A stretch of 58,986 bases of DNA from Terriglobia bacterium (GTDB lineage Bacteria; Acidobacteriota; Terriglobia; Terriglobales; SCQP01). Location: the NCBI GenBank assembly GCA_021323595.1, contig JAJPKR010000058.1:1-58986 (forward strand), in the 5' to 3' direction. The position numbers and the translations under genes were made by a program. Below are positions 1-58,986 of this stretch, piece by piece (the stretch's first letter is position 1; each line of letters starts with the position of its first letter). Under the pieces are notes generated by a model. It was not told where the DNA came from and ran no database searches. It saw only the letters and a list, made by a program, of their open reading frames with translations.

Positions 1-209
1 GCACGCTGCGCGACATCTCGCACATGATCCGGCTGCGCGGCGCCGAAACCGTGATCGTCGGCATCCAGCCCGACGTCGCCTTCGCCCTGGTGCAACTGGG
101 CTTGAACCTGTCCGATGTCGCCACCGCGCTCGATTTGGAAGAGGGGCTTCGTTACTTGAACCAAAAAGTGAAGTCCTTGGGGGCGGAGAAGCCGCCGCAG
201 CGAGCGTGA
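1..209 (+). CDS. rsbS: RsbS-like STAS protein, C-terminal part (cut by window edge)
   Basis: The open frame is already running at base 3 and ends at the TGA at 207-209, so the N-terminal half is outside the window. The visible 68 residues end a STAS domain: a helix (TLRDISHMIRLRG), a beta strand (ETVIVGIQP), then the FALVQLGLNL and TALDLEEGLRYL helices typical of RsbS. In stressosomes RsbS is the scaffold protein phosphorylated on Ser by RsbT; that Ser would lie upstream and cannot be checked. The gene is followed after 7 nt by an RsbT-like kinase, which supports RsbS over other STAS proteins such as SpoIIAA. An RsbR-type sensor probably lies further left (inference). Confidence 0.8.
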   Translation, partial: TLRDISHMIRLRGAETVIVGIQPDVAFALVQLGLNLSDVATALDLEEGLRYLNQKVKSLGAEKPPQRA

Positions 210-216
210 ACCGGGG

Positions 217-684
217 ATGGGTATGAAATCGCTTCCTGATCCCTCTTCGAAGACCGGCGTGGGCACGGCCGGCGCCCAGGAAGAGATTGTCGTGTCGATC
301 CGTTCCGATTTGGATATCGTGGCCGCACGGCAACGCGGGCGCACGCTGGCCGAATCCCTGGGTTTCGGCCCGAGTGATTCGACCCTGGTGGCGACCGCGA
401 TTTCGGAAGTGGCGAGAAATATCTTGGTGTATGCCCAATGCGGAGAAGTTCGCCTGGCCCCCGTGGAAAACTCCGGCAAGCGCGGTTTGATGATCATCGC
501 CGCGGACCAGGGGCCAGGGATTGCCGATTTGCACTTAGCGCTCCAAGACGGCTATTCCACGTCACGGAGTTTGGGTCTGGGGCTGCCCGGCGTGCGCCGT
601 CTGATGGACGAGTTCGAGATTCAGTCCTCGGTAGGCGGGGGAACGCGGGTAGTCGTGAAGAAATGGCAGGCCAACAGCCGCTGA
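217..684 (+). CDS. rsbT: RsbT-like anti-sigma/switch serine kinase
   Basis: 155 aa, close to the usual RsbT length with a short N-terminal extension. It is a GHKL ATPase: the N-box is in SEVARNILVYA, the G1 box is ADQGPGI, and the G2 region is STSRSLGLGLPGVRRLMDEF. RsbT phosphorylates the stressosome proteins RsbS and RsbR; once released it binds the N-terminal domain of a partner, classically the phosphatase RsbU. No RsbU phosphatase is present here. The next gene is instead a histidine kinase with an RsbU_N-like N-terminus, so the partner may be that kinase (inference). The 3' end overlaps the longest plausible start of the kinase gene. Confidence 0.88.
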   Translation: MGMKSLPDPSSKTGVGTAGAQEEIVVSIRSDLDIVAARQRGRTLAESLGFGPSDSTLVATAISEVARNILVYAQCGEVRLAPVENSGKRGLMIIAADQGPGIADLHLALQDGYSTSRSLGLGLPGVRRLMDEFEIQSSVGGGTRVVVKKWQANSR

Positions 685-695
685 GTCGCGCCAGC

Positions 696-1745
696 ATGAG
701 CGCGAAGCCGACCCTGGTGCAGCCGGGGCGCGCGGCGGCGATTGGCAAGGCGACTGCAGGACCGAAGGGGCGGCACAAGGGAGGGATCGGCGGGGTGGCG
801 ACGCAGGCAAGTTCAGCGGATTGGAAGCAACGTTACGCGGCCGCCTTGGCCGCGTACCTGCGGGAAGGCAAGGAACTGCAGTTGCAGCGCGCTTACGAGT
901 TGGGCCGCGCCGCCTTGGGCGAAGGGCGCGGCGTAGTCGAGTTAGTGATGGAGCATCACCAGATCCTGCTACGCGACTGGACCCTGCGGCCCCCGGCCGA
1001 ACCGCGGCAGGCATTGCAGCGGGGCGGGGCCTTTCTACGCGAAGCCATATCTGCGTTCGAGATGACGCATCGAGGCTTCGGCGACGCCAGCGCCGCCCTG
1101 CGCCGGATGCACGAGTTCGTGGAAAAAGAGGCCAAGCGCATTGCCTATGCGCTCCATGACGGCGCCGCCCAGCTCCTCGCCGTTCTACACCTGAAACTGG
1201 AGGATTTGGCGCGCAGCCTGCCGCCTGCCGGGCGGTCTCGCGTGCGCGAAACCCGCCAGCTTCTCGATGAGATCGAAGGACAACTGCGGGCGCTCGCGCA
1301 CGAGATTCGTCCCGCCGCGCTCGACGATTTGGGGCTCACCGCGGCCTTGCAGACGCTGGTGGAATCGTTTACTCAGCGCACCGGCATTCCCGTGCATTGT
1401 GACTTTCGGCAGAGCCAACGCTGGCCGCCGGAAATCGAGACCACACTGTATCGCATCGTGCAGGAAGCGCTCAACAATGTCCGCAAGCATGCGCGCGCGC
1501 GTTCCGTAACTGTTGCCGTGACTGGCCAACCGGATGCTGTTTTTTGTGCGATCCAAGATGATGGCGTCGGCTGCGATCCCGCCCGCCTGTTCCAACCGGG
1601 CGGCGACGGATTGGGGCTGATCGGCATTCGCGAACGCGTGCAGGCGCTGGGCGGCAAGCTCGAGGTGCGCTCGGCGCATGGGCAAGGTACCGGTATTTTC
1701 GTTCGCATCAATCTGGAGGGCAGATCATGGCCGCTCAAATCTTGA
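696..1745 (+). CDS. Sensor histidine kinase with RsbU_N-like N-domain
   Basis: About 349 aa from ATG 696; an in-frame ATG at 663 would overlap rsbT and cannot be excluded. Residues ~30-125 resemble the RsbT-binding N-domain of RsbU (AYELGRAALGEGRGV, then a FEMTHRGFGDASAALRRMHEF-type helix). A HisKA_3 dimerisation helix follows, with the phosphoacceptor His154 in RIAYALHDGAAQLL. The HATPase domain has an N-box (VQEALNNVRKHA), DDGVG and GLGLIGIRERV. This is the DegS/NarX-type kinase layout. There are no membrane segments, so it should be cytosolic. The 3' end overlaps the response regulator start by 19 nt, so the two are almost certainly a pair. RsbT as the input partner is inference. Confidence 0.85.
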   Translation: MSAKPTLVQPGRAAAIGKATAGPKGRHKGGIGGVATQASSADWKQRYAAALAAYLREGKELQLQRAYELGRAALGEGRGVVELVMEHHQILLRDWTLRPPAEPRQALQRGGAFLREAISAFEMTHRGFGDASAALRRMHEFVEKEAKRIAYALHDGAAQLLAVLHLKLEDLARSLPPAGRSRVRETRQLLDEIEGQLRALAHEIRPAALDDLGLTAALQTLVESFTQRTGIPVHCDFRQSQRWPPEIETTLYRIVQEALNNVRKHARARSVTVAVTGQPDAVFCAIQDDGVGCDPARLFQPGGDGLGLIGIRERVQALGGKLEVRSAHGQGTGIFVRINLEGRSWPLKS

Positions 1746-2359
1746 TCGTCGATGATCATCACATTGTGCGCGATGGGCTGCGCCTGTTGCTGGAACGCGC
1801 TGGCTTCAAGGTCAGCGGCGAGGCCGCGGACGGATTGGCGGCGGCGCAGATGGCCGCGCAGATCAGACCCGACGTGGTGGTCATGGACATCGGCATACCG
1901 TTGCTCAACGGGCTGGATGCGGCGCGCAAGATTCTGAAGGACGTCCCCACCGCCAAAGTCATCTTCCTAAGCATGCATGCCGATAAGCAATACATCTTGG
2001 AGGCGCTGCGCATCGGGGCGAAGGGTTTCGTCACCAAGAGTCATGCCGCCGAGCACTTGGTGCAGGCGGTTCGCGACGCTCTGCGCGGCAAGACCTTTCT
2101 CAACGCCGAGACCTCGGAAGCCGTGGTCGCCGCTTATCAATCGGACGCGAATTTGCTCGATGATCCGCTCACGCCGCGCGAGCGGCAAGTGCTGCAATTG
2201 GTCGCAGAGGGCCGTACCACCAAGGAAGTCGCCGCGCTGTTGAATATCAGCGTCAAGACCGCCGAGACACACCGCTCGCGGACCATGGAAAAGCTCGATA
2301 TTCACGACACCGCCACTCTGGTTCGCTATGCCATTCGGCGTGGCCTAGTGCAGCCTTAG
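1727..2359 (+). CDS. NarL/FixJ-family response regulator
   Basis: 210 aa. The N-terminal receiver (1-125) has the acidic pair DD9-10, phosphoacceptor Asp54 (VVMDIGIP) and the conserved Lys in GFVTKS. The C-terminal LuxR-type helix-turn-helix (about 146-205) carries LTPREREV-like residues and the recognition helix SVKTAETHRSR. The start overlaps the 3' end of the histidine kinase gene, so the two are translationally coupled. It is expected to bind promoters when phosphorylated by that kinase. Its targets cannot be read from the sequence; the neighbouring polysaccharide locus is a reasonable candidate (inference). Confidence 0.93.
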   Translation: MAAQILIVDDHHIVRDGLRLLLERAGFKVSGEAADGLAAAQMAAQIRPDVVVMDIGIPLLNGLDAARKILKDVPTAKVIFLSMHADKQYILEALRIGAKGFVTKSHAAEHLVQAVRDALRGKTFLNAETSEAVVAAYQSDANLLDDPLTPRERQVLQLVAEGRTTKEVAALLNISVKTAETHRSRTMEKLDIHDTATLVRYAIRRGLVQP

Positions 2360-2638
2360 CTTCATCCCACACTGCAGTTCCGGCGCGCCGGCCAGTCCTT
2401 AAGCGCTCGGCGTGGCCGCCTGCGCGCGGTGACATGCGCCGCGCCGCCGATTGATGACGTCGCCCCCCAGTGTGTCCCTTCGTTCGAGGGGCCCTACACG
2501 GAGTATCCAGAAAAGAACCGACCCCTGTCATCCTAATCACGCCTGATTGTCGAGAGCTTCGGGCACGCCTAGCGTACAAGAGACCGGGCGAAGAGCGGCG
2601 GCCGGGTTCGCAACTGAAACGCAGGAGCAGGAGCGGCC
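2360..2638. other. Intergenic spacer between response regulator and pseudo-receiver
   Basis: 279 bp with no convincing ORF. I see no strong sigma-70 or -24/-12 element. A purine-rich stretch (GCAGGAGCAGGAG) at the 3' end is the ribosome binding site of the next gene. The promoter of the downstream regulators is probably here but cannot be placed. Confidence 0.5.
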
Positions 2639-3019
2639 TTGAGAGTTCTAATTGCAGACAGCGACGTCATGTTTCGGCACTACCTCTCGCGAATTCTCGA
2701 AAATCAGCCGGGCTGCCACGTCGTTGGCGAAACCGTCGACATGAAGCAAACCCTGGAAGAGTTCGCCAAAGTCAACCCCGATTTGGTGTGCGTGGGGATA
2801 TCGCTGCCGTATCACGGCGGACTTGAGGCGACGCGCCAGATCCGCCGTCTGCGCCCGTCAACGCGAGTGATCTTGTTCTCCGAAGCGGCCGGCGAGGCCT
2901 ATCAAGCGGCTGCAATTCACGCGGGCGCGGACTGTCTGTTGCTGAAGAACGCGGAAATCAGCGTCATCGTGCAGACGCTTCGGGGAATGATGCAGGCGGA
3001 TTCACAACGGAGCGCGTAG
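2639..3019 (+). CDS. Stand-alone receiver domain lacking the phosphoacceptor Asp
   Basis: 126 aa from a TTG start preceded by AGGAGCAGGAG. It is a CheY-like domain with the N-terminal acidic pocket (IADSD), a Ser at the switch position (ILFSE) and the conserved Lys103 (LLLKN). The residue aligning with the phosphorylated Asp is Gly53 (PDLVCVGISLP, where PDVVxMDxxLP is usual); the codon is GGG. The protein therefore cannot be phosphorylated in the usual way and is a pseudo-receiver. It has no output domain and sits 12 nt upstream of a sigma-54 activator that has no receiver, so it may act on that activator by protein contact (inference). Confidence 0.85.
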   Translation: MRVLIADSDVMFRHYLSRILENQPGCHVVGETVDMKQTLEEFAKVNPDLVCVGISLPYHGGLEATRQIRRLRPSTRVILFSEAAGEAYQAAAIHAGADCLLLKNAEISVIVQTLRGMMQADSQRSA

Positions 3020-3031
3020 AGGCACTTTGCA

Positions 3032-4135
3032 ATGTCCACTAATTCGACGGGCAAGTTTGACTTCGGCGGCACCAACGGTTTCAGCGCCCTCGTCTGCGAG
3101 GATTTAGGCGACGGCTACGCGTTCGCCGCGGGCAGCGCTGTGATGCGCCGCCTCGCGCGTCACGTGGAGCAGATTGCCGGCATCGAGGTGCCGGTACTGC
3201 TCTTGGGCGAGAGCGGGGTTGGCAAGGAAGTGGCAGCGCGACTGATCCACAAGCGGTCGCCGCGCTGTCATCGCCCCTTTTTCAAGGTCAATTGCGCGGC
3301 GCTGCCGGCGGATTTGCTGGAGAGCGAATTGTTTGGATTCGAGCAGGGCGCCTTCACCGGCGCAGTTCGCTCCAAACCGGGCAAATTCGAGCTGTGCAAC
3401 AAGGGGACGATTTTTCTCGACGAAATCGGCGAGATGCCGACTACCCTGCAAGCCAAGCTGCTGCAAGTGCTGGAGGATCAGCAGTTCTGCCGCTTGGGAG
3501 GCCGAGCGCTAATCCAGGTGGACGTGCGCATTATCGCCGCCACCAACGTCGAGATCGGCAAGGCCCTTGCCAACCGCCAGTTTCGCCAAGATCTGTATTA
3601 CCGGCTCAACGCCGTCACCTTGCAATTGCCGCCTTTGCGCGAGCGGCGCGAAGAAATCGTGCCGTTGCTGCATTACTTCATGGACAACTTGGCGGCGCGG
3701 CTGGGCCGCCCTCGCGTGGCATTCACGCGCGAGGTATTGGACGCCTGCCAGGCGTACAACTGGCCTGGCAACGTGCGCGAACTCCAAAACTTCGTTAAGC
3801 GCTGTCTGGTGTTGGGGAGCTGCGACGTCAATCTTGCGGAGTTGACCGATGGACACGGCCCTGCGGTCGGCAACGTCATCGAGTTTCCTGGCGGGCCGCT
3901 GGGCGCTGACTTGAAGACGATGGTGCGCGAACTCAAGGCGCGGGCGGAGCTGAAAGCCATCCAGCAAGCCTTGGCGCAGGAGCAATGGAACCGGCCGCGG
4001 GCGGCACGCGTGCTGGGGATTAGCACCAAGGCGTTGCTGCACAAGATGCGGCAGTACGGAATTGCCCCTGCGGTCGAGGCGGCGTCCGCAGTCGAAAAAC
4101 TGGCGCCGGGAACGATGGTTCCGTCCGAAACATGA
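3032..4135 (+). CDS. Sigma-54-dependent transcriptional activator without sensory domain (1)
   Basis: 367 aa. A central AAA+ domain carries Walker A GESGVGKE (59-66), the sigma-54 contact loop GAFTGA (106-111), Walker B FLDEIGE (about 128-134) and the R-finger region. A C-terminal Fis-type helix-turn-helix follows near residues 320-345 (WNRPRAARVLGISTKALLHKM). The N-terminus is only about 30 residues, with no receiver, PAS or GAF domain. Such activators remodel the sigma-54 holoenzyme at -24/-12 promoters. The pseudo-receiver gene lies 12 nt upstream. In known PEP-CTERM loci the activator is PrsR, which has its own receiver; this one differs. Targets inferred: the PEP-CTERM genes. Confidence 0.92.
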   Translation: MSTNSTGKFDFGGTNGFSALVCEDLGDGYAFAAGSAVMRRLARHVEQIAGIEVPVLLLGESGVGKEVAARLIHKRSPRCHRPFFKVNCAALPADLLESELFGFEQGAFTGAVRSKPGKFELCNKGTIFLDEIGEMPTTLQAKLLQVLEDQQFCRLGGRALIQVDVRIIAATNVEIGKALANRQFRQDLYYRLNAVTLQLPPLRERREEIVPLLHYFMDNLAARLGRPRVAFTREVLDACQAYNWPGNVRELQNFVKRCLVLGSCDVNLAELTDGHGPAVGNVIEFPGGPLGADLKTMVRELKARAELKAIQQALAQEQWNRPRAARVLGISTKALLHKMRQYGIAPAVEAASAVEKLAPGTMVPSET

Positions 4136-4216
4136 AGAGGTGTTGCGCATGACGCGCGAAACCGCCCCGGAGCGCCTCGAGTTCCCCCCAGGCCATGGGG
4201 TTGTGGCGGTCATGTT

Positions 4217-4232
4217 TGGTCGAGCGGATGCA
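4217..4232 (+). promoter_or_regulatory. Possible -24/-12 (sigma-54) element before second activator
   Basis: TTGG at 4216-4219 and TGCA at 4229-4232 give GG-N10-GC spacing, about 62 nt before ATG 4295. It matches about 8 of 13 informative consensus positions. In GC-rich DNA such matches arise by chance, so this is weak. Confidence 0.3.
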
Positions 4233-4294
4233 AGTTAAGGGCGAGAGAGGATGCCATTGCAATTCACATTTGCACGAAAGGGGTGCTGGGGCCA

Positions 4295-5317
4295 ATGAGT
4301 AAAAGCGCTGTGGCGATGAGCGGCGGATCGTTGCCGCCGACGGCACTGATCTTGGGCATCTCGCCCGCGATGGAGCGAGTGCGGAGTTGTGTTGAACGCG
4401 TGGCGGTGACGGACGTTCCAGTCTTGATCCAAGGGCCGAGCGGCTCGGGCAAGGAGGTGCTGGCGCGCTGGCTGCACGCGCACTCGCCGCGTGCGCAAGG
4501 CCCGTTTGTGAAGGTCCACTGTCCCGCAATTCCGGAAATGCTTCTGGAAAGCGAGCTCTTCGGTCACGAAGAAGGCGCGTTCACCGGCGCGGTGCGGGCC
4601 AAGCCGGGTCGGGTTGAAGAAGCCGAGGGGGGCACGCTGTTCCTGGATGAGATCGCGGAGATGAATTCCGCGCTTCAAGCCAAGCTGCTGCACCTCTTGC
4701 AAGACGGAGAAGTGAGCCGAGTCGGCGGCGGCGAGCCGCGCCCCATCAATGTCCGCGTGATGTGCGCCACCAATCACGATCTGGAGGAAGAAATGCGCGC
4801 CGGCCGCTTTCGCCCCGATCTTTTTTATCGCATTAACGTAATCGGCTTGGAGCTGCCGCCGCTGCGGCAGCGGCCCCAGGACGTGATGCTGCTCGCGGAA
4901 TATTTCGTGCAGTCCTACAGCCAGCGCTACGGGCGGCCGCTGGCGCCGCTCTCGCCCTCGACACTTGAATTGCTGCAAGCGTATCCGTGGCCGGGCAACG
5001 TTCGAGAACTGGAAAACCTCATGAATCGCTATGCGATCTTTGGCTCGGAGGCGGTCATTGTCAACGAACTGCTGGGAAAACCGGCGGCGGAAGCGGAAGG
5101 CGCGGTTTCGCTGCGCCGGGTCGCGCGCCAAGCCTCACTCGACGCCCAGCGCCAAGTGATTCTGCAGGTTTTGCACGCGCATCAGTGGAATCGCAAGCAG
5201 ACGGCGCGCGCGCTCAAAATCAGTTACCGCGCTCTCCTTTACAAATTGCGGGATACGGGTATTCCCACGCGCCGAACGGGGCGCACGAGCGCCCGGGCCG
5301 TGCCGCCGATCCAGTGA
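4295..5317 (+). CDS. Sigma-54-dependent transcriptional activator without sensory domain (2)
   Basis: 340 aa from ATG 4295; an in-frame GTG at 4283 would add four residues. The AAA+ domain has Walker A GPSGSGKE, the contact loop GAFTGA, Walker B FLDEIAE and the [10 protein letters not shown] motif. The C-terminal Fis-type HTH includes [21 protein letters not shown]. Again there is no receiver or other sensory domain. It is clearly related to the activator at 3032-4135, so the pair probably arose by duplication. It lies immediately upstream of the polysaccharide operon, with 5 nt between its stop and the next start, and is probably co-transcribed with it. Confidence 0.92.
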
Positions 5318-5322
5318 GGCGA

Positions 5323-6123
5323 ATGGCGATGCGCTCCCGATCCCTGCTCGCCTTGGCCGCTCAAGGGCTGCTCCTGACGGCGGTCGCTCTGGCGCTGGCT
5401 TGGGCCTGGCAAGCCTCCGGCCAAGAGCCGGCGCCGGCGCCGGCGAAGCCGCCCGCCGCGGCTTCCGGCAGCCCGCATCGCCGCTGGGCCCCCTGGCACA
5501 TCTTCGGCCACGGCGCCGCCCCCGATCCCTCCACGGCTGATTCGACGCAGCCGAAAGCCGTCGCCGCCGCGGCTGTGCCCACACCGGCCGTGACGGTTGC
5601 GCCTGGCCGCAATGCGCCGGTCGCAGTCGCGCGGGCGCATGAGTACCACATGGGAGTAGGCGACTTGGTGGACGTTCAGGTCTGGCACGAGCCGGAGATT
5701 TCCGGCAAGGCGCCGATTCGTCCGGACGGCAAGATCGCCGTACCGCTGGCCGGCGAAATGCAAGCCGCCGGCCTCACGCCGCGGCAACTGCAAGCGGAGA
5801 TCATCGCCCGCCTGCGCGCCTATATCAGCGCGCCGGCGGTGACCGTCATCGTGGAGCAAGTCAACAGCCGCAAGTTCAACGTTCTGGGCCGCGTAATCCG
5901 CCCCGGCACGTACGCTTTGGTTTCGAACACCCGCGTTTTGGACGCGCTCTCGCTCGCAGGCGGACTCGCGCTCTTCGCGCACCCTTCGCACATTTACGTG
6001 CTGCGCGCGAATGCCGCGGGCCAGGTGCAAAAGCTCAAGTTCAACTACAAGAAAGTCATTCGCGGCCAGGACGAGGCGGAAGACATTCTGCTTCAGCCGG
6101 GCGACACGGTCGTGGTGCCGTGA
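5323..6123 (+). CDS. Polysaccharide export outer-membrane protein (Wza/EpsA-like)
   Basis: 266 aa from ATG 5323; ATG 5329 has better ribosome-site spacing (GAGG 9 nt upstream) and is a fair alternative. An N-terminal hydrophobic segment (LLALAAQGLLLTAVALALAWAW) is a signal sequence or anchor, followed by an Ala/Pro-rich linker. Then comes a polysaccharide-export domain (YHMGVGDLVDVQVWHEPEISG, IRPDGKIAVPLAGEM) and a SLBB domain (FNVLGRVIRPGTYAL, LSLAGGLA, LQPGDTVVVP). The family forms or feeds the outer-membrane export channel. There is no lipobox, unlike Wza. Its stop overlaps the next start (TGATG). Confidence 0.9.
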   Translation: MAMRSRSLLALAAQGLLLTAVALALAWAWQASGQEPAPAPAKPPAAASGSPHRRWAPWHIFGHGAAPDPSTADSTQPKAVAAAAVPTPAVTVAPGRNAPVAVARAHEYHMGVGDLVDVQVWHEPEISGKAPIRPDGKIAVPLAGEMQAAGLTPRQLQAEIIARLRAYISAPAVTVIVEQVNSRKFNVLGRVIRPGTYALVSNTRVLDALSLAGGLALFAHPSHIYVLRANAAGQVQKLKFNYKKVIRGQDEAEDILLQPGDTVVVP

Positions 6124-7688
6124 TGGCAGAGGGAAGCAAAGTGCAAGGAAGTCTAGCAGGATCGGGGAAGCGATGGACGGTGCGCGAAGTTCGGCGCCTG
6201 CTGGCGCGTTCGCGCTGGTGGCTGCTCGGGCCCTTTTTCTTTTTCGGCCTTGCCGGATTTATCGTGCAATGGGTGTGGCCGCCCCGCTATCGTTCGCAAG
6301 CGCTGATCTTGGTGCGCGAGCAGGTCGTGGCTCCGAAATTAGTCGCGCCCAACGTGCAAATCACCGCCGCGGATCGCCTGCAAGCGATGACCCAGCAAAT
6401 CTTGAGCCGCAGCCGCCTGCAGAACCTGATTGAGGAAGACGGCTTGTATCCCGGCGCGCGCCAGCGCTTGGACATGGACGGTCTGGTGAAGCGCATGCGC
6501 AAGGATATCGACATCGAGCCGGTGGTCTCGGCCGATCGCCCCGGAGATCTCACCGCCTTCCGGGTTTCGTACCTGGCGCCCACCGCGCGGCTGGCGCAAC
6601 GCGTGGTCAGCGAACTGACCGAGCTCTTCATTCAAGACAATTTGCAGGCGCGCGCGGCCGAATCGGCGGGCGCCACGGACTTTCTCCAGGCGCAATTGGA
6701 TCAGGCGCGGCAGAACCTGCAGCAGCAACAAGCAGCGCTGGCGGCGTTCAAGCGGCGCTACTTGGGCGAATTGCCGGAGCAAGAGCAGACCAACCTCGCG
6801 ATTCTCAACAGCCTGCGCGCTCAGTACAGCGCTGGTGCCGCGGAGTTGGATCGCGCCGAGCAGCAAGAGGCTTATTGGCAATCGCTGGTGGCCGCCTATG
6901 CGCACGGTGGGACGCCGGCGGCGGAGGCGGCCAACTCCCCCCAAGCGCATATCCGGGCGCTGCAGGCGCAATTGGCGGCCTTGGAGGCCGATCATACCGA
7001 CCTGTATCCGGATGTCATTGCGGCGCGGCGTGAACTGAAGCGCTGGCAGGCGATCGCGGCCGCGGCGCCCCAGGGCGCCGCCCACGGTTCCACCAGTGGC
7101 GAGGGGCCGGCGCAGCTCGAAGCGGCGAGCCGGCTGCGCGCCGTGCGGCTTGGCGTGCAGCGCCGCCGTGCCGCGCAAGCGGCGCTGGCCCAGCGCATCC
7201 ATGCGGTGCAGGCCGAACTCGCCGACACCCCCCTGCGCGCCCAGCAGATCGCCGTTCTCCAAGATGAAGTGACGAACGCCCAGCAGGCTTACGACAGCCT
7301 CCTTGCCAAGGTTGCGCAGTCGCGCCTGGCGACCGATTTGGAACAAAGCCAGCAAGGCGAACGCTTCCAAGTGATCGACCCCGCCAATTTGCCGGTCCGT
7401 CCGGCGCAACCGAATCGCGCGCTGATCCTGGCGGCAGGTTGGCTCCTGGGCCTCCTCGCCGGCGCCGGCGCCTTGGCGCTGCGGCAAATGAGCGATCAGA
7501 CTTTGCACGGCGAAACCGCATTGAGCTTGGCAACGAACATGCCGGTTTTGGCCTTGATCGGCACCATGACCTCTCCTCGGCGGCGGCGGCTGGCCGCGCT
7601 GCGCCGTGTGGCCGAGGTGGCGGTGGTAGCCGTCTTGGTGGTGCTGGCAGCCGGTTCCGTGGCGTACACGGCGTTTTTCATGAGCTGA
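6123..7688 (+). CDS. Polysaccharide copolymerase / chain-length determinant (Wzz type, XrtA-system-like)
   Basis: 521 aa. The Wzz domain begins with a membrane segment at about 32-52 (WWLLGPFFFFGLAGF). A long periplasmic region rich in Gln/Ala coiled coil spans about 170-410. The Pro-rich VRPAQPNRALIL motif leads into a second membrane segment at about 430-450. A further C-terminal hydrophobic helix at about 497-518 follows the arginine-rich stretch SPRRRRLAALRR. The extra C-terminal helix is as I recall it for XrtA-linked chain-length proteins rather than classical Wzz. The kinase partner is encoded separately two genes downstream. The role is to set polymer length and couple to export. Confidence 0.9.
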   Translation: MAEGSKVQGSLAGSGKRWTVREVRRLLARSRWWLLGPFFFFGLAGFIVQWVWPPRYRSQALILVREQVVAPKLVAPNVQITAADRLQAMTQQILSRSRLQNLIEEDGLYPGARQRLDMDGLVKRMRKDIDIEPVVSADRPGDLTAFRVSYLAPTARLAQRVVSELTELFIQDNLQARAAESAGATDFLQAQLDQARQNLQQQQAALAAFKRRYLGELPEQEQTNLAILNSLRAQYSAGAAELDRAEQQEAYWQSLVAAYAHGGTPAAEAANSPQAHIRALQAQLAALEADHTDLYPDVIAARRELKRWQAIAAAAPQGAAHGSTSGEGPAQLEAASRLRAVRLGVQRRRAAQAALAQRIHAVQAELADTPLRAQQIAVLQDEVTNAQQAYDSLLAKVAQSRLATDLEQSQQGERFQVIDPANLPVRPAQPNRALILAAGWLLGLLAGAGALALRQMSDQTLHGETALSLATNMPVLALIGTMTSPRRRRLAALRRVAEVAVVAVLVVLAAGSVAYTAFFMS

Positions 7689-7690
7689 CT

Positions 7691-8587
7691 ATGTTTGAAG
7701 CCTTTTTCCATCTTCGCTGTGATCCTTTTGCCGTTAGCCCGGATCCGCAGTTCCTCTATCCGACTCGGGCGCATACGGAAGCGGTCGCAGGATTGTTCTA
7801 TGGCTTGCAAGCGCAAAAAGGAGTCATGGCGCTGAGCGGAGAAGTCGGCACAGGCAAGACGCTGGTGTTGCGCTGCCTGATGCGCTCCCTGGATCCGGAA
7901 CGCGTCGTCTGCGCCTATGTTTTCCACACCCTGCTGGCGGGCGAAGAGTTACTCCGCTACATCATGGCGGCCTTGGGCGTGGAAACGCCCGCCCAAGGCA
8001 AGGCGGAGATGTTGCTGCAGTTGGGAGCGCATCTCGCGCGCCAGCACCAGCGCGGCGTGACGTCGGCACTGATTCTCGACGAGGCGCAGAACTTGAGTTT
8101 CGAGAGCCTTGAGGAGATTCGGCTACTGACCAATCTCGAGACCGCTGATACCAAGCTCTTGCAAGTCATCCTCGCCGGCCAGCCGGAGCTCGATGAGAAG
8201 CTGCAATCGTTCCCGCTGCGGCAACTGCGCCAGCGCATCACCTTGCGCTTTCATTTGCCGCCGCTCGGCGAGACCGAAACCGAGGCGTACATCGAGCGGC
8301 GCATGCGCTTGGCGGGGGGCGAGGGCCGGGAAGCTTTTTCACCGGGTGCGCGCGAACGAATCTACGAATACTCGCGCGGCGTGCCGCGCCTTATCAACGT
8401 GCTCTGCGGCGCGGCTTTGCTCGCCGCTTACGGCCTGGGGACGCCGAAGGTCAGCGCGGCTCTGCTGGACGAGGTGGCTGCCGATCTGGGCCTGACGGTG
8501 AATTCCACGCGCAATGCCCGGCCCGTTCCGGAACCCGCCGCCCAAGTTGCGGCCCCGCGCGCCGTTCGGCAGGAGGTGGCACTATGA
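7691..8587 (+). CDS. ExeA/GspA-like AAA ATPase of XrtA exopolysaccharide locus
   Basis: 298 aa. The family N-terminus is present (FHLRCDPFAVSPDPQFLYPTR). Walker A is GEVGTGKT (50-57), Walker B LILDEAQ (127-133), and the arginine-containing sensor is in RGVPRLINVLC. Homologues in secretion systems (ExeA) couple ATP hydrolysis to envelope assembly. In exosortase/EPS loci a paralogous family sits beside the chain-length protein and the tyrosine kinase, exactly as here. It starts 2 nt after the copolymerase stop and overlaps the next gene by 4 nt. Its precise role in EPS export is unknown. Confidence 0.9.
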   Translation: MFEAFFHLRCDPFAVSPDPQFLYPTRAHTEAVAGLFYGLQAQKGVMALSGEVGTGKTLVLRCLMRSLDPERVVCAYVFHTLLAGEELLRYIMAALGVETPAQGKAEMLLQLGAHLARQHQRGVTSALILDEAQNLSFESLEEIRLLTNLETADTKLLQVILAGQPELDEKLQSFPLRQLRQRITLRFHLPPLGETETEAYIERRMRLAGGEGREAFSPGARERIYEYSRGVPRLINVLCGAALLAAYGLGTPKVSAALLDEVAADLGLTVNSTRNARPVPEPAAQVAAPRAVRQEVAL

Positions 8588-9447
8588 GCCGCATCTTGGA
8601 GGCATTGCGGCGAGCCGAGCAGGAGCATGGCGCTCCGGCCGCGCCGCCGACCGCCGAAGACGACCTGGCAGCGCTGCCGGAGTTGCTGCGCGCCCTGCAA
8701 CCGAGGGCGGCTGCGCCGGACCGTTTTGCGGCTTGCCATTATCGCCCCAGTCTTGAGCACCTGCTGGCTACCGATGGCCATGACCGCACCGCGCAAGCCG
8801 AGAGCTTTCGCGTGCTGCGTTTCCGGCTGGAGGCGTGGCGCGGGCGGGAGCCACGCAAGATCGTGCTCATCGCCAGTTCCATACCCAAGGATGGCAAGAC
8901 GGTGGTGGCGGTCAATCTAGCGCGAACCCTCGCGCTCACCGGGGCGCGCGTGCTGTTGATTGACGCTGACTTGCGCAAGGGTGGCATCCATGACCTGCTG
9001 GAGTTAAAACCCGACTCGGGGCTGGCGGAAGTGCTGCAGGGCAATGAGCGCTGGCAAGGTGTCTGCCGGGAGGTGGCGCCGCTGGGTTTTTGCTATTTGG
9101 CTGCGGGACGCCTGCCCGCGAATCCCGCGGAACTGCTGCGGAGCCAGCGCTTGCGTCAGACGCTCCAGGAAGCCACCACGATCTTTGACTGGATCGTCGT
9201 GGACTCGCCACCGCTGGTTCCGTTCGCCGATGCCCGCTACTTGGCCGCGCTGGCGCACGGCGTCGTACTCGTCGCCCGGGATGGGTGGACCCCGCTGCCC
9301 GAGTTGACCAAGAGCCTGCAGGCCCTGGCGTCGTACCCACTCGTGGGTCTGGTCATGAACGACAGCGACGAAGAGCCGTCCTCCGGGTACTATGCGCGCT
9401 ACCCATTGATGGCGGCGGTGCCGATGGAGGAAAGCGCGCGTGCGTAG
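8584..9447 (+). CDS. CpsD/CapB-like bacterial tyrosine kinase
   Basis: 287 aa. The N-terminus MSRILEALRRAEQE is typical of XrtA-associated kinases. The Walker A variant SSIPKDGKT (98-106) replaces the usual S-x-PGEGKS/T; the Lys and Thr needed for ATP are kept. Walker A' is LLIDADLRKG (124-133) and the Walker B-like strand is WIVVDSPP. A small tyrosine cluster (YYARY, near 269-273) lies close to the C-terminus and is the probable autophosphorylation site. The partner is the membrane copolymerase two genes upstream. Phosphorylation cycling controls polymer synthesis in related systems. The stop overlaps the next gene start by 8 nt. Confidence 0.88.
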   Translation: MSRILEALRRAEQEHGAPAAPPTAEDDLAALPELLRALQPRAAAPDRFAACHYRPSLEHLLATDGHDRTAQAESFRVLRFRLEAWRGREPRKIVLIASSIPKDGKTVVAVNLARTLALTGARVLLIDADLRKGGIHDLLELKPDSGLAEVLQGNERWQGVCREVAPLGFCYLAAGRLPANPAELLRSQRLRQTLQEATTIFDWIVVDSPPLVPFADARYLAALAHGVVLVARDGWTPLPELTKSLQALASYPLVGLVMNDSDEEPSSGYYARYPLMAAVPMEESARA

Positions 9448-10810
9448 AGCTCTTGCCGTTTTGCTGCCGCGCCGCTTGCTGGCGCTGGCGATCGCCGACG
9501 CGAGCCTGACCGCCATCACGCTTTTGCTGGCCGGGGGCGTCTGGTATTCGGCGATGCCTGGCCAGCGGCTGGCGGCGGCAGTGCTGAAGGTGGCGCTGGT
9601 CGCGCTGGTCGTGATCGTGTGTCTCCACTATTACGACCTGTATGAGTCGCGCATTGTCAGCGACCCCAAGGAAGCGGTGCCCCGGCTGAGCCAAGTGATG
9701 GGCACGGCCTGCATCATCCTCGCACTCTTGTATTACGCGGTGCCGCGGGCGCGCTTACGCGCGGAAACCCTGGTCGGCGGCGTGCTCATCGTGGGCGCAG
9801 CACTGGCGCTCGATCGCCGCATGTTTGCGGCGATCAACCACTCACCGCGCCTGGCGCAACGGGTGGTGATCGTAGGGGGTGGTCCCTTCGCGGCGGAATT
9901 GGCGGCCGCCTATGCCCGGCGCCCGGAGCTCGCCGTGCGCGTTCTCGGGTACGTCGGCGGCGCGGGCGAGCCGGCTTCCATGCCATACCTCGGGGGGCCG
10001 GAGGAACTCCTCGCCGTAGCGGAGCGGCACCACGCCACGGGCGTCGTGCTGGCGCTTGAGGAAGGCCAGCCCGCCGTGCCCTGGGACGCTCTCATGGCAC
10101 TAAAAGCCCGTGGCATCGATATTCAAAGCGGCGCCGAAGAATACGAGCGCGCTACCGGCAAGGTCGCCTTGCAGGCGCAAAACCTCCGCTCCTGGCTCAG
10201 CTTGGATTTCGGACATTCACGGCGCCGCCGCTGGCAGCGGCGCGTTTGTGCGGTCGCGTTTGCGGCCGGCGCCCTGGCGCTGGTGTGGCCGCTGATGCTC
10301 GTCGTGGCCCTAGCGATCCGTTTGGATTCCCCCGGCCCAGCGCTGTTTCGCCAAACGCGGATCGGCCAGGACGGCAAGCCCTTCACGCTTTACAAATTTC
10401 GTTCCATGCACGTCGGCGCCGACGCCGAGGGCGCCGCTCGTCCCGTTGTCGCCGGCGATGCGCGTTTGACGCGGGTGGGCCGCCGGATTCGCCGGTGCCG
10501 CCTGGACGAGTTGCCGCAGCTCTGGAATATTTTGCGCGGCGACTTGCACATTGTGGGGCCGCGCCCGTTCGTTCCCGAGCAAGAACTCGCGCTCGCCGAG
10601 AAGATTCCCTTCTATCGCCTGCGTTGGTTGGTGCAACCCGGCGCGACCGGCTGGGCGCAAGTTCAGCTTGGCTATTGCGCGACGCTCGCTGACAACACCG
10701 AAAAGCTCGCGCTGGACCTTTTTTACATCAAGCACCTGTCGCTCAGTTTGGACTTTTTTATTGTGTTGCAGACACTCAAGATCTTGGTGCTGGGACGGGG
10801 GGCACGCTAG
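9440..10810 (+). CDS. Polyprenyl-phosphate glycosylphosphotransferase (initiating sugar transferase)
   Basis: 456 aa from a GTG overlapping the kinase gene. The N-terminal half has about four hydrophobic helices and a Rossmann-like CoA-binding module (VVIVGGGPFAAELAAAYA). A further helix (near 280-300) precedes the catalytic sugar-transferase domain: KFRSMHVGADAEG, DELPQLWNILRGDLHIVGPRP and WLVQPGATGWAQVQLGY. It transfers a sugar-1-phosphate to undecaprenyl phosphate at the inner face of the membrane, the first committed step of polymer assembly. The family resembles EpsB/WbaP. The sugar cannot be deduced. Confidence 0.93.
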   Translation: MRRALAVLLPRRLLALAIADASLTAITLLLAGGVWYSAMPGQRLAAAVLKVALVALVVIVCLHYYDLYESRIVSDPKEAVPRLSQVMGTACIILALLYYAVPRARLRAETLVGGVLIVGAALALDRRMFAAINHSPRLAQRVVIVGGGPFAAELAAAYARRPELAVRVLGYVGGAGEPASMPYLGGPEELLAVAERHHATGVVLALEEGQPAVPWDALMALKARGIDIQSGAEEYERATGKVALQAQNLRSWLSLDFGHSRRRRWQRRVCAVAFAAGALALVWPLMLVVALAIRLDSPGPALFRQTRIGQDGKPFTLYKFRSMHVGADAEGAARPVVAGDARLTRVGRRIRRCRLDELPQLWNILRGDLHIVGPRPFVPEQELALAEKIPFYRLRWLVQPGATGWAQVQLGYCATLADNTEKLALDLFYIKHLSLSLDFFIVLQTLKILVLGRGAR

Positions 10811-10812
10811 CC

Positions 10813-11997
10813 ATGCTGCTCTGGTATCTCCTGTTTTGGTCATCGGCGCTGTGGATTGCCTACACCTTTCTTTTCTACCCCCTGCTGCTTTTGCAAGTCT
10901 ATCTTGTCGTGCAGATCCGGCGTGACGTGGCCTATCTTATCGGACGCCGGGAACGTCGCACCGCTACGCTGGATTCCGCCGAACTGCCGGGCGTGAGCTT
11001 GGTTATCCCCGTCCATAACGAAGCTGCGCGCCTGCCGGCGAAGCTGGCCAATCTGCGCGCTTTGACCTATCCCCGGGAAAAGCTGGAAATCATTTTTATC
11101 GCCGACGGTTGCACCGATGGCAGCGACGAATACCTTGCGGCTCACGCTCCGGAGTGCCGGCTGCTCCGGCTTCCGCAACAAGCCGGCAAGGCGCTGGCCG
11201 TGAACCAAGGCGTGGCCGCGGCTCGCCAGCCCATCGTGGTTTTGTGCGATGCCGCGACGCTGCTGGCGCCGGATGCCGTGGCGAAACTGGCGCGTCATTT
11301 TCGCGACCCGCGCGTCGGCGCCGTGTGCGGCGCCTTGGCCTTCGATGCGAACGAGGAATCCGCGGCCACCGAGGGCGTCTATTGGCGGTATGAGTGCTTG
11401 CTGCGGCTTATGGAAGCGCGCCTGGGAGCGACGCTGACCGCGAGCGGCGCGCTGTATGCGCTCCGTCGCGAGTGCTTTCGCCAGCTTCCCTCCGGCGCCC
11501 TGCTCGATGATTTTCTGACTCCCATGGCCATTCGCGCGCAGAGGTATCGCATCGTCTTCGACCCCGAGGCGCGCGCCCGGGATTTCGCCGAAGCCACGAT
11601 CGAAGGCGAATTCCGCCGCCGGGTACGGCTGGCGGTCGGCAGCTTTCAGGCGCTGGGCCAATTGCTTCGAGCACCCGCCGACGCGCGCACGCGCTGGGCG
11701 TTCATTTCGCACAAGGTGATGCGCTGGTTTTTGCCCATCCCCTTGCTGGTGCTCTTGGCGAGCAGCATCGTGCTGGCGGCGCAGCCGCTCTTTTTCGCGG
11801 TCCTCGCCTTGCAAGGCATCTTCTACGGGCTGGCTGCATGGGGCTGGTGGCGCGGTGTGAGTTCACGGCCGGCCCGGCGCGCCGAGCGTGCCGCCCGCGG
11901 ACCTCGCCTGGCGTACTACTTGCTGGCAATGAACGCCGCCTTTGCGATCGGGTTCTGGCGTGCTGTTAGCCAACGGGACGGCGTGTCATGGCGATGA
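10813..11997 (+). CDS. Membrane glycosyltransferase family 2 (PgaC/BcsA-like fold)
   Basis: 394 aa. An N-terminal membrane segment (SALWIAYTFLFYPLLLLQVYL) is followed by a GT-A domain with VSLVIPVHNEAARLPAKL, the nucleotide-binding ADG (FIADGCTDGSDEY) and the metal-region LCDAATLL. TASGALYALRR and the acidic LLDDFLTP complete the catalytic region. Three or so C-terminal membrane helices begin near residue 300. The layout matches processive or inner-membrane GT2 enzymes, but the QxxRW motif of true synthases is degenerate (RRRVRLAVGSFQ), so it probably adds single sugars. It overlaps the next gene by 10 nt. Confidence 0.88.
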   Translation: MLLWYLLFWSSALWIAYTFLFYPLLLLQVYLVVQIRRDVAYLIGRRERRTATLDSAELPGVSLVIPVHNEAARLPAKLANLRALTYPREKLEIIFIADGCTDGSDEYLAAHAPECRLLRLPQQAGKALAVNQGVAAARQPIVVLCDAATLLAPDAVAKLARHFRDPRVGAVCGALAFDANEESAATEGVYWRYECLLRLMEARLGATLTASGALYALRRECFRQLPSGALLDDFLTPMAIRAQRYRIVFDPEARARDFAEATIEGEFRRRVRLAVGSFQALGQLLRAPADARTRWAFISHKVMRWFLPIPLLVLLASSIVLAAQPLFFAVLALQGIFYGLAAWGWWRGVSSRPARRAERAARGPRLAYYLLAMNAAFAIGFWRAVSQRDGVSWR

Positions 11998-14057
11998 CCT
12001 CGGTGGATACACCCTTGCCGGCGCTCCAAACGCCCGCGGCGCCGCCCGGGACGCGCGAGGACCGGGTCGCTGTGCTGATGTATCACGGCATCGAACGGCG
12101 CGGCGCGGCCGGTACGGACCTCGCGGCCAGAAAATACCATGTGCCGGAGGCCCAGTTTCACGCCCAATTGGCGGCGCTCGCCGGTTTTCGCGCGGTGCTC
12201 TTAAGCGAATTGGACCAAGGCGGCGAAACCGGCGCCGCCGGTCGCGCGCGGCGCGTGGTATTGACCTTTGACGACGGGCTGGAGAGTGTCTATGAGGTCG
12301 CCTGGCCGCTTATGCAGGCGCGAGGCGTGCGGGCGGAAGTGTTTGTCAACCCCGCAAACGTCGGCGCGGCGGGCTACGCGAATTGGCGTCAACTCCGCGC
12401 CATGGCCGAAGCGGGCATGGCGATCCAGTCCCATGGCTGGGCGCACCTGGATCTCACGCGTCTTCCTTCACGCGTGCTGCGCGACCATCTCTTCCGTTCC
12501 AAGGCTGAAATCGAAGAACGCATCGGTGCTCCCGTAGAGACCCTGGCCGTGCCCTTTGGCCTCTGCGATCGCCGTGTCATCGCCCTGGCGTTGGAAGCAG
12601 GTTACCGCCGCGTCTGCAACTCTTCGGCGGGGTTCGCGCGCCCGGGATCCAGTTGCGTCCCCCGCTTCGCCGTTTATCGCTCCACGGCGGCGGCCGAAGT
12701 GCTCCGTCTCGCCAGCCTGCAGCGCACTGCGCGCGTCCGGCGAGTCGCGCGCGAAGTGCTGGTCGCGGCGCCACGCCGGCTCAAGCGCGCGCGAGCGCGG
12801 CTGGCGCTACGGCCCGAGGCACACTGCCGCGCCGCCGCTGCGGGCAGCCTCGGCGCGGCGCCAGTTGGCACGTCCAAGCACGTTCCGCCTCGCTCCGCGG
12901 CGGCGCCGCCGCTGCGAATTTTTGTCTTGATTGATGCCTTGGGAGGCGAGTGCCCGGCGGCGCGGGGTTGGCTCGCGGATCTCTGCCCTTATCGCACCTC
13001 CCTTCGCAGCATTTTGGGTTTCAGCAGCGGCGCCATTCCTACTATCCTGACCGGGCAGCTGCCCGCCGCAACCGGGCATTGGAACTTGTTTTATTTCGAC
13101 CCCGCCGGCTCGCCGTTTCGCTGGCTGCGTCATTTGGATTTCGTTCCTCGCCGCCTTCGCGATGGCCGGCTGGAGCGCAAGGCGCTGACCCTGGCCGGTC
13201 GCCATCTGCTGGGCCTCGGACCGCTCTTCGAGTGCGGCGTCGAGCCCAGCTTGGCGCGCTGGTTCAACTGGGTCGAGAAGAAGGACATTTTCGCGCCCGG
13301 CGGCATCTTGGGCGCCCCCTCGATCTTTGACGAGCTGGCGGCCAAGGCGCTTTCCTACCGCGTTTACACCTATCGTCATTTCACCGACGAGCAAGCTCTG
13401 CTCGCGGCTCGCGCCGACGTCGCCGCCAGCGACGCGCGCTTCTATTTCCTGTATCTCTCCGAGCTGGATGGCTTTCTCCATTTCCACTGTCAGGATCAGC
13501 GCGCGATTGCGCAGCGGCTGGATTGGTACGGCGGCCAGTTGCGCGCCTTGTATGCCGCCGCGCGGCAGCGCTCCCGAGACGTGACGCTGACGATTTTTTC
13601 CGATCACGGCATGACTGCGGTGGTCCGACGGGTGGACTTGGCAGGTGAGATCGGCCGGCTTACGGTGGAATCACCTCGCGATTACTTGGCGGTATACGAC
13701 TCGACGATGGCGCGCTTTTGGTTCTTTTCCGAGCGAGGCCGCCGCGCCATTCTCGACTGCCTAAGCCGCCAATCCTGCGGCCGATTGCTGAACGACGCGG
13801 AATTGGCGCGGCAAGGCGTATTGTTTCCCGACCGCCGCTTCGGGCAAGCCATCTTTCTCTTGTCGCCAGGCTGCATGATGGCGCGCAGCCACTTCAATGG
13901 CGCCGGCTGGGACCCGGCCGGCATGCATGGCTATGAGCCCGACGATCCTGACTCCCGAGCGATCTTCCTGAGCGATCGCCAGCCGCCGCGGGCTATGAGC
14001 AGCATCGCCGACATTCATGCCTGCCTGCGATTGGGCGTGGAGGAGGCGTCCCAATGA
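11988..14057 (+). CDS. Polysaccharide deacetylase fused to alkaline-phosphatase-superfamily domain
   Basis: 689 aa with two catalytic domains. Residues ~27-235 are a NodB-type polysaccharide deacetylase: MYHGI (31-35), TFDDG (93-97) with the catalytic Asp, and the metal motif SHGWAH (148-153). A basic Ala/Arg-rich linker (about 240-305) follows. Residues ~308-680 are an alkaline-phosphatase/phosphodiesterase fold: metal Asp316 (LIDALGG), a nucleophile region GAIPTILTG (349-356), ELDGFLHFH (492-500), SDHGM (538-542) and MHGYEP (646-651). Known NodB enzymes remove N- or O-acetyl groups; the second domain may cleave or transfer a phospho-substituent. No signal peptide is obvious, which is odd for enzymes that act on polymer. 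Confidence 0.85.
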   Translation: MAMTSVDTPLPALQTPAAPPGTREDRVAVLMYHGIERRGAAGTDLAARKYHVPEAQFHAQLAALAGFRAVLLSELDQGGETGAAGRARRVVLTFDDGLESVYEVAWPLMQARGVRAEVFVNPANVGAAGYANWRQLRAMAEAGMAIQSHGWAHLDLTRLPSRVLRDHLFRSKAEIEERIGAPVETLAVPFGLCDRRVIALALEAGYRRVCNSSAGFARPGSSCVPRFAVYRSTAAAEVLRLASLQRTARVRRVAREVLVAAPRRLKRARARLALRPEAHCRAAAAGSLGAAPVGTSKHVPPRSAAAPPLRIFVLIDALGGECPAARGWLADLCPYRTSLRSILGFSSGAIPTILTGQLPAATGHWNLFYFDPAGSPFRWLRHLDFVPRRLRDGRLERKALTLAGRHLLGLGPLFECGVEPSLARWFNWVEKKDIFAPGGILGAPSIFDELAAKALSYRVYTYRHFTDEQALLAARADVAASDARFYFLYLSELDGFLHFHCQDQRAIAQRLDWYGGQLRALYAAARQRSRDVTLTIFSDHGMTAVVRRVDLAGEIGRLTVESPRDYLAVYDSTMARFWFFSERGRRAILDCLSRQSCGRLLNDAELARQGVLFPDRRFGQAIFLLSPGCMMARSHFNGAGWDPAGMHGYEPDDPDSRAIFLSDRQPPRAMSSIADIHACLRLGVEEASQ

Positions 14058-15355
14058 GCGCGCTGCATACCGCGCAACCGGCTGCCGGCCAGGCCCGCGC
14101 TTGGCCACAACCAGCGGAGGCGGGCCCCGCGCCCGCGGTTCCTGGGCTTCCCGCAGGTCGGCGCCTTTCGGTTGCGTACTTTTCCAATTCGCTGGCGCGC
14201 GGCGGCGCGGAAGAGCATTTGTTGACGCTCTTGCGAGGCCTGGATCGGGAGCGTTTTGAAACGGCGTTGATCTGCACGCCGGAACTGGCGGAGCAAATCG
14301 CGTCGGACCTTCCCGCCGATTGTGAACTGGTGCGCTTGTCGCTGCGCGCGCCATGGCATCTGGCCGCCGCCGGGCGCCTCGGCGCCTGGTTTCGCAAGCG
14401 CCGCCCCGATGTTCTCCATTCCCACCTGTTTTATGCCAGCCTCATGGCGTCTCCGATCGCGCGGCTTGCGGGGATTCCAGTCGTGATCGAGACCCCGCAT
14501 GTGCGCGAACAATGGCGGCGCGGGTGGATCAAGTCGCGCTTTTTCGTGGACCGCTGCGCCAGCCTTATGGTCGACCGCTACATCGCGGTTTCGAGCGCCA
14601 ACGCTGCCTATCTGCGGCGGGAGAAGCGCTTGCCGGCGCAAAAGATCGTGGCCATCCCCAACGGCTGCGACTGCGAGCGGTTCCGCGCATTGCCGGAGCC
14701 TTCCGCGGCCTTGCGCGAGCAACTTCAAATTCCGCCCCAAGCTCCGGTTCTGGTCGTCGTCGCCCGGCTCGAGCCGCAGAAAGGACATGCAGTGCTGCTG
14801 CGAGCGTTGCCGCGCGTGCTCGCGTCGTTCCCCGCAACGCGCCTGATTTGCGTCGGCGCCGGCTCGCTCGCGGCGGATCTGCGCGCCGAGGCCGGCGCCC
14901 TGCGCGTGGCGCATGCCGTGCGCTTTGCCGGCTTTCAGGCCGACATCCGTCCGTTCTTGGCGCTGGCGGCCATCTCGATCCTGCCCTCCTTCTACGAAGG
15001 CATGCCGCTGGTCGCGATGGAGTCGCTGGCGGCCGGCGTCGCCATGATCGCCACGGACGTGGACGGCACGCCGGAAATCATCGTGCACGGGCAGACCGGC
15101 TTGCTCGTGCCCCCCGGCGATCCCGCCGCCCTGGCGGCGGCGATCCTTCGCCTGCTCGCGGATGACTCGCTCCGCGCAGCCTTGGCGGCCAACGGCCAAG
15201 CTTGGGTGCGCCGCCGCTTTGATCGCCATCGTCAGATCCAAGCAACGCAAGAACTCTATGTCTCCGCATGGCGCGAGAGCTGTGAGAAGCGCGCGTATGC
15301 GCGGGGCGGCGCTGCCTGGGACGGCGATTCCATGCATCAGGAGCGATCGTCATGA
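14054..15355 (+). CDS. Glycosyltransferase family 4
   Basis: 433 aa. GT-B fold: the N-terminal Rossmann domain starts near residue 36 (LSVAYFSNSLARGGAEEHLLTLL) with the glycine-rich acceptor-side loop. The C-terminal UDP-sugar domain has VVVARLEPQKGHAVLL and the EX7E-type motif SFYEGMPLVAMESLAAG. It probably adds one sugar to the lipid-linked repeat unit on the cytoplasmic face. It overlaps the deacetylase-phosphatase gene by 4 nt and the next gene by 4 nt, with GGAGGAGG upstream as ribosome binding site. Confidence 0.92.
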   Translation: MSALHTAQPAAGQARAWPQPAEAGPAPAVPGLPAGRRLSVAYFSNSLARGGAEEHLLTLLRGLDRERFETALICTPELAEQIASDLPADCELVRLSLRAPWHLAAAGRLGAWFRKRRPDVLHSHLFYASLMASPIARLAGIPVVIETPHVREQWRRGWIKSRFFVDRCASLMVDRYIAVSSANAAYLRREKRLPAQKIVAIPNGCDCERFRALPEPSAALREQLQIPPQAPVLVVVARLEPQKGHAVLLRALPRVLASFPATRLICVGAGSLAADLRAEAGALRVAHAVRFAGFQADIRPFLALAAISILPSFYEGMPLVAMESLAAGVAMIATDVDGTPEIIVHGQTGLLVPPGDPAALAAAILRLLADDSLRAALAANGQAWVRRRFDRHRQIQATQELYVSAWRESCEKRAYARGGAAWDGDSMHQERSS

Positions 15356-16629
15356 GGCGTTCTGCCGTGAGCCGGCGAGACAGAACCATGCGGCCGCCGC
15401 GCCCGTCGGCGCACCGCCCTTTTCCGGGAAATGCGCCGGCGCTGCCGGACCCGGTCGGGAGCGAATCGGTCGCTGAACTCATCGGCCGCGGCGTCGCCTT
15501 GTGCTGTGAACGGCAATGGGGCAGCGGCCTGCAAGCGCTGTTCTTGACCGGCAGCTTGGCCCGCGGAGAAGCCACCCTGTCGCGCGAGGGGCGATGCTGC
15601 CGCGTGATCGGCGACGCGGAATTTTTGGCGATCTTCGACGCCAAGACAGGACTGCCATCGCGCCCGGCCCTCGATGAGGTGGCGATGGCCGCCGAATTTT
15701 GGCTGCAAGCGCGAGGCTGCCGATGTGCCGTGACCATCAGCGCGGCCCACCCTCGCTATCTGCGGCGCCTGCCACCCCATATCTTTGGCTATGAGCTGCG
15801 TCGATGGGGGCGCGCTGTGCTCGGCGACGCCGCCATTTTGAGCCTGATTCCCGCCTGCGATCCGCGCGCGTTGCCGGCCGAGGATGCTTGGGGCCTGCTG
15901 TCGAATCGCATCGTGGAGCATCTCGGGCAGTTGGCCGCCTGCGCTTGGACCGGCCACACCTTGCCGCCGGATTTGGCCTACTCCACCGTCAAGCTGGGAG
16001 TCGACATGGCCACGTCGTATCTCGTTTTCGCCGGCGCCTACGCACCGTCCTACCGGGAGCGGGCGACCAGGCTGGCGGCCATGGCCGGCGCCGGACCGCG
16101 CTTACGCGCGCCAGTGCCCTTGTCGGCGTTGAGCCGTCTTGTTACCCAATGCACAGACCTGAAACTTGGTCGCGCCGATCTGACGGGCCTCGATTGGGGA
16201 TTTTGGCGTTCGGTCGTCGAGGCCGCCACAAGTATGTGGCCGTGGGAGTTGGGGCGAATCGTCGAAACCGAGGATAACTCGTGGCGTGCCGCTTGGCAGC
16301 GCTTGGCGCGCCGCACGTCCAAGCCGCGGCGGTGGCGTAGCTGGGCCGGCGCCCTGCGCCGCTGTCCATCGGCCCGAACCCGCCGAGTTCTCGCGCTGGT
16401 GGCGCACGCCACGCCTCGGCAACTGATCTATCGCGCCGCTTACCTGCTGCTGGGCGAAGCGCCGCTGATGATGGACGCGCCGGCCGATGCATCGTCTCGG
16501 CACGCCGCGGAAATTGCGGACTGCCTGCCGATCCTTGCGCCCTGGCGCGCGCCGGCGCCTTCATGGCGCGAACTGGCGCTGGCGGTCGAAAGCAATTATC
16601 GCGCGCTGCTGACGCACACAAGATCCTGA
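15352..16629 (+). CDS. Nucleotidyltransferase-like protein of unknown role
   Basis: 425 aa with CAGGAG as ribosome binding site. Residues ~60-105 hold a pol-beta-type nucleotidyltransferase signature: LFLTGSLARGEATLS (GSxxRGE) and, after a short spacer, GDAEFLAIF where a DxD/DxE pair is expected. The remainder is largely helical with no motif I recognise. The position inside the polysaccharide operon, overlapping the GT4 gene by 4 nt, suggests a role in modifying or activating a substrate for EPS synthesis. That is inference; the protein could equally be a regulator with a degenerate active site. Confidence 0.55.
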   Translation: MRRSAVSRRDRTMRPPRPSAHRPFPGNAPALPDPVGSESVAELIGRGVALCCERQWGSGLQALFLTGSLARGEATLSREGRCCRVIGDAEFLAIFDAKTGLPSRPALDEVAMAAEFWLQARGCRCAVTISAAHPRYLRRLPPHIFGYELRRWGRAVLGDAAILSLIPACDPRALPAEDAWGLLSNRIVEHLGQLAACAWTGHTLPPDLAYSTVKLGVDMATSYLVFAGAYAPSYRERATRLAAMAGAGPRLRAPVPLSALSRLVTQCTDLKLGRADLTGLDWGFWRSVVEAATSMWPWELGRIVETEDNSWRAAWQRLARRTSKPRRWRSWAGALRRCPSARTRRVLALVAHATPRQLIYRAAYLLLGEAPLMMDAPADASSRHAAEIADCLPILAPWRAPAPSWRELALAVESNYRALLTHTRS

Positions 16630-16648
16630 GCACCGAAGGTTTTGCGCG

Positions 16649-17872
16649 ATGCGAATTCTCTTCCTTGCCCTCGATTGTCCCTGGCCCGCCAACAATGGGC
16701 TGCGGCTGCGTACCGCCTCGGTGCTGCGCGCGTTGGCCGAAGGCGGCCACGATATCGCGTTTCTCGGCTTCAGCGCCGAGTCCGCCGTCGTGCCCGCGCA
16801 GTTGCGCGCCCTTTGCCCCGGCGCGCGCCTGTTGCCGTCGTCGGCGGCCAGCCTTTCCGGCGGATGGCGCCGCGGATTGCGGGCGGCGTTTGCGGGCGCG
16901 CCGTATTCCGCAGCGCGTTTCGCCTCCGCGGACGCGCGTGCGCACATCCTCGCGGCGCTGGAGACGGACCGCTTCGACGCCGTGATGGCGGACACGGTTT
17001 ATGCCGCGATCAATCTGCCCCGCATGCTGCCGGTTCCGCTCTTCATCAATGCCCACAACATCGAGTTCTTGATCTTGCGCCGGTTCGCCGCTCGCATGGT
17101 GCTGCACGACCCTCGTGCGATGGCCGCGGCGTGGGAGTGGCGCCGGCTGCGCGCTTGGGAGCAAGCGATGTGGCGGCGCGCCGATTTGATCGTCACTTGT
17201 TCCGAGCCGGATCGTGTTCGCGTCGCGCGCGCCGCGCCGGCGGCGTTGACCGCCGTCGTGCCCAACGCCATGGCCGTGGAGCCGCTCTTCCGCGCCGAGG
17301 AACGGGCCCAGACGGTGCTCTATTGCGGCGGCATGGATTGGTATCCCAACCGCGACGCCGTCCTATTTTTCAGCCGCCGGATCCTGCCGGGCATCCGTCG
17401 CCGCGTGCCCGGCGTTCGCCTGCTCGTGGCCGGGCGCCGCGGACCGGCGCGCTTTGAGCGGCAGTTGGCGAGCATCGCGGGCCTTGAGCGCCATTGTGAC
17501 GTGCCGGACATGCGGCCGCTTGTGGCCGGTGCTTGTGTCTCGGTTGTGCCCTTGCGCATCGGCAGCGGCACGCGGTTGAAGATCATCGAGGCCGCCGCCC
17601 TCGGCAAGCCTATCGTGGCCACGCCGCTGGGTGCCGAGGGCCTTGAGTTTCGCCATCAGTTCGACATTCTGATTTCCGATCGGCCGGAGGATTTCGCGGA
17701 AAATGTTGCGATTCTCCTCCTGTGCCCGGGGTTGCGCGCCGCGCTGGGGCGCGCCGCCCGGGCGACCTTCGAGCGTTGCTATACCCAAGCGGCGGCGGCC
17801 CGTGCATTGCAAAGGGCGGTGGAACAGGCCATGAATTCTTGCCCCGGTCGCCCCCGCGCGTATGTGGCTTAG
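16649..17872 (+). CDS. Glycosyltransferase family 4, XrtA/PEP-CTERM-system type
   Basis: 407 aa. The N-terminus MRILFLALDCPWPANNGLRLR matches the start typical of exosortase-linked GT4 enzymes (stp1/TIGR03087-like, from memory). The C-terminal nucleotide-sugar domain shows VLYCGGMDWYPNRDAVLFF and GSGTRLKIIEAAALGKPIVATPLGAEGL (split here), including the conserved EAAALG helix. It begins 19 nt after the previous stop with GAAGG upstream. It probably acts on the same lipid-linked oligosaccharide as its neighbours. The family link supports calling the locus XrtA-type. Confidence 0.88.
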   Translation: MRILFLALDCPWPANNGLRLRTASVLRALAEGGHDIAFLGFSAESAVVPAQLRALCPGARLLPSSAASLSGGWRRGLRAAFAGAPYSAARFASADARAHILAALETDRFDAVMADTVYAAINLPRMLPVPLFINAHNIEFLILRRFAARMVLHDPRAMAAAWEWRRLRAWEQAMWRRADLIVTCSEPDRVRVARAAPAALTAVVPNAMAVEPLFRAEERAQTVLYCGGMDWYPNRDAVLFFSRRILPGIRRRVPGVRLLVAGRRGPARFERQLASIAGLERHCDVPDMRPLVAGACVSVVPLRIGSGTRLKIIEAAALGKPIVATPLGAEGLEFRHQFDILISDRPEDFAENVAILLLCPGLRAALGRAARATFERCYTQAAAARALQRAVEQAMNSCPGRPRAYVA

Positions 17873-17889
17873 CAAGCGAGGATTTGCCT

Positions 17890-19191
17890 GTGTTGATTTT
17901 TTATTTGTTGGTTTCTGGCATGCCGCTGGTGAATCAACCGCTGCTGTCGCATTTTGTCGAGCAGCTCACGATGATGAAGTACCTGGGCATTGCCGCCCTC
18001 GGTTACGCGTTCCTGCACCTGGCGCTCAAGCGTGCGGTGCCCGACGGCTGGTGGGGCTCGCTGGCGGTATTGCTGGCCGCCTTTTATGGCTGGGCGGCGG
18101 TCTCGTATGGGACCAAGGGCTTGCCGCAGCCCTGGCAGCTCAGCCCGTTTCTTTCCCTAACCTCGTTTGTGCTCTTGTTCCTGATCGTGCTGGCAGTCGT
18201 CGACACCGAAGACCGGCTGCGCTGGACGATTTACGTGGCTATCGGTTCCGTCGCGCTGGGCTCGGTGTACGTGGTGCGCGAATGGCTCGAGTTCCATGCC
18301 GTCTATAAGGATTTCCGCCCCGGCTACGTGGTGGGTGACGCCAACTACTTTACGCTCTCAGCCTTATTGTGCCTGCCGCTGGCGTATTTCATGTTGTTGG
18401 AGCGGCGGCCGGCCTGGGAGCGGATATTTCTCGGCTCCAGCATCTTGATCACCCTGGTGGCCGTCGCCTTGGCGGCGTCGCGGGGCGGCTTTCTCGGGCT
18501 GGTCGTGGCGTGTCTTTTCGTGGTGTGGCGCTCGCGGCATCGCCTGCGGAATACCGTGGCGATCTGCGGTCTCATGGTGCCGATTCTGGCGCTTGCGCCG
18601 ACGTCTTCCGTGCAGCGTCTCTTGCATCCCGACTACAGCGACATCGCTGCCGAACAGGACCGGTTAGTGGTGTGGCGCGCCGGCTTGCAGATGATCAAGG
18701 CGCATCCCTGGAGCGGAATCGGGCTCGGCAATTTCAAGCCGGAAGTGACGCGCTACGAGACCGGCCCCGACAAGGTTGACAGTCTGGCGCACAACACGTA
18801 CATCGGCACTGCGGCCGAGCTCGGAGTGCCCGGCTTGGGGTTGTTCGTGGCGCTGTTCGCCGACGCGTTTTTCTTGGCGGGCAGGGCAGTCCGGCTGGCC
18901 GCCGGCGAAGTCAGCATGCTGCGGCAAGCGGGGCTCGGCGTCCAAGCCGGATTATTAGGGGCCGCCGTGGGCATTTGCTTTCTCTCCGCGTCGACGCAGA
19001 AGCTCCTCTGGCTGATGCTGTTCTTGACACCCTGCATCGCCCGTCTCGCTCAGCTTCGCGAGCAAGCGCAACAAGAGGCGTTGGCGCGCGCGGTGGCGTT
19101 GCCCCGGCCGAGCGAGGCCGGCTTGGCGATAGCCGCGCCGGCGGGGACGCTTGGCGCCTGGGCGCGCGACCTCGGAGGGATCTTCCGATGA
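17890..19191 (+). CDS. O-antigen ligase/polymerase family membrane protein (Wzy/WaaL-like)
   Basis: 433 aa from GTG 17890, chosen because GCGAGGA lies 7-8 nt upstream; an open frame extends further left over the end of the GT4 gene but has no better start. It has about ten to twelve hydrophobic helices. The Wzy_C region includes the SRGGFLGL motif and, in the large periplasmic loop, RLVVWRAGLQMIKAHPWSGIG, GLGNF and LAHNTYIGTAAELGV. These polymerise or ligate lipid-linked glycans at the periplasmic face. Exosortase loci of the XrtA type usually carry such a protein. It overlaps the glycosidase start by 4 nt. Confidence 0.87.
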   Translation: MLIFYLLVSGMPLVNQPLLSHFVEQLTMMKYLGIAALGYAFLHLALKRAVPDGWWGSLAVLLAAFYGWAAVSYGTKGLPQPWQLSPFLSLTSFVLLFLIVLAVVDTEDRLRWTIYVAIGSVALGSVYVVREWLEFHAVYKDFRPGYVVGDANYFTLSALLCLPLAYFMLLERRPAWERIFLGSSILITLVAVALAASRGGFLGLVVACLFVVWRSRHRLRNTVAICGLMVPILALAPTSSVQRLLHPDYSDIAAEQDRLVVWRAGLQMIKAHPWSGIGLGNFKPEVTRYETGPDKVDSLAHNTYIGTAAELGVPGLGLFVALFADAFFLAGRAVRLAAGEVSMLRQAGLGVQAGLLGAAVGICFLSASTQKLLWLMLFLTPCIARLAQLREQAQQEALARAVALPRPSEAGLAIAAPAGTLGAWARDLGGIFR

Positions 19192-20957
19192 GGCCGGCGC
19201 GAGCGCGGCTTGCCACGATCGCGTTGGCCACGGTTGCCCTGGCGCTGGTGGCGGCGGTCCCGCCTGCGGCCACAGAGATGCCGTCCACTTCGGATCGCGA
19301 TCTCTATGGCGGTATGAAGGCCGTCTCCTTGCCCGCGACGGGTTACTTCCACTTGCAAGAACTCGGCGGACGCTGGGTGCTGGTGAGCCCACAGGGCCAT
19401 CCGCTCTGGCTGCGCGCCGTGTATGGAGTCGACTCGCTCGACGGCGGCGTGATCGCGCAGGCCGCGCTTGCGCGCGAGTTCCACGGCAATCCCCAAGCGT
19501 TCGCCCGGCAGGCGGTCGGCCGCTTGATCCGCTGGGGCTTCAACGCCTTGGGCGGTTATGCGTCGAGCTATGCGCTGCCGGTGCCCACCTATTATCGTCC
19601 CGAAGGCAATTCAAAACGCCTCCCCTTCATCCGGCTTCTGAATATTTCCTGGTACGGCGCCATCGATGAGGGCCAGCTCGCGCCGGCGCCTTTCAAGACC
19701 CTGCTCGCGGGCGCCGTGGATCCCAACTTCTATCACGGTTGGATGGGCAACGTGCCCGACGTTTTCGATCCCAATTTCCCCATCTATGCCCGCAATCTCG
19801 CGGCCGACCGCGCCACCGCTGCGCGTCAGACCGTCTTCACGGCGCGCACGGCGCAAGGTGGCGACCCGCAGCCCAGCTTGGCGGCCTCGCCCTGGCTGCT
19901 GGGCACCACGCCCGACGATGCCGACGATCTTTTTGGTTTCGGTCCCGGGCCGGAGGCCGCGGGCTCGGATGGAGCGATTCATCCGAATCTCGGCTGGGTT
20001 GTCGCTGTGACCAAGCCGGAGCAGCGCGCGAACCACGAGGTCGGAGAAGTGATAGCGGGGGCGCGCACGATCCATTACAGCGATCCGGTGGTGTACGCCA
20101 AGCTCGCCTGGCGAAACATGCTGGAACGGAAATACCGCACCATTGCCGCCCTCAACGCCGCCTGGGGCAGCGATTACACGACCTTCGGCTCCGATGGCGG
20201 CTGGCCCGCCGGACGCGGCCTGTTGGACGAGAACGGGCGCCATCGCTGGATCGGCAACGATCCCTACCGGCTCTCAAAGACCGCTCCCGGCGTTCGTGCG
20301 GACATGAACGCATTCGTGGCATCCTACGCCGACCGCTATTTCGCCGTCGTCGCCGCCGCCATCCGGGCCGCGACGCCGCGGCAGCTGATCTTCAGCCCCG
20401 TGCTGGACTCGCACGGCGGCTTGACGCGCCCCGCCATCCTCCGCGCTGCCGCGCGCTACTGCGATGCCCTCCAAGTAGCGCCGGACCCGGCCCGTCCCGA
20501 GGTGGCCGCGCGCACCTACGCGCTGACCGCGAAGCCCCTCTTCGCCTGGCTGGGCGTGCGCGGCGACGCGGCTCCCGGCGCCGCCTCCGGCGAGTTCGCA
20601 GTGCCGCGAACGCAAGCCCAGCGCGGCCGCGATTATGCGCGTGATGTCGCCTGGCTGTTCTCCTTCCGAACCGCCGCCGGCGTCGCGCCGTTCTTCGGCC
20701 TCGATTGGTGGGAGTACATGGACAAAGTATCCGAGCACGCCAACTGGGGCCTGGTGAGCGCTGCGGACGTTCCCTACGACGGCCGCCAACCGCCCGCCTT
20801 CGCCCGGCAGCTTCGGCCCGATGGCGGCCCTGCCGCCGCCGCGGGTCCCGCCGCCGATTTTCTCGGTGCTGTCACTGCAGCCAACCAGGCCGTGGACCGG
20901 CAATTGTTGCAAGCGCTGCGGCGCGTTCGCCGCGGCCCAGGCGGGAAAGGAATCTAG
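19188..20957 (+). CDS. Exported TIM-barrel glycoside hydrolase-like protein
   Basis: 589 aa from ATG 19188 (GGAGGG 8 nt upstream). A Sec signal peptide (ATIALATVALALVAAVPPAAT) opens the protein. The body resembles clan GH-A/agarase-like hydrolases: a beta-strand lead-in (GGRWVLVSPQGHPLWLRAVYG), barrel elements (IRWGFNALGGY, LIFSPVLDSH) and the C-terminal DWWEYMDKVSEHANWGLVSA, which is the pattern seen near the last barrel strand. I cannot assign catalytic acids with certainty. A lyase or hydrolase inside an EPS operon usually trims polymer during export or clears misrouted chains in the periplasm. Confidence 0.7.
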   Translation: MRPARARLATIALATVALALVAAVPPAATEMPSTSDRDLYGGMKAVSLPATGYFHLQELGGRWVLVSPQGHPLWLRAVYGVDSLDGGVIAQAALAREFHGNPQAFARQAVGRLIRWGFNALGGYASSYALPVPTYYRPEGNSKRLPFIRLLNISWYGAIDEGQLAPAPFKTLLAGAVDPNFYHGWMGNVPDVFDPNFPIYARNLAADRATAARQTVFTARTAQGGDPQPSLAASPWLLGTTPDDADDLFGFGPGPEAAGSDGAIHPNLGWVVAVTKPEQRANHEVGEVIAGARTIHYSDPVVYAKLAWRNMLERKYRTIAALNAAWGSDYTTFGSDGGWPAGRGLLDENGRHRWIGNDPYRLSKTAPGVRADMNAFVASYADRYFAVVAAAIRAATPRQLIFSPVLDSHGGLTRPAILRAAARYCDALQVAPDPARPEVAARTYALTAKPLFAWLGVRGDAAPGAASGEFAVPRTQAQRGRDYARDVAWLFSFRTAAGVAPFFGLDWWEYMDKVSEHANWGLVSAADVPYDGRQPPAFARQLRPDGGPAAAAGPAADFLGAVTAANQAVDRQLLQALRRVRRGPGGKGI

Positions 20958-20963
20958 CCGGCC

Positions 20964-22466
20964 ATGGGACGCAGCATCCTCTCTAACTGGCTCGGTTTGG
21001 CGGTGAGCGGCATCGTGTCGTTTCTGCTGACGCCGCTGCTGATTCATCACCTGGGCGCGATGTATTTCGGCATGTGGGTGTTGGCTGCGTCGTTGCTCGA
21101 TTACTACGGCCTGCTCGATATCGGCATGCGCACGGCCCTCTTCCGCTTTATCGCGCGCTTTCACGGCGCCGAGCAGCGGGAAGAGCTCGATGCCACGCTG
21201 GCCACGGCCCTGGCGATGGCCGTCGTCGTGATCGTGCTGTTACTCCTCCTGCTTCCCCCCGCCGTGGCGCTGCTGCCTCGCTACTTCGCCGCCGGCGCCG
21301 CCGCGCCGGCGTTTCGCTGGACGCTCGCCCTGGTGGGCCTGACCCTAGCCGCTACCATGCCGGCGCGGGTCTTGGGAAGTTATCTGTGCGGTATCCGCCG
21401 CTTCGACCTGTATAACTGCGCCGGCATCGCGACGGTGTCGCTGCGCGGGCTGCTGATCGCTGCGGTGCTCTGGTCGGGCCGGGGCATCGTCGCCGTCGCC
21501 GCGGGCAGCCTGGTGGCGGCGTTAGTCTCGCTGGCTTTAAGCGCATGGCTTGTGCGCCGCGCCGATCGCCGCGCCCGCCCGAGCTGGCGCCGCGTCAGTT
21601 GGAGCCGTGCGCGGGAGCTCTTCGGCTACGGCGTCTTCGCGTTCATCAACGTATCCGGCGAATCGCTGCGTTCCTACACCGACGCCATCGTGATCGCGCG
21701 CCTGCTGACCTTGGCGCTGGTGACGCCCTTCAGCATCGCCACGCGCCTGATCGAGTATTTCAAGTCGGTCGTTTCCGCCGTCGGCGGGCCCTTGCTGGGC
21801 CGCATGAGCGAGCTCGAAGGGCGGGCCGAAAGCGATCGCCTGCGCCGATATTTCCTGCAAAGCACGAAGTATTTCGCGCTGGCCAGTTTTTGCCTCGGCG
21901 GATTCTTGCTGCTAGACGGCCGGCAGCTCATTTCCCTTTGGATTGGCCGGCAATATGCCTCCAGCTACTCGCTGCTGGCGGTGCTCACCGTCGGCTATAT
22001 CGCCGCCTTCGCGCAGTTGCCGTCGCAAATCGTCGTCTTCGCGCTGGCCCGCCACCGCTTCCTGGCCGGCCTGACCCTTTGTGAGGGGCTGGTCAATTTG
22101 GGGCTCAGCATTGTTTGGGCGCAGCGCTGGGGACTGATTGGCGTGGCGCTGGGCACCACGGTGCCGCTGCTGGCGGCCAAGCTGCTCGTTCAGCCTTGGT
22201 ACGCCCTGCGCGTAATCGGCGTCAGCGCCGGCGAATACTTGCGCGAAGCGCTGTTGCGCCCGCTCGCGGTGGCGGCGGTCTTCTTGCTGGCAGGATGGGC
22301 GATCACCACGCGCGCCTCCGCCATCGGCCCGTTTGCCGCTTCGCTAGGGGCCCAAGCCACCCTCTTTATCGCCCTTGTCTGGGCGCTTGCGTTGAGCGGC
22401 TCGGAACGGCATTTTCTCCGCGGCAACGGGCGCAGGCTCGCGGCCCAATTGTGGGTGGCCTCATGA
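20964..22466 (+). CDS. Wzx-like oligosaccharide flippase (MOP superfamily)
   Basis: 500 aa with about twelve membrane helices. The N-terminus SILSNWLGLAVSGIVSFLLTPLLIHHLG is the usual Wzx/RfbX opening (conserved N, P and GxxxFG-like YFGMWV region). No Walker or transferase motif is present. It should flip the undecaprenyl-linked repeat unit across the inner membrane, supplying the polymerase encoded two genes upstream. It starts 6 nt after the glycosidase stop and overlaps the next gene by 4 nt. Confidence 0.9.
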   Translation: MGRSILSNWLGLAVSGIVSFLLTPLLIHHLGAMYFGMWVLAASLLDYYGLLDIGMRTALFRFIARFHGAEQREELDATLATALAMAVVVIVLLLLLLPPAVALLPRYFAAGAAAPAFRWTLALVGLTLAATMPARVLGSYLCGIRRFDLYNCAGIATVSLRGLLIAAVLWSGRGIVAVAAGSLVAALVSLALSAWLVRRADRRARPSWRRVSWSRARELFGYGVFAFINVSGESLRSYTDAIVIARLLTLALVTPFSIATRLIEYFKSVVSAVGGPLLGRMSELEGRAESDRLRRYFLQSTKYFALASFCLGGFLLLDGRQLISLWIGRQYASSYSLLAVLTVGYIAAFAQLPSQIVVFALARHRFLAGLTLCEGLVNLGLSIVWAQRWGLIGVALGTTVPLLAAKLLVQPWYALRVIGVSAGEYLREALLRPLAVAAVFLLAGWAITTRASAIGPFAASLGAQATLFIALVWALALSGSERHFLRGNGRRLAAQLWVAS

Positions 22467-23473
22467 GTGCCCAGATGCAGCCGCAGGCGCTGGCGGCAAC
22501 GTCTCGGCTGCCGCTTAGTCAGGAGTCCGCCCGCACCGTTGACAGCGTTCGCGCCGCGGTCAGCATCTCGGTCATCATCCCGACCAAAGATCGGCCTGGC
22601 GAGCTCCTCGAAACGGTGGCGAGCCTGCTGGCGCAAACCGTTTCTCCCCTCGAGATTCTCATCGTCGATCAAAGCCAAGGCGAGGACTCCTGGCGCGCCG
22701 TTTCCGAGGGGTGGCCGAGCGCTACTTCGGTGCGGTTGCGGTATTTTCGCGAGCCGGCAATTCCCGGGGCCACGGCGGCGCGGAATTACGCCATGGACCG
22801 TGCTGAAGGCGAGATCTGGCTTTTCTTGGACGATGACGTGATCCTCGAGCCCGACTTTATCGCCGCCTTGCTTTGCGTTTACCGCGACTATCCCCGCGCT
22901 GATGGAGTCTCGGGAGTCATCACCAACTATCGTCCTCCCTCCTGGCGCTTTCGCCTCTGGCGGCGAATTTTCGAACGCGGACTTTTTCGCGACGACCGGC
23001 AGCCGATCTATTGGCGTGCTGACGCGCTTCGCCATTCCCCGCCGCTGCCGGTGACGCGCTTCGGCAGCGGCCTGATGAGCTTCCGCGCGGCGCGGGTCGC
23101 CCATCATCGCTTCGATCCGTGTTTGCCGGGAGTGCCGCGCGGCGAGGACGTGGATTTTTGTCTGGGGCTGGGCACCGGCGCGCGCCTGCTGATCGCACCC
23201 GGAGCGCGGCTGGCGCACAAGGGCGGGAACGTGGCGCGGATTCCCGCCGCTTGGCTCACGGCGGAAATGCGTGGCGCCCGCTACCTGTACGGTCGGCATC
23301 GGTGTCGCCACCGCGCGGCCGCGCTCGCCCTAGCCTGGCTGTTCATTGGCTACGCGCTTCTGGCCGTGGCGGAGTGCGGGCGCGCGCGTTCGTTCGTCGG
23401 CCTGCGTGCCTACATCGCCGGGTGGCGCGGCCCCGGCCCCGCCGGCCCGGTGGGGAGGCGCCTCGCATTATGA
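22463..23473 (+). CDS. Glycosyltransferase family 2
   Basis: 336 aa from ATG 22463 (ATGA overlap with the flippase stop). GT-A domain: SVIIPTKDRPGELLETVASL, LIVDQSQGED, ARNYAMDRAEGEIWLFLDDD with a DDD metal site, and GEDVDFCLGLG as the catalytic-base region. One hydrophobic segment near the C-terminus (AAALALAWLFIGYALLAVA) may anchor it to the membrane. It probably adds a sugar to the repeat unit. Its stop overlaps the exosortase start by 4 nt. Confidence 0.9.
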   Translation: MSAQMQPQALAATSRLPLSQESARTVDSVRAAVSISVIIPTKDRPGELLETVASLLAQTVSPLEILIVDQSQGEDSWRAVSEGWPSATSVRLRYFREPAIPGATAARNYAMDRAEGEIWLFLDDDVILEPDFIAALLCVYRDYPRADGVSGVITNYRPPSWRFRLWRRIFERGLFRDDRQPIYWRADALRHSPPLPVTRFGSGLMSFRAARVAHHRFDPCLPGVPRGEDVDFCLGLGTGARLLIAPGARLAHKGGNVARIPAAWLTAEMRGARYLYGRHRCRHRAAALALAWLFIGYALLAVAECGRARSFVGLRAYIAGWRGPGPAGPVGRRLAL

Positions 23474-24348
23474 GTGTTCTCGATCAAATCGTTGCGCCGC
23501 CGGTTCCGGCGCGCCGCCGGCTGCTGTGGCCTTGGCTTCTCCTCGGCGGGCTGGTCTGCGCGCTCTATGCGCCCGTCTTGACTCGCTTGGTCAATCAATG
23601 GTGGACCGATCCGAACTATGGCCACGGTTTCTTGGTGCCGTTACTGTCGGGCTTCGTCGTTTGGCGGACCCGCTCCGAATGGGAGCGCCTGCCTTTGCGG
23701 CCGCGTTGGAGCGGCGCGATGCTCATGCTCGCCGCTCTGGCGTTGCTTGCTGCCGGGACCTTGGCCGCCGAGCTGTTCTTGAGCCGGGTCTCGTTGCTGG
23801 TCTTGCTGGCGGGAATGGTGGTTTTCTTTGCCGGCTGGCGCTTCCTGCGCGCCTGGAGCTTCCCCTTCGGTTTTCTGTTCTTCATGATTCCGTTGCCGGC
23901 GATCATTTATTACCAGATCACTTTTCCGCTGCAGTTGATCGCCTCTCGCGTGGCTGGACTGGGGTTGGACCTGCTCCAGGTTCCCGCCCTGCGCGAAGGC
24001 AATTTGATCGTTTTGCCCAATTACACGCTGGCGGTCGCCGAAGCTTGTAGCGGCATTCGCTCGCTTCTCTCGCTGCTGGCGCTCGCCGTCGCTTATGGCT
24101 ATTTGGCCGAATCGCGCGTGTGGAAGCGCATCGCCCTCGCGGTGGCAATGGTTCCGATCGCCATCTTCACCAACGCTCTCCGCATTGTGGGCACGGGTGT
24201 GATGACCTATGCCTTCGGACCGCGCTGGGCGGAAGGGTTCTTTCACGCCTTTTCCGGCTGGCTGATGTTCCTTGTCGCCTTCGCCCTCATGCTTGCCGTG
24301 CATCGCGTGCTGCGCTTCCGCCGGCGCCCGTGGGAGGGAACCGCATGA
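23470..24348 (+). CDS. Exosortase (XrtA/EpsH-like)
   Basis: 292 aa with about eight membrane helices. The family signatures are complete: the N-terminal DPNYGHGFLVPLLSGFVVW, the catalytic Cys193 in AEACSGIRSLL, Arg238 in FTNALRIVGTG and His259 in GFFHAFSGWLMF. Exosortases cleave the PEP-CTERM tail of exported proteins at the membrane and are thought to attach or release them with the co-produced polysaccharide. EpsI follows with a 4-nt overlap, and two PEP-CTERM substrates are encoded just downstream. Exact subtype (XrtA versus a related class) needs profile scoring. Confidence 0.95.
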   Translation: MSVLDQIVAPPVPARRRLLWPWLLLGGLVCALYAPVLTRLVNQWWTDPNYGHGFLVPLLSGFVVWRTRSEWERLPLRPRWSGAMLMLAALALLAAGTLAAELFLSRVSLLVLLAGMVVFFAGWRFLRAWSFPFGFLFFMIPLPAIIYYQITFPLQLIASRVAGLGLDLLQVPALREGNLIVLPNYTLAVAEACSGIRSLLSLLALAVAYGYLAESRVWKRIALAVAMVPIAIFTNALRIVGTGVMTYAFGPRWAEGFFHAFSGWLMFLVAFALMLAVHRVLRFRRRPWEGTA

Positions 24349-24986
24349 TGCCATTTCGTTCTCGAGTCGCCTTCGCCGCCTGCCTGTTGATGGGCGGCGT
24401 CGTGATGCTGCAAGCCTTGGGTCGCCGGGAAACGGTGCCGCCGCGCCAGCCGCTCAGCGGCTTTCCCGTCCGGCTGGGCCCTTGGACGGGGCGCAACGAG
24501 CCTTTGCCGGAACGCATCGTGCAGGCTGTCGGCGTCACCGACTACCTGAGCCGTGTCTATTGGGCTCAGCAAGAACCGGTGCAGCTCTACATTGGCTATT
24601 ACCGATCTCAGAGAACCGGCGACACGATTCATTCGCCCAAAAACTGTCTGCCCGGCGCCGGCTGGGCGCCGGTGCGCTCGGGCGACCTGGCGATTCCTAT
24701 TTCCGGCTTCCGCTCCATCGTCGTGAATGAATACGTCGTGGAAAAAGGCCTGTCTCGCGATCTGGTCCTTTATTGGTATCAGGCGCGCGGGCGCGCGGTG
24801 GCCAGCGAATATTGGGCCAAGCTTTGGATGATCGAAGGCGCATTGCGCGAGAACCGCACCGATGGCGCCTTGGTCCGGGTTTGGACCCCCATCGAGCGGA
24901 GCGAGGGCCTCGCCGCCGCGCGTGCGCGCGCCGTTGCTTTCACTCGGCTCGTTTACCCCCGGCTTTCCCGCTTCATTCCGAATTAG
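24345..24986 (+). CDS. epsI: EpsI family exosortase-associated protein
   Basis: 213 aa. A single N-terminal membrane segment (VAFAACLLMGGVVMLQAL) is followed by the EpsI (DUF3485) domain: FPVRLGPWTGRNEPLP, VQLYIGYYRSQRTGD and the strongly conserved IHSPKNCLPGAGW with His96 and Cys101. It is probably periplasmic and anchored. The family is found fused to or beside exosortases, and the conserved Cys/His suggests catalysis, but the reaction is unproven. Overlap with the exosortase gene is 4 nt (ATGA). Confidence 0.93.
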   Translation: MMPFRSRVAFAACLLMGGVVMLQALGRRETVPPRQPLSGFPVRLGPWTGRNEPLPERIVQAVGVTDYLSRVYWAQQEPVQLYIGYYRSQRTGDTIHSPKNCLPGAGWAPVRSGDLAIPISGFRSIVVNEYVVEKGLSRDLVLYWYQARGRAVASEYWAKLWMIEGALRENRTDGALVRVWTPIERSEGLAAARARAVAFTRLVYPRLSRFIPN

Positions 24987-25000
24987 TCATGGAGGTAGCA

Positions 25001-27286
25001 ATGCAACGCGATCGGTCGAACTTGCTCGTGGCATGGAGCGCAGCCCTCGCCGCCTGCCTGTTGTGCGGCGCGTGCTCGCACCTGCCGTTTCGCAATCAGC
25101 AATATTATTTGTCCCGCGCCCAGCGCTACATGCAACGCCACCAAACGCGCGACGCCGTCATCGAATACCGGAAGGCGCTGCAAAGGGATCCGCGCTTCTT
25201 GCCGGCGTTGACGGGCTTGGCGCATGCCGACCTTGCATTGCAGGACTGGACGGGCGCTTACAACGCCCTGATCGCGGCGGTGAACCTAGCCCCCGAGCGT
25301 CTTGACCTGCATCTCTTGCTCGGGCGGCTGTATCTGACTACCCGCGACAATGCCGACGCGGAAAACGAAGCTCGATTCGTCCTCAAGCGCAAGCCCGCGG
25401 ATTCGACCGGGTTGGCGCTGCTGGGCGCGGCCCTGCTCGTGCAAGGCCATAAGTCTGCCGCGGAAGCGGCGTTCGCGAAGCTCGCCGCCGCCTCTCCCCA
25501 GGACGCTTCGGCTGAGGTTAACCTGGCCGTTGTGCAGATCGGCCGCGGAGAACTCGCCGCCGCCGAGCGCTCCCTGCGCTCCGCGATCGCGCGCGATGGC
25601 CATTGCGTCGCCGCCTACACCAACCTCGCCAAGCTTTACCATTTGGAGCACGACGCCACGCAAGAACTGGCCACGTACCGAGAAGGTGTTCAGCAGAATC
25701 CGCAGTCGGCGGATCTGGGCCTGGCTTGGGCGGAGGCGTTGTATCGAGACGGGCAGCCGCAAGCGGGAGCGGCCGCGCTCGCGCGCCTGCAAGCTGCGCA
25801 TCCCTCCGATACCAAGCTCGCCCTCGCCATCGCCGGATGGCATCAGAACTGGGGTGAATTTCCGGCGGCGATCGCGGCCTATGAGATGGGCCTGCGCGCC
25901 GCGCCCGGCAACCTGGATCTCGAACATGGCCTCGTCTCCGCCTACCTTGACGCGGGGGACTCCGCACAGGCGAGGGACTGGAATGAAAGAATCCTGCGCC
26001 AAGCCTCCGACGATTCTCAGGCGCGGGTGGTTGAGGCGCGCCTGAAGCTCGCCGCCGGCCATACCCAAGATGCGATAGACGAATTGCAATCGGTCATCGC
26101 CTCCGATCCGCAATCGGCGCCGGCGCGCACCGCCCTGGGGGAGGCTTATATCCAGACCGGCGCGACGCAATTGGCGCGTCAAGAGCTGCAAAAAGCCTTG
26201 GCCGAAGCTCCCAACTCCACCGAGATCTTGCGCGCTCTGAGCCGCTTCGAGCTGAGCCAGGGCAATACGCGCGAGGCGGAGCAATATGCCGGCCGCGCGG
26301 TTGCCATCGCGCCGTCCGACGCGCAAAATCATCTCGCGCTCGGCGCCGCCTATCTCGCCGAAAAGGATTGGGTGCATGCCAAGCAGCAGTTTTTGGCGGC
26401 CAAGAGCCTAACGCCTGCTGCCGCACCGGTGTATGTGCGCTTGGGCGACGTCGCTGCCGCCACGCACGACGCCTCAGCCGCCGCCGCCGAATACGAACAA
26501 GCCCTCAAGATCGCGCCCAACGACGACAACGCCCTGAGCCGGCTCGCCGATCTCGATCTCGGCGCCGGCCGGCCGCGGCAGGCGATCGCGCGCGTCCAGG
26601 CCTATTTGGCGGCTCACCCGAATGATGCCAACGCGCTCACGATCCTTGGCGGCGTGTTGCTGGCCGATAAACAATATGCCGCCGCCGAAGCGGCGTTGCG
26701 GCACGCGCTCGGGAGCGATCCCCATTTAGTGTTGGCGCATTTGCAGCTCGCGCGCGCCTATCAAGCGCAAGGCCGGCAGGCACAAGCGCTGCAAAGCTTC
26801 CAGCGCGCCCTGGCGCTCAAGCCCGATTTCGCGCCTTTGGCGGCGATGATCGGCAACCTCTATCTGCAACAAGGGCGCCTGGACATGGCCAAGACGTTCT
26901 ATCAGCAGGCGCTCGCCTCCGATCCCAACTTCGCCATTGCCGCCGGCAATTTGGCTTGGGTCGATTTGCAGCAGAATCAAGACCTGCAGACCGCGCTCAG
27001 CCTGGCGGAAAAGGCCAAGCAGCTCATGCCGCGCACTGATTCGATCACCGACACCTTGGCGCTTGCGTATTATAAAAACGGTGCCTATTCCAACGCCGTG
27101 CTGCTCTTGCGGCAGTGTATCGATCACGAGCCGCACCAGCCCCTCTACCATTACCATCTCGGTTTGGTTTTGGCGGCGCAAGGCGACAAGGCTACGGCCC
27201 GCGAGGAGTTGACCGCCGCCTTGCACATGAACTTGCAGGGCCAAGCGGCGCAAGAGGCCTCCGCGCTCATCGCCAAGATGCGTTAA
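25001..27286 (+). CDS. prsT: PEP-CTERM-system TPR-repeat lipoprotein (PrsT-like)
   Basis: 761 aa from ATG 25001, chosen because GGAGG lies 5 nt upstream; ATG 24989 is less likely. The signal peptide (LLVAWSAALAACLLCGAC) ends in a plausible lipobox CGAC, so the protein should be a lipoprotein. The rest is about twenty tandem TPR-type helices (for example LTGLAHADLALQDWTGAYNAL, and repeated AxAxYExALKIAP blocks). In XrtA loci a large TPR lipoprotein of this kind always accompanies the polysaccharide genes and is thought to scaffold export. It is the last gene of the long operon. Confidence 0.9.
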   Translation: MQRDRSNLLVAWSAALAACLLCGACSHLPFRNQQYYLSRAQRYMQRHQTRDAVIEYRKALQRDPRFLPALTGLAHADLALQDWTGAYNALIAAVNLAPERLDLHLLLGRLYLTTRDNADAENEARFVLKRKPADSTGLALLGAALLVQGHKSAAEAAFAKLAAASPQDASAEVNLAVVQIGRGELAAAERSLRSAIARDGHCVAAYTNLAKLYHLEHDATQELATYREGVQQNPQSADLGLAWAEALYRDGQPQAGAAALARLQAAHPSDTKLALAIAGWHQNWGEFPAAIAAYEMGLRAAPGNLDLEHGLVSAYLDAGDSAQARDWNERILRQASDDSQARVVEARLKLAAGHTQDAIDELQSVIASDPQSAPARTALGEAYIQTGATQLARQELQKALAEAPNSTEILRALSRFELSQGNTREAEQYAGRAVAIAPSDAQNHLALGAAYLAEKDWVHAKQQFLAAKSLTPAAAPVYVRLGDVAAATHDASAAAAEYEQALKIAPNDDNALSRLADLDLGAGRPRQAIARVQAYLAAHPNDANALTILGGVLLADKQYAAAEAALRHALGSDPHLVLAHLQLARAYQAQGRQAQALQSFQRALALKPDFAPLAAMIGNLYLQQGRLDMAKTFYQQALASDPNFAIAAGNLAWVDLQQNQDLQTALSLAEKAKQLMPRTDSITDTLALAYYKNGAYSNAVLLLRQCIDHEPHQPLYHYHLGLVLAAQGDKATAREELTAALHMNLQGQAAQEASALIAKMR

Positions 27287-27382
27287 GTTTGCGCGGAAGG
27301 AAGCGTTCCGTGGCGGAGCGCAAAACGATTGCACGTGCCGCATTGTTGGTTAGCAAACGCACGTCGCCGATGCCGCCGATAC

Positions 27383-27397
27383 TGTTGGGAGCCAACA
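27383..27397. repeat. Perfect 6-bp inverted repeat upstream of first PEP-CTERM gene
   Basis: TGTTGG-GAG-CCAACA. It lies about 30 bp upstream of the candidate -24/-12 promoter. It could be an activator-binding site or a short hairpin; no copy was found before the second PEP-CTERM gene. Confidence 0.35.
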
Positions 27398-27426
27398 ACT
27401 TGCTACCCCTTCCCTTGGCGGCCGGG

Positions 27427-27442
27427 TGGCATTTGGCGTGCA
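27427..27442 (+). promoter_or_regulatory. Candidate sigma-54 (-24/-12) promoter of PEP-CTERM gene 1
   Basis: TGGCATTTGGCGTGCA: GG at 27428-27429 and GC at 27440-27441 have the strict 10-nt spacing, matching about 9 of 13 consensus positions. The GC is 71 nt before GTG 27513. The core GGCGTGCA recurs at the same place before PEP-CTERM gene 2. Two sigma-54 activators are encoded in the window. Confidence 0.55.
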
Positions 27443-27512
27443 GAAAGATTCGAGGCGGGCCATCAAACGGACCTGCCTCTGATTGGGCGGTTTGCCGCCC
27501 TGGGGGTTCCAA

Positions 27513-28181
27513 GTGAGTTGTCGCAAGTACTGTTCCGCGGTGGTTGTCTTCTTCGTCTTTGTGATGTTCGGAGTGCCGTGGGCGTTGTCGCAAACTTCTT
27601 TGAACCTGACTTCATCCGGCCAGATCGTTGACTTCATGACTGGCGAGACGCCGGGAAGCTTGAGCGTCGTTCTCGCCTGGGTTCCAGGTTTTGATCCGCC
27701 GTCGCTTTTGGCGCTTTCCGGAAGCGCGGTTTCGAATGTTGCGGCCTGGACGGATCCGAGCTTCACCCTGACCACTCCTGGCCCGATTGCGTTGGCGGCC
27801 ATGAGTCCCGGAGTATTTGCGGCATCGTCTGCCAGCTTGAGCCAGGCGACGCTCTCCGCGACTTCGGACTCAGGCGCGACGGTGTTCTTTGGCGACCTTT
27901 CCTCTCTTTCCTTTTCTCAGCCCTTGCAGGGGAGCAACTTGGTCACGATGCGAGCTACCGTGCAAGGTACCGGTGCATTCGCGGGCACGACTCTCAACTT
28001 AGTGGGCCAAATCGCTTTGGCCGCCGGCGCGACCATCAGCCAGGTGGCGCTCTCACGAGTCGGCACCGATTTGGGCGGCGTGATCGTGCCCGAGCCTGCA
28101 TCCCTCATCTTGTTCGCCACCGGGCTTCTTCTTCTGGGCCTGGCTCTTGATCGGCGCCGCAAGCGCCCAATCGCAAGCTAA
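27513..28181 (+). CDS. PEP-CTERM sorting-domain protein 1
   Basis: 222 aa from GTG 27513 (GGGGG 7 nt upstream); a TTG at 27483 in the same frame is a poorer start. A signal peptide (YCSAVVVFFVFVMFGVPWALSQ) opens it. The mature part is rich in Ser, Thr, Ala and Gly with beta-type alternation. The C-terminus is a complete PEP-CTERM signal: VPEP (192-195), a hydrophobic helix LILFATGLLLLGLAL and the basic end DRRRKR. The exosortase should process it. It is a paralogue of the next PEP-CTERM protein (shared GPIxL, LSFxQ, AGAT blocks). Function unknown; a polysaccharide-associated surface protein is likely. Confidence 0.88.
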   Translation: MSCRKYCSAVVVFFVFVMFGVPWALSQTSLNLTSSGQIVDFMTGETPGSLSVVLAWVPGFDPPSLLALSGSAVSNVAAWTDPSFTLTTPGPIALAAMSPGVFAASSASLSQATLSATSDSGATVFFGDLSSLSFSQPLQGSNLVTMRATVQGTGAFAGTTLNLVGQIALAAGATISQVALSRVGTDLGGVIVPEPASLILFATGLLLLGLALDRRRKRPIAS

Positions 28182-28800
28182 TTCCGATTGCCTGTCATCG
28201 GCTACGCGCGCAAGATTCGTCGGAGCCGAGCGGCGGCGGGGTGCGCTAGGCGCGGCGCGCCCCGCACCGCATAGCGAAGCGGCTGCTGGCCGCAGATAGC
28301 CGCCAAAAGCTGCTCAGCAAGTGTGAGCGAAGCCAGGCCGTGCCCCACCGCGGCAGCTTACGAGTTGACCGCCGAGGGTCGCGGCAGTCGCGCCAAGCCC
28401 TGGCGCAGCTTCGCCGGGGCGGCGCGCTGTGGGGCGGAAGCTCCGTACTTAACCTGAGCGCCCGAATCGGGAACTTCAGCGCCCGATTCTGCGCCGTCGT
28501 CCCGCGCGCCTGCGTTTCGCCTCTCGCAGTCGTATGCTCCCCCGCGCCTGTCGCTCCGCCGCAATGAACGCGCGCGCAGCTTTCCCGTCGAACGGCGATG
28601 CCGGATGCCTTCCCGCCGGATGCGCAAACTCTCTGCCCACTTGTCTTTGCGGCCCGGCTTGGCACACGGCAAAATCGAGCTCTTTGCTGCCGTCGGCGGG
28701 CCCCGGCGTTTGGTGCCAGGCGTGCACAGTCACTCGCGGCAGTGATCGCTCGGAAATATCCGCGTGAAGCCGCCAAACAAACAGAACTCGGAGGCAGCAA
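28182..28800. other. 619-bp intergenic region between the two PEP-CTERM genes
   Basis: No ORF here looks real on either strand. GC-rich blocks at 28228-28300 could form hairpins and might end the upstream transcript. Around 28457-28495 the motif GCGCCCGA(A/T)TC occurs twice, 12 nt apart. The 3' end holds the candidate sigma-54 element and a purine-rich leader. The length is unusual next to the otherwise gapless operon. Confidence 0.5.
28711..28726 (+). promoter_or_regulatory. Candidate sigma-54 (-24/-12) promoter of PEP-CTERM gene 2
   Basis: TGGTGCCAGGCGTGCA: GG at 28712-28713, GC at 28724-28725, strict N10 spacing, about 9 of 13 consensus positions with the preceding T. The GC is 75 nt before ATG 28801. 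The GGCGTGCA core is identical in sequence and register to the element before PEP-CTERM gene 1. Confidence 0.55.
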
Positions 28801-29427
28801 ATGAAAAAGTGCATGTATCCGCTGATGATCTTGGCGCTGACCGTCGGCATCGGACTGTTGCCGGCGCAGGCGCAGACGGGCATCAGCTTAACCAGTTCCG
28901 GTTCCGATGCCCTTAGCTTTACTTCTACCGGCAGCGGCAGCCTGAGCACGACGCTCGGCAGTTGCACGACTGGCTCGTGCTCGCTGTCCGGCGCCGCCTC
29001 GGGCGTGATCGGGGCCTCGAACGCGTCCAATTACTCGATTACGACCAGCGGGCCGATCAGTCTCAGCAGCAACGGCAGCGGCACCTTCACCGCCACCGCG
29101 ACGGCGTTGCTCGGCAGCACTTTGACGCTGACGAATTCTTCCGGCCAATCCGTCTTCACCGGCACGCTCACCAGCCTGAGCTTCACGCAAGGCTCGAACG
29201 GGCAGGTGGAGCTCGAAGCGTCGGCGAGCGGCGCCGGCGGTGCGAACGTGACGATCGCCGGCACGGTGCAACTCGCCGGCGGCGCGACGCTGACCGCCAC
29301 GGCTTCCGCGGGAGCGGGAACTTCCGTGAGCGGCTCTGTCGTACCGGAGCCGGCCTCGCTGCTGCTCTTCGGCACCGGCTTGATCGGGTTGGGCGGGCTT
29401 TTGCGCAAGCGAGCCTTTGCCGCCTAA
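28801..29427 (+). CDS. PEP-CTERM sorting-domain protein 2
   Basis: 208 aa with CGGAGG 8 nt upstream of the ATG. Signal peptide MKKCMYPLMILALTVGIGLLPAQAQ. The mature chain is a low-complexity Ser/Thr/Gly-rich beta-type sequence with two Cys in GSCTTGSCS. The C-terminal sorting signal is VPEP (181-184), a hydrophobic helix LLLFGTGLIGLGGLL and RKR. It aligns along its length with PEP-CTERM protein 1 (LTSSG, GPISL, TSLSFTQG, VQLAGGATLT), so the two arose by tandem duplication. It is a probable exosortase substrate, heavily O-glycosylatable by composition (inference). Confidence 0.9.
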   Translation: MKKCMYPLMILALTVGIGLLPAQAQTGISLTSSGSDALSFTSTGSGSLSTTLGSCTTGSCSLSGAASGVIGASNASNYSITTSGPISLSSNGSGTFTATATALLGSTLTLTNSSGQSVFTGTLTSLSFTQGSNGQVELEASASGAGGANVTIAGTVQLAGGATLTATASAGAGTSVSGSVVPEPASLLLFGTGLIGLGGLLRKRAFAA

Positions 29428-29593
29428 GGCCCGTCGGCGCCCGAAGGATCCGCGCGTAGGTTGGCGCGCGGCGCGGCAGGCCGGGCCAGTCGGGGGGACC
29501 GCTCGGTTCAGCCGCAATCCGGGTCACTTCGTCTCGTTTCCCCGGCCGGAAATCGACTCGCCTCCGCTTCGGCGCTTTCGATTCCGGCTCCTT

Positions 29594-29630
29594 CCGGAGG
29601 CGCGCGCGCCCCGCGCCTCCGGGCCTTTCT
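29594..29630 (+). terminator. Strong hairpin with short T-run, possible terminator or attenuator
   Basis: A perfect 10-bp stem CCGGAGGCGC (29594-29603) / GCGCCTCCGG (29613-29622) with a 9-nt loop, followed by GCCTTTCT. It sits 166 nt after PEP-CTERM gene 2 and 66 nt before the next start. The T-run is short, so termination may be partial. Confidence 0.55.
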
Positions 29631-29688
29631 CAACCTGCTTGACCGAGCCGGTGTTTCGCCTGAAATGCCGTCTCTTAGGAGTACGATC

Positions 29689-30834
29689 ATGCGCTCGCTT
29701 CATCTGCGTCTGTGGTGTCTCATCGCCACGCTTTTGGCGTTTGCCGTCTGTGCGTTCGCGCAGACGACCAATGAATTAATGCTCGGCAGTTCCGTCACCG
29801 ATTTTGACTTGACCGGCGGCGGTCCCAATACCGCCTCGATCACGCTCTCCATCAACACCGCCGCACCGTTTTCTTTCACCGATGGCTCTGGTTTGAACGT
29901 GGTCTGTTCCGCCGGGACCAACGGCGGATATTTGCTTGCGTGCGGCAGCGCCAGCGGCTCGGGCACGCTTAGTGCCGTGAGCACCGGCAACGTTGCCGCT
30001 TATTACGTGCTCTGGTCGCCTGCGCAGACGCCGATCACGCTGGTGGCGGCGAGCATGAGTGTCTTTTCCGTCCAGCAGACTGCGCCGATTTACTTTTTCT
30101 TCAGTTCCGCGCAGGGCACCTTGACCGGATCGTTGGCTCTCGATTCAGTCGTGGCCGGGGAGGGCAATTCCGCGCAAGCGCTCGGCACCCTGACATCTTT
30201 GGGGGGCACTTTCGCGTCTGTCTTTTCGACCGGCCAGGCGGACGTGACGCTCGGTCTTGCCACCGCCGAGACGCTGCAATCGCTGGTCGGGACGCGCGAT
30301 TCGATCAGCGCGCAGGTGGAATTTCCCGGGACCATCGTTCCCTCTTCGAGCCCAACCTGCGACTTCTTGACGGGCGGCGGCTGGATCCCCAACGCCGGCG
30401 CCTCGGGCCCCGGGCCCAATCCCGGCGCCGGAAATGGCAAAGCCACGTTTGCCATCGAAGGCGGCTGCAAGAACGGCTCCGGCTGGGGACACCTCAATTA
30501 CATCGATCACGGCAGCCGCATGCACGTCGTCGGCCGCGCCGCGGCCGATTGCGCCACGGCCTATCAGGTGGTGTCGAATGGGCCGCCGAATAGCAATGGC
30601 CAGCCCACCGGTTGCCGGCGCATGCAGGGCAGCGCTGAAATCAACGGCCAACCCGGTTTCACCTACACCGTGGTCGCCTGCGACAACGGGGAGCCGGGCA
30701 CAAACGATACCTTTTCGGTAACTCTCAGCAACGGCTACGCCAACTCCGCCACCCTTGGAGGCGGCAACATCCAGTTGCACAAAGGCAATCGCTCGTTCTG
30801 CGATGCGAGCGTATCGAACTGTCCGTCGCAATGA
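29689..30834 (+). CDS. Secreted protein with post-COAP-1-like C-terminal domain
   Basis: 381 aa from ATG 29689 (TAGGAG 8 nt upstream). Signal peptide LWCLIATLLAFAVCAFAQ. Residues ~20-210 are a Ser/Thr/Gly-rich beta-type region with the same feel as the two preceding PEP-CTERM proteins (GSSVTDFDLTGGG, TPITL, TLTSL). The C-terminal ~155 residues resemble the post-COAP-1 domain: CDFLTGGGWIP, ATFAIEGGCK, GWGHLNYIDHG, GQPGFTYTVVACDNGEPGTND and LGGGNIQLHKG. There is no PEP-CTERM tail. It is probably secreted and may act with the PEP-CTERM proteins in the matrix. The domain name is from memory of the consensus. Confidence 0.8.
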   Translation: MRSLHLRLWCLIATLLAFAVCAFAQTTNELMLGSSVTDFDLTGGGPNTASITLSINTAAPFSFTDGSGLNVVCSAGTNGGYLLACGSASGSGTLSAVSTGNVAAYYVLWSPAQTPITLVAASMSVFSVQQTAPIYFFFSSAQGTLTGSLALDSVVAGEGNSAQALGTLTSLGGTFASVFSTGQADVTLGLATAETLQSLVGTRDSISAQVEFPGTIVPSSSPTCDFLTGGGWIPNAGASGPGPNPGAGNGKATFAIEGGCKNGSGWGHLNYIDHGSRMHVVGRAAADCATAYQVVSNGPPNSNGQPTGCRRMQGSAEINGQPGFTYTVVACDNGEPGTNDTFSVTLSNGYANSATLGGGNIQLHKGNRSFCDASVSNCPSQ

Positions 30835-30842
30835 TTTGTCCC

Positions 30843-30915
30843 TCGCGAGAGTGAACTCGCGAACGCCTGCCGCGGCGGCCGCTGCCGTATAGCGAGCCTG
30901 CCGCGGCAGCTCCTT
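30843..30915. terminator. Hairpins between convergent genes
   Basis: Two inverted repeats lie between the stops of the convergent post-COAP-1-like gene and the amidase gene. One is TCGCGAG (30843-30849) / CTCGCGA (30856-30862). The other is GCTGCCG (30881-30887) with CGGCAGC (30904-30910), followed by TCCTTTC. They could serve as terminators for both strands; neither has a long T-run. Confidence 0.45.
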
Positions 30916-30923
30916 TCAGACGC

Positions 30924-32690
30924 TTAGGATTCGTCCGGCTTCGCGGCGAACTGCGGCGGATGGCGAAGATAAAAGCCCGCGGCTTCTTGATAAGCGCGTC
31001 CCAAAACACAGAGCTTCTCCTCCCCGAACAGGCGGCCGAGAAAGGTGATGCTGGTAGGCGTGCCGTCGGACGCGCGAAAGCCGTTGGGTTGGATCAGCGC
31101 CGGATGACCGGTGGTGTTGGTGATGGTCAATTGCGGCCCGTTGGTAGGCGTGACCAGCACGTCGATATCGCGGAAAAGCTCCTCCATTTGCTCCATCAGC
31201 ATGAGCCGCGCGCGATTGGCGTTCAGGTACGCCACGGCGGGGAGAAAATGCGCGATGCGAAACTGATTGGGCCAGGTGCTCGGGAATGGATTGTCTTTGC
31301 CTTCCATCATGCGGTCACGGCCGCTTTGCGTCAGCTCGTCGAACGCCGTGGCGGCTTCGGCGTTGATGATCAAGCCGCGGCTGCTTGCCGCCTGGCCTTC
31401 GGGCAATGTCTTGGGGATGAGCCGCACGCCCAGCCGGCGCAATGTTTCGACCGTGCGCTGATCGAAGCGTGCCTGCTCAGCGCGGCGCGCGCGCGCTTCC
31501 GGCGTCTGTTCCTCGAACGGGCCGCCATGGCCTGTGCCCTCATTCGCGAACTCGGTCTCGAGATAGCCGACCCGAATCTCGTGGAGCGGCAGATGGGCGT
31601 TCCAATTGAACGGAATCTCGTGCACGCTGCGGTCGCGGCCGTCTGGGCCGTAAATGGCGTGCAACACCAAAGCGCAGTCTTCGACCGCGCGGCAGATCGG
31701 TCCCAGCTTGTCGAACGTCCAGCTTAAAGTCATGGCGCCCGTACGCGGGACGCGGCCGAAGGTCGGGCGTAGACCGGTCGCGCCGCAACGCGTGCTGGGA
31801 GAAGAAATCGAACCCAATGTTTCCGAGCCGATGGAAAACGCGACACATCCGGCAGCCGTCGTCGAGGCCGGGCCGGCGGACGAGCCGCTCGAGCCCTCGC
31901 TGGGCTTCCAGGGGTTGCGCGTGATCCCGCCGAACCAGACGTCTCCCTGCGCCAGCGCGCCCAGCGTCAGCTTCGCGATCAAGACTGCGCCGGCGGCGTC
32001 GAGGCGCTGCACCACCGCTGCGTCCTCCGGCAGCATTTGATCCTTGTAGGGGAGCGCGCCCCAGGTCGTGGGATAGCCCTTGACTGCGAGCAGATCCTTC
32101 GCTCCCCAGGGCAGCCCGTGGAGCGGGCCGCGATAGCGCCCGGCGGCCAAATCCCGGTCGGCTTCCTTGGCCTGCGCCAGCGCGCGGTCAGTGGTATAGG
32201 TAATGACGAATTTCAGCAGCGGATCGTAGCGTTTCAGCCGCTCGAGATACATCTCCGTCAACGCCAGCGACGAGACACGCCGGCGCCGCACCAGTTCGCC
32301 TAATTGGCGCGCCGTGTAGAACGCGACTTCTTCGAGATTCTTGGGCACGGCCGGTGAGGCGATATGCGACACGACCAGCGGCCGCCGCTCCCGCGGGAAA
32401 TCCATGCCCGGCAGGACGGGATTGAACAAGGTGGCCGGCGGATCCCAGTTCCTGAACCCAACTTTGTCGAGCGCGGCGCAGCTCTGCGCCTGCCGGTTGA
32501 GCCCGCGCAGCATCGCATCCGACATCTCGGGGGTAAGGGTAATATCGGCCAGGCGCGCGGCCTGCTCCACCATGGCGGAAGTGATCTCGTCGTGGTCCGC
32601 CGCGAGCGCCCATAGCGCGCCCGGGAAGAGCGTCGACGAAAGCCCGAGGCCGGAAAGAAAGCCCAAGAATTGCCGGCGGTCGCGTCGCAT
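30924..32690 (-). CDS. Tat-exported amidase (amidase signature family)
   Basis: 588 aa from ATG 32690; the open frame extends further upstream into the receptor gene but the ATG sits 8 nt after that gene's stop. The N-terminus RRDRRQFLGFLSGLGLSS is a twin-arginine signal. The amidase signature is intact: catalytic Lys in WGAKDLLAVKG and the Ser-Ser-Lys loop in EGSSGSSAGPASTTAAGCV, with SIGSETLGSISSPS supplying the nucleophile. Members hydrolyse amides such as glutamine side chains, aryl or peptide amides. Coupling to a TonB-dependent receptor suggests periplasmic processing of an imported compound (inference). Confidence 0.88.
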   Translation of the reverse strand: MRRDRRQFLGFLSGLGLSSTLFPGALWALAADHDEITSAMVEQAARLADITLTPEMSDAMLRGLNRQAQSCAALDKVGFRNWDPPATLFNPVLPGMDFPRERRPLVVSHIASPAVPKNLEEVAFYTARQLGELVRRRRVSSLALTEMYLERLKRYDPLLKFVITYTTDRALAQAKEADRDLAAGRYRGPLHGLPWGAKDLLAVKGYPTTWGALPYKDQMLPEDAAVVQRLDAAGAVLIAKLTLGALAQGDVWFGGITRNPWKPSEGSSGSSAGPASTTAAGCVAFSIGSETLGSISSPSTRCGATGLRPTFGRVPRTGAMTLSWTFDKLGPICRAVEDCALVLHAIYGPDGRDRSVHEIPFNWNAHLPLHEIRVGYLETEFANEGTGHGGPFEEQTPEARARRAEQARFDQRTVETLRRLGVRLIPKTLPEGQAASSRGLIINAEAATAFDELTQSGRDRMMEGKDNPFPSTWPNQFRIAHFLPAVAYLNANRARLMLMEQMEELFRDIDVLVTPTNGPQLTITNTTGHPALIQPNGFRASDGTPTSITFLGRLFGEEKLCVLGRAYQEAAGFYLRHPPQFAAKPDES

Positions 32691-32698
32691 GCCGTGCC

Positions 32699-35600
32699 TT
32701 AGAAGTCCAGCCGCACGCCCAGTTCGATCCAGCGGCTGCCCGCGGTGCGGTTGGCGGGCACGAATTGGCTGGTGATGTTGCCGAAATTGCTGGCGCGGGT
32801 GATGCTCAAGCTGGGCGTGTTGAAGTTGACGTTGTTGAACGTGTTGAAAAAATCCACCGAATAGGACAGCCCGAGTTTTTCGGTTAACTGGGTTTTCTTG
32901 CCGAACGACATATCCAAATTGACGAAGGGCAATCCCGTGAGGGGATTCGAACGGCCCGACAGCCCATCGCTGCTCAGTTCGACGGGGCGGAAATCGCCAA
33001 ACGCCGCGGCTGGGTTCGAAAACAGGTTGAGTCCGGTCGTGCTGCTGGCGACGCCGCTGTGGACACCGGCCTTCAGGCTGCTCACCGCCACGGTAGGAAT
33101 CGCGTAGGTCGTGCCGCTGAGAATCGCCCCGCCGCCATACACTTGGCTGCCCTCGCTCACTTCGACTGGGAACCCGGTTTCGGCGGTGAAAATGCCGGAG
33201 GCGTACCAATCGTCAATGACGTGATCGATCCAATGGCCGGTGCTGAAGCGGCCGCGGCCGAACGGCAGATTCCACACCGTGGTCGCGTTCAGGACCTGGC
33301 GGCGGTCGAAGCCGCTGGCGCCGTAATTTATATCGGGATAAAAGCTGTTGGGGAAGAACCCGGCCGAGTCCTGATTGGCAACGCCGTTGTCGAGGCTGTG
33401 CGACCAGGTGTAATTTACGTCGAAGGAAAGGCCGTTGGCCGCCTGCTTGCGCAACGTCAGCACTAAGCCGTTGTAATTCGAACGGCCGAGATGGGTGCGC
33501 ATGAAGAGCACGAGCACTTGGCGATTGTCGAAGGCGGGCAGGCCCTGCTTTGCGCGCAAGCCGTCCATGGCATTGAACAGGGTGCTTACGTTGCCATTGA
33601 TGAAGGAACTGGCGAAATTCTGCGCCATGTAGGCTGTGCCGGTGACCGCCGCGCCGGCGACGGTAAGCCCGGGCAGCATGTCATCGAACCAAGGCTCGTC
33701 GGGGGCCGTTCCGCCCGCCCGCAGCGCGTTGGCGATTGCGTCGAAAGCCTGGGCGAACGTCTGCCCGGAAGCGGTGTCCTTATACATGTAGGGGGCGTTG
33801 CTGAAGTTGATGGCCTCGGGCAAATTGCGGCCGTAATGTCCAATCCAACCGGCCTCTAAAAGCAAGCCGGCGGGCAGTTCGTGCTGGACGGTGAAGTCGG
33901 CTGTGTAAGCCCGCCCGATCTTGTTATTAGGATCGAGCTGGAATGATAGCAGCTCGCCATAGGGCGTTGAGGGGACGACCGGGCTGGTGGCGGCGCCGAA
34001 ACTCGGCACCGGCAAAGTGCCGTCCACGCCGACCCGAAAATCGGAAAGCGCTGCATTCGGCGAGGCGGGACTGGGATTGCAGCCGGTCCCCGGCGCGCCG
34101 GAGATATTGCACGCGGGGGTGGGGACTGTCACGGTATCGGCAAAGCCCACGCCGAGCATGGGAATCTCGACATCCTGCACCATGTTCGAGCGGTCGTAAA
34201 CGATCGCGAAGCCGCCGCGCAGCACGGTCTTCTGATGGCCGAACAGACTGCCGAGCCAGCCGCGTTCGAAAGATGGGTTCCAGGCTAGGCCCATCCGGGG
34301 CGCGACGTCGCCCCAGTCGGTGTTGATGATCGTGCGGCCGCCGGCGTTCTTGATGGGGAGATAAGCGAGAGTCGGATTGTACGGCGTTTGTCCGGCTTGC
34401 GCCGCTGCCAGCTTGGCCTGCAAATATCCTTGCGCCGTGAGCGCCTGGCCGGTGGCGTTGTCAATCAGGAGCGTCTGCAAGCCATTGGCGTCGGTAGGCG
34501 GAGTCTGCCAGCCGTAGGCGATGCCGTAGGTGGCCGTCAGCGAGGGGCTGATGCGCCAGATGTCCTGACCGTAAAAGTTATACGCGTTCATCGTCGCGTT
34601 GCCGACGAGGTTGGTGCCGAATGGCTCGGGCTGCAGTTGCGCGTTGCGCACGGCCAAGATGCCGACGTTGTCGAGCAAGCCGAGCGTCGAAGCGTAGAGC
34701 CGATCCCAGTTTTGAACGTCGCCCCTTTGCAAGCAATTGGGGGTGGTCACCGAGCTGCCGCAGGTCGGCGGGCGGTCGGCAGCGGGAATCGTCAGGAAGC
34801 TGGTGACGTCGGCGTCGGTCAGCGCGGCCAGCGAAGTGATCGAACCGACGACTTTATCGCTGCGCTCATGAATCGTGGGCAGATGATACAGCGTGAAGCC
34901 GGTCTGGATCGTGTGGTTGCCGACGATCCAATCGAGATCGTCAATGTACTGAATATTGCGGACCGTCGTTTTTTGGTAGCGGGCATTGCCGGTGCTGTCG
35001 TCGATCGGCGCCTGGAAAAGGCTCGTAGGCTGGTAGGCGATCCAGCCGGCGCCGGTTTGGGTGCCGGGCAGTTGCTCCTGATTGGCGATCTGCGTGGGCG
35101 TCAGCGGGCTGGACAGCGTGCGATTCCGCACCCAGCCCCAATGAAAGGAGTTGAGCACCGTGGGAGTAAGCTGGCCGGTGAGGCTGGCGGCGATCATGTC
35201 GCCGCGGTCGGGCGTGGCCTTGAGCGCCCGCACATTGCCGTTGAGGACCGAAAACTGCGGCGAAGGGCCGGCGCCGCCGGCGGCGTTTTGCAGCTCCCGG
35301 GCGTATGTGTAGCTGCTGTCGAACTGCCACTTGGAGCTGAAGTTGTGGTCGAGGCGGCCGACCCAGTAATCATCTGTCAGCGGTGCGTTCACCGTGGAGT
35401 CGAAGCCGGCGTAGTTCAAGCCGTCGCCTTCGGAAAAATCGTTCGGCTCTGGATACAGCTTGTTCATCGCTTGCACCGTCGGGCTGATGCCGAGGCCGCG
35501 CGGGTCGCAAGCTTGATTGCCGCTTGCGCCGCAGAACGCGGCTGTCGCCAGCGGATATTGCTCCACCGTGCCGGCGGCGTTGCGGAACTGCAGCGTGCCG

Positions 35601-36598
35601 GCTTTCAGCGTATCCGTGGGCACGAGCGTGGCGGTATCGAAGACCCGTGCGAAGCGCCGGCCCTCGTAATCCACGAAAAAGAAGGTGCGATTTTTGGCAA
35701 TTGGACCGCCCACGCGTGCGCCGAAGCGCTTGTCTTGCAGCGGGGGGCGGGGCGTGGAAGGCAGCAGGGTGCCGTTCGCCAGCCGGACCGGCGTGTGATT
35801 GTCGTCCCAGGTATTGGCGTTGAGCTTGTTGTTCTGGTAGTAGCCGTAGAGTGCGCCGTGGAATTGATTCGTGCCGCGGCGGCCGACCAGCGTGATCTCG
35901 CCGCCCGACGAGCGGTTCATGCTCGCGCCGTAATTGCTCACGCCCACGCGGAATTCCTGCACGCTGTCGACCGGAATGGGGATGGCGGTGACATTTTGAC
36001 CCGCCCCGGCGATGACGTTGCCGCTGATGTCGATGCCGTCGAGGGTAATCGTGTTTTGGTCGTCCACCGCCCCCGCAACCCGCACCTCGTTGGTGTTGTC
36101 GGCGGAAGCTGCGGGTTGTAAGTCGAGGAGCTCCGTGGCGTCGTGCTGGAGCGTCGGCAGACGGATCAGCGCCGTGGCTCCGATCGTGTCGCCGACCGTG
36201 GCGTTGACGGTCTGCAATTGTGCGGCTGCGCCGGCAACCGCCTCGACCGTTTGCGAGGCGGCCCCGACCGTGAGGCTCACGTTGGCGAGCGAACTCTTGT
36301 TGACGGTCACGGTCACATCGGTGACCGTAGCGACACGGAAGCCCTTGGCGGTGACGGTGAGCGTATAGACGCCGGGAATGACGTCGGGGAACGCATAGCC
36401 GCCTTGGGAGTTGGCCCGAACGCTGCGCTTCGCGTTGGTGCCGGTATTGGTCAGCGTGACCATGGCTCCGGGTACGACAGCGCCGCTTGGGTCCGTCACC
36501 GTGCCGACTACGGCTCCCGTTGCCGCCGTTTGCGTCGCCGCCGTGCCCGACAAGCACAGCAGCACCGCCGAGAGCAGGATCGCCCGATGCAGCCGCAT
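32699..36598 (-). CDS. TonB-dependent receptor with carboxypeptidase-regulatory-like domain (Oar-like)
   Basis: 1299 aa from ATG 36598 (GGAGG 7 nt upstream). Signal peptide LHRAILLSAVLLCLSGTAATQ. Residues ~28-110 form a CarboxypepD_reg-like beta-sandwich (GAVVGTVTDPSGAVVPGAMV, YAFPDVIPGVYTLTV). A plug domain follows (about 130-240, VDSVQEFRVGVSNYGA, SGGEITLVGRRGTNQFHG), then a long beta-barrel ending in WIELGVRLDF with the C-terminal Phe of outer-membrane proteins. Such large receptors are abundant in Acidobacteriota and import oligosaccharides or peptides. The amidase gene follows 8 nt downstream and is probably co-transcribed. Confidence 0.93.
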   Translation of the reverse strand: MRLHRAILLSAVLLCLSGTAATQTAATGAVVGTVTDPSGAVVPGAMVTLTNTGTNAKRSVRANSQGGYAFPDVIPGVYTLTVTAKGFRVATVTDVTVTVNKSSLANVSLTVGAASQTVEAVAGAAAQLQTVNATVGDTIGATALIRLPTLQHDATELLDLQPAASADNTNEVRVAGAVDDQNTITLDGIDISGNVIAGAGQNVTAIPIPVDSVQEFRVGVSNYGASMNRSSGGEITLVGRRGTNQFHGALYGYYQNNKLNANTWDDNHTPVRLANGTLLPSTPRPPLQDKRFGARVGGPIAKNRTFFFVDYEGRRFARVFDTATLVPTDTLKAGTLQFRNAAGTVEQYPLATAAFCGASGNQACDPRGLGISPTVQAMNKLYPEPNDFSEGDGLNYAGFDSTVNAPLTDDYWVGRLDHNFSSKWQFDSSYTYARELQNAAGGAGPSPQFSVLNGNVRALKATPDRGDMIAASLTGQLTPTVLNSFHWGWVRNRTLSSPLTPTQIANQEQLPGTQTGAGWIAYQPTSLFQAPIDDSTGNARYQKTTVRNIQYIDDLDWIVGNHTIQTGFTLYHLPTIHERSDKVVGSITSLAALTDADVTSFLTIPAADRPPTCGSSVTTPNCLQRGDVQNWDRLYASTLGLLDNVGILAVRNAQLQPEPFGTNLVGNATMNAYNFYGQDIWRISPSLTATYGIAYGWQTPPTDANGLQTLLIDNATGQALTAQGYLQAKLAAAQAGQTPYNPTLAYLPIKNAGGRTIINTDWGDVAPRMGLAWNPSFERGWLGSLFGHQKTVLRGGFAIVYDRSNMVQDVEIPMLGVGFADTVTVPTPACNISGAPGTGCNPSPASPNAALSDFRVGVDGTLPVPSFGAATSPVVPSTPYGELLSFQLDPNNKIGRAYTADFTVQHELPAGLLLEAGWIGHYGRNLPEAINFSNAPYMYKDTASGQTFAQAFDAIANALRAGGTAPDEPWFDDMLPGLTVAGAAVTGTAYMAQNFASSFINGNVSTLFNAMDGLRAKQGLPAFDNRQVLVLFMRTHLGRSNYNGLVLTLRKQAANGLSFDVNYTWSHSLDNGVANQDSAGFFPNSFYPDINYGASGFDRRQVLNATTVWNLPFGRGRFSTGHWIDHVIDDWYASGIFTAETGFPVEVSEGSQVYGGGAILSGTTYAIPTVAVSSLKAGVHSGVASSTTGLNLFSNPAAAFGDFRPVELSSDGLSGRSNPLTGLPFVNLDMSFGKKTQLTEKLGLSYSVDFFNTFNNVNFNTPSLSITRASNFGNITSQFVPANRTAGSRWIELGVRLDF

Positions 36599-36653
36599 TG
36601 CACGCCTCCGCGCAGTAGGCTCCCGTTGCGAGGGAACGTGGAGCGCGGCGCAA

Positions 36654-36682
36654 TTCATATCCCATCGGGAATCTCTTGTCAA
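36654..36682 (-). promoter_or_regulatory. Sigma-70-type promoter of the TonB-dependent receptor gene
   Basis: On the minus strand: -35 TTGACA (36682-36677), 17-nt spacer, -10 TATGAA (36659-36654). The -35 is perfect and the -10 matches 4 of 6. The expected start site near 36647 leaves a leader of about 49 nt before ATG 36598. The region also lies between divergent genes. Confidence 0.65.
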
Positions 36683-36738
36683 GCGGCCCCCCCGGCGATA
36701 GCATGATGCGGTTCGATTTTTCCGCTCGAGGCACCCCG

Positions 36739-39700
36739 ATGTTGAAAGCACCTCGCCTGTTGTTGGTTCTCGTTGCGTCCTTGGCATTGCCGGTGGCGGT
36801 CGCGGCATCCGTCCCGACGGCCCGGCTCACTGGCGCCTTGCGCTGGCGCAGCGTCGGCCCCTACACCGGCGGCCGCGTGACCGCGGTCGCGGGCATTGCC
36901 GCCCAACCCAACGTCTATTACATGGGCACTGCGGGGGGAGGCGTCTGGGAGAGCCAAGATTACGGCCTTAGCTGGAAGAACATCTCGGACAAGGACTTCA
37001 AGACCGGCGCTATCGGAGCTTTAGCCATCGCGCCCTCCAACCCGAAAATTATTTATGTAGGCACCGGCGACTCCGCTCCCCGCAATACCGTGCTTACAGG
37101 GGCGGGGATGTACAAGTCGACCGACGGCGGAAAGACGTGGAGCTACATGGGTCTTGGCGCGACTCACATCATCACCTGGATACTCATTGACCCCAGGAAT
37201 TCAGACATCGTGTACGTCGCGGCGCTGGGCCACCTGTTCGGTCCCAATCCGGAACGCGGCGTCTTCAAGACGGTGGATGGCGGCCGGACCTGGCAAAAGA
37301 TTCTCTACGTCGACGACCACACCGGGGCGATCACGATGGCCATGGATCCGTCGAATCCGCTGGTGCTCTATGCAGCGATGTGGCAGATGTCGAGAAGGCA
37401 TTGGACGTTTTCCAGCGGCGGTCCGGGTAGCGGCATCTACAAGACCACCGATGGCGGCAAGACTTGGACCAACATCTCCCATCGCCCGGGGTTGCCGTCC
37501 GGCATCTTCGGCAAGGTGGGCCTCGCGGTGGCGCCGAGCCAACCCAACGTCGTCTACGCGCTGATCCAGGCGGATTACAAGGGCCAGGCCGGCGCCTTGT
37601 TCCGTTCCGACGATGCCGGCCAGAGCTGGAAATTCATCAACAGCAGTATGGACATCACCCAGCGCGCTTTCTACTACATGAATGTATACGTGGATCCGAA
37701 AGACGCGAATACGATCTATCTGCCCAACGTGGGGCTGTACGTATCGCACGACGCGGGCAAGAAGCTGACCGCGCTGCATCCACCGCACGGCGATAATCAC
37801 GTGCTCTGGATCAATCCCGACAATCCCAAGATCTTCATTGAAGGCAACGATGGCGGCGCGACCGTCACTCAAAATGGCGGCCAGGCGTGGAGTTCCGAGG
37901 ACAACCAGCCGACGGGGCAGTTCTATCACGCCAACCTCGACGATCAATTTCCATTCCACATATACGGTGCGCAGCAGGATCGCGGTTCCGATGATGGCCC
38001 CAGCGCGGTGCCGGCCGGGATGATTCCCGCGGTTTGGAAAAACGTGCAAGGCGGGGAGATGAGCTGGGTCGTGCCGACGCCAGGCCGCCCTTGGGTCACC
38101 TACGGCAGCGGCTACTACAGCATGGAGTGGCGAGAGGATCGCAGGACTGGGTTGACCACCAATGTTAGCCCTTGGCCGGACTACAAGTTTGGCCTGGCCG
38201 GCTCGAAGATCAAATACCGCTACGGTTGGATCCATCACCCCGTCGTCTTTGCCCCCGGCAACCCGAACGAACTGTTGATGGGAGCGAACGTGCTGTTCGA
38301 AACTCTCGACGAAGGCATCCATTGGAAAGTGATCAGTCCGGACCTCACCCGCCACGACCCGAGCAAGCTGGGGCGGCCGGGCGGCCCGATCAGCGCTGAC
38401 GTGACTGGCGAGGAAATGTTCGACACCATTTCCTCGATCGCCTTTTCGCCGCTCACCGACGATGTCATCTGGACTGGCTCCGACGACGGCCTGGTGTACG
38501 TGACCACCGATGGCGCCCAGCACTGGACCCAGGTGCGGCCGCCGGCGCTCCCGGCCTGGTCGACCATCACTTGCATCGAGCCGTCGCACACCGACGCCGG
38601 CTCCGCTTACCTTTCGGCGAGCCGGTATGACTGGGATGACTTTCATCCTTACGTGTACAAGACCACTGATTACGGCCGGCATTGGACGGAAATCGCCGCC
38701 GGGCTGCCGTCCGATCAGTATGTTGAGAGCGTTCGGCAGGATCCGAATGATCCCGATCTGCTCCTCGCCGGCACGAGCGCGACCGTGTATTTCTCACTGA
38801 ATGGCGGCCAGGAGTGGCAGCCGCTGAGTCTCAATTTGCCTGCCGTGCGCGTGAGCGATATCGAGTTTCAACCCGAGCAACATGCCGTGGTGCTCGCCAC
38901 TTTCGGGCGCGGCTTCTGGGTACTGGACAATCCTCGGTTCCTCGAGCAGTTGGGGAGCGCCGAGGTTGCGGCGGATGCGCCGTATCTGTTCGCGCCGCAG
39001 CAGGCTTGGCTCACCACGCGACGTGCGGGCGGTTTTGGGCCGCGCGGCGCGGGGGGCGCGAACCTGGCTCCCGGAGCCACCGTTTTCTTCTACTTGCCCA
39101 CGGACTACAACGGCCGGACGCCGGTGAAGCTGAGCTTCACCGACTCCAGTGGACAGCTGATCCGCAGCATCACGCTCCCGCTCAAGCCGCCGCAGCGGCG
39201 CTCCGGCTCTTTCGTGCCGGCGCCGAAACCGGTTAAGCTCCATCCCGGCGTCAATCGCTTCCAGTGGGATCTGCGATATGCGAACGCGGTGGACGTGAAA
39301 GGGATTTTCAACTCCGGGTTCGCCGCCGCCGTCCCCGTCGGTCCGGAAGTCTTGCCCGGCTCCTATACCGTGACGCTGACCTACGGCGCGACCACACGGA
39401 GCCAGCCACTGGTCGTCAAGCTGGATCCACGCCTGCATACCACGCAGTCGGAACTCCAGCAGCGCTTCGCATTGCTGATGCGCATTCACGAGGCCCTGAA
39501 CCGCCTCGACACCCACCTGAACCAGGCCATTGACGCCCGCGCCGCGCTCGAGAAGGCGGAAGGGAAGTCGGGCGTCGCTGGCGCTCCGCCGCCGGAGTTG
39601 GAGCGGCTGAGCCGCGATATCGACGAGCTGGTGGATCTGAAGATCCAGTCCAGCGAAGGCGCGTTGGTGTACCCGGGCCGGTTGCGCGCGTGGCTGACCT

Positions 39701-39885
39701 CGATCGCCAGCCAGGTGGACATGGCGCTCGTGCCGCCCACGCCGGCGATGGTGCAAGTGGCCGACGATTACATCCAGCAAGCGGATGCCGGCGTCTCGCG
39801 TCTGCAAGCCGACCTTGCCGCGGCCGACAAGGTTCTGGCTCGCCTTTCGCCGGGCGCCGCGCCATCGGGCGCGCGCAAGCCCTGA
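36739..39885 (+). CDS. Exported sortilin/VPS10-like Asp-box beta-propeller protein
   Basis: 1048 aa from ATG 36739; in-frame ATGs about 35 nt upstream are less likely because the signal peptide LLLVLVASLALPVAVAAS begins right after 36739. Residues ~25-780 contain repeated BNR/Asp boxes (STDGGKTWSYM, TVDGGRTWQKI, TTDGGKTWTNI, SDDAGQSWKFI, TTDGAQHWTQV, TTDYGRHWTEI, SLNGGQEWQPL), the pattern of VPS10/xyloglucanase-like propellers. The last ~150 residues form a helical, Gln/Leu-rich tail. Homologues are often named glycosyl hydrolase, but no catalytic acid pair can be assigned, so the substrate is unknown. Confidence 0.85.
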   Translation: MLKAPRLLLVLVASLALPVAVAASVPTARLTGALRWRSVGPYTGGRVTAVAGIAAQPNVYYMGTAGGGVWESQDYGLSWKNISDKDFKTGAIGALAIAPSNPKIIYVGTGDSAPRNTVLTGAGMYKSTDGGKTWSYMGLGATHIITWILIDPRNSDIVYVAALGHLFGPNPERGVFKTVDGGRTWQKILYVDDHTGAITMAMDPSNPLVLYAAMWQMSRRHWTFSSGGPGSGIYKTTDGGKTWTNISHRPGLPSGIFGKVGLAVAPSQPNVVYALIQADYKGQAGALFRSDDAGQSWKFINSSMDITQRAFYYMNVYVDPKDANTIYLPNVGLYVSHDAGKKLTALHPPHGDNHVLWINPDNPKIFIEGNDGGATVTQNGGQAWSSEDNQPTGQFYHANLDDQFPFHIYGAQQDRGSDDGPSAVPAGMIPAVWKNVQGGEMSWVVPTPGRPWVTYGSGYYSMEWREDRRTGLTTNVSPWPDYKFGLAGSKIKYRYGWIHHPVVFAPGNPNELLMGANVLFETLDEGIHWKVISPDLTRHDPSKLGRPGGPISADVTGEEMFDTISSIAFSPLTDDVIWTGSDDGLVYVTTDGAQHWTQVRPPALPAWSTITCIEPSHTDAGSAYLSASRYDWDDFHPYVYKTTDYGRHWTEIAAGLPSDQYVESVRQDPNDPDLLLAGTSATVYFSLNGGQEWQPLSLNLPAVRVSDIEFQPEQHAVVLATFGRGFWVLDNPRFLEQLGSAEVAADAPYLFAPQQAWLTTRRAGGFGPRGAGGANLAPGATVFFYLPTDYNGRTPVKLSFTDSSGQLIRSITLPLKPPQRRSGSFVPAPKPVKLHPGVNRFQWDLRYANAVDVKGIFNSGFAAAVPVGPEVLPGSYTVTLTYGATTRSQPLVVKLDPRLHTTQSELQQRFALLMRIHEALNRLDTHLNQAIDARAALEKAEGKSGVAGAPPPELERLSRDIDELVDLKIQSSEGALVYPGRLRAWLTSIASQVDMALVPPTPAMVQVADDYIQQADAGVSRLQADLAAADKVLARLSPGAAPSGARKP

Positions 39886-40111
39886 AGCCAGCCGCTCCCG
39901 CAGGGCTTTCGGTCGGCGCCCTGGGCCTGTCCGGAGCCGGCGCTCGAGACCACTCCTGTGGCAGCGGGCATGCGCGCACACCGAGAAACGATGGAACGGC
40001 GCGGAACGTCGCCGTTCGGCGGCACGCCCGCCGGCCACGGGCGCGTGGGGTTCGCGGCAGCGCCACGGCGCCGCCCGCGCGCAGGCGCGCGCGTGGGCTA
40101 CCATGTCCAGC
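39886..40111 (+). other. Intergenic spacer before SAM hydrolase-family gene
   Basis: 226 bp. No ORF, promoter or terminator stands out; the sequence is GC-rich and unstructured by eye. Confidence 0.4.
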
Positions 40112-40912
40112 ATGGCGATCGTAACGTTGACAACCGACTTCGGCTATTCCGATGGCTACGTGGGCGCAGTGAAGGGCGTCGTGCTGGCGATCGAACCCAG
40201 CGCGCAGGTCGTGGACCTTTGCCACGGTGTGATTCCCTACGACTTGCTGGACGGCGCCTATATCCTGGCGCAAGCCTACGCGTATTACCCGCCCGGCACG
40301 ATCCACGTGGTCGTGGTCGATCCGGGCGTGGGCACGGCGCGCCGGGCGATCGTGGCCCACGTCGGCCGGCACTACTTCGTCGCTCCCGATAACGGCGTGC
40401 TGTCCCTCGTCTACGCTCGCGAGAGCGAGTGCACCGTCTATCATGCGACCGCCAGCCATTACTTCGCCGCCGAAGTTTCGAGCACATTCCAGGGCCGCGA
40501 CATCTTCGCTCCCTTGGCCGGCTGGCTCGCCAAAGGCGTCGAGGCCGAAAAGTTCGGCGAACCGATCACCGACTTCGTGCGCTTCGCCTTGCCGAAACCG
40601 CGCGCCGAGGCCGACGGCGTGCATGGCGTGGTGCTCAAGAGCGACCGCTTCGGCAACGTCATTACCAACTTCACCAAACAGGACCTGCCGCAGCTGGCCG
40701 CCGCCGACGGCGCCGCGCCGCCCTTCGAGCTCACGCTCGGGCAGGCCAAGATCACCAGCCTGCGCGCCAGCTACGGCGATGCCCCGCCCAACCAGCTCTT
40801 CGCCGTGTGGGGATCGGCGGGCTTCTTGGAGATTTCCGCCAACCGCGGTTCCGCGTTGCGCCTGGCGGCGGCTGAGCGCGGAGCCGAGGCCGTCTTCCGC
40901 GCCGGGTCCTGA
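40112..40912 (+). CDS. SAM hydrolase / adenosyl-transferase family protein (DUF62)
   Basis: 266 aa from ATG 40112; ATG 40103 is in frame and would add three residues. The N-domain has the family motifs LTTDFGYSDGYVGAVKG, VVDLCHGV, GTIHVVVVDPGVGTARRAI and the strongly conserved FVAPDNGVLS. The C-domain carries DRFGNVITNF. The family includes SAM hydroxide adenosyltransferases, which split S-adenosylmethionine into adenosine and methionine, and the fluorinase/chlorinase enzymes. The halogenase insertion loop is not evident, so hydrolase activity is more likely. A small zinc-ribbon gene follows after 51 nt. Confidence 0.9.
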   Translation: MAIVTLTTDFGYSDGYVGAVKGVVLAIEPSAQVVDLCHGVIPYDLLDGAYILAQAYAYYPPGTIHVVVVDPGVGTARRAIVAHVGRHYFVAPDNGVLSLVYARESECTVYHATASHYFAAEVSSTFQGRDIFAPLAGWLAKGVEAEKFGEPITDFVRFALPKPRAEADGVHGVVLKSDRFGNVITNFTKQDLPQLAAADGAAPPFELTLGQAKITSLRASYGDAPPNQLFAVWGSAGFLEISANRGSALRLAAAERGAEAVFRAGS

Positions 40913-40963
40913 TCGCGCGCGCGTGCCTTACAATCGTAAGGAACTTCGAAAAATTGAGGGAAC

Positions 40964-41140
40964 ATGGGAAAAGTCGCTAAAACCGCGGATCGGGCCAAGG
41001 CGGCTGAAACGGCCGAGCAGATCTGCCCCAAGTGCGGCAAGCCAATTCGCATCGTCAAGCGGATCCGCAACCGCGAGTTGAACATCGCCGGCGGAATGTA
41101 TATTTCCTGCTCCGCCTGCGACTACGCCGAAAAACTGTGA
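40964..41140 (+). CDS. Small zinc-ribbon protein, 58 aa
   Basis: Preceded by GAGGG 3-7 nt upstream of the ATG. Two CxxC knuckles, C21/C24 (CPKCGK) and C49/C52 (CSAC), are separated by a basic segment IRIVKRIRNREL, giving a typical zinc-ribbon layout. It is short and mostly charged, so it may bind nucleic acid or act as an adaptor. I do not recognise a specific family. It lies between the SAM hydrolase-family gene and the APC permease on the same strand. Confidence 0.72.
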   Translation: MGKVAKTADRAKAAETAEQICPKCGKPIRIVKRIRNRELNIAGGMYISCSACDYAEKL

Positions 41141-41273
41141 GCTGAGCCGTCGCGGCCCAACGCGCGGCTTGGTGACGCGCTCGGGCGCGTGGCGGCGGCT
41201 TCCGCCGTCGTCCCGCCGGGGCGCGAGGCCACGCGCACGCCCGTGGACGGCTTAAACTTGTCGCTTCGCCCCG

Positions 41274-43535
41274 ATGGCCACCGATCAATTCAAGCGGCCC
41301 GCCCAGCAGGTTTTCGTCGCCACCACGGTGATGCTGACCTTCATCTCCTTTTGGCGGGCGGCGGCGATCGTTCTATCGGACCTGGCATCGTCGGCCTACT
41401 ACGCCCCCGGCATCGCCGAAGCCGCCATCGGCAAGAGCGCGCCCTGGCTGATCCTGGCCGTCATGGTCTTCAGCTACGGCGTGCGGGCGCTCTACATCGA
41501 GAGCAGCACGATGTTCGTGCGCGGCGGCGTCTATCGCGTGGTCAAGGAGGCCATCGGCGGCACCTTAGCCAAGATCGCGGTCTCGGCGTTGATGTTCGAC
41601 TTCCTGCTGACCGGGCCGATCAGCGCCGTTTCCGCCGGCCAGTACGTGGCCGGCTTCGTCGTCGATCTCAGCGCCCGCCTGGGACATCCTTGGCACGTCT
41701 CGGTCAACGCCTTCTCGGTGGTCTTCGCCCTGGCGGTGACGATTTATTTCTGGTGGAAGAACGTTCAGGGCATCCACGAGAGCAGCGAGAAGGCGCTGCG
41801 CATCATGCAGATCACCACCGTGATGGTGGTGATCTTGATCGGCTGGTCGCTCTGGACCATCTACAAGACCGGCTTCCATCTGCCGCCGTTGCCCACGCCC
41901 CGGAACATGACCTTCACGCCGGTTTCGCTGGGCTGGCTCCTGCACACCGGCGTCAGCCATATCGCCGTCCTGGCCTTGCTCATCGGCTTCGGCCATTCCG
42001 TGCTGGCGATGAGCGGCGAGGAGACGCTGGCGCAGGTCTACCGCGAGATCGAGAGTCCGAAAGTCAAGAACCTCGAAAAGACGGCGATGGTGATCTTCGT
42101 CTATACGCTGGTCTTCACCTCGCTGGCGGCATTCTTCGCCGTGATGATCGTGCCCGATGCCGTGCGGCGCCAGCACTTGCTGGGCAACTTACTGGGCGTG
42201 CTGGCGATGTACCTGGCGGGACCCTACAATCTGCGCCTGGTCTTCCAGGGCTTTGTGGTGCTAGTCGGCGCGCTGATCCTCTCCGGCGCGGTCAATACCG
42301 CCATCATCGGCTCCAACGGCGTCTTGAACCGGGTAAGTGAAGACGGCGTGCTGGCGGAGTGGTTCCGCAAGCCGCATCCGCGCTACGGCACCACCGGCCG
42401 CATCATCAACCTGATCGTCGGCTTGCAAATCGTGATCATTCTGATCACGCGCGGCAACGTCGATCTGCTCGGCGAAGGCTATGCCTTTGGTTTGATCTGG
42501 AGCTTCACCTTTCTCGCCGTCTCGGTCCTGGTGCTGCGCTTCACCGCACCCGAGGGGCGGGAGTGGCGCATCCCCCTGAACTTCACGTTCGGCAAAACGG
42601 AAATTCCGCTGGGGGCGGCGCTGATCACATTGGTGCTGTTCTCGACCGCGGTGATGAACCTCTTCACCAAGGAGATCGCCACCATCGCCGGCGGCCTCTT
42701 CACGGCGGCGTTCTTCGTCTTATTCGTAGTTTCCGAGCGCGCCACCCGCCGGCGCCAGCGTCGCAAGGCCGAGGAGCACCTCGATCAATTCCGCGTCCGC
42801 GCTCAGCCCGATGTCGCGGCCACCGATTTGCAAGTTCGGCCAGGCAACGTTCTGGTGGCCGTCCGCGATCCCAATGCGCTCTACCATCTGCGCTACATCC
42901 TGGAACGCACCGACACGACGAAGCAGGACGTCGTGGTGATGACCGCACAGCTCTATCGCGGCCCCTTCGTCGCGCCGCTGGTCGCCGACGAGAAGCAGGT
43001 CTTCAACGATTACGAACAGGAGCTCTTCACCCGGGTGGTGGCGGTGGCGGAGAAGGCCGGCAAGAAAGTGTCCTTGCTAGTCGTGCCCGGCACCGACGTT
43101 TTCCAGAGCATTGTCGTCACCGCCCAGCGCCTGGAGAGCTCGACCATCGTCGCCGGGCTCTCGCAGCACCTCAGCGCCGAGGAACAGGGCAAGTTCACCG
43201 GCGACGCCTGGGAAAGGCTGCCCGAGCCGCGTCCGCGCTTGACCCTGGAGATCGTCGGTCCCGACGGCCTCGTCAGCATCTTCCATCTCGGGCCGCATAC
43301 GCCGCGGCTGCGTGCCGAGGACCTCGAGTTGCTCCACAACCTCTGGCTGGAGCTGACCACCGAGCCCGAGTATCGCGGCTTGCACCACTACGATGTCATC
43401 GCCCTCGCGCTCAAGGAGTTGCAGCAGGAATTGCACGGCGACCGCCGGCCCGAGCTGATGCAAGAGTTGGAAAAGCTATCGCGGCAGTCGCACCGCGACA
43501 AGCAAGGCGGCTCCCGCGGCGCCGGCGGCGCGTAA
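41274..43535 (+). CDS. APC-superfamily amino-acid permease with long cytosolic C-terminal domain
   Basis: 753 aa. Residues ~10-490 contain about twelve membrane helices of the APC fold, with the helix-1 region TVMLTFISFWRAAAIVLSDLAS and the loop motif GEETLAQVYREIESPKVKN seen in amino-acid/polyamine permeases. After a basic stretch (ATRRRQRRKAEEHL) a cytosolic domain of about 250 residues follows. Its start, GNVLVAVRDPNALYHLRYIL, and the later KKVSLLVVPGTDVFQSIVVTA resemble a universal-stress-protein-like Rossmann fold. That tail is probably regulatory (inference). Substrate unknown. Confidence 0.85.
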   Translation: MATDQFKRPAQQVFVATTVMLTFISFWRAAAIVLSDLASSAYYAPGIAEAAIGKSAPWLILAVMVFSYGVRALYIESSTMFVRGGVYRVVKEAIGGTLAKIAVSALMFDFLLTGPISAVSAGQYVAGFVVDLSARLGHPWHVSVNAFSVVFALAVTIYFWWKNVQGIHESSEKALRIMQITTVMVVILIGWSLWTIYKTGFHLPPLPTPRNMTFTPVSLGWLLHTGVSHIAVLALLIGFGHSVLAMSGEETLAQVYREIESPKVKNLEKTAMVIFVYTLVFTSLAAFFAVMIVPDAVRRQHLLGNLLGVLAMYLAGPYNLRLVFQGFVVLVGALILSGAVNTAIIGSNGVLNRVSEDGVLAEWFRKPHPRYGTTGRIINLIVGLQIVIILITRGNVDLLGEGYAFGLIWSFTFLAVSVLVLRFTAPEGREWRIPLNFTFGKTEIPLGAALITLVLFSTAVMNLFTKEIATIAGGLFTAAFFVLFVVSERATRRRQRRKAEEHLDQFRVRAQPDVAATDLQVRPGNVLVAVRDPNALYHLRYILERTDTTKQDVVVMTAQLYRGPFVAPLVADEKQVFNDYEQELFTRVVAVAEKAGKKVSLLVVPGTDVFQSIVVTAQRLESSTIVAGLSQHLSAEEQGKFTGDAWERLPEPRPRLTLEIVGPDGLVSIFHLGPHTPRLRAEDLELLHNLWLELTTEPEYRGLHHYDVIALALKELQQELHGDRRPELMQELEKLSRQSHRDKQGGSRGAGGA

Positions 43536-43641
43536 GCAGCCGGTTCGGCGACCGCTCACTCCTGCCGCAGCAGGCTCGCCGGCGGCGTCCGCACAAGCAC
43601 TTCACCCCCCGCAAACGCTTACGGAGGGCGGCACTGCACTT

Positions 43642-43662
43642 CGTTGCCCGCTGGCGGCAACG
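43642..43662. terminator. Hairpin between convergent permease and coiled-coil genes
   Basis: CGTTGCC (43642-43648) pairs with GGCAACG (43656-43662) around a 7-nt loop. It lies in the 174-bp gap between two convergent stops. There is no T-run, so intrinsic termination is uncertain. Confidence 0.35.
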
Positions 43663-43709
43663 GTTACCGCCCCGGAACAGTCCGCTCCGGCCGCTCAGCG
43701 GGCGCGCGA

Positions 43710-44324
43710 TTACTGCGCCCAGGAGGGCGGCAGGCCGGCTTGGCGCAATTGGTCGGTCAGGTCCGAGATCGCCTTCTGATCCGCCGCGACCTTGGCCTTC
43801 AGCGCATTGATCTGCTGCGCCTTCTGATCGAGATCGGAGCGGGAGTACTGCTGCTGCAGCGCCTTGTTGGGGTCGCTGTAATACTGCTGCTGGGCGAGAT
43901 TGAATTCGCGCTGGTTGACGTCGAGCTCTTGCTGGTCGAGCTGAAGCTGTTGCCGGGCGTCGGCGAATTTCTTGCGCCATTGCGCTTCGAGCTGTGCATC
44001 GTCGCTGGCGGCGGGGGCCGCGGGCGCGGCCGTCGCCGTGGCCGCTTCGCTGCCCGAACTGGGCGCCGCTGCCGCGGCCTGGCCGGGCACCGAGATCGCG
44101 CCTTGCTGCGGAATATTGCCGTTGGTGTATTCGTGGACGGCGGCGGCGGCGCGGCCGCGCGCGGCGCGTTCCTCGCGCGCCAACTCCCCGAGCGAATCCG
44201 AGGCGGTGACCTTGATCGTCGTCTCGCTGGGCGCCTTCTGAACCTGCGGCGGCGCGGTGGTCGCCGCGGACAGATTGTACGCAAAGGCGAGACAGAAAAC
44301 GGCCGTCAAGATGGGGCGCGGCAT
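43710..44324 (-). CDS. Exported coiled-coil protein of unknown function
   Basis: 204 aa from ATG 44324, chosen because GGAGG lies 8 nt upstream; a GTG at 44333 is in frame. Signal peptide ILTAVFCLAFAYNLSAA. A charged segment (SLGELAREERAARGRAAAAV) and an Ala/Pro linker precede a helical C-terminal half rich in Gln (QLQLDQQELDVNQREFNLAQ), predicted coiled coil to about residue 190. It lies 78 nt downstream of the histidine kinase gene on the same strand. Probably periplasmic; no family recognised. Confidence 0.75.
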   Translation of the reverse strand: MPRPILTAVFCLAFAYNLSAATTAPPQVQKAPSETTIKVTASDSLGELAREERAARGRAAAAVHEYTNGNIPQQGAISVPGQAAAAAPSSGSEAATATAAPAAPAASDDAQLEAQWRKKFADARQQLQLDQQELDVNQREFNLAQQQYYSDPNKALQQQYSRSDLDQKAQQINALKAKVAADQKAISDLTDQLRQAGLPPSWAQ

Positions 44325-44402
44325 GAGAGGCACCTCCCGAAGCGAGTTTACACGAGGCCCCGCTGACCGGCACCGGCCTTTGAGGCCAGGCTCGGGGCAG
44401 AT

Positions 44403-45773
44403 TCAGGACAGGATGCCGCTGGCTGCCGCGCCGGCCAGCGGCAGCGTGACCACGAACGCTGCGCCTTGCGGCGAGGATTGCGCGAGCACGATGCTGCCGC
44501 GATGCGCCGCCACCACCTTATGCACGATCGCCAGCCCTAAGCCCGAGCCCGCCGGCTTGGTCGTGAAAAAGGGAATGAAGATCTTCTCGGTTGCCTCCGC
44601 GGGGATGCCCGGACCCGTATCGGCGATGCGCACCTGCGCGCGGTCGCCGTTGACGGCGACCGTCACGGTGATGACCCCCGTCCCGCTCGCTTGCGCGATG
44701 GCCTCGCAGGCATTGCGCAAGAGGTTGATCCATACCCGCGTCAGCAGCAGCCGATCGCCCAGCACCAAGGGTGCGTCGCCGCTGCACTCGATCGCGATGC
44801 CGGTGAATTCCGGTTCCAGCATGCGCCGCGCCTCCTCGATGGCCGGCAGCAGCGGCATGGGCTCCAGCCGCGCATCGAGCGGGCGCGCGAACATCAGGAA
44901 TTCGCCGATCATCTCGGTGAGCGCCGCCACTTGCGCGACGATCTTGCCGCTATAGTTGGCCAGTTCATCGCGCTCGCCGGTCTCGCCCGCTAAGCCCGAG
45001 CTGAGCATCTGCGCATAGCCGGAGATGGTGGCCAGGGCGTTCTTGAACTCGTGCGCGATGCCGGCGGCCATCTCGCCGAGCGACGCCAGGCTGTGCCGGC
45101 GCCGCAACTCGTCTTCCAACGCGCGGATCGCGGTGAGATCGGTCAGCAGGCAGAGCAGCCCCTCGAGGCCGGGCGCGCCGTCGCTCCCCGCCACGCCCCG
45201 CAGCCGGATCGAAGATAACGTCAGGCCCAGAACGCGGCGCTGGCCGTCCGGCGTCGTGTAATCCATTTCCTTGCGCTGCAAGGGCGCGCCGCTGGCGAGC
45301 GCGGCGGCGATGAGCTCCTCGGCCGCACCCAGCGGCTCGCCGGTCTGTTCCCGCACCACCGCCTGCCGGAATAGCTCGCTGGCGCGCAGTCCTTGCGGCG
45401 AGGCGAAGCCGAGCGCCGCGCGCGCGGCGGGATTGGCCTCTTGCACCACCGCCTGGCGGTCGAAAAAGATCACCCCGCTCGGCAGATGCCCGAGCAGTTC
45501 GCGCGAAACCCGCATACTGTCGAGGTCGCGCTGGCGCAGCTCGCGGCGCAGGCGTTCGAGTTCTTCCCCTTGCGCCTTGATCTGCAGCACCATCTGCTCG
45601 AGTGTCGCCAGCGGTACCGGCGCCGAGCCGGTCAGTGGATTGGAGTCACCCTGCGCGCCTGCTGCCGCCGGTCGCCGCAGCGAACGCCGCGCGGCGACCC
45701 AGACCAAAACCACGGCCGCCAGGAACAGCGCCAGCAGGCCCGCTAGCAGAAAATTGAGCGCGGAGGGATTCAT
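44403..45773 (-). CDS. Membrane-anchored sensor histidine kinase (PAS-HisKA-HATPase)
   Basis: 456 aa from ATG 45773; the frame is open further upstream over the prepilin peptidase end, but the next good start is this ATG. One N-terminal membrane helix (FLLAGLLALFLAAVVLVWVAA) and a short coiled coil lead to a PAS domain (LLGHLPSGVIFFDRQAVVQEAN). The HisKA helix has the phosphoacceptor in AAGIAHEFKNALATISGY. The ATPase part has RNACEAIAQ, DTGPGIP and GSGLGLAIVHKVV. It overlaps nothing and starts 13 nt after the prepilin peptidase stop. The PAS plus NtrB/PilS-type core suggests control of a sigma-54 regulator not encoded here. Confidence 0.9.
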   Translation of the reverse strand: MNPSALNFLLAGLLALFLAAVVLVWVAARRSLRRPAAAGAQGDSNPLTGSAPVPLATLEQMVLQIKAQGEELERLRRELRQRDLDSMRVSRELLGHLPSGVIFFDRQAVVQEANPAARAALGFASPQGLRASELFRQAVVREQTGEPLGAAEELIAAALASGAPLQRKEMDYTTPDGQRRVLGLTLSSIRLRGVAGSDGAPGLEGLLCLLTDLTAIRALEDELRRRHSLASLGEMAAGIAHEFKNALATISGYAQMLSSGLAGETGERDELANYSGKIVAQVAALTEMIGEFLMFARPLDARLEPMPLLPAIEEARRMLEPEFTGIAIECSGDAPLVLGDRLLLTRVWINLLRNACEAIAQASGTGVITVTVAVNGDRAQVRIADTGPGIPAEATEKIFIPFFTTKPAGSGLGLAIVHKVVAAHRGSIVLAQSSPQGAAFVVTLPLAGAAASGILS

Positions 45774-45786
45774 GGCGCGGCCGGCG

Positions 45787-46638
45787 TCAATGTTGCGCCA
45801 GTTGCATGTACCAGGTCCAGAGCCCCTGACCCCAGAGCCAACTGGCTGCGGCCATCGCGCCGAGAAAAACGCCGAATGGCAGCGCGTGCCGCGCAAAGAA
45901 AACGCCGACGCTGGCCCGGGCCGCCGCTGCCGCCGCCTTCCAGGAACGCCCCCGCCGCCGCCCGCGCCAGGCGCGGCGCGCGAACACCAACGCCGCCCAG
46001 CTGACGCCGGCCAGCGAGCCGGCGAAGGCCGCCAGCACCAGCGTCGTCAACGTCAGCCGCCAACCCAAAAACGCGCCCACGCAAGCCATCATCTTCACGT
46101 CCCCAAAGCCCATCCCGGCGCGCCCGCGCAGCCGGAAGTAGCCTTCGCCGACCGCCCATAAGATCCCGCCGCCCACCACCGCGCCGACCACGGCATCCAG
46201 CGCCGGCACCGGCGTGCCGGGAACCAAGAAGGCGAAGACGCAGCCCACGACCAGGCCGCCCAGCGTGATCTCGTCGGGAAGCTGGCGCGTGTCGTAGTCC
46301 GTGCAGACCAGCGCCAGCATGGCGGTGAAAAAGAAGCTCGCGCGCAAAAACTCCGGTGCCGCGCCGTAGAACGCGTAGGCGAAATAAAATACCCCCGCCG
46401 TCGCCGCCTCGACCAGCGGATAGCGCGCCGAGATCGGCGCGCGGCAGCCGCGGCAGCGGCCGCCCAAAAAGAGATATCCGAGAATCGGGATGTTTTCCCA
46501 GGCCGCAATGGCGTGCCCGCAATGCGGGCAGTGCGAGCGCGGCCGCACCACGGAGATTCCCCGTGGCAGGCGGTGAATACAGACGTTCAGGAAGCTGCCC
46601 GCCAGCAGCCCCAAGACCAGGATGGCCGCGCGATCCAT
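45787..46638 (-). CDS. pilD: Prepilin peptidase (PilD/type IV prepilin leader peptidase family)
   Basis: 283 aa. The cytoplasmic zinc site has two CxxC pairs (HCPHCGH and CRGCRAP). The two active-site Asp residues of the A24 family are in the LVCTDYDTRQLPDEIT and GMGFGDVKMM motifs. About eight hydrophobic helices are visible. It cleaves leader peptides of type IV pilins and type II secretion pseudopilins and methylates the new N-terminus. A PilS-like histidine kinase gene follows 13 nt downstream, an association that fits pilus control. A candidate small RNA or attenuated leader lies 108 nt upstream. Confidence 0.95.
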   Translation of the reverse strand: MDRAAILVLGLLAGSFLNVCIHRLPRGISVVRPRSHCPHCGHAIAAWENIPILGYLFLGGRCRGCRAPISARYPLVEAATAGVFYFAYAFYGAAPEFLRASFFFTAMLALVCTDYDTRQLPDEITLGGLVVGCVFAFLVPGTPVPALDAVVGAVVGGGILWAVGEGYFRLRGRAGMGFGDVKMMACVGAFLGWRLTLTTLVLAAFAGSLAGVSWAALVFARRAWRGRRRGRSWKAAAAAARASVGVFFARHALPFGVFLGAMAAASWLWGQGLWTWYMQLAQH

Positions 46639-46745
46639 GAAAACAAAGGATGGAATCAGGGATCAGGGTACAGCAGAACTGACGCCTTCAGCGTCTGCCG
46701 CCCCGGCAGGCTACGCCCGGTACGCGCCATCCGGAGGCTGTCGGC

Positions 46746-46783
46746 AAAAAAAGAACGGGCCTGCCGAGGGGAAGGCAGGCCCG
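46746..46783 (-). terminator. Intrinsic terminator on minus strand
   Basis: A perfect 10-bp stem: CGGGCCTGCC (46756-46765) with GGCAGGCCCG (46774-46783), 8-nt loop, followed in the minus direction by TTC and T7 (46752-46746). This is the clearest intrinsic terminator in the window. Confidence 0.85.
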
Positions 46784-46816
46784 CGGGTCTGACGTGTAAA
46801 GGTCAGAATCGAATGT
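46746..46816 (-). ncRNA. Candidate ~70-nt small RNA or attenuated leader
   Basis: On the minus strand a promoter at 46851-46823 would start transcription near 46816. The transcript folds into TCTGAC / GTCAGA (46807-46802 with 46793-46788, 8-nt loop) and then a 10-bp GC-rich stem, and ends with a run of seven U (46752-46746) after CCCGUUC. No ORF of meaningful length lies in it. It could be a stand-alone RNA or a leader controlling the prepilin peptidase gene, whose start is 108 nt further on. I recognise no known RNA family. Confidence 0.6.
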
Positions 46817-46822
46817 AACGGC

Positions 46823-46851
46823 ATGATATTGAAGCCGGGCCTGCCTGTCAA
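46823..46851 (-). promoter_or_regulatory. Near-consensus sigma-70 promoter, minus strand
   Basis: -35 TTGACA (46851-46846), 17-nt spacer, -10 TATCAT (46828-46823); 11 of 12 consensus positions. The spacer contains a copy of the 10-mer that forms the downstream terminator arm. Expected start near 46816. Confidence 0.8.
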
Positions 46852-47042
46852 GCGAAACGGTCATAAAAATATCATGTCGGGAGATTTTGGCCGTCCAAGC
46901 ACTCCACAGGGAGCGCCGAGAGTACCGCGCCGTCGCGCTAACCTAAAGAAATTACAGCGCTTGCGCCTCTCGCCCAGCTTCCGCGCACTGGCTGCCCGCT
47001 GCCGGCTCGCGCTACCACCTTCGCGCGCCTGCCATCGCGATT
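46852..47042. other. Spacer between SDR gene and the RNA promoter
   Basis: 191 bp; an A/T-rich stretch near 46862-46876 stands out against the GC-rich background. No ORF or terminator for the SDR gene is obvious. Confidence 0.4.
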
Positions 47043-47813
47043 TTAGCCCGCATCCCGCTCCTTCCTGCGTGCGGCGAACGCTCTTGCCGAAGCGTCGTAG
47101 AGCCGGTTCGGCAGCCCATGCATGATCCAAATTAGCAATCCCAACTGCCAAGGGAAGACGATCTGCGAGCGGCCGCGTTCCAGGCCGCGGCGGATAATGC
47201 GAGCGGCGACGTCGGGTTCAAGCAGCCAGGGCATGAAGGGATTGTTGGCGATGAGCGGCGTGCGGACGTAGCCGGGGCAAACGGTCGTGACGCGCAGGCC
47301 CATGGGCTCGACCAAGATCCGCAGGGCTTCCAAGTACGAAATCAAGGCCGCCTTCGACGCGCCGTAGCTTGGCGCATGCGGCATGCCCCGGAAGCCGGCC
47401 AAACTCGCGACGCCTACGAGATGCCCGCCGCCGGCGGTACGCAGGGCCGGCAAGAACGGCGCGAAGGTATGAGCGACGCTGGTTACGTTGAGCCGCAGGG
47501 TTTGGTCGAGCGCGGCGGCGTCGAGCAAGTTCTCTTTCTGCCCGCCGCCGGCGTTGGCGATGATCAGATCGGCGCCGCCCGCCCAATCGAGAAAGCGCTG
47601 TGCGGCGGCCGTCATGGCTGCCCCGTCGCAAACATCGGCGGGAAGCGCGAGCGCCGCGGCGCCGCGCCCGCGGCACGCTGCGGCTATTTCCTCGAGCAGC
47701 TCGGCGCGTCGCGCCACCAGCCCCAGTTGCCGTCCCGGCGCCGCATATTCGAGCGCGAGCGCGCGGCCGATGCCGGTCGAAGCGCCGGTGAGAAAGATGC
47801 GCGCGCTCCTCAT
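47043..47813 (-). CDS. Short-chain dehydrogenase/reductase
   Basis: 256 aa. The Rossmann cofactor loop is TGASTGIG near the N-terminus, with NAG in IIANAGGG. The catalytic Ser is in GVASLAGF and the Tyr-x3-Lys in SYGASKAALISYL. The C-terminal region has a hydrophobic patch (WQLGLLIWIMHGLP) suggesting membrane association, as in lipid-acting SDRs. Cofactor preference is likely NADP(H) by the Arg after strand 2 (VARRAELL). Substrate unknown. It starts 24 nt after the stop of the amidohydrolase gene and is probably co-transcribed with it. Confidence 0.9.
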   Translation of the reverse strand: MRSARIFLTGASTGIGRALALEYAAPGRQLGLVARRAELLEEIAAACRGRGAAALALPADVCDGAAMTAAAQRFLDWAGGADLIIANAGGGQKENLLDAAALDQTLRLNVTSVAHTFAPFLPALRTAGGGHLVGVASLAGFRGMPHAPSYGASKAALISYLEALRILVEPMGLRVTTVCPGYVRTPLIANNPFMPWLLEPDVAARIIRRGLERGRSQIVFPWQLGLLIWIMHGLPNRLYDASARAFAARRKERDAG

Positions 47814-47837
47814 GCGAGCCGATCCCGTCGCGGTCGC

Positions 47838-49451
47838 TTAGCCGCCTTGGCAGGCGGGAGCGCCGTATCCCGGTCCTCGCAGCACGCGTCCGGCGAGAAT
47901 GTGGGTCGGCTGGCCATGGCGCACGGCGAATTGTCCGTTGACCAGAATATCGTCGAAGCCCTGCGCGTACTCCGAAGGGTGCAGGTACGTCGCCGGCGTG
48001 TGCAGCCGCGCCAAATTGAAGACCACGATGTCGGCGTACGCGCCCGGCCGGATCACGCCGCGGTCCCGCAGGCCCGCAATCGCCGCCGGCAGGCTGGTCG
48101 CGGCGCGAATGGCGGAGGGCAGCGTGATCAGGTGCTCGCGCTGTACGTAGCGCTCGATCTTTTCGACGAAGGTGCCGAAGCTGCGCGGATGCGTCAGCAT
48201 GCCGGGCAGCGCGCTCTCGCCGTCGGACGCGGTGGCGACCCAATCCTGGCGCATGAAGGCGCGCACATCGCTTTGGGTCATGTTGTGCGAGATCACCTGC
48301 GTCTCGCCGCCGCGCACGACCCGCAGCACCGCCGCCGCCGGGCTGAGACGCCACGCCGCCGCCAGTTGCGCCAGCGTTTTGCCTTCCAGGCTGGGGTCGT
48401 GCGCGTAGCCGATCAGCATCAGCGACGCCGGCCCGCCGCGTTTGTGAATCAGCGCCGGAATCTCGCGCAGCAAGCGCGCGCGCGAGGCCGGCGCGGCGAT
48501 GTTCCTCAGCAGCGCCGGCCGCCCGCCGTTCTCCGCCCAGTTCGGCACCACGGCGGCCTCGAAGCTGGTGACCGAGGCGGTATAGGGATACTGATTCGCA
48601 ACCACGTCCACCCCTTGCGCCCGCGCCTTCTCGATCATCTGGATCACCGCCGGCGCCTGCCCCCAGACATCCCGCCCGAGCGCCTTGATATGCGAAATTT
48701 GCACCTCGATGTGAGCCGCTTGCCCGATCTCGATCGCCTCCGCCACCGCACCCTTCAGGCCCACGGTGTAACTGTCTTCGTCGCGCAAATGAGTATCGTA
48801 GAAGCCGCCGAACCCCGCGGCGACCTTGGCCAGCGCGATCACCTCGTCGGTTTTCGAGAAGCTTTGCGGGGTGTAGAACAGGCCCGTGGAAAGCCCGATC
48901 GCGCCCTCGCACATTCCCTGGCGCACCATGGCTTCTTCTTGGGCGAGTTCGACGGGGGTCGGCGCGCGGTCGCCCCAGCCCATGGCGCGGGCGCGCACGG
49001 TGCCGAAGCCGACGTACAACGCGGCGTTGGTGCCGATCCCGCCGCGCGCCCAGGCGGCCAGCCGGGCGCCGATCGGCCAGGGCGATTCGCCGTCGTTGCC
49101 GGTGGCGACGGTGGTGACGCCCTGCAGCAGGTAATTGAGATTTTGCCGCATATCGGCGCTCGAGAGGCCGCGCGCGGTGTGCGTGTGCAGGTCGATGAAT
49201 CCCGGCGCGAGGTACTCGACCCCTTCGAGATCGATGGTCTGCGCCGCGGCGGCTCCGGCGCGCGCGGCGTCGCCGACGAAGGCGATGCGGTCGCCGGCGA
49301 TGCCCACATCGGCGTACCGCCAGGGATTGCCGCTGCCGTCGAGCAAGCGCGCATGCGTGAAGAGCACGTCCAGATGCTGCGGGCTTTGCGCGGCAACGCT
49401 GAGGCAGGCGGCGAGCAAGAGAGCGATTCGAGCGGTCACCCGGCTAGTCAC
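47838..49451 (-). CDS. Exported D-aminoacylase-like amidohydrolase
   Basis: 537 aa from GTG 49451; GTG 49439 in frame is an alternative. Signal peptide ARIALLLAACLSVAAQ. The amidohydrolase fold shows the HxH metal motif in FIDLHTHTARGL, the second-site residues in DTHLRDE and ISHIKALG, and the catalytic Asp in ATASDGES. The closing strand IRPGAYADIVVFNL is typical of the N-acyl-D-amino-acid deacylase group. It would release D-amino acids from N-acyl derivatives in the periplasm; other dehydroaminoacylase roles are possible. Confidence 0.88.
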   Translation of the reverse strand: MTSRVTARIALLLAACLSVAAQSPQHLDVLFTHARLLDGSGNPWRYADVGIAGDRIAFVGDAARAGAAAAQTIDLEGVEYLAPGFIDLHTHTARGLSSADMRQNLNYLLQGVTTVATGNDGESPWPIGARLAAWARGGIGTNAALYVGFGTVRARAMGWGDRAPTPVELAQEEAMVRQGMCEGAIGLSTGLFYTPQSFSKTDEVIALAKVAAGFGGFYDTHLRDEDSYTVGLKGAVAEAIEIGQAAHIEVQISHIKALGRDVWGQAPAVIQMIEKARAQGVDVVANQYPYTASVTSFEAAVVPNWAENGGRPALLRNIAAPASRARLLREIPALIHKRGGPASLMLIGYAHDPSLEGKTLAQLAAAWRLSPAAAVLRVVRGGETQVISHNMTQSDVRAFMRQDWVATASDGESALPGMLTHPRSFGTFVEKIERYVQREHLITLPSAIRAATSLPAAIAGLRDRGVIRPGAYADIVVFNLARLHTPATYLHPSEYAQGFDDILVNGQFAVRHGQPTHILAGRVLRGPGYGAPACQGG

Positions 49452-49636
49452 GCTTAGAGCGTATCAAGATTGCCCACGGCGCGCCGCTTCTGCCTATGCG
49501 CCCCGCGCCGCCCTAGGCCGGCTGCCTTCCGCCAACTCCCCGCTCCCCCGGCAATGGCCGTCCGCCGGGGGTCACAGCGACGGGCGGCTGGGATCGTCGT
49601 TGCGACGTTTTCTCGAAAGCAGGCTAAATTAGCCGC
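49452..49636. other. Divergent intergenic region
   Basis: 185 bp between divergent genes. Promoters for both should be here, but no convincing -35/-10 pair is visible. Confidence 0.4.
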
Positions 49637-50944
49637 ATGGCGCGCAAGCTCTTCAGCTTCTTGATCGCGGCTGCGCTCGCGGCTGCGGCGCAAAATCCCG
49701 CGGCCGACATCGCAGCCGCGCGCCGCTTTCTGGATGCCCTCAACGCCGCGCAATGGCAGGCCGCTGCGGCTGACTTCGACGCGCGCATGAAAGAGGCCGC
49801 TCCGCCCGGCAAACTGTCGGCGATCTGGCAGAGCCTGGGCTTCGAGAAACAACTCAGCGCGCCGCAGGCGCAGCCGCTGCCCGACGGCGGCCTCAACGTG
49901 ACCGTGCCGGCGCAATTCCGCGCCGGCCCGCTCGATCTCCTGATCAGCTTCGACTCCGCCGGCGCCATTCGCGGCTTCTTCGTGCGGCCGCCGCATGCGG
50001 CCTCGGCATGGCAGCCGCCGCCCTACGCCCGGCCGGCGCGGTTTCGCGAGCGGCCGCTGGTGGTGACTGACGGCCCCTGGCGACTGCTGGGCACGCTGAC
50101 CCTCCCCGACGGCCCGGGCCCGTTTCCGGCGGTGCTGCTGGTCGGCGGCTCCGGGCCCGGGGACCAGGACGAATCGGAGGGTGCGCAAAAGCCGTTCAAG
50201 GATCTCGCCTGGGGTTTGGCGAGCGACGGCATCGCCGTGCTGCGCTATCCCAAACGCACCCATGTTTACGGCGCGCGGAGCGAGATCGAGACCGTGAAGG
50301 ACGAGTACCTCGACGACGCGCGCGCGGCGATCGCCGCGCTCGCAGCGCAGCCGCAGGTCGATGCGCGCCGCGTCTTCTTGCTCGGGCACAGCGAAGGCGG
50401 CTATCTCGCCCCGCGCATCGCCGCCGCCGATGCGCGGGTCCGGGGCATTATCATTCTCGCCGGCGAGGCGCGGCCTTTCGGCGTGATGCTCGTGGAGCAA
50501 ACGCGGTACCTCGCCCATTTGCAAGACGACGGCCCGCAGGCCGAGGCGCAAGTCGAGCGCATCCGCGCCCTGGCCGAGGAGGTCGATGCCGGGCCGCTCG
50601 ACCCCAACGCCCTCTACTTCCATGCTCCGGGCTCCTACTGGCTCGATCTCCGCGCCTACGATCCCGGCGCCACGGCGGCGCAGCTGAAAGATCCGATCCT
50701 CGTGCTGCAAGGCGGCCGCGATTACCAGGTGCGCGAAGCCGACTTCCGCGGCTGGAAAAAGGCGCTCGCCGGGCATGCCAACGCCCAGTTCCGGCTGTAT
50801 CCCGGCCTGACTCACTTGATGGCGGAAAGCACGACGCCGGGAAGCGGCCTGGGCACGCCGGCCGATTACGCCCGGCCCGGCCACGTCGCGCCGCGGGTGG
50901 TGAGCGATATCGCCGCCTGGATCAAGTCCGGCCGCCTCCCTTGA
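49637..50944 (+). CDS. Exported alpha/beta-hydrolase with DUF3887-like N-domain
   Basis: 435 aa. A short signal peptide (LFSFLIAAALAAAAQ) is followed by a small domain (about 22-120) resembling the DUF3887/cystatin-like module that often precedes such hydrolases (ARRFLDALNAAQWQAAAADFD). The hydrolase domain has the oxyanion loop LVGGSGPGDQDES, nucleophile Ser in GHSEGGYLAPRIA, acid Asp in LQGGRDYQV and His in GLTHLM, a complete triad. It probably acts as an esterase or lipase-like enzyme in the envelope. Divergent from the aminoacylase gene. Confidence 0.88.
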   Translation: MARKLFSFLIAAALAAAAQNPAADIAAARRFLDALNAAQWQAAAADFDARMKEAAPPGKLSAIWQSLGFEKQLSAPQAQPLPDGGLNVTVPAQFRAGPLDLLISFDSAGAIRGFFVRPPHAASAWQPPPYARPARFRERPLVVTDGPWRLLGTLTLPDGPGPFPAVLLVGGSGPGDQDESEGAQKPFKDLAWGLASDGIAVLRYPKRTHVYGARSEIETVKDEYLDDARAAIAALAAQPQVDARRVFLLGHSEGGYLAPRIAAADARVRGIIILAGEARPFGVMLVEQTRYLAHLQDDGPQAEAQVERIRALAEEVDAGPLDPNALYFHAPGSYWLDLRAYDPGATAAQLKDPILVLQGGRDYQVREADFRGWKKALAGHANAQFRLYPGLTHLMAESTTPGSGLGTPADYARPGHVAPRVVSDIAAWIKSGRLP

Positions 50945-50970
50945 CCTCGGGCGCCGGACCGCGCCCGAGG
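50945..50970. terminator. Strong hairpin between convergent genes
   Basis: A perfect 10-bp stem CCTCGGGCGC (50945-50954) / GCGCCCGAGG (50961-50970) with a 6-nt loop, placed directly after the hydrolase stop and 22 nt before the purB stop. No T-run, but position suggests a two-way terminator. Confidence 0.6.
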
Positions 50971-50992
50971 GGTTCGCTTCCGCGCCGGCGGC

Positions 50993-52288
50993 TCACTGGG
51001 CCAGCGCACGGTCCACGATCGCATCCACGTGGCGCAAGTGCCGTTTGAGGTCGAAGGCGGCGGCCAGCGTGGCCGGCGGCACGCGGCCGGCGATCTCGGG
51101 ATCGGCTTCGACCAGCTCGCGGAAATCACGGCCGGTGCGCCAGCTCTCCATCGCGTGGCGTTGCACGATGCGATAGGCGTCCTCGCGCGAGATTCCCGCC
51201 TCGGCCAGGTCGAGCAGGAGCTGGCCGGAAAAGATCAGCCCCTTGGTCAACTCCAAATTGGCTTGCAGGCGCTCCGGATAGACGACCAAGCGATCCAGCA
51301 GATCGGTGAGTTTGGCGGCGAGGTAGTCCACAAGGATGCAGGAATCGGGCAGAATGATGCGCTCGACCGAACTGTGGCTGATGTCGCGCTCGTGCCACAG
51401 CGCCACGTCCTCGAGCGCCGCTTGGGCGTTCGCGCGCACGACGCGCGCCAGCCCGGAAATTTGCTCGCTCACCACCGGATTGCGCTTGTGTGGCATCGCG
51501 GACGAGCCCTTTTGCTTGGCCGAGAAAAACTCCTCCGCCTCGCGCACCTCGGTGCGCTGCAAGTGCCGCACTTCGACGGCGATCTTGTCGAAGCTGGAGG
51601 CGATCACCGCCAGGGTGCAGAGAAACGCCGCGTGGCGGTCGCGCTGCAGGATCTGGCTGGAGATCGGCGCCGGCTCAAGCCCCAGGCGGGCGCAGATCTT
51701 GGCTTCGACCTCCGGCCCGAGGTGGGCGTAGGTGCCGACCGCACCGCTGATCTTGCCGACGCGCAGATCCTCGGCGGCGGCGGCGAGGCGGCGGCGGTTG
51801 CGCTGGTTCTCCGCGTACCAGTTGGCGAATTTCAGCCCTAGCGTGATCGGCTCGGCGTGAATGCCGTGCGTGCGGCCCACCATGGCGGTGTGGCGGAATT
51901 CCTGGGCGCGGCGCTTGAGCACCGCCGCCAGCCGCTCCAGGTCCGCACGCAGCAGCGCGGCGGCGTCGGCGATCAGCAGCGCCTGCGCCGTATCCACCAC
52001 GTCGTTCGAGGTCAGGCCGAAATGCAGAAACCGCGCTTCCGGCCCGACGTGCTCGGCGACGTTGGTGGTGAACGCGATCACGTCGTGCCGCACCTCGGCC
52101 TCGATCGCGCGAATGCGCTCGACCTCGAAGGCGCCGCGCGCGCGAATCGCCCGCGCCGCCTCCGCGGGAATCATCCCCAGCTCGGCTTCCACCTCCGCCG
52201 TCGCGATCTCCACCTCCAGCCATTTCTGAAAGCGGTTCTGCTCGGACCAGATGCGGCCCATCTCCGGACGCGTGTAGCGCTCAATCAT
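50993..52288 (-). CDS. purB: Adenylosuccinate lyase
   Basis: 431 aa, the usual length. The fumarase/aspartase-superfamily signature GSSAMPHKRNP is complete, with the catalytic Ser on that loop. The N-terminal MIERYTRPEMGRIWSEQNRFQ and the HFGLTSNDVVDTA and GRTHGIHAEP blocks are diagnostic. It catalyses two fumarate-releasing steps in purine synthesis: SAICAR to AICAR and adenylosuccinate to AMP. It is the last gene of a minus-strand run with xerC and trmFO upstream. Confidence 0.97.
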   Translation of the reverse strand: MIERYTRPEMGRIWSEQNRFQKWLEVEIATAEVEAELGMIPAEAARAIRARGAFEVERIRAIEAEVRHDVIAFTTNVAEHVGPEARFLHFGLTSNDVVDTAQALLIADAAALLRADLERLAAVLKRRAQEFRHTAMVGRTHGIHAEPITLGLKFANWYAENQRNRRRLAAAAEDLRVGKISGAVGTYAHLGPEVEAKICARLGLEPAPISSQILQRDRHAAFLCTLAVIASSFDKIAVEVRHLQRTEVREAEEFFSAKQKGSSAMPHKRNPVVSEQISGLARVVRANAQAALEDVALWHERDISHSSVERIILPDSCILVDYLAAKLTDLLDRLVVYPERLQANLELTKGLIFSGQLLLDLAEAGISREDAYRIVQRHAMESWRTGRDFRELVEADPEIAGRVPPATLAAAFDLKRHLRHVDAIVDRALAQ

Positions 52289-52393
52289 AAGAGAACAGGG
52301 TACAAGCCCCCGGCGCCGCAGACCAAGCGCCCGGCGCCGGAATTCCGGCCGGGGCTCGGCCGGCGCCCGCGCTCGCGCTCCGATCCCGGCGCC

Positions 52394-53302
52394 TCACGCC
52401 TTCGGATGCGCCCGATCGTAAACCTCCATCAGTTGCCGAATATTGGTCTGCGTGTACCGCTGGGTAGTGGCCAGGCTCTTGTGGCCCAGCATTTCCTGAA
52501 TGGCGCGCAGGTCGGCGCCCTCGCCGAGCAGGTGGGAAGCGAAGGCGTGCCGGAACGAGTGTGGATGCAGGCCGGCATCGAGCCCGAAACGCAGGCAATA
52601 GCCTTTGACCAGACGCGCCACCGAGCGGGTGGTCAGCCGCCCGCCGCGGCGGTTGACGAACAGCGCCGCCGGCCGCCGCCCGCCCGCCGCCGTGCCGCCG
52701 GCCAGCAGCTGCGCGCGCGCGGACAGATAGGCCTCGAGCGCCGCCCGCGCTTTGCTGCCGAAGGGCACGATGCGCTCCTTGCGTCCCTTGCCCGAGACGC
52801 GCAGCGATTCGGTGCCGAAATCGAGGTCGGCCAAATCCAAGCCGGCCAATTCGCTTACCCGCAGGCCGCTGCCGTAGAGCAGCTCGAGAATCGCGCGGTC
52901 GCGCAGCGCCCGCGGGCCCTGGCTCGGCAAGGCGTCGAGCAGTCGGTTGACCTGCTCGGCGGTCGGAATCGCCGGCAGATGGCGCCCGAGCTTGGGCGAT
53001 GAGACCAGGCGCGCGGGATTGTCGCGCACGCGCCCTTCCCGCGCCAGATAGCGGAAGAAGGAGCGCAGCGTGGCCAGCCGCCGCGCCAGCGACGCCTTTT
53101 GCGCGCCGCGCGCGTGCAGCGCCGCCAGGAATTGGCGGATGCGAATGTGGTCGAGCGCGGCGGGATCCGTTTCGGCGCCGGCGAAGGCGGCGAATTGGCG
53201 CAGGTCGGCGGCGTAATTGCGCAGCGTGTGCGGGCTCGCGTGCCGCTCCGCGCGCAAGTAGCGGTGCAAGAAATCGTCGATTTCGGATGCGAGGGCCGCC
53301 AT
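52394..53302 (-). CDS. xerC: Tyrosine recombinase XerC
   Basis: 302 aa. N-terminal SAM-like DNA-binding domain (about 5-90, FLHRYLRAERHASPHTLRNYA). The catalytic set is complete: Arg148 (GSGLRVSEL), Lys172 (GKGRKERIVP), His248 and Arg251 (HPHSFRHAFASHLL), His274 (LGHKSLATTQRY) and nucleophile Tyr283. With XerD it resolves chromosome dimers at dif. Adjacency to trmFO is common and supports XerC over a phage integrase. No dif-like site was identified here. Confidence 0.93.
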   Translation of the reverse strand: MAALASEIDDFLHRYLRAERHASPHTLRNYAADLRQFAAFAGAETDPAALDHIRIRQFLAALHARGAQKASLARRLATLRSFFRYLAREGRVRDNPARLVSSPKLGRHLPAIPTAEQVNRLLDALPSQGPRALRDRAILELLYGSGLRVSELAGLDLADLDFGTESLRVSGKGRKERIVPFGSKARAALEAYLSARAQLLAGGTAAGGRRPAALFVNRRGGRLTTRSVARLVKGYCLRFGLDAGLHPHSFRHAFASHLLGEGADLRAIQEMLGHKSLATTQRYTQTNIRQLMEVYDRAHPKA

Positions 53303-53373
53303 CGCCGTCCGCGGCGCCAGAGTTATCTCAGCCTACCACGACCGCCGCGCCGGCCCGGAAACCACGAGCGTTG

Positions 53374-54774
53374 TCATCGAGGTTGCGGCAAAGCTGTCGC
53401 CAGGCCGGCGGGGGATGCGACGTCCGACATCTCCTGCCACCAGGCACGAAAGGCGGCGAGGGCGCGGTCACACTGCCGGCGACGGCGCGCGGCGCGGTCG
53501 CCGATCGCGGCCAACTCCGGCGGCAGCGGCAGGAGGTCGAAGGTGATGTTGGCGGGGGCATAGCCGGCGGGCGAGCTGGCGGTCAGGTAATGAATGAGCG
53601 AGCCCAGCGCCGTCTCCCGCGGCGGCGGCGCGCTGGGCAGCCCCAGCGCCGCATGCGCGGCGAAGAGGCCGGCCAGCAATCCGGTGGCGATGGCCTCGAT
53701 GTAGCCCTCGGCGCCGCACAACTGCCCGGCGACGAACAACGGCCCGGCCGCCGCCGATCGCGTTCTCAGTTCCAGCCGCGGGGTGAGGAGCGCGGGCGCA
53801 TTGAGATAGGTGTTGCGATGCACCTGGCCGAAGCGCAAGAAGCGCGCCTCTTCCAGGCCCGGAATCAGGCGCAGCACGCGCGCTTGCTCGGCCTGCCGCA
53901 GATGATTCTGAAATCCCACCAAATTGAAGGAGTCCGCCCGCTGCGACTCGCGCCGCAGTTGCACCGCGGCGTACGGCGGGCGGCCGGTGCGCGGATCGGT
54001 CAGCCCCACCGGCTTCATCGGCCCGAAGCGCAGCGTCTCCGGCCCGCGCCGCGCCAGTTCCTCGAGCGGCAGGCAGGCGCTGAAAAACCGCGGCTCCTCG
54101 AAGGCGTGCAGCGGGTAGCTCTCCGCCTGCCGCAACGCCGCGTAGAAGCGATCGAACTCGGCGCGATCGAGCGGGCAATTCCAATAGTCGTCGGGGCCGC
54201 CCTTGCCGTAGCGGCTGGCGGGGAACACGCGCGCGGAATTCACGCTGGCGGCATCGACGATGGGGCTGATGGCGTCGTAGAAATACAAGCCGGCGCCGCC
54301 GGTCAGCCGCTCCAATTGGGCCGTGAGCGGCGGCGAAGTCAGCGGGCCGGAGGCGATCACCACCGGGCCGGGCGGCAGGGCCGCCAAGTCGGCCACTTCC
54401 TCGCGGACGATCTCGACGCTGGCCAAAGCGCGCAGCCTGGCCTCGACGGCCGTGGAAAAGGCCACGCGGTCCACGGTCAGAGCCTGGCCGCCGGGAATCG
54501 CCACCGCGGCGGCGCAGTCGAGCAAGAGCGAGCCGGCCTGGCGGAGTTCCTGCTTGAGGAGCCAGGGGGCCGAGTGCAGGGCCTCGGACTTGAGCGAGTT
54601 CGAGCAGACCAGCTCGGCCAACCCGCCGGTGCGGTGCGCCGGGGTCGAGACGCGCGGCCGCATCTCGTAGAGCCGCGTTCGCAGTCCTCGCCGCGCGATC
54701 TGAAACGCCGCCTCGGGTCCAGCCAGCCCGCCGCCGACGACGGAGACGACCGCCGCTGCAACACCTTGCGCCAT
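53374..54774 (-). CDS. trmFO: Methylenetetrahydrofolate-tRNA (uracil-5-)-methyltransferase TrmFO
   Basis: 466 aa from ATG 54774 (a TTG one codon upstream is possible). The FAD-binding [19 protein letters not shown] is at the N-terminus, followed by the family motifs [50 protein letters not shown] and [20 protein letters not shown]. It methylates U54 of tRNA using methylenetetrahydrofolate and FAD. The gene lies between xerC and a small zinc-ribbon gene on the same strand. Confidence 0.96.
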
Positions 54775-54799
54775 CAAGCTCGAATCGGCGGCAGCCGGA

Positions 54800-54991
54800 T
54801 CAAGAACCGCCGGTGGTGAAGGTCGGCTTGGCGGCCGAGAGCACCTTGAACGCCAGCTCCTTCTCGCAGAAATCGCATTCCATCAGGTACTGGCGCTTCG
54901 CCAGCGCCTGCATCATCTCCTCCGGTCCAGGATAGATGTTGTACACGCGCTTGCACTGCGGACACTCAACCGCCAGGATGCTGCCGCTCAT
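54800..54991 (-). CDS. Small zinc-ribbon protein, 63 aa
   Basis: Two CxxC pairs, C10/C13 ([11 protein letters not shown]) and C39/C42 (CDFCEKEL), frame a short helical linker, a rubredoxin-like zinc ribbon similar to MJ0042-type fingers. The C-terminal tail ends in TFTTGGS. It starts 26 nt upstream of trmFO on the same strand. Function unknown; a zinc-binding adaptor in translation or tRNA modification is a possibility given its position (inference). Confidence 0.78.
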
Positions 54992-55132
54992 GTGCCGATG
55001 GTATCAGGAATGGAACGCCCGGCGCTGGCCCGCGATTGGCCCGCGAACTACCCCGGATCGAGCCCGCGCGCCCGCGCAATGGCGCGGTTGCCGGCGCCGC
55101 CGGTCACGCCGGCCTCGCGTTATGCTGGCGTC

Positions 55133-56125
<993 letters not shown>

Positions 56126-56148
56126 CCGCGGAAGGCGGCCGGCAGCCC

Positions 56149-56261
56149 GGTGGCACACCGCTCGGCGCGCAGCAATCGCGGACGCCGGATGCAAGTTGTT
56201 GAACGTGCATGACTTGGCGGAGACTTGCCGGCGCGGGCGAGGGCTTGAAATGTGTGCCACC
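56149..56261. repeat. 10-bp inverted repeats 93 bp apart
   Basis: GGTGGCACAC and its exact complement GTGTGCCACC. The spacing and sequence could mark a miniature element or a folded RNA; no target-site duplication is obvious. Confidence 0.35.
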
Positions 56262-56335
56262 ACTTTGGGGGGTGGGGGAGGCGGAGTTGCGGTCCAATGC
56301 GCGGGGAGCGAGCGAAGCCATGGCGGTTATCTCCG

Positions 56336-56357
56336 AGTGAGTCACGAAGGACTCACT
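56336..56357. repeat. Perfect 8-bp hairpin
   Basis: AGTGAGTC, 6-nt loop ACGAAG, GACTCACT. It lies 121 nt beyond the C-terminal end of the ADOP remnant (minus strand) and could be its old terminator, though no T-run follows. Confidence 0.4.
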
Positions 56358-56477
56358 TAAAGAATGATGCTGAGTTGGCCGAAAAGGTTGGCTGGGGGAG
56401 GGCCGAAAGCGCGGACGCGGGTGGGGAGCAAAAGCGGGGAGCGGAGAGGCACAGGACTCAGCGGAGGGAGAAGCGGG

Positions 56478-56990
56478 TCATTCCTGGCGCAGGGCGGTCA
56501 TGGCCTCCAGACGGGCGGCGCGGCGCGCGGGAATGACGGAGGCTGCAAGCGCCACGGCGATGAGCAGGATCGCGACGCCCGCATATGTGATCGGGTTGTT
56601 CGCAGTGACGCCGAACAACAGCCGGCGAGCGCGCGCAGCGCCAGGCGGATGCCGATCTCTCGCGTGCGCCCTTGGACTTCATAGGCCAGCAGTCCATAAT
56701 TCCGACGCAGTAAACGCGCGCCCCGCCAGCAGCGGGACCTTTAGGGTGGTGAAATAACCTGGGCCGACCCGGAGGGCGTCGGCATCGTGCTCGCGCGAGG
56801 AATCGCCAACGTAGATGCTGGTCGTCCAAAGGCTGCCGCTCAGCAGCGTGTCGGAGGAATCGCCAACGTTGCGCACGCCCGGCAGGGCGCACAGGCGCGC
56901 TTGCAGTTGCGGATAGAGCGCCGCCAGGCGCGGGCCGCCATAGCCGGTCAGCTCCGGCGCCAGCCGATGGCGAGGGCGACGTGTGCGGCG
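56478..56990 (-). pseudogene. Remnant of an ADOP/FtsX-type ABC-transport permease
   Basis: Three in-family fragments occur in order on the minus strand but not in one frame. First is LAPELTGYGG, with YPQLQARLCALPGVRNVGDSS and GPGYFTTLKVPLLAGRAFTAS, which matches the periplasmic part of acidobacterial ADOP permeases. Then, after a frame change at about 56700, YGLLAYEVQGRTREIGIRLAL. Then, after another frame change, LFGVTANNPITYAG and the usual C-terminal PARRAARLEAMTALRQE, ending at a TGA (56480-56478). Large internal segments are missing, so the gene is clearly broken by deletions. Confidence 0.8.
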
Positions 56991-57059
56991 GCGAGCGGGT
57001 TGCCGAGGGTGAAGGAGCTGCGGCCGGTGCGGCCGACCATGGGCTCGTCCGCACGCTCG

Positions 57060-57327
57060 TCAGCTCGGGCCGCGTGCCGACGGTTTGCGACCCGCCGTTA
57101 AGGCAGGGGCCGGCGCCTGGGATCGCCTTGCCCCAGTTGTTGGGGTCGCAATCGAAACCGAGCGGGTCGGCTGACTCGAGTGGAGTGTTCTCGACGTGCG
57201 CGTTGCGATTCCACGACTGCGGATCGGCGGGGTCGACGGCGGCCAGGTCCGCCGGGTCGGGCGAGAGCCAGCGCGCCAGGCGCCCCCTGAACCCGTTGCT
57301 GCTCGCCGGCGCGGCGTGTGTCAGCAC
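57060..57327 (-). pseudogene. Orphan Rhs core fragment
   Basis: On the minus strand, RLARWLSPDPADLAAVDPADP, then SWNRNAHVENTPLESADPLGFDC, is the terminal Rhs-core signature (PxxxRxxSPDP to DPLG). The block at 57150-57279 aligns with the core end of the Rhs gene at 58696-58827 both in protein and in DNA. Upstream of it there is no core; the preceding gene is a membrane-protein gene. After DPLGFDC a different tail (DPNNWGKAIPGAGPCLNGGS) starts, then the frame runs into permease debris. It fits a displaced, silent Rhs tip. Confidence 0.75.
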
Positions 57328-57328
57328 T

Positions 57329-58012
57329 TCAGCCTCGGGTGATTTCGCTCAGGTCCTGGTAGCGAGGGGCGGGACGGCCGCGCGCGAGCAGCCACAGCGC
57401 CAGCGCCAGGCCCGCGACCAACACGAAGGCCGGCCAGGTGTGGACGGCGACGGCGCCGATAATTGCCCAAGGCAGCAGGCCGCGCAGCCCCGCGGCGGCC
57501 CGTGCGCGGCGCGCCCCTGGCCAAGCCAACGAGGCCGCCGCCAGGCCGCTCCAGACAAGCGGCCAGAGCAGCATCGTTTTGTGGTCGAAGAACGCGGCCC
57601 AGGCGATCATCGCACCGGCGAGGACGATCATCCAGGCGGCGGCCAGCCAGCGCTCCGCGCCCGCCGCGCGCGCTCGCGCCGGTGCAGTGGGCGGGGCGAC
57701 CGCGCCCTCCGCCGGCTGCGGCCGGCGATAGCGGCGCAGCGCGTCGCGCAACACCAGCCAGCCCCAGAGGGCAGCGACGGGAACCCAGGCAAACCGCCAA
57801 TGGAATATCCAGGCAAGCCAGTCCTGCCACACAATGGCGTACGCCATTCCGAGCCAGAACACCGTACCGTGAATCATCAGCGCACGCGTAAAGGGGCGGC
57901 GCATCCCGCGTGCACGGACGTAGCTCAAATAAAACATCGCCGCGGCAAGCGCGGTGATCGCTGGCGGAAAGAGGACATCTTGCCAGACGCGGCTTGTGTT
58001 GGTCACCGGCAT
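57329..58012 (-). CDS. Polytopic membrane protein, possible partner of the Rhs protein
   Basis: 227 aa from ATG 58012, which overlaps the Rhs stop by 10 nt. About six membrane helices are visible (PPAITALAAAMFYLSYV, ALMIHGTVFWLGMAYAIVW, VPVAALWGWLVL, WMIVLAGAMIAWAAFF, LLWPLVWSGLAAASLAW, VLVAGLALALWLLA), with a charged cytosolic loop rich in Arg/Ala/Pro in the middle. No known domain. The translational overlap with an Rhs gene is the classic position of an immunity gene, but the family is unknown and the assignment is inference. Confidence 0.7.
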   Translation of the reverse strand: MPVTNTSRVWQDVLFPPAITALAAAMFYLSYVRARGMRRPFTRALMIHGTVFWLGMAYAIVWQDWLAWIFHWRFAWVPVAALWGWLVLRDALRRYRRPQPAEGAVAPPTAPARARAAGAERWLAAAWMIVLAGAMIAWAAFFDHKTMLLWPLVWSGLAAASLAWPGARRARAAAGLRGLLPWAIIGAVAVHTWPAFVLVAGLALALWLLARGRPAPRYQDLSEITRG

Positions 58013-58986
58013 GCGAACCAGCCCCCCGCCAGGGTCGCCAAATCTATGCCGAACTTCACCCAACCAACGAACGGCACGGCGGCCTCGCCCAGCGTGCTGG
58101 CGCCGGAGGCGGCATCGGCGGCCGCGCCGGTAATCCCGGTAATGAGCTCGTCGCCCGACCCGGTGACCACGTTCACGTAAGCCGACGTCACCGCATTGCG
58201 CGCGAGCCCGCCTGCGCCGGGGCCGAAGAACCTCCCGCCCACCGCCCCGCTCCAGGCGCCGGGGATGCCCGCTCCCAGCCCGCCGCCATAGACTTGCGCC
58301 GCCACCCTGGCCGGGCTGTTGAGCGGACCCTGTCCCGCTACCGCCAGCCCAAGATCCACCAGTCCGGCGACCGAGTTGCCGGCCACGGCTCGCCCGAGCT
58401 TCGTGTTCTGCGCGCCGAGCAGCGCCGCCAAGCTGTGGTTCTGGGCCCAGCTCGCCGCGCACGCCAGGCGCGCAGCTACCGGGTCATGGGCGGACGGCGT
58501 CGCGAGGCCCGAGAAAGAGCCGGTGCCCGGCAAATAAGGGTGGTCCGGTTTGGTGTCGGAGTAGGGCTTGGGATGCCCCCACTCCATGCCGCCGGCCCCA
58601 CCGGGGCCGAGGTCGCCGACGTCGCCGAAAACGGTCGCGCCAACGAACCCAATACAAAACCCGCCTGGACAAAACTCGTACCCATTCGTGCAGTTGTCGC
58701 AGAATCCGAGCGGGTCCCTGAATTCCAGCGGCTGGTTGCCGACGTAGGCGTAGCGGTTCCACGAGGCGGGGTCGGCGGGGTTGACGGCGGCGAGGCCCGC
58801 GTGGTCGGGCGAGAGCCAGCGGGCCAGGTTCGAGGAGTAGGTGCGGAAGGCGAAGTGATCGAGCCCTTTCCCGTCGCGAATCTGGTTCGTCCACTTGTAC
58901 TCGGCCCCGGTCGCCTGCGCCTCCTCCCCGAACGGATAAAGGCGCGAGGCCTGGACCGTGCCGTCCTGGGCGAGGACCGCCGTCGA
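58003..58986 (-). CDS. Rhs-repeat protein, C-terminal part (cut by window edge)
   Basis: One open frame runs from the window edge to the TGA at 58005-58003 (327 residues). The first ~95 residues are Rhs core: LYPFGEEAQATGAEYKWTNQ, DHFAFRTYSSNLARWLSPDH, SWNRYAYVGNQPLEFRDPLGF. The DPLG motif marks the end of the conserved core. The variable tip of ~230 residues has a Cys-rich start (CDNCTNGYEFCPGGFC) and a Gly/Ala-rich helical end (GDELITGITGAAADAASGAS, VGWVKFGIDLATLAGGWFACR). Rhs tips are often toxins; no nuclease or other catalytic motif is evident here, so activity is unknown. Confidence 0.82.
   Translation of the reverse strand, partial: STAVLAQDGTVQASRLYPFGEEAQATGAEYKWTNQIRDGKGLDHFAFRTYSSNLARWLSPDHAGLAAVNPADPASWNRYAYVGNQPLEFRDPLGFCDNCTNGYEFCPGGFCIGFVGATVFGDVGDLGPGGAGGMEWGHPKPYSDTKPDHPYLPGTGSFSGLATPSAHDPVAARLACAASWAQNHSLAALLGAQNTKLGRAVAGNSVAGLVDLGLAVAGQGPLNSPARVAAQVYGGGLGAGIPGAWSGAVGGRFFGPGAGGLARNAVTSAYVNVVTGSGDELITGITGAAADAASGASTLGEAAVPFVGWVKFGIDLATLAGGWFACR

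Follow-up and report, generated by a model that had tools for sequence, protein, structure and literature searches.

The stretch of DNA analysed here (the window) is a complete contig (C57; 58,986 bases) from a draft genome of 3.55 Mb in 65 contigs. We consider it likely that its first genes make up the output side of a stressosome operon that targets a two-component system, with the switch kinase RsbT docking on a histidine kinase that carries an RsbU_N domain and with RsbX supplied in trans.

A partial rsbS, rsbT, a histidine kinase gene and a NarL-type response regulator gene all run in one direction in the window. Pfam analysis of bases 3-2359 located the RsbS-RsbT pair, the RsbU_N-like kinase and the overlapping regulator where the initial annotation had placed them. 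Because the contig begins inside rsbS, only the C-terminal part of RsbS is present (bases 3-209, + strand; STAS domain PF01740, E = 3.8e-4; 88 bits against an RsbS profile). The region of its phospho-acceptor serine falls immediately before the contig begins: relatives read DSFACRTLRD and the window opens at TLRD. RsbT (bases 217-684, + strand; HATPase_c_2, E = 2.6e-10) is 51% identical to Bacillus subtilis RsbT, and its true start is possibly GTG 259. The kinase (bases 795-1745, + strand, in a frame open from ATG 696) is a cytoplasmic protein with the Pfam domain order RsbU_N-HisKA_3-HATPase_c. Its gene overlaps by 19 bases that of the regulator (bases 1727-2359, + strand), which has a REC-GerE architecture (Response_reg, E = 1.1e-28; GerE, E = 1.1e-18).

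A search of the draft genome recovered no recognisable 16S gene of its own. Of 41 relatives, 25 contain an exact match to GATCCTGGCTCAGAATC, which we take to be the Acidobacteria primer Acid31F, and seven of these 25 belong to the same family; the reversed control matched in none. The sequence is also given in one paper on soil Acidobacteria. On the strength of the matches in relatives, the phylum is probably Acidobacteriota.

The predicted RsbT docking site is the RsbU_N domain of the kinase (bases 828-1064, + strand; residues 45-123 in the numbering from ATG 696). It matches PF08673 with E = 9.6e-7 and 29.3 bits, above the curated Pfam cut-off of 25.5 bits, and scored 32.6 bits in the genome search. 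The suspected resemblance of this N terminus to that of RsbU is therefore a significant family match. The kinase is the sole RsbU_N protein of its genome and, among 14 control genomes, B. subtilis alone has a match. When a profile built from 31 kinase N-terminal domains was run against the PDB, the only significant matches were chains of the B. subtilis RsbU N-terminal domain (2j70, E = 1.8e-8; 2j6z, 4.1e-8; 1w53, 4.1e-7; 2j6y, 4.2e-7), and the alignment includes the linker and reaches RsbU residue 101. A phmmer search of the PDB with a single N-terminal domain gave no matches. The AF2 model of the domain alone (pLDDT 92.5) has four helices; a KaiA C-domain and RsbU chains head its Foldseek matches, none of them significant, with RsbU at ranks 2-4 and an E of about 1. 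A search of genome contigs with the single kinase produced one Paenibacillus match, which covers only the low-complexity N terminus (residues 7-49) and was rejected as spurious, and a plasmid search returned nothing useful.

The remainder of the protein is a kinase core. A Pfam scan of the protein detected no PP2C/SpoIIE domain; in its place are a HisKA_3 dimerisation and phospho-acceptor domain with an LHDxxxQ motif (bases 1134-1322, + strand; PF07730, E = 2.3e-7) and a HATPase_c domain (E = 5.1e-14). The phospho-acceptor histidine (H154, 696 numbering) and Q159 are kept in 31 of 31 aligned members. The kinases that best match the catalytic core in structure are VraS (Z = 20.4) and DesK (Z of about 17), and RsbU chains are absent from the best 50 matches listed for the whole kinase because the kinase core fills them. 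In the model of the whole kinase, the fourth helix of the N-terminal bundle, the linker and the first DHp helix form a single unbroken helix (residues 103-174).

The reading frame proposed for the kinase held, but its proposed start at ATG 696 did not. GTG 795 is favoured by a GGGAGGG sequence just 5' of it, by the atypical codon-position GC of bases 696-794 (0.67 at the second position versus 0.47 downstream), by the predicted disorder of residues 1-37 (696 numbering) and by the length of the short-form kinases of relatives (about 300-325 residues), against 316 residues from GTG 795 and 349 from ATG 696. GTG 795 is thus the probable start of the kinase.

We extended the analysis to related genomes. 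RsbU_N occurs in 8 of the 60 nearest genomes (own included), in 56 of 399 genomes of the class, spread over 24 of 135 genera, and in 15 of 396 genomes drawn across the phylum. Forty-one further RsbU_N loci from the class were fetched and searched with family-built profiles. RsbT lies nearby in 40 (it was not found in the 11.7 kb contig of L076), and in 39 RsbX separates RsbT from the RsbU_N protein (RsbX was not found in L072), the usual order being R-S-T-X-kinase-regulator. The RsbU_N protein matches a HisKA_3-type kinase-core profile in 39 loci; in L070 it is by Pfam a HisKA hybrid kinase with a built-in receiver and in L017 it is cut by the contig end, so that every RsbU_N protein whose contig extends far enough is a histidine kinase. 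No RsbU-type PP2C phosphatase output was found among these 41 loci. A NarL-type regulator follows the kinase in most of them, none being found after it in L016 and L080. Elsewhere in the phylum, the ten RsbU_N candidates scanned, two of them borderline matches, are kinases save one (L093), which is cut short after PAS domains. Because B. subtilis is the sole match among the control genomes and about 40 loci share the gene order, the arrangement of RsbT and kinase is not due to chance. The proposal that RsbT is the input of the kinase accordingly gains support from the Pfam match, the family profile against the PDB and the conserved gene order, and contact between the two proteins is plausible from homology and linkage.

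Two further arrangements were seen among the relatives. Eight loci of one family (f7; L059, L063, L066, L071, L074, L078, L079 and L082) have a second, closely similar NarL-type regulator about 0.2-1.6 kb past the first. A same-family relative (L091; genome G003, contig C31, bases 47-6636) has a different stressosome, in which R-S-T is followed by a fusion of an RsbT-like ATPase to a SpoIIE phosphatase (335 residues) and then by a fusion of an RsbT-like ATPase to a HisKA-receiver hybrid kinase (696 residues); RsbU_N was not found in this locus.

The initial annotation had observed that rsbT is not followed by RsbU. This is correct, but the relatives show that the missing gene is RsbX and not a replaced RsbU. 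Neither RsbX nor a remnant of it is detectable between rsbT and the kinase (bases 685-795), and the window is a copy of the R-S-T-X-kinase-regulator operon minus RsbX. In the same genome, RsbX is encoded at bases 672-1256 of contig C42 (49% identical to the query, which came from a relative). This contig (L088, bases 1-1271) and the window open on the same base, and a near-identical repeat from the middle of rsbS is common to the two (bases 1-148 of the window; 147 of 148 bases identical, one mismatch), after which they diverge. C42 carries its own RsbT, 60% identical to that of the window, together with RsbX, and lacks an output gene. To judge from their translations, the convergent genes after RsbX are presumably recR, ybaB and dnaX. 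Contigs C5 and C48 each end in an N-terminal fragment of RsbR, and their last 106 bases are identical.

The rsbS repeat presumably broke the assembly at the start of the window. The simplest reading is that the genome has two stressosome loci, one with RsbT and RsbX and the other with RsbT, kinase and regulator, whose near-identical rsbR-rsbS genes were lost from the assembly. The near-identical start of rsbS suggests gene conversion or a recent duplication of rsbR-rsbS. Under the two-locus reading, cores of the same type would hold both RsbT proteins. Because the window lacks RsbX and the second locus of the same genome has it, RsbX probably acts in trans.

The mechanism that we propose would run as follows. 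In unstressed cells, the RsbR-RsbS core would hold RsbT. Upon stress, RsbT would phosphorylate RsbS and RsbR and be freed, as in B. subtilis, and, again by analogy with that organism, the freed RsbT would dock on the four-helix RsbU_N domain of the kinase dimer. Docking would alter the coiled-coil linker leading straight into the DHp helix and so reset the balance between kinase and phosphatase activities, changing how far the NarL-type regulator, the product of the adjacent gene, is phosphorylated. RsbX, in the role that it has in B. subtilis, would reset the core in trans from the second locus. Stress signals would thus probably reach a two-component gene switch and not a sigma factor.

Within this docking mechanism, the direction of control may be the reverse of simple activation. 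RsbT orders the linker of RsbU into a coiled coil (PMC12143880), and in the HisKA_3 kinase DesK a folded N-terminal coiled coil corresponds to the phosphatase state and a broken one to the phosphotransfer state (PMC5231405). Taken together, these observations mean that RsbT could turn the kinase off: by ordering the linker it would lock the HisKA_3 kinase as a phosphatase, and stress would switch the system off. This analogy draws on the closeness of the catalytic core to VraS and DesK, with the glutamine of HDxxxQ kept, and on the coiled-coil-governed switch of DesK. However, DesK is a membrane thermosensor, the kinases of the DesK/VraS type lack RsbU_N and have other inputs, and the comparison is one of kinase class. 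We therefore regard an off-switch as a serious but somewhat less favoured sub-case of RsbT docking.

It is also conceivable that the RsbU_N-like bundle is a dimerisation module only and that the two-component system is independent of RsbT. Many kinases dimerise through helical bundles, and several RsbT contact residues are unconserved: Y28, I74 and I78, hot spots for RsbT binding in B. subtilis RsbU, are replaced in the window kinase. The RsbT sequence of B. subtilis used as reference was checked only through the residue names in PMC12143880; that of RsbU was additionally checked against PDB chains. Other contact positions are kept across the family, with Glu or Asp at the position of RsbU Glu24 in 42 of 42 kinases, Arg or Lys at that of RsbT Arg23 in 40 of 41 proteins, and RsbT Arg19 retained. 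Arginine stands at the position of RsbU Arg91 in 35 of 42, but its pairing with RsbT Asp92 was discarded as a sign of contact, being confounded and without covariation. This residue was not counted because members with an intervening PAS domain also have the surrounding motif next to their DHp helix, and because kinases that lack RsbU_N can likewise contain LR. A role in dimerisation alone is made unlikely by the retention of RsbU_N together with RsbT in 40 of the 41 other loci, across many genera, and by the short-form kinase having no other sensor domain.

The remaining alternative, that RsbT uses its Ser/Thr kinase activity to phosphorylate the two-component system without docking, was proposed for Vibrio downstream kinases that lack RsbU_N (PMC9237108) and would suit the retention of the catalytic residues in the window RsbT, a GHKL kinase (equivalents of B. 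subtilis Asn49 of the N-box and Asp78 of the G1 box, which are present in 41 of 41 RsbT proteins; the equivalents of R19, R23 and D92 are kept as well). We give it least credence, because the window kinase has RsbU_N, a domain known to work by docking, and because a reference in PMC9237108 states in its title that the kinase activity of B. subtilis RsbT is dispensable for activating its phosphatase target. In the same Vibrio study, Heinz et al. saw no contact between RsbT and D1, and D1 there lacks RsbU_N (PMC9237108).

Downstream of the regulator lie a stand-alone receiver domain protein (bases 2639-3019, + strand; Response_reg, E = 3.1e-19), which has the same place in L012 and L013 and is a possible second phosphate acceptor, and two sigma-54 activators without receivers. 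The first (bases 3032-4135, + strand; Sigma54_activat, E = 1.3e-65) is kept beside the operon in relatives and scores 309.7 bits against NCBIfam PEP_resp_reg, under the cut-off of 502.6. The second (bases 4283-5317, + strand; E = 4.3e-66) is the first gene of an exopolysaccharide (EPS) cluster and has relatives in L012, L013, L014 and L018. The succession of a lone receiver and two receiver-less activators (bases 2639-5317) looks like a split PrsR-type regulator. The EPS cluster continues with export and chain-length genes of the XrtA/PEP-CTERM type (Wza-like, Wzc-like, AAA protein and tyrosine kinase; bases 5458-9447, + strand), extends beyond 20 kb and includes an EpsH-type exosortase (bases 23119-24348; PF09721, E = 2.8e-78).

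Six genera, belonging to three families, have EPS genes of the XrtA type close to an RsbU_N kinase gene. A Wza-like gene accompanies the locus in L012, L013, L014 and L018 of the same family and in L050, L051, L052, L070 and L076 of two others; none was found in the remaining loci examined, which is weak evidence because the flanks are unequal in length. The EPS cluster points away from rsbR in relatives of the same family, whereas in the window it runs in the same direction as the stressosome genes, and the adjacency of EPS genes and stressosome has thus survived rearrangement. A search of the own genome gave no match above cut-off to a canonical PrsK kinase, and a scan of the window for sigma-54 promoters gave no signal (33 matches against 29.7 expected). 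The connection to EPS that had been suggested thus amounts to adjacency that recurs in several genera, and control of EPS by the stressosome two-component system is a reasonable guess. A fuller scenario, which we consider unlikely, would have two loci with homogenised RsbR-RsbS cores and different RsbT paralogues share a single core and a single RsbX, with freed RsbT clamping the kinase as a phosphatase, such that the stressosome acts as an off-switch for a two-component system governing the XrtA-type EPS.

The idea that RsbT is wired to a kinase is not new, having been put forward for Proteobacteria in two studies. Heinz et al. (2022) reported RsbU_N in signalling proteins encoded after RSTX in certain Proteobacteria, as well as loci with kinase or receiver outputs (PMC9237108, Fig. 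3), and an eLife 2025 paper on RsbU described histidine kinases with RsbU N-terminal domains in rsbT operons and modelled the NreB-type protein MBI3545564.1 (PMC12143880, Fig. 5E). We found no biochemical test of this wiring. In the proteobacterial loci, too, stressosome genes neighbour that of a histidine kinase whose N terminus carries an RsbU_N domain, the proposed RsbT target. The window differs in being probably from Acidobacteriota, in having RsbX in a second locus and in its adjacent EPS cluster, and the RsbR proteins of its relatives are RsbRD_N-like (a weak match) and not globins. The B. subtilis RsbRST-RsbU sigma-B pathway shares RsbS, RsbT and the RsbU_N docking domain but ends in a PP2C phosphatase and an anti-sigma switch, whereas the window has a HisKA_3 kinase and a NarL regulator. 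RsbT control of another effector through RsbU_N is also seen in the Moorella thermoacetica stressosome, in which that effector is the diguanylate cyclase MtG (RsbU_N-GAF-GGDEF; PMC12143880).

What is new here is the prevalence of the arrangement in what is probably another phylum, with PP2C outputs absent among the loci seen, together with the split between two loci and the recurrent EPS neighbourhood. The loci also supply about 40 mostly short, soluble kinases on which the 'exchangeable toolkit' proposal from the eLife 2025 study could be tested, and they frame a clear either/or question, namely whether RsbT switches the kinase on or off. Thus, the wiring of RsbU_N to a kinase is the usual RsbU_N arrangement in a group that is probably Acidobacteriota, and not a proteobacterial curiosity.
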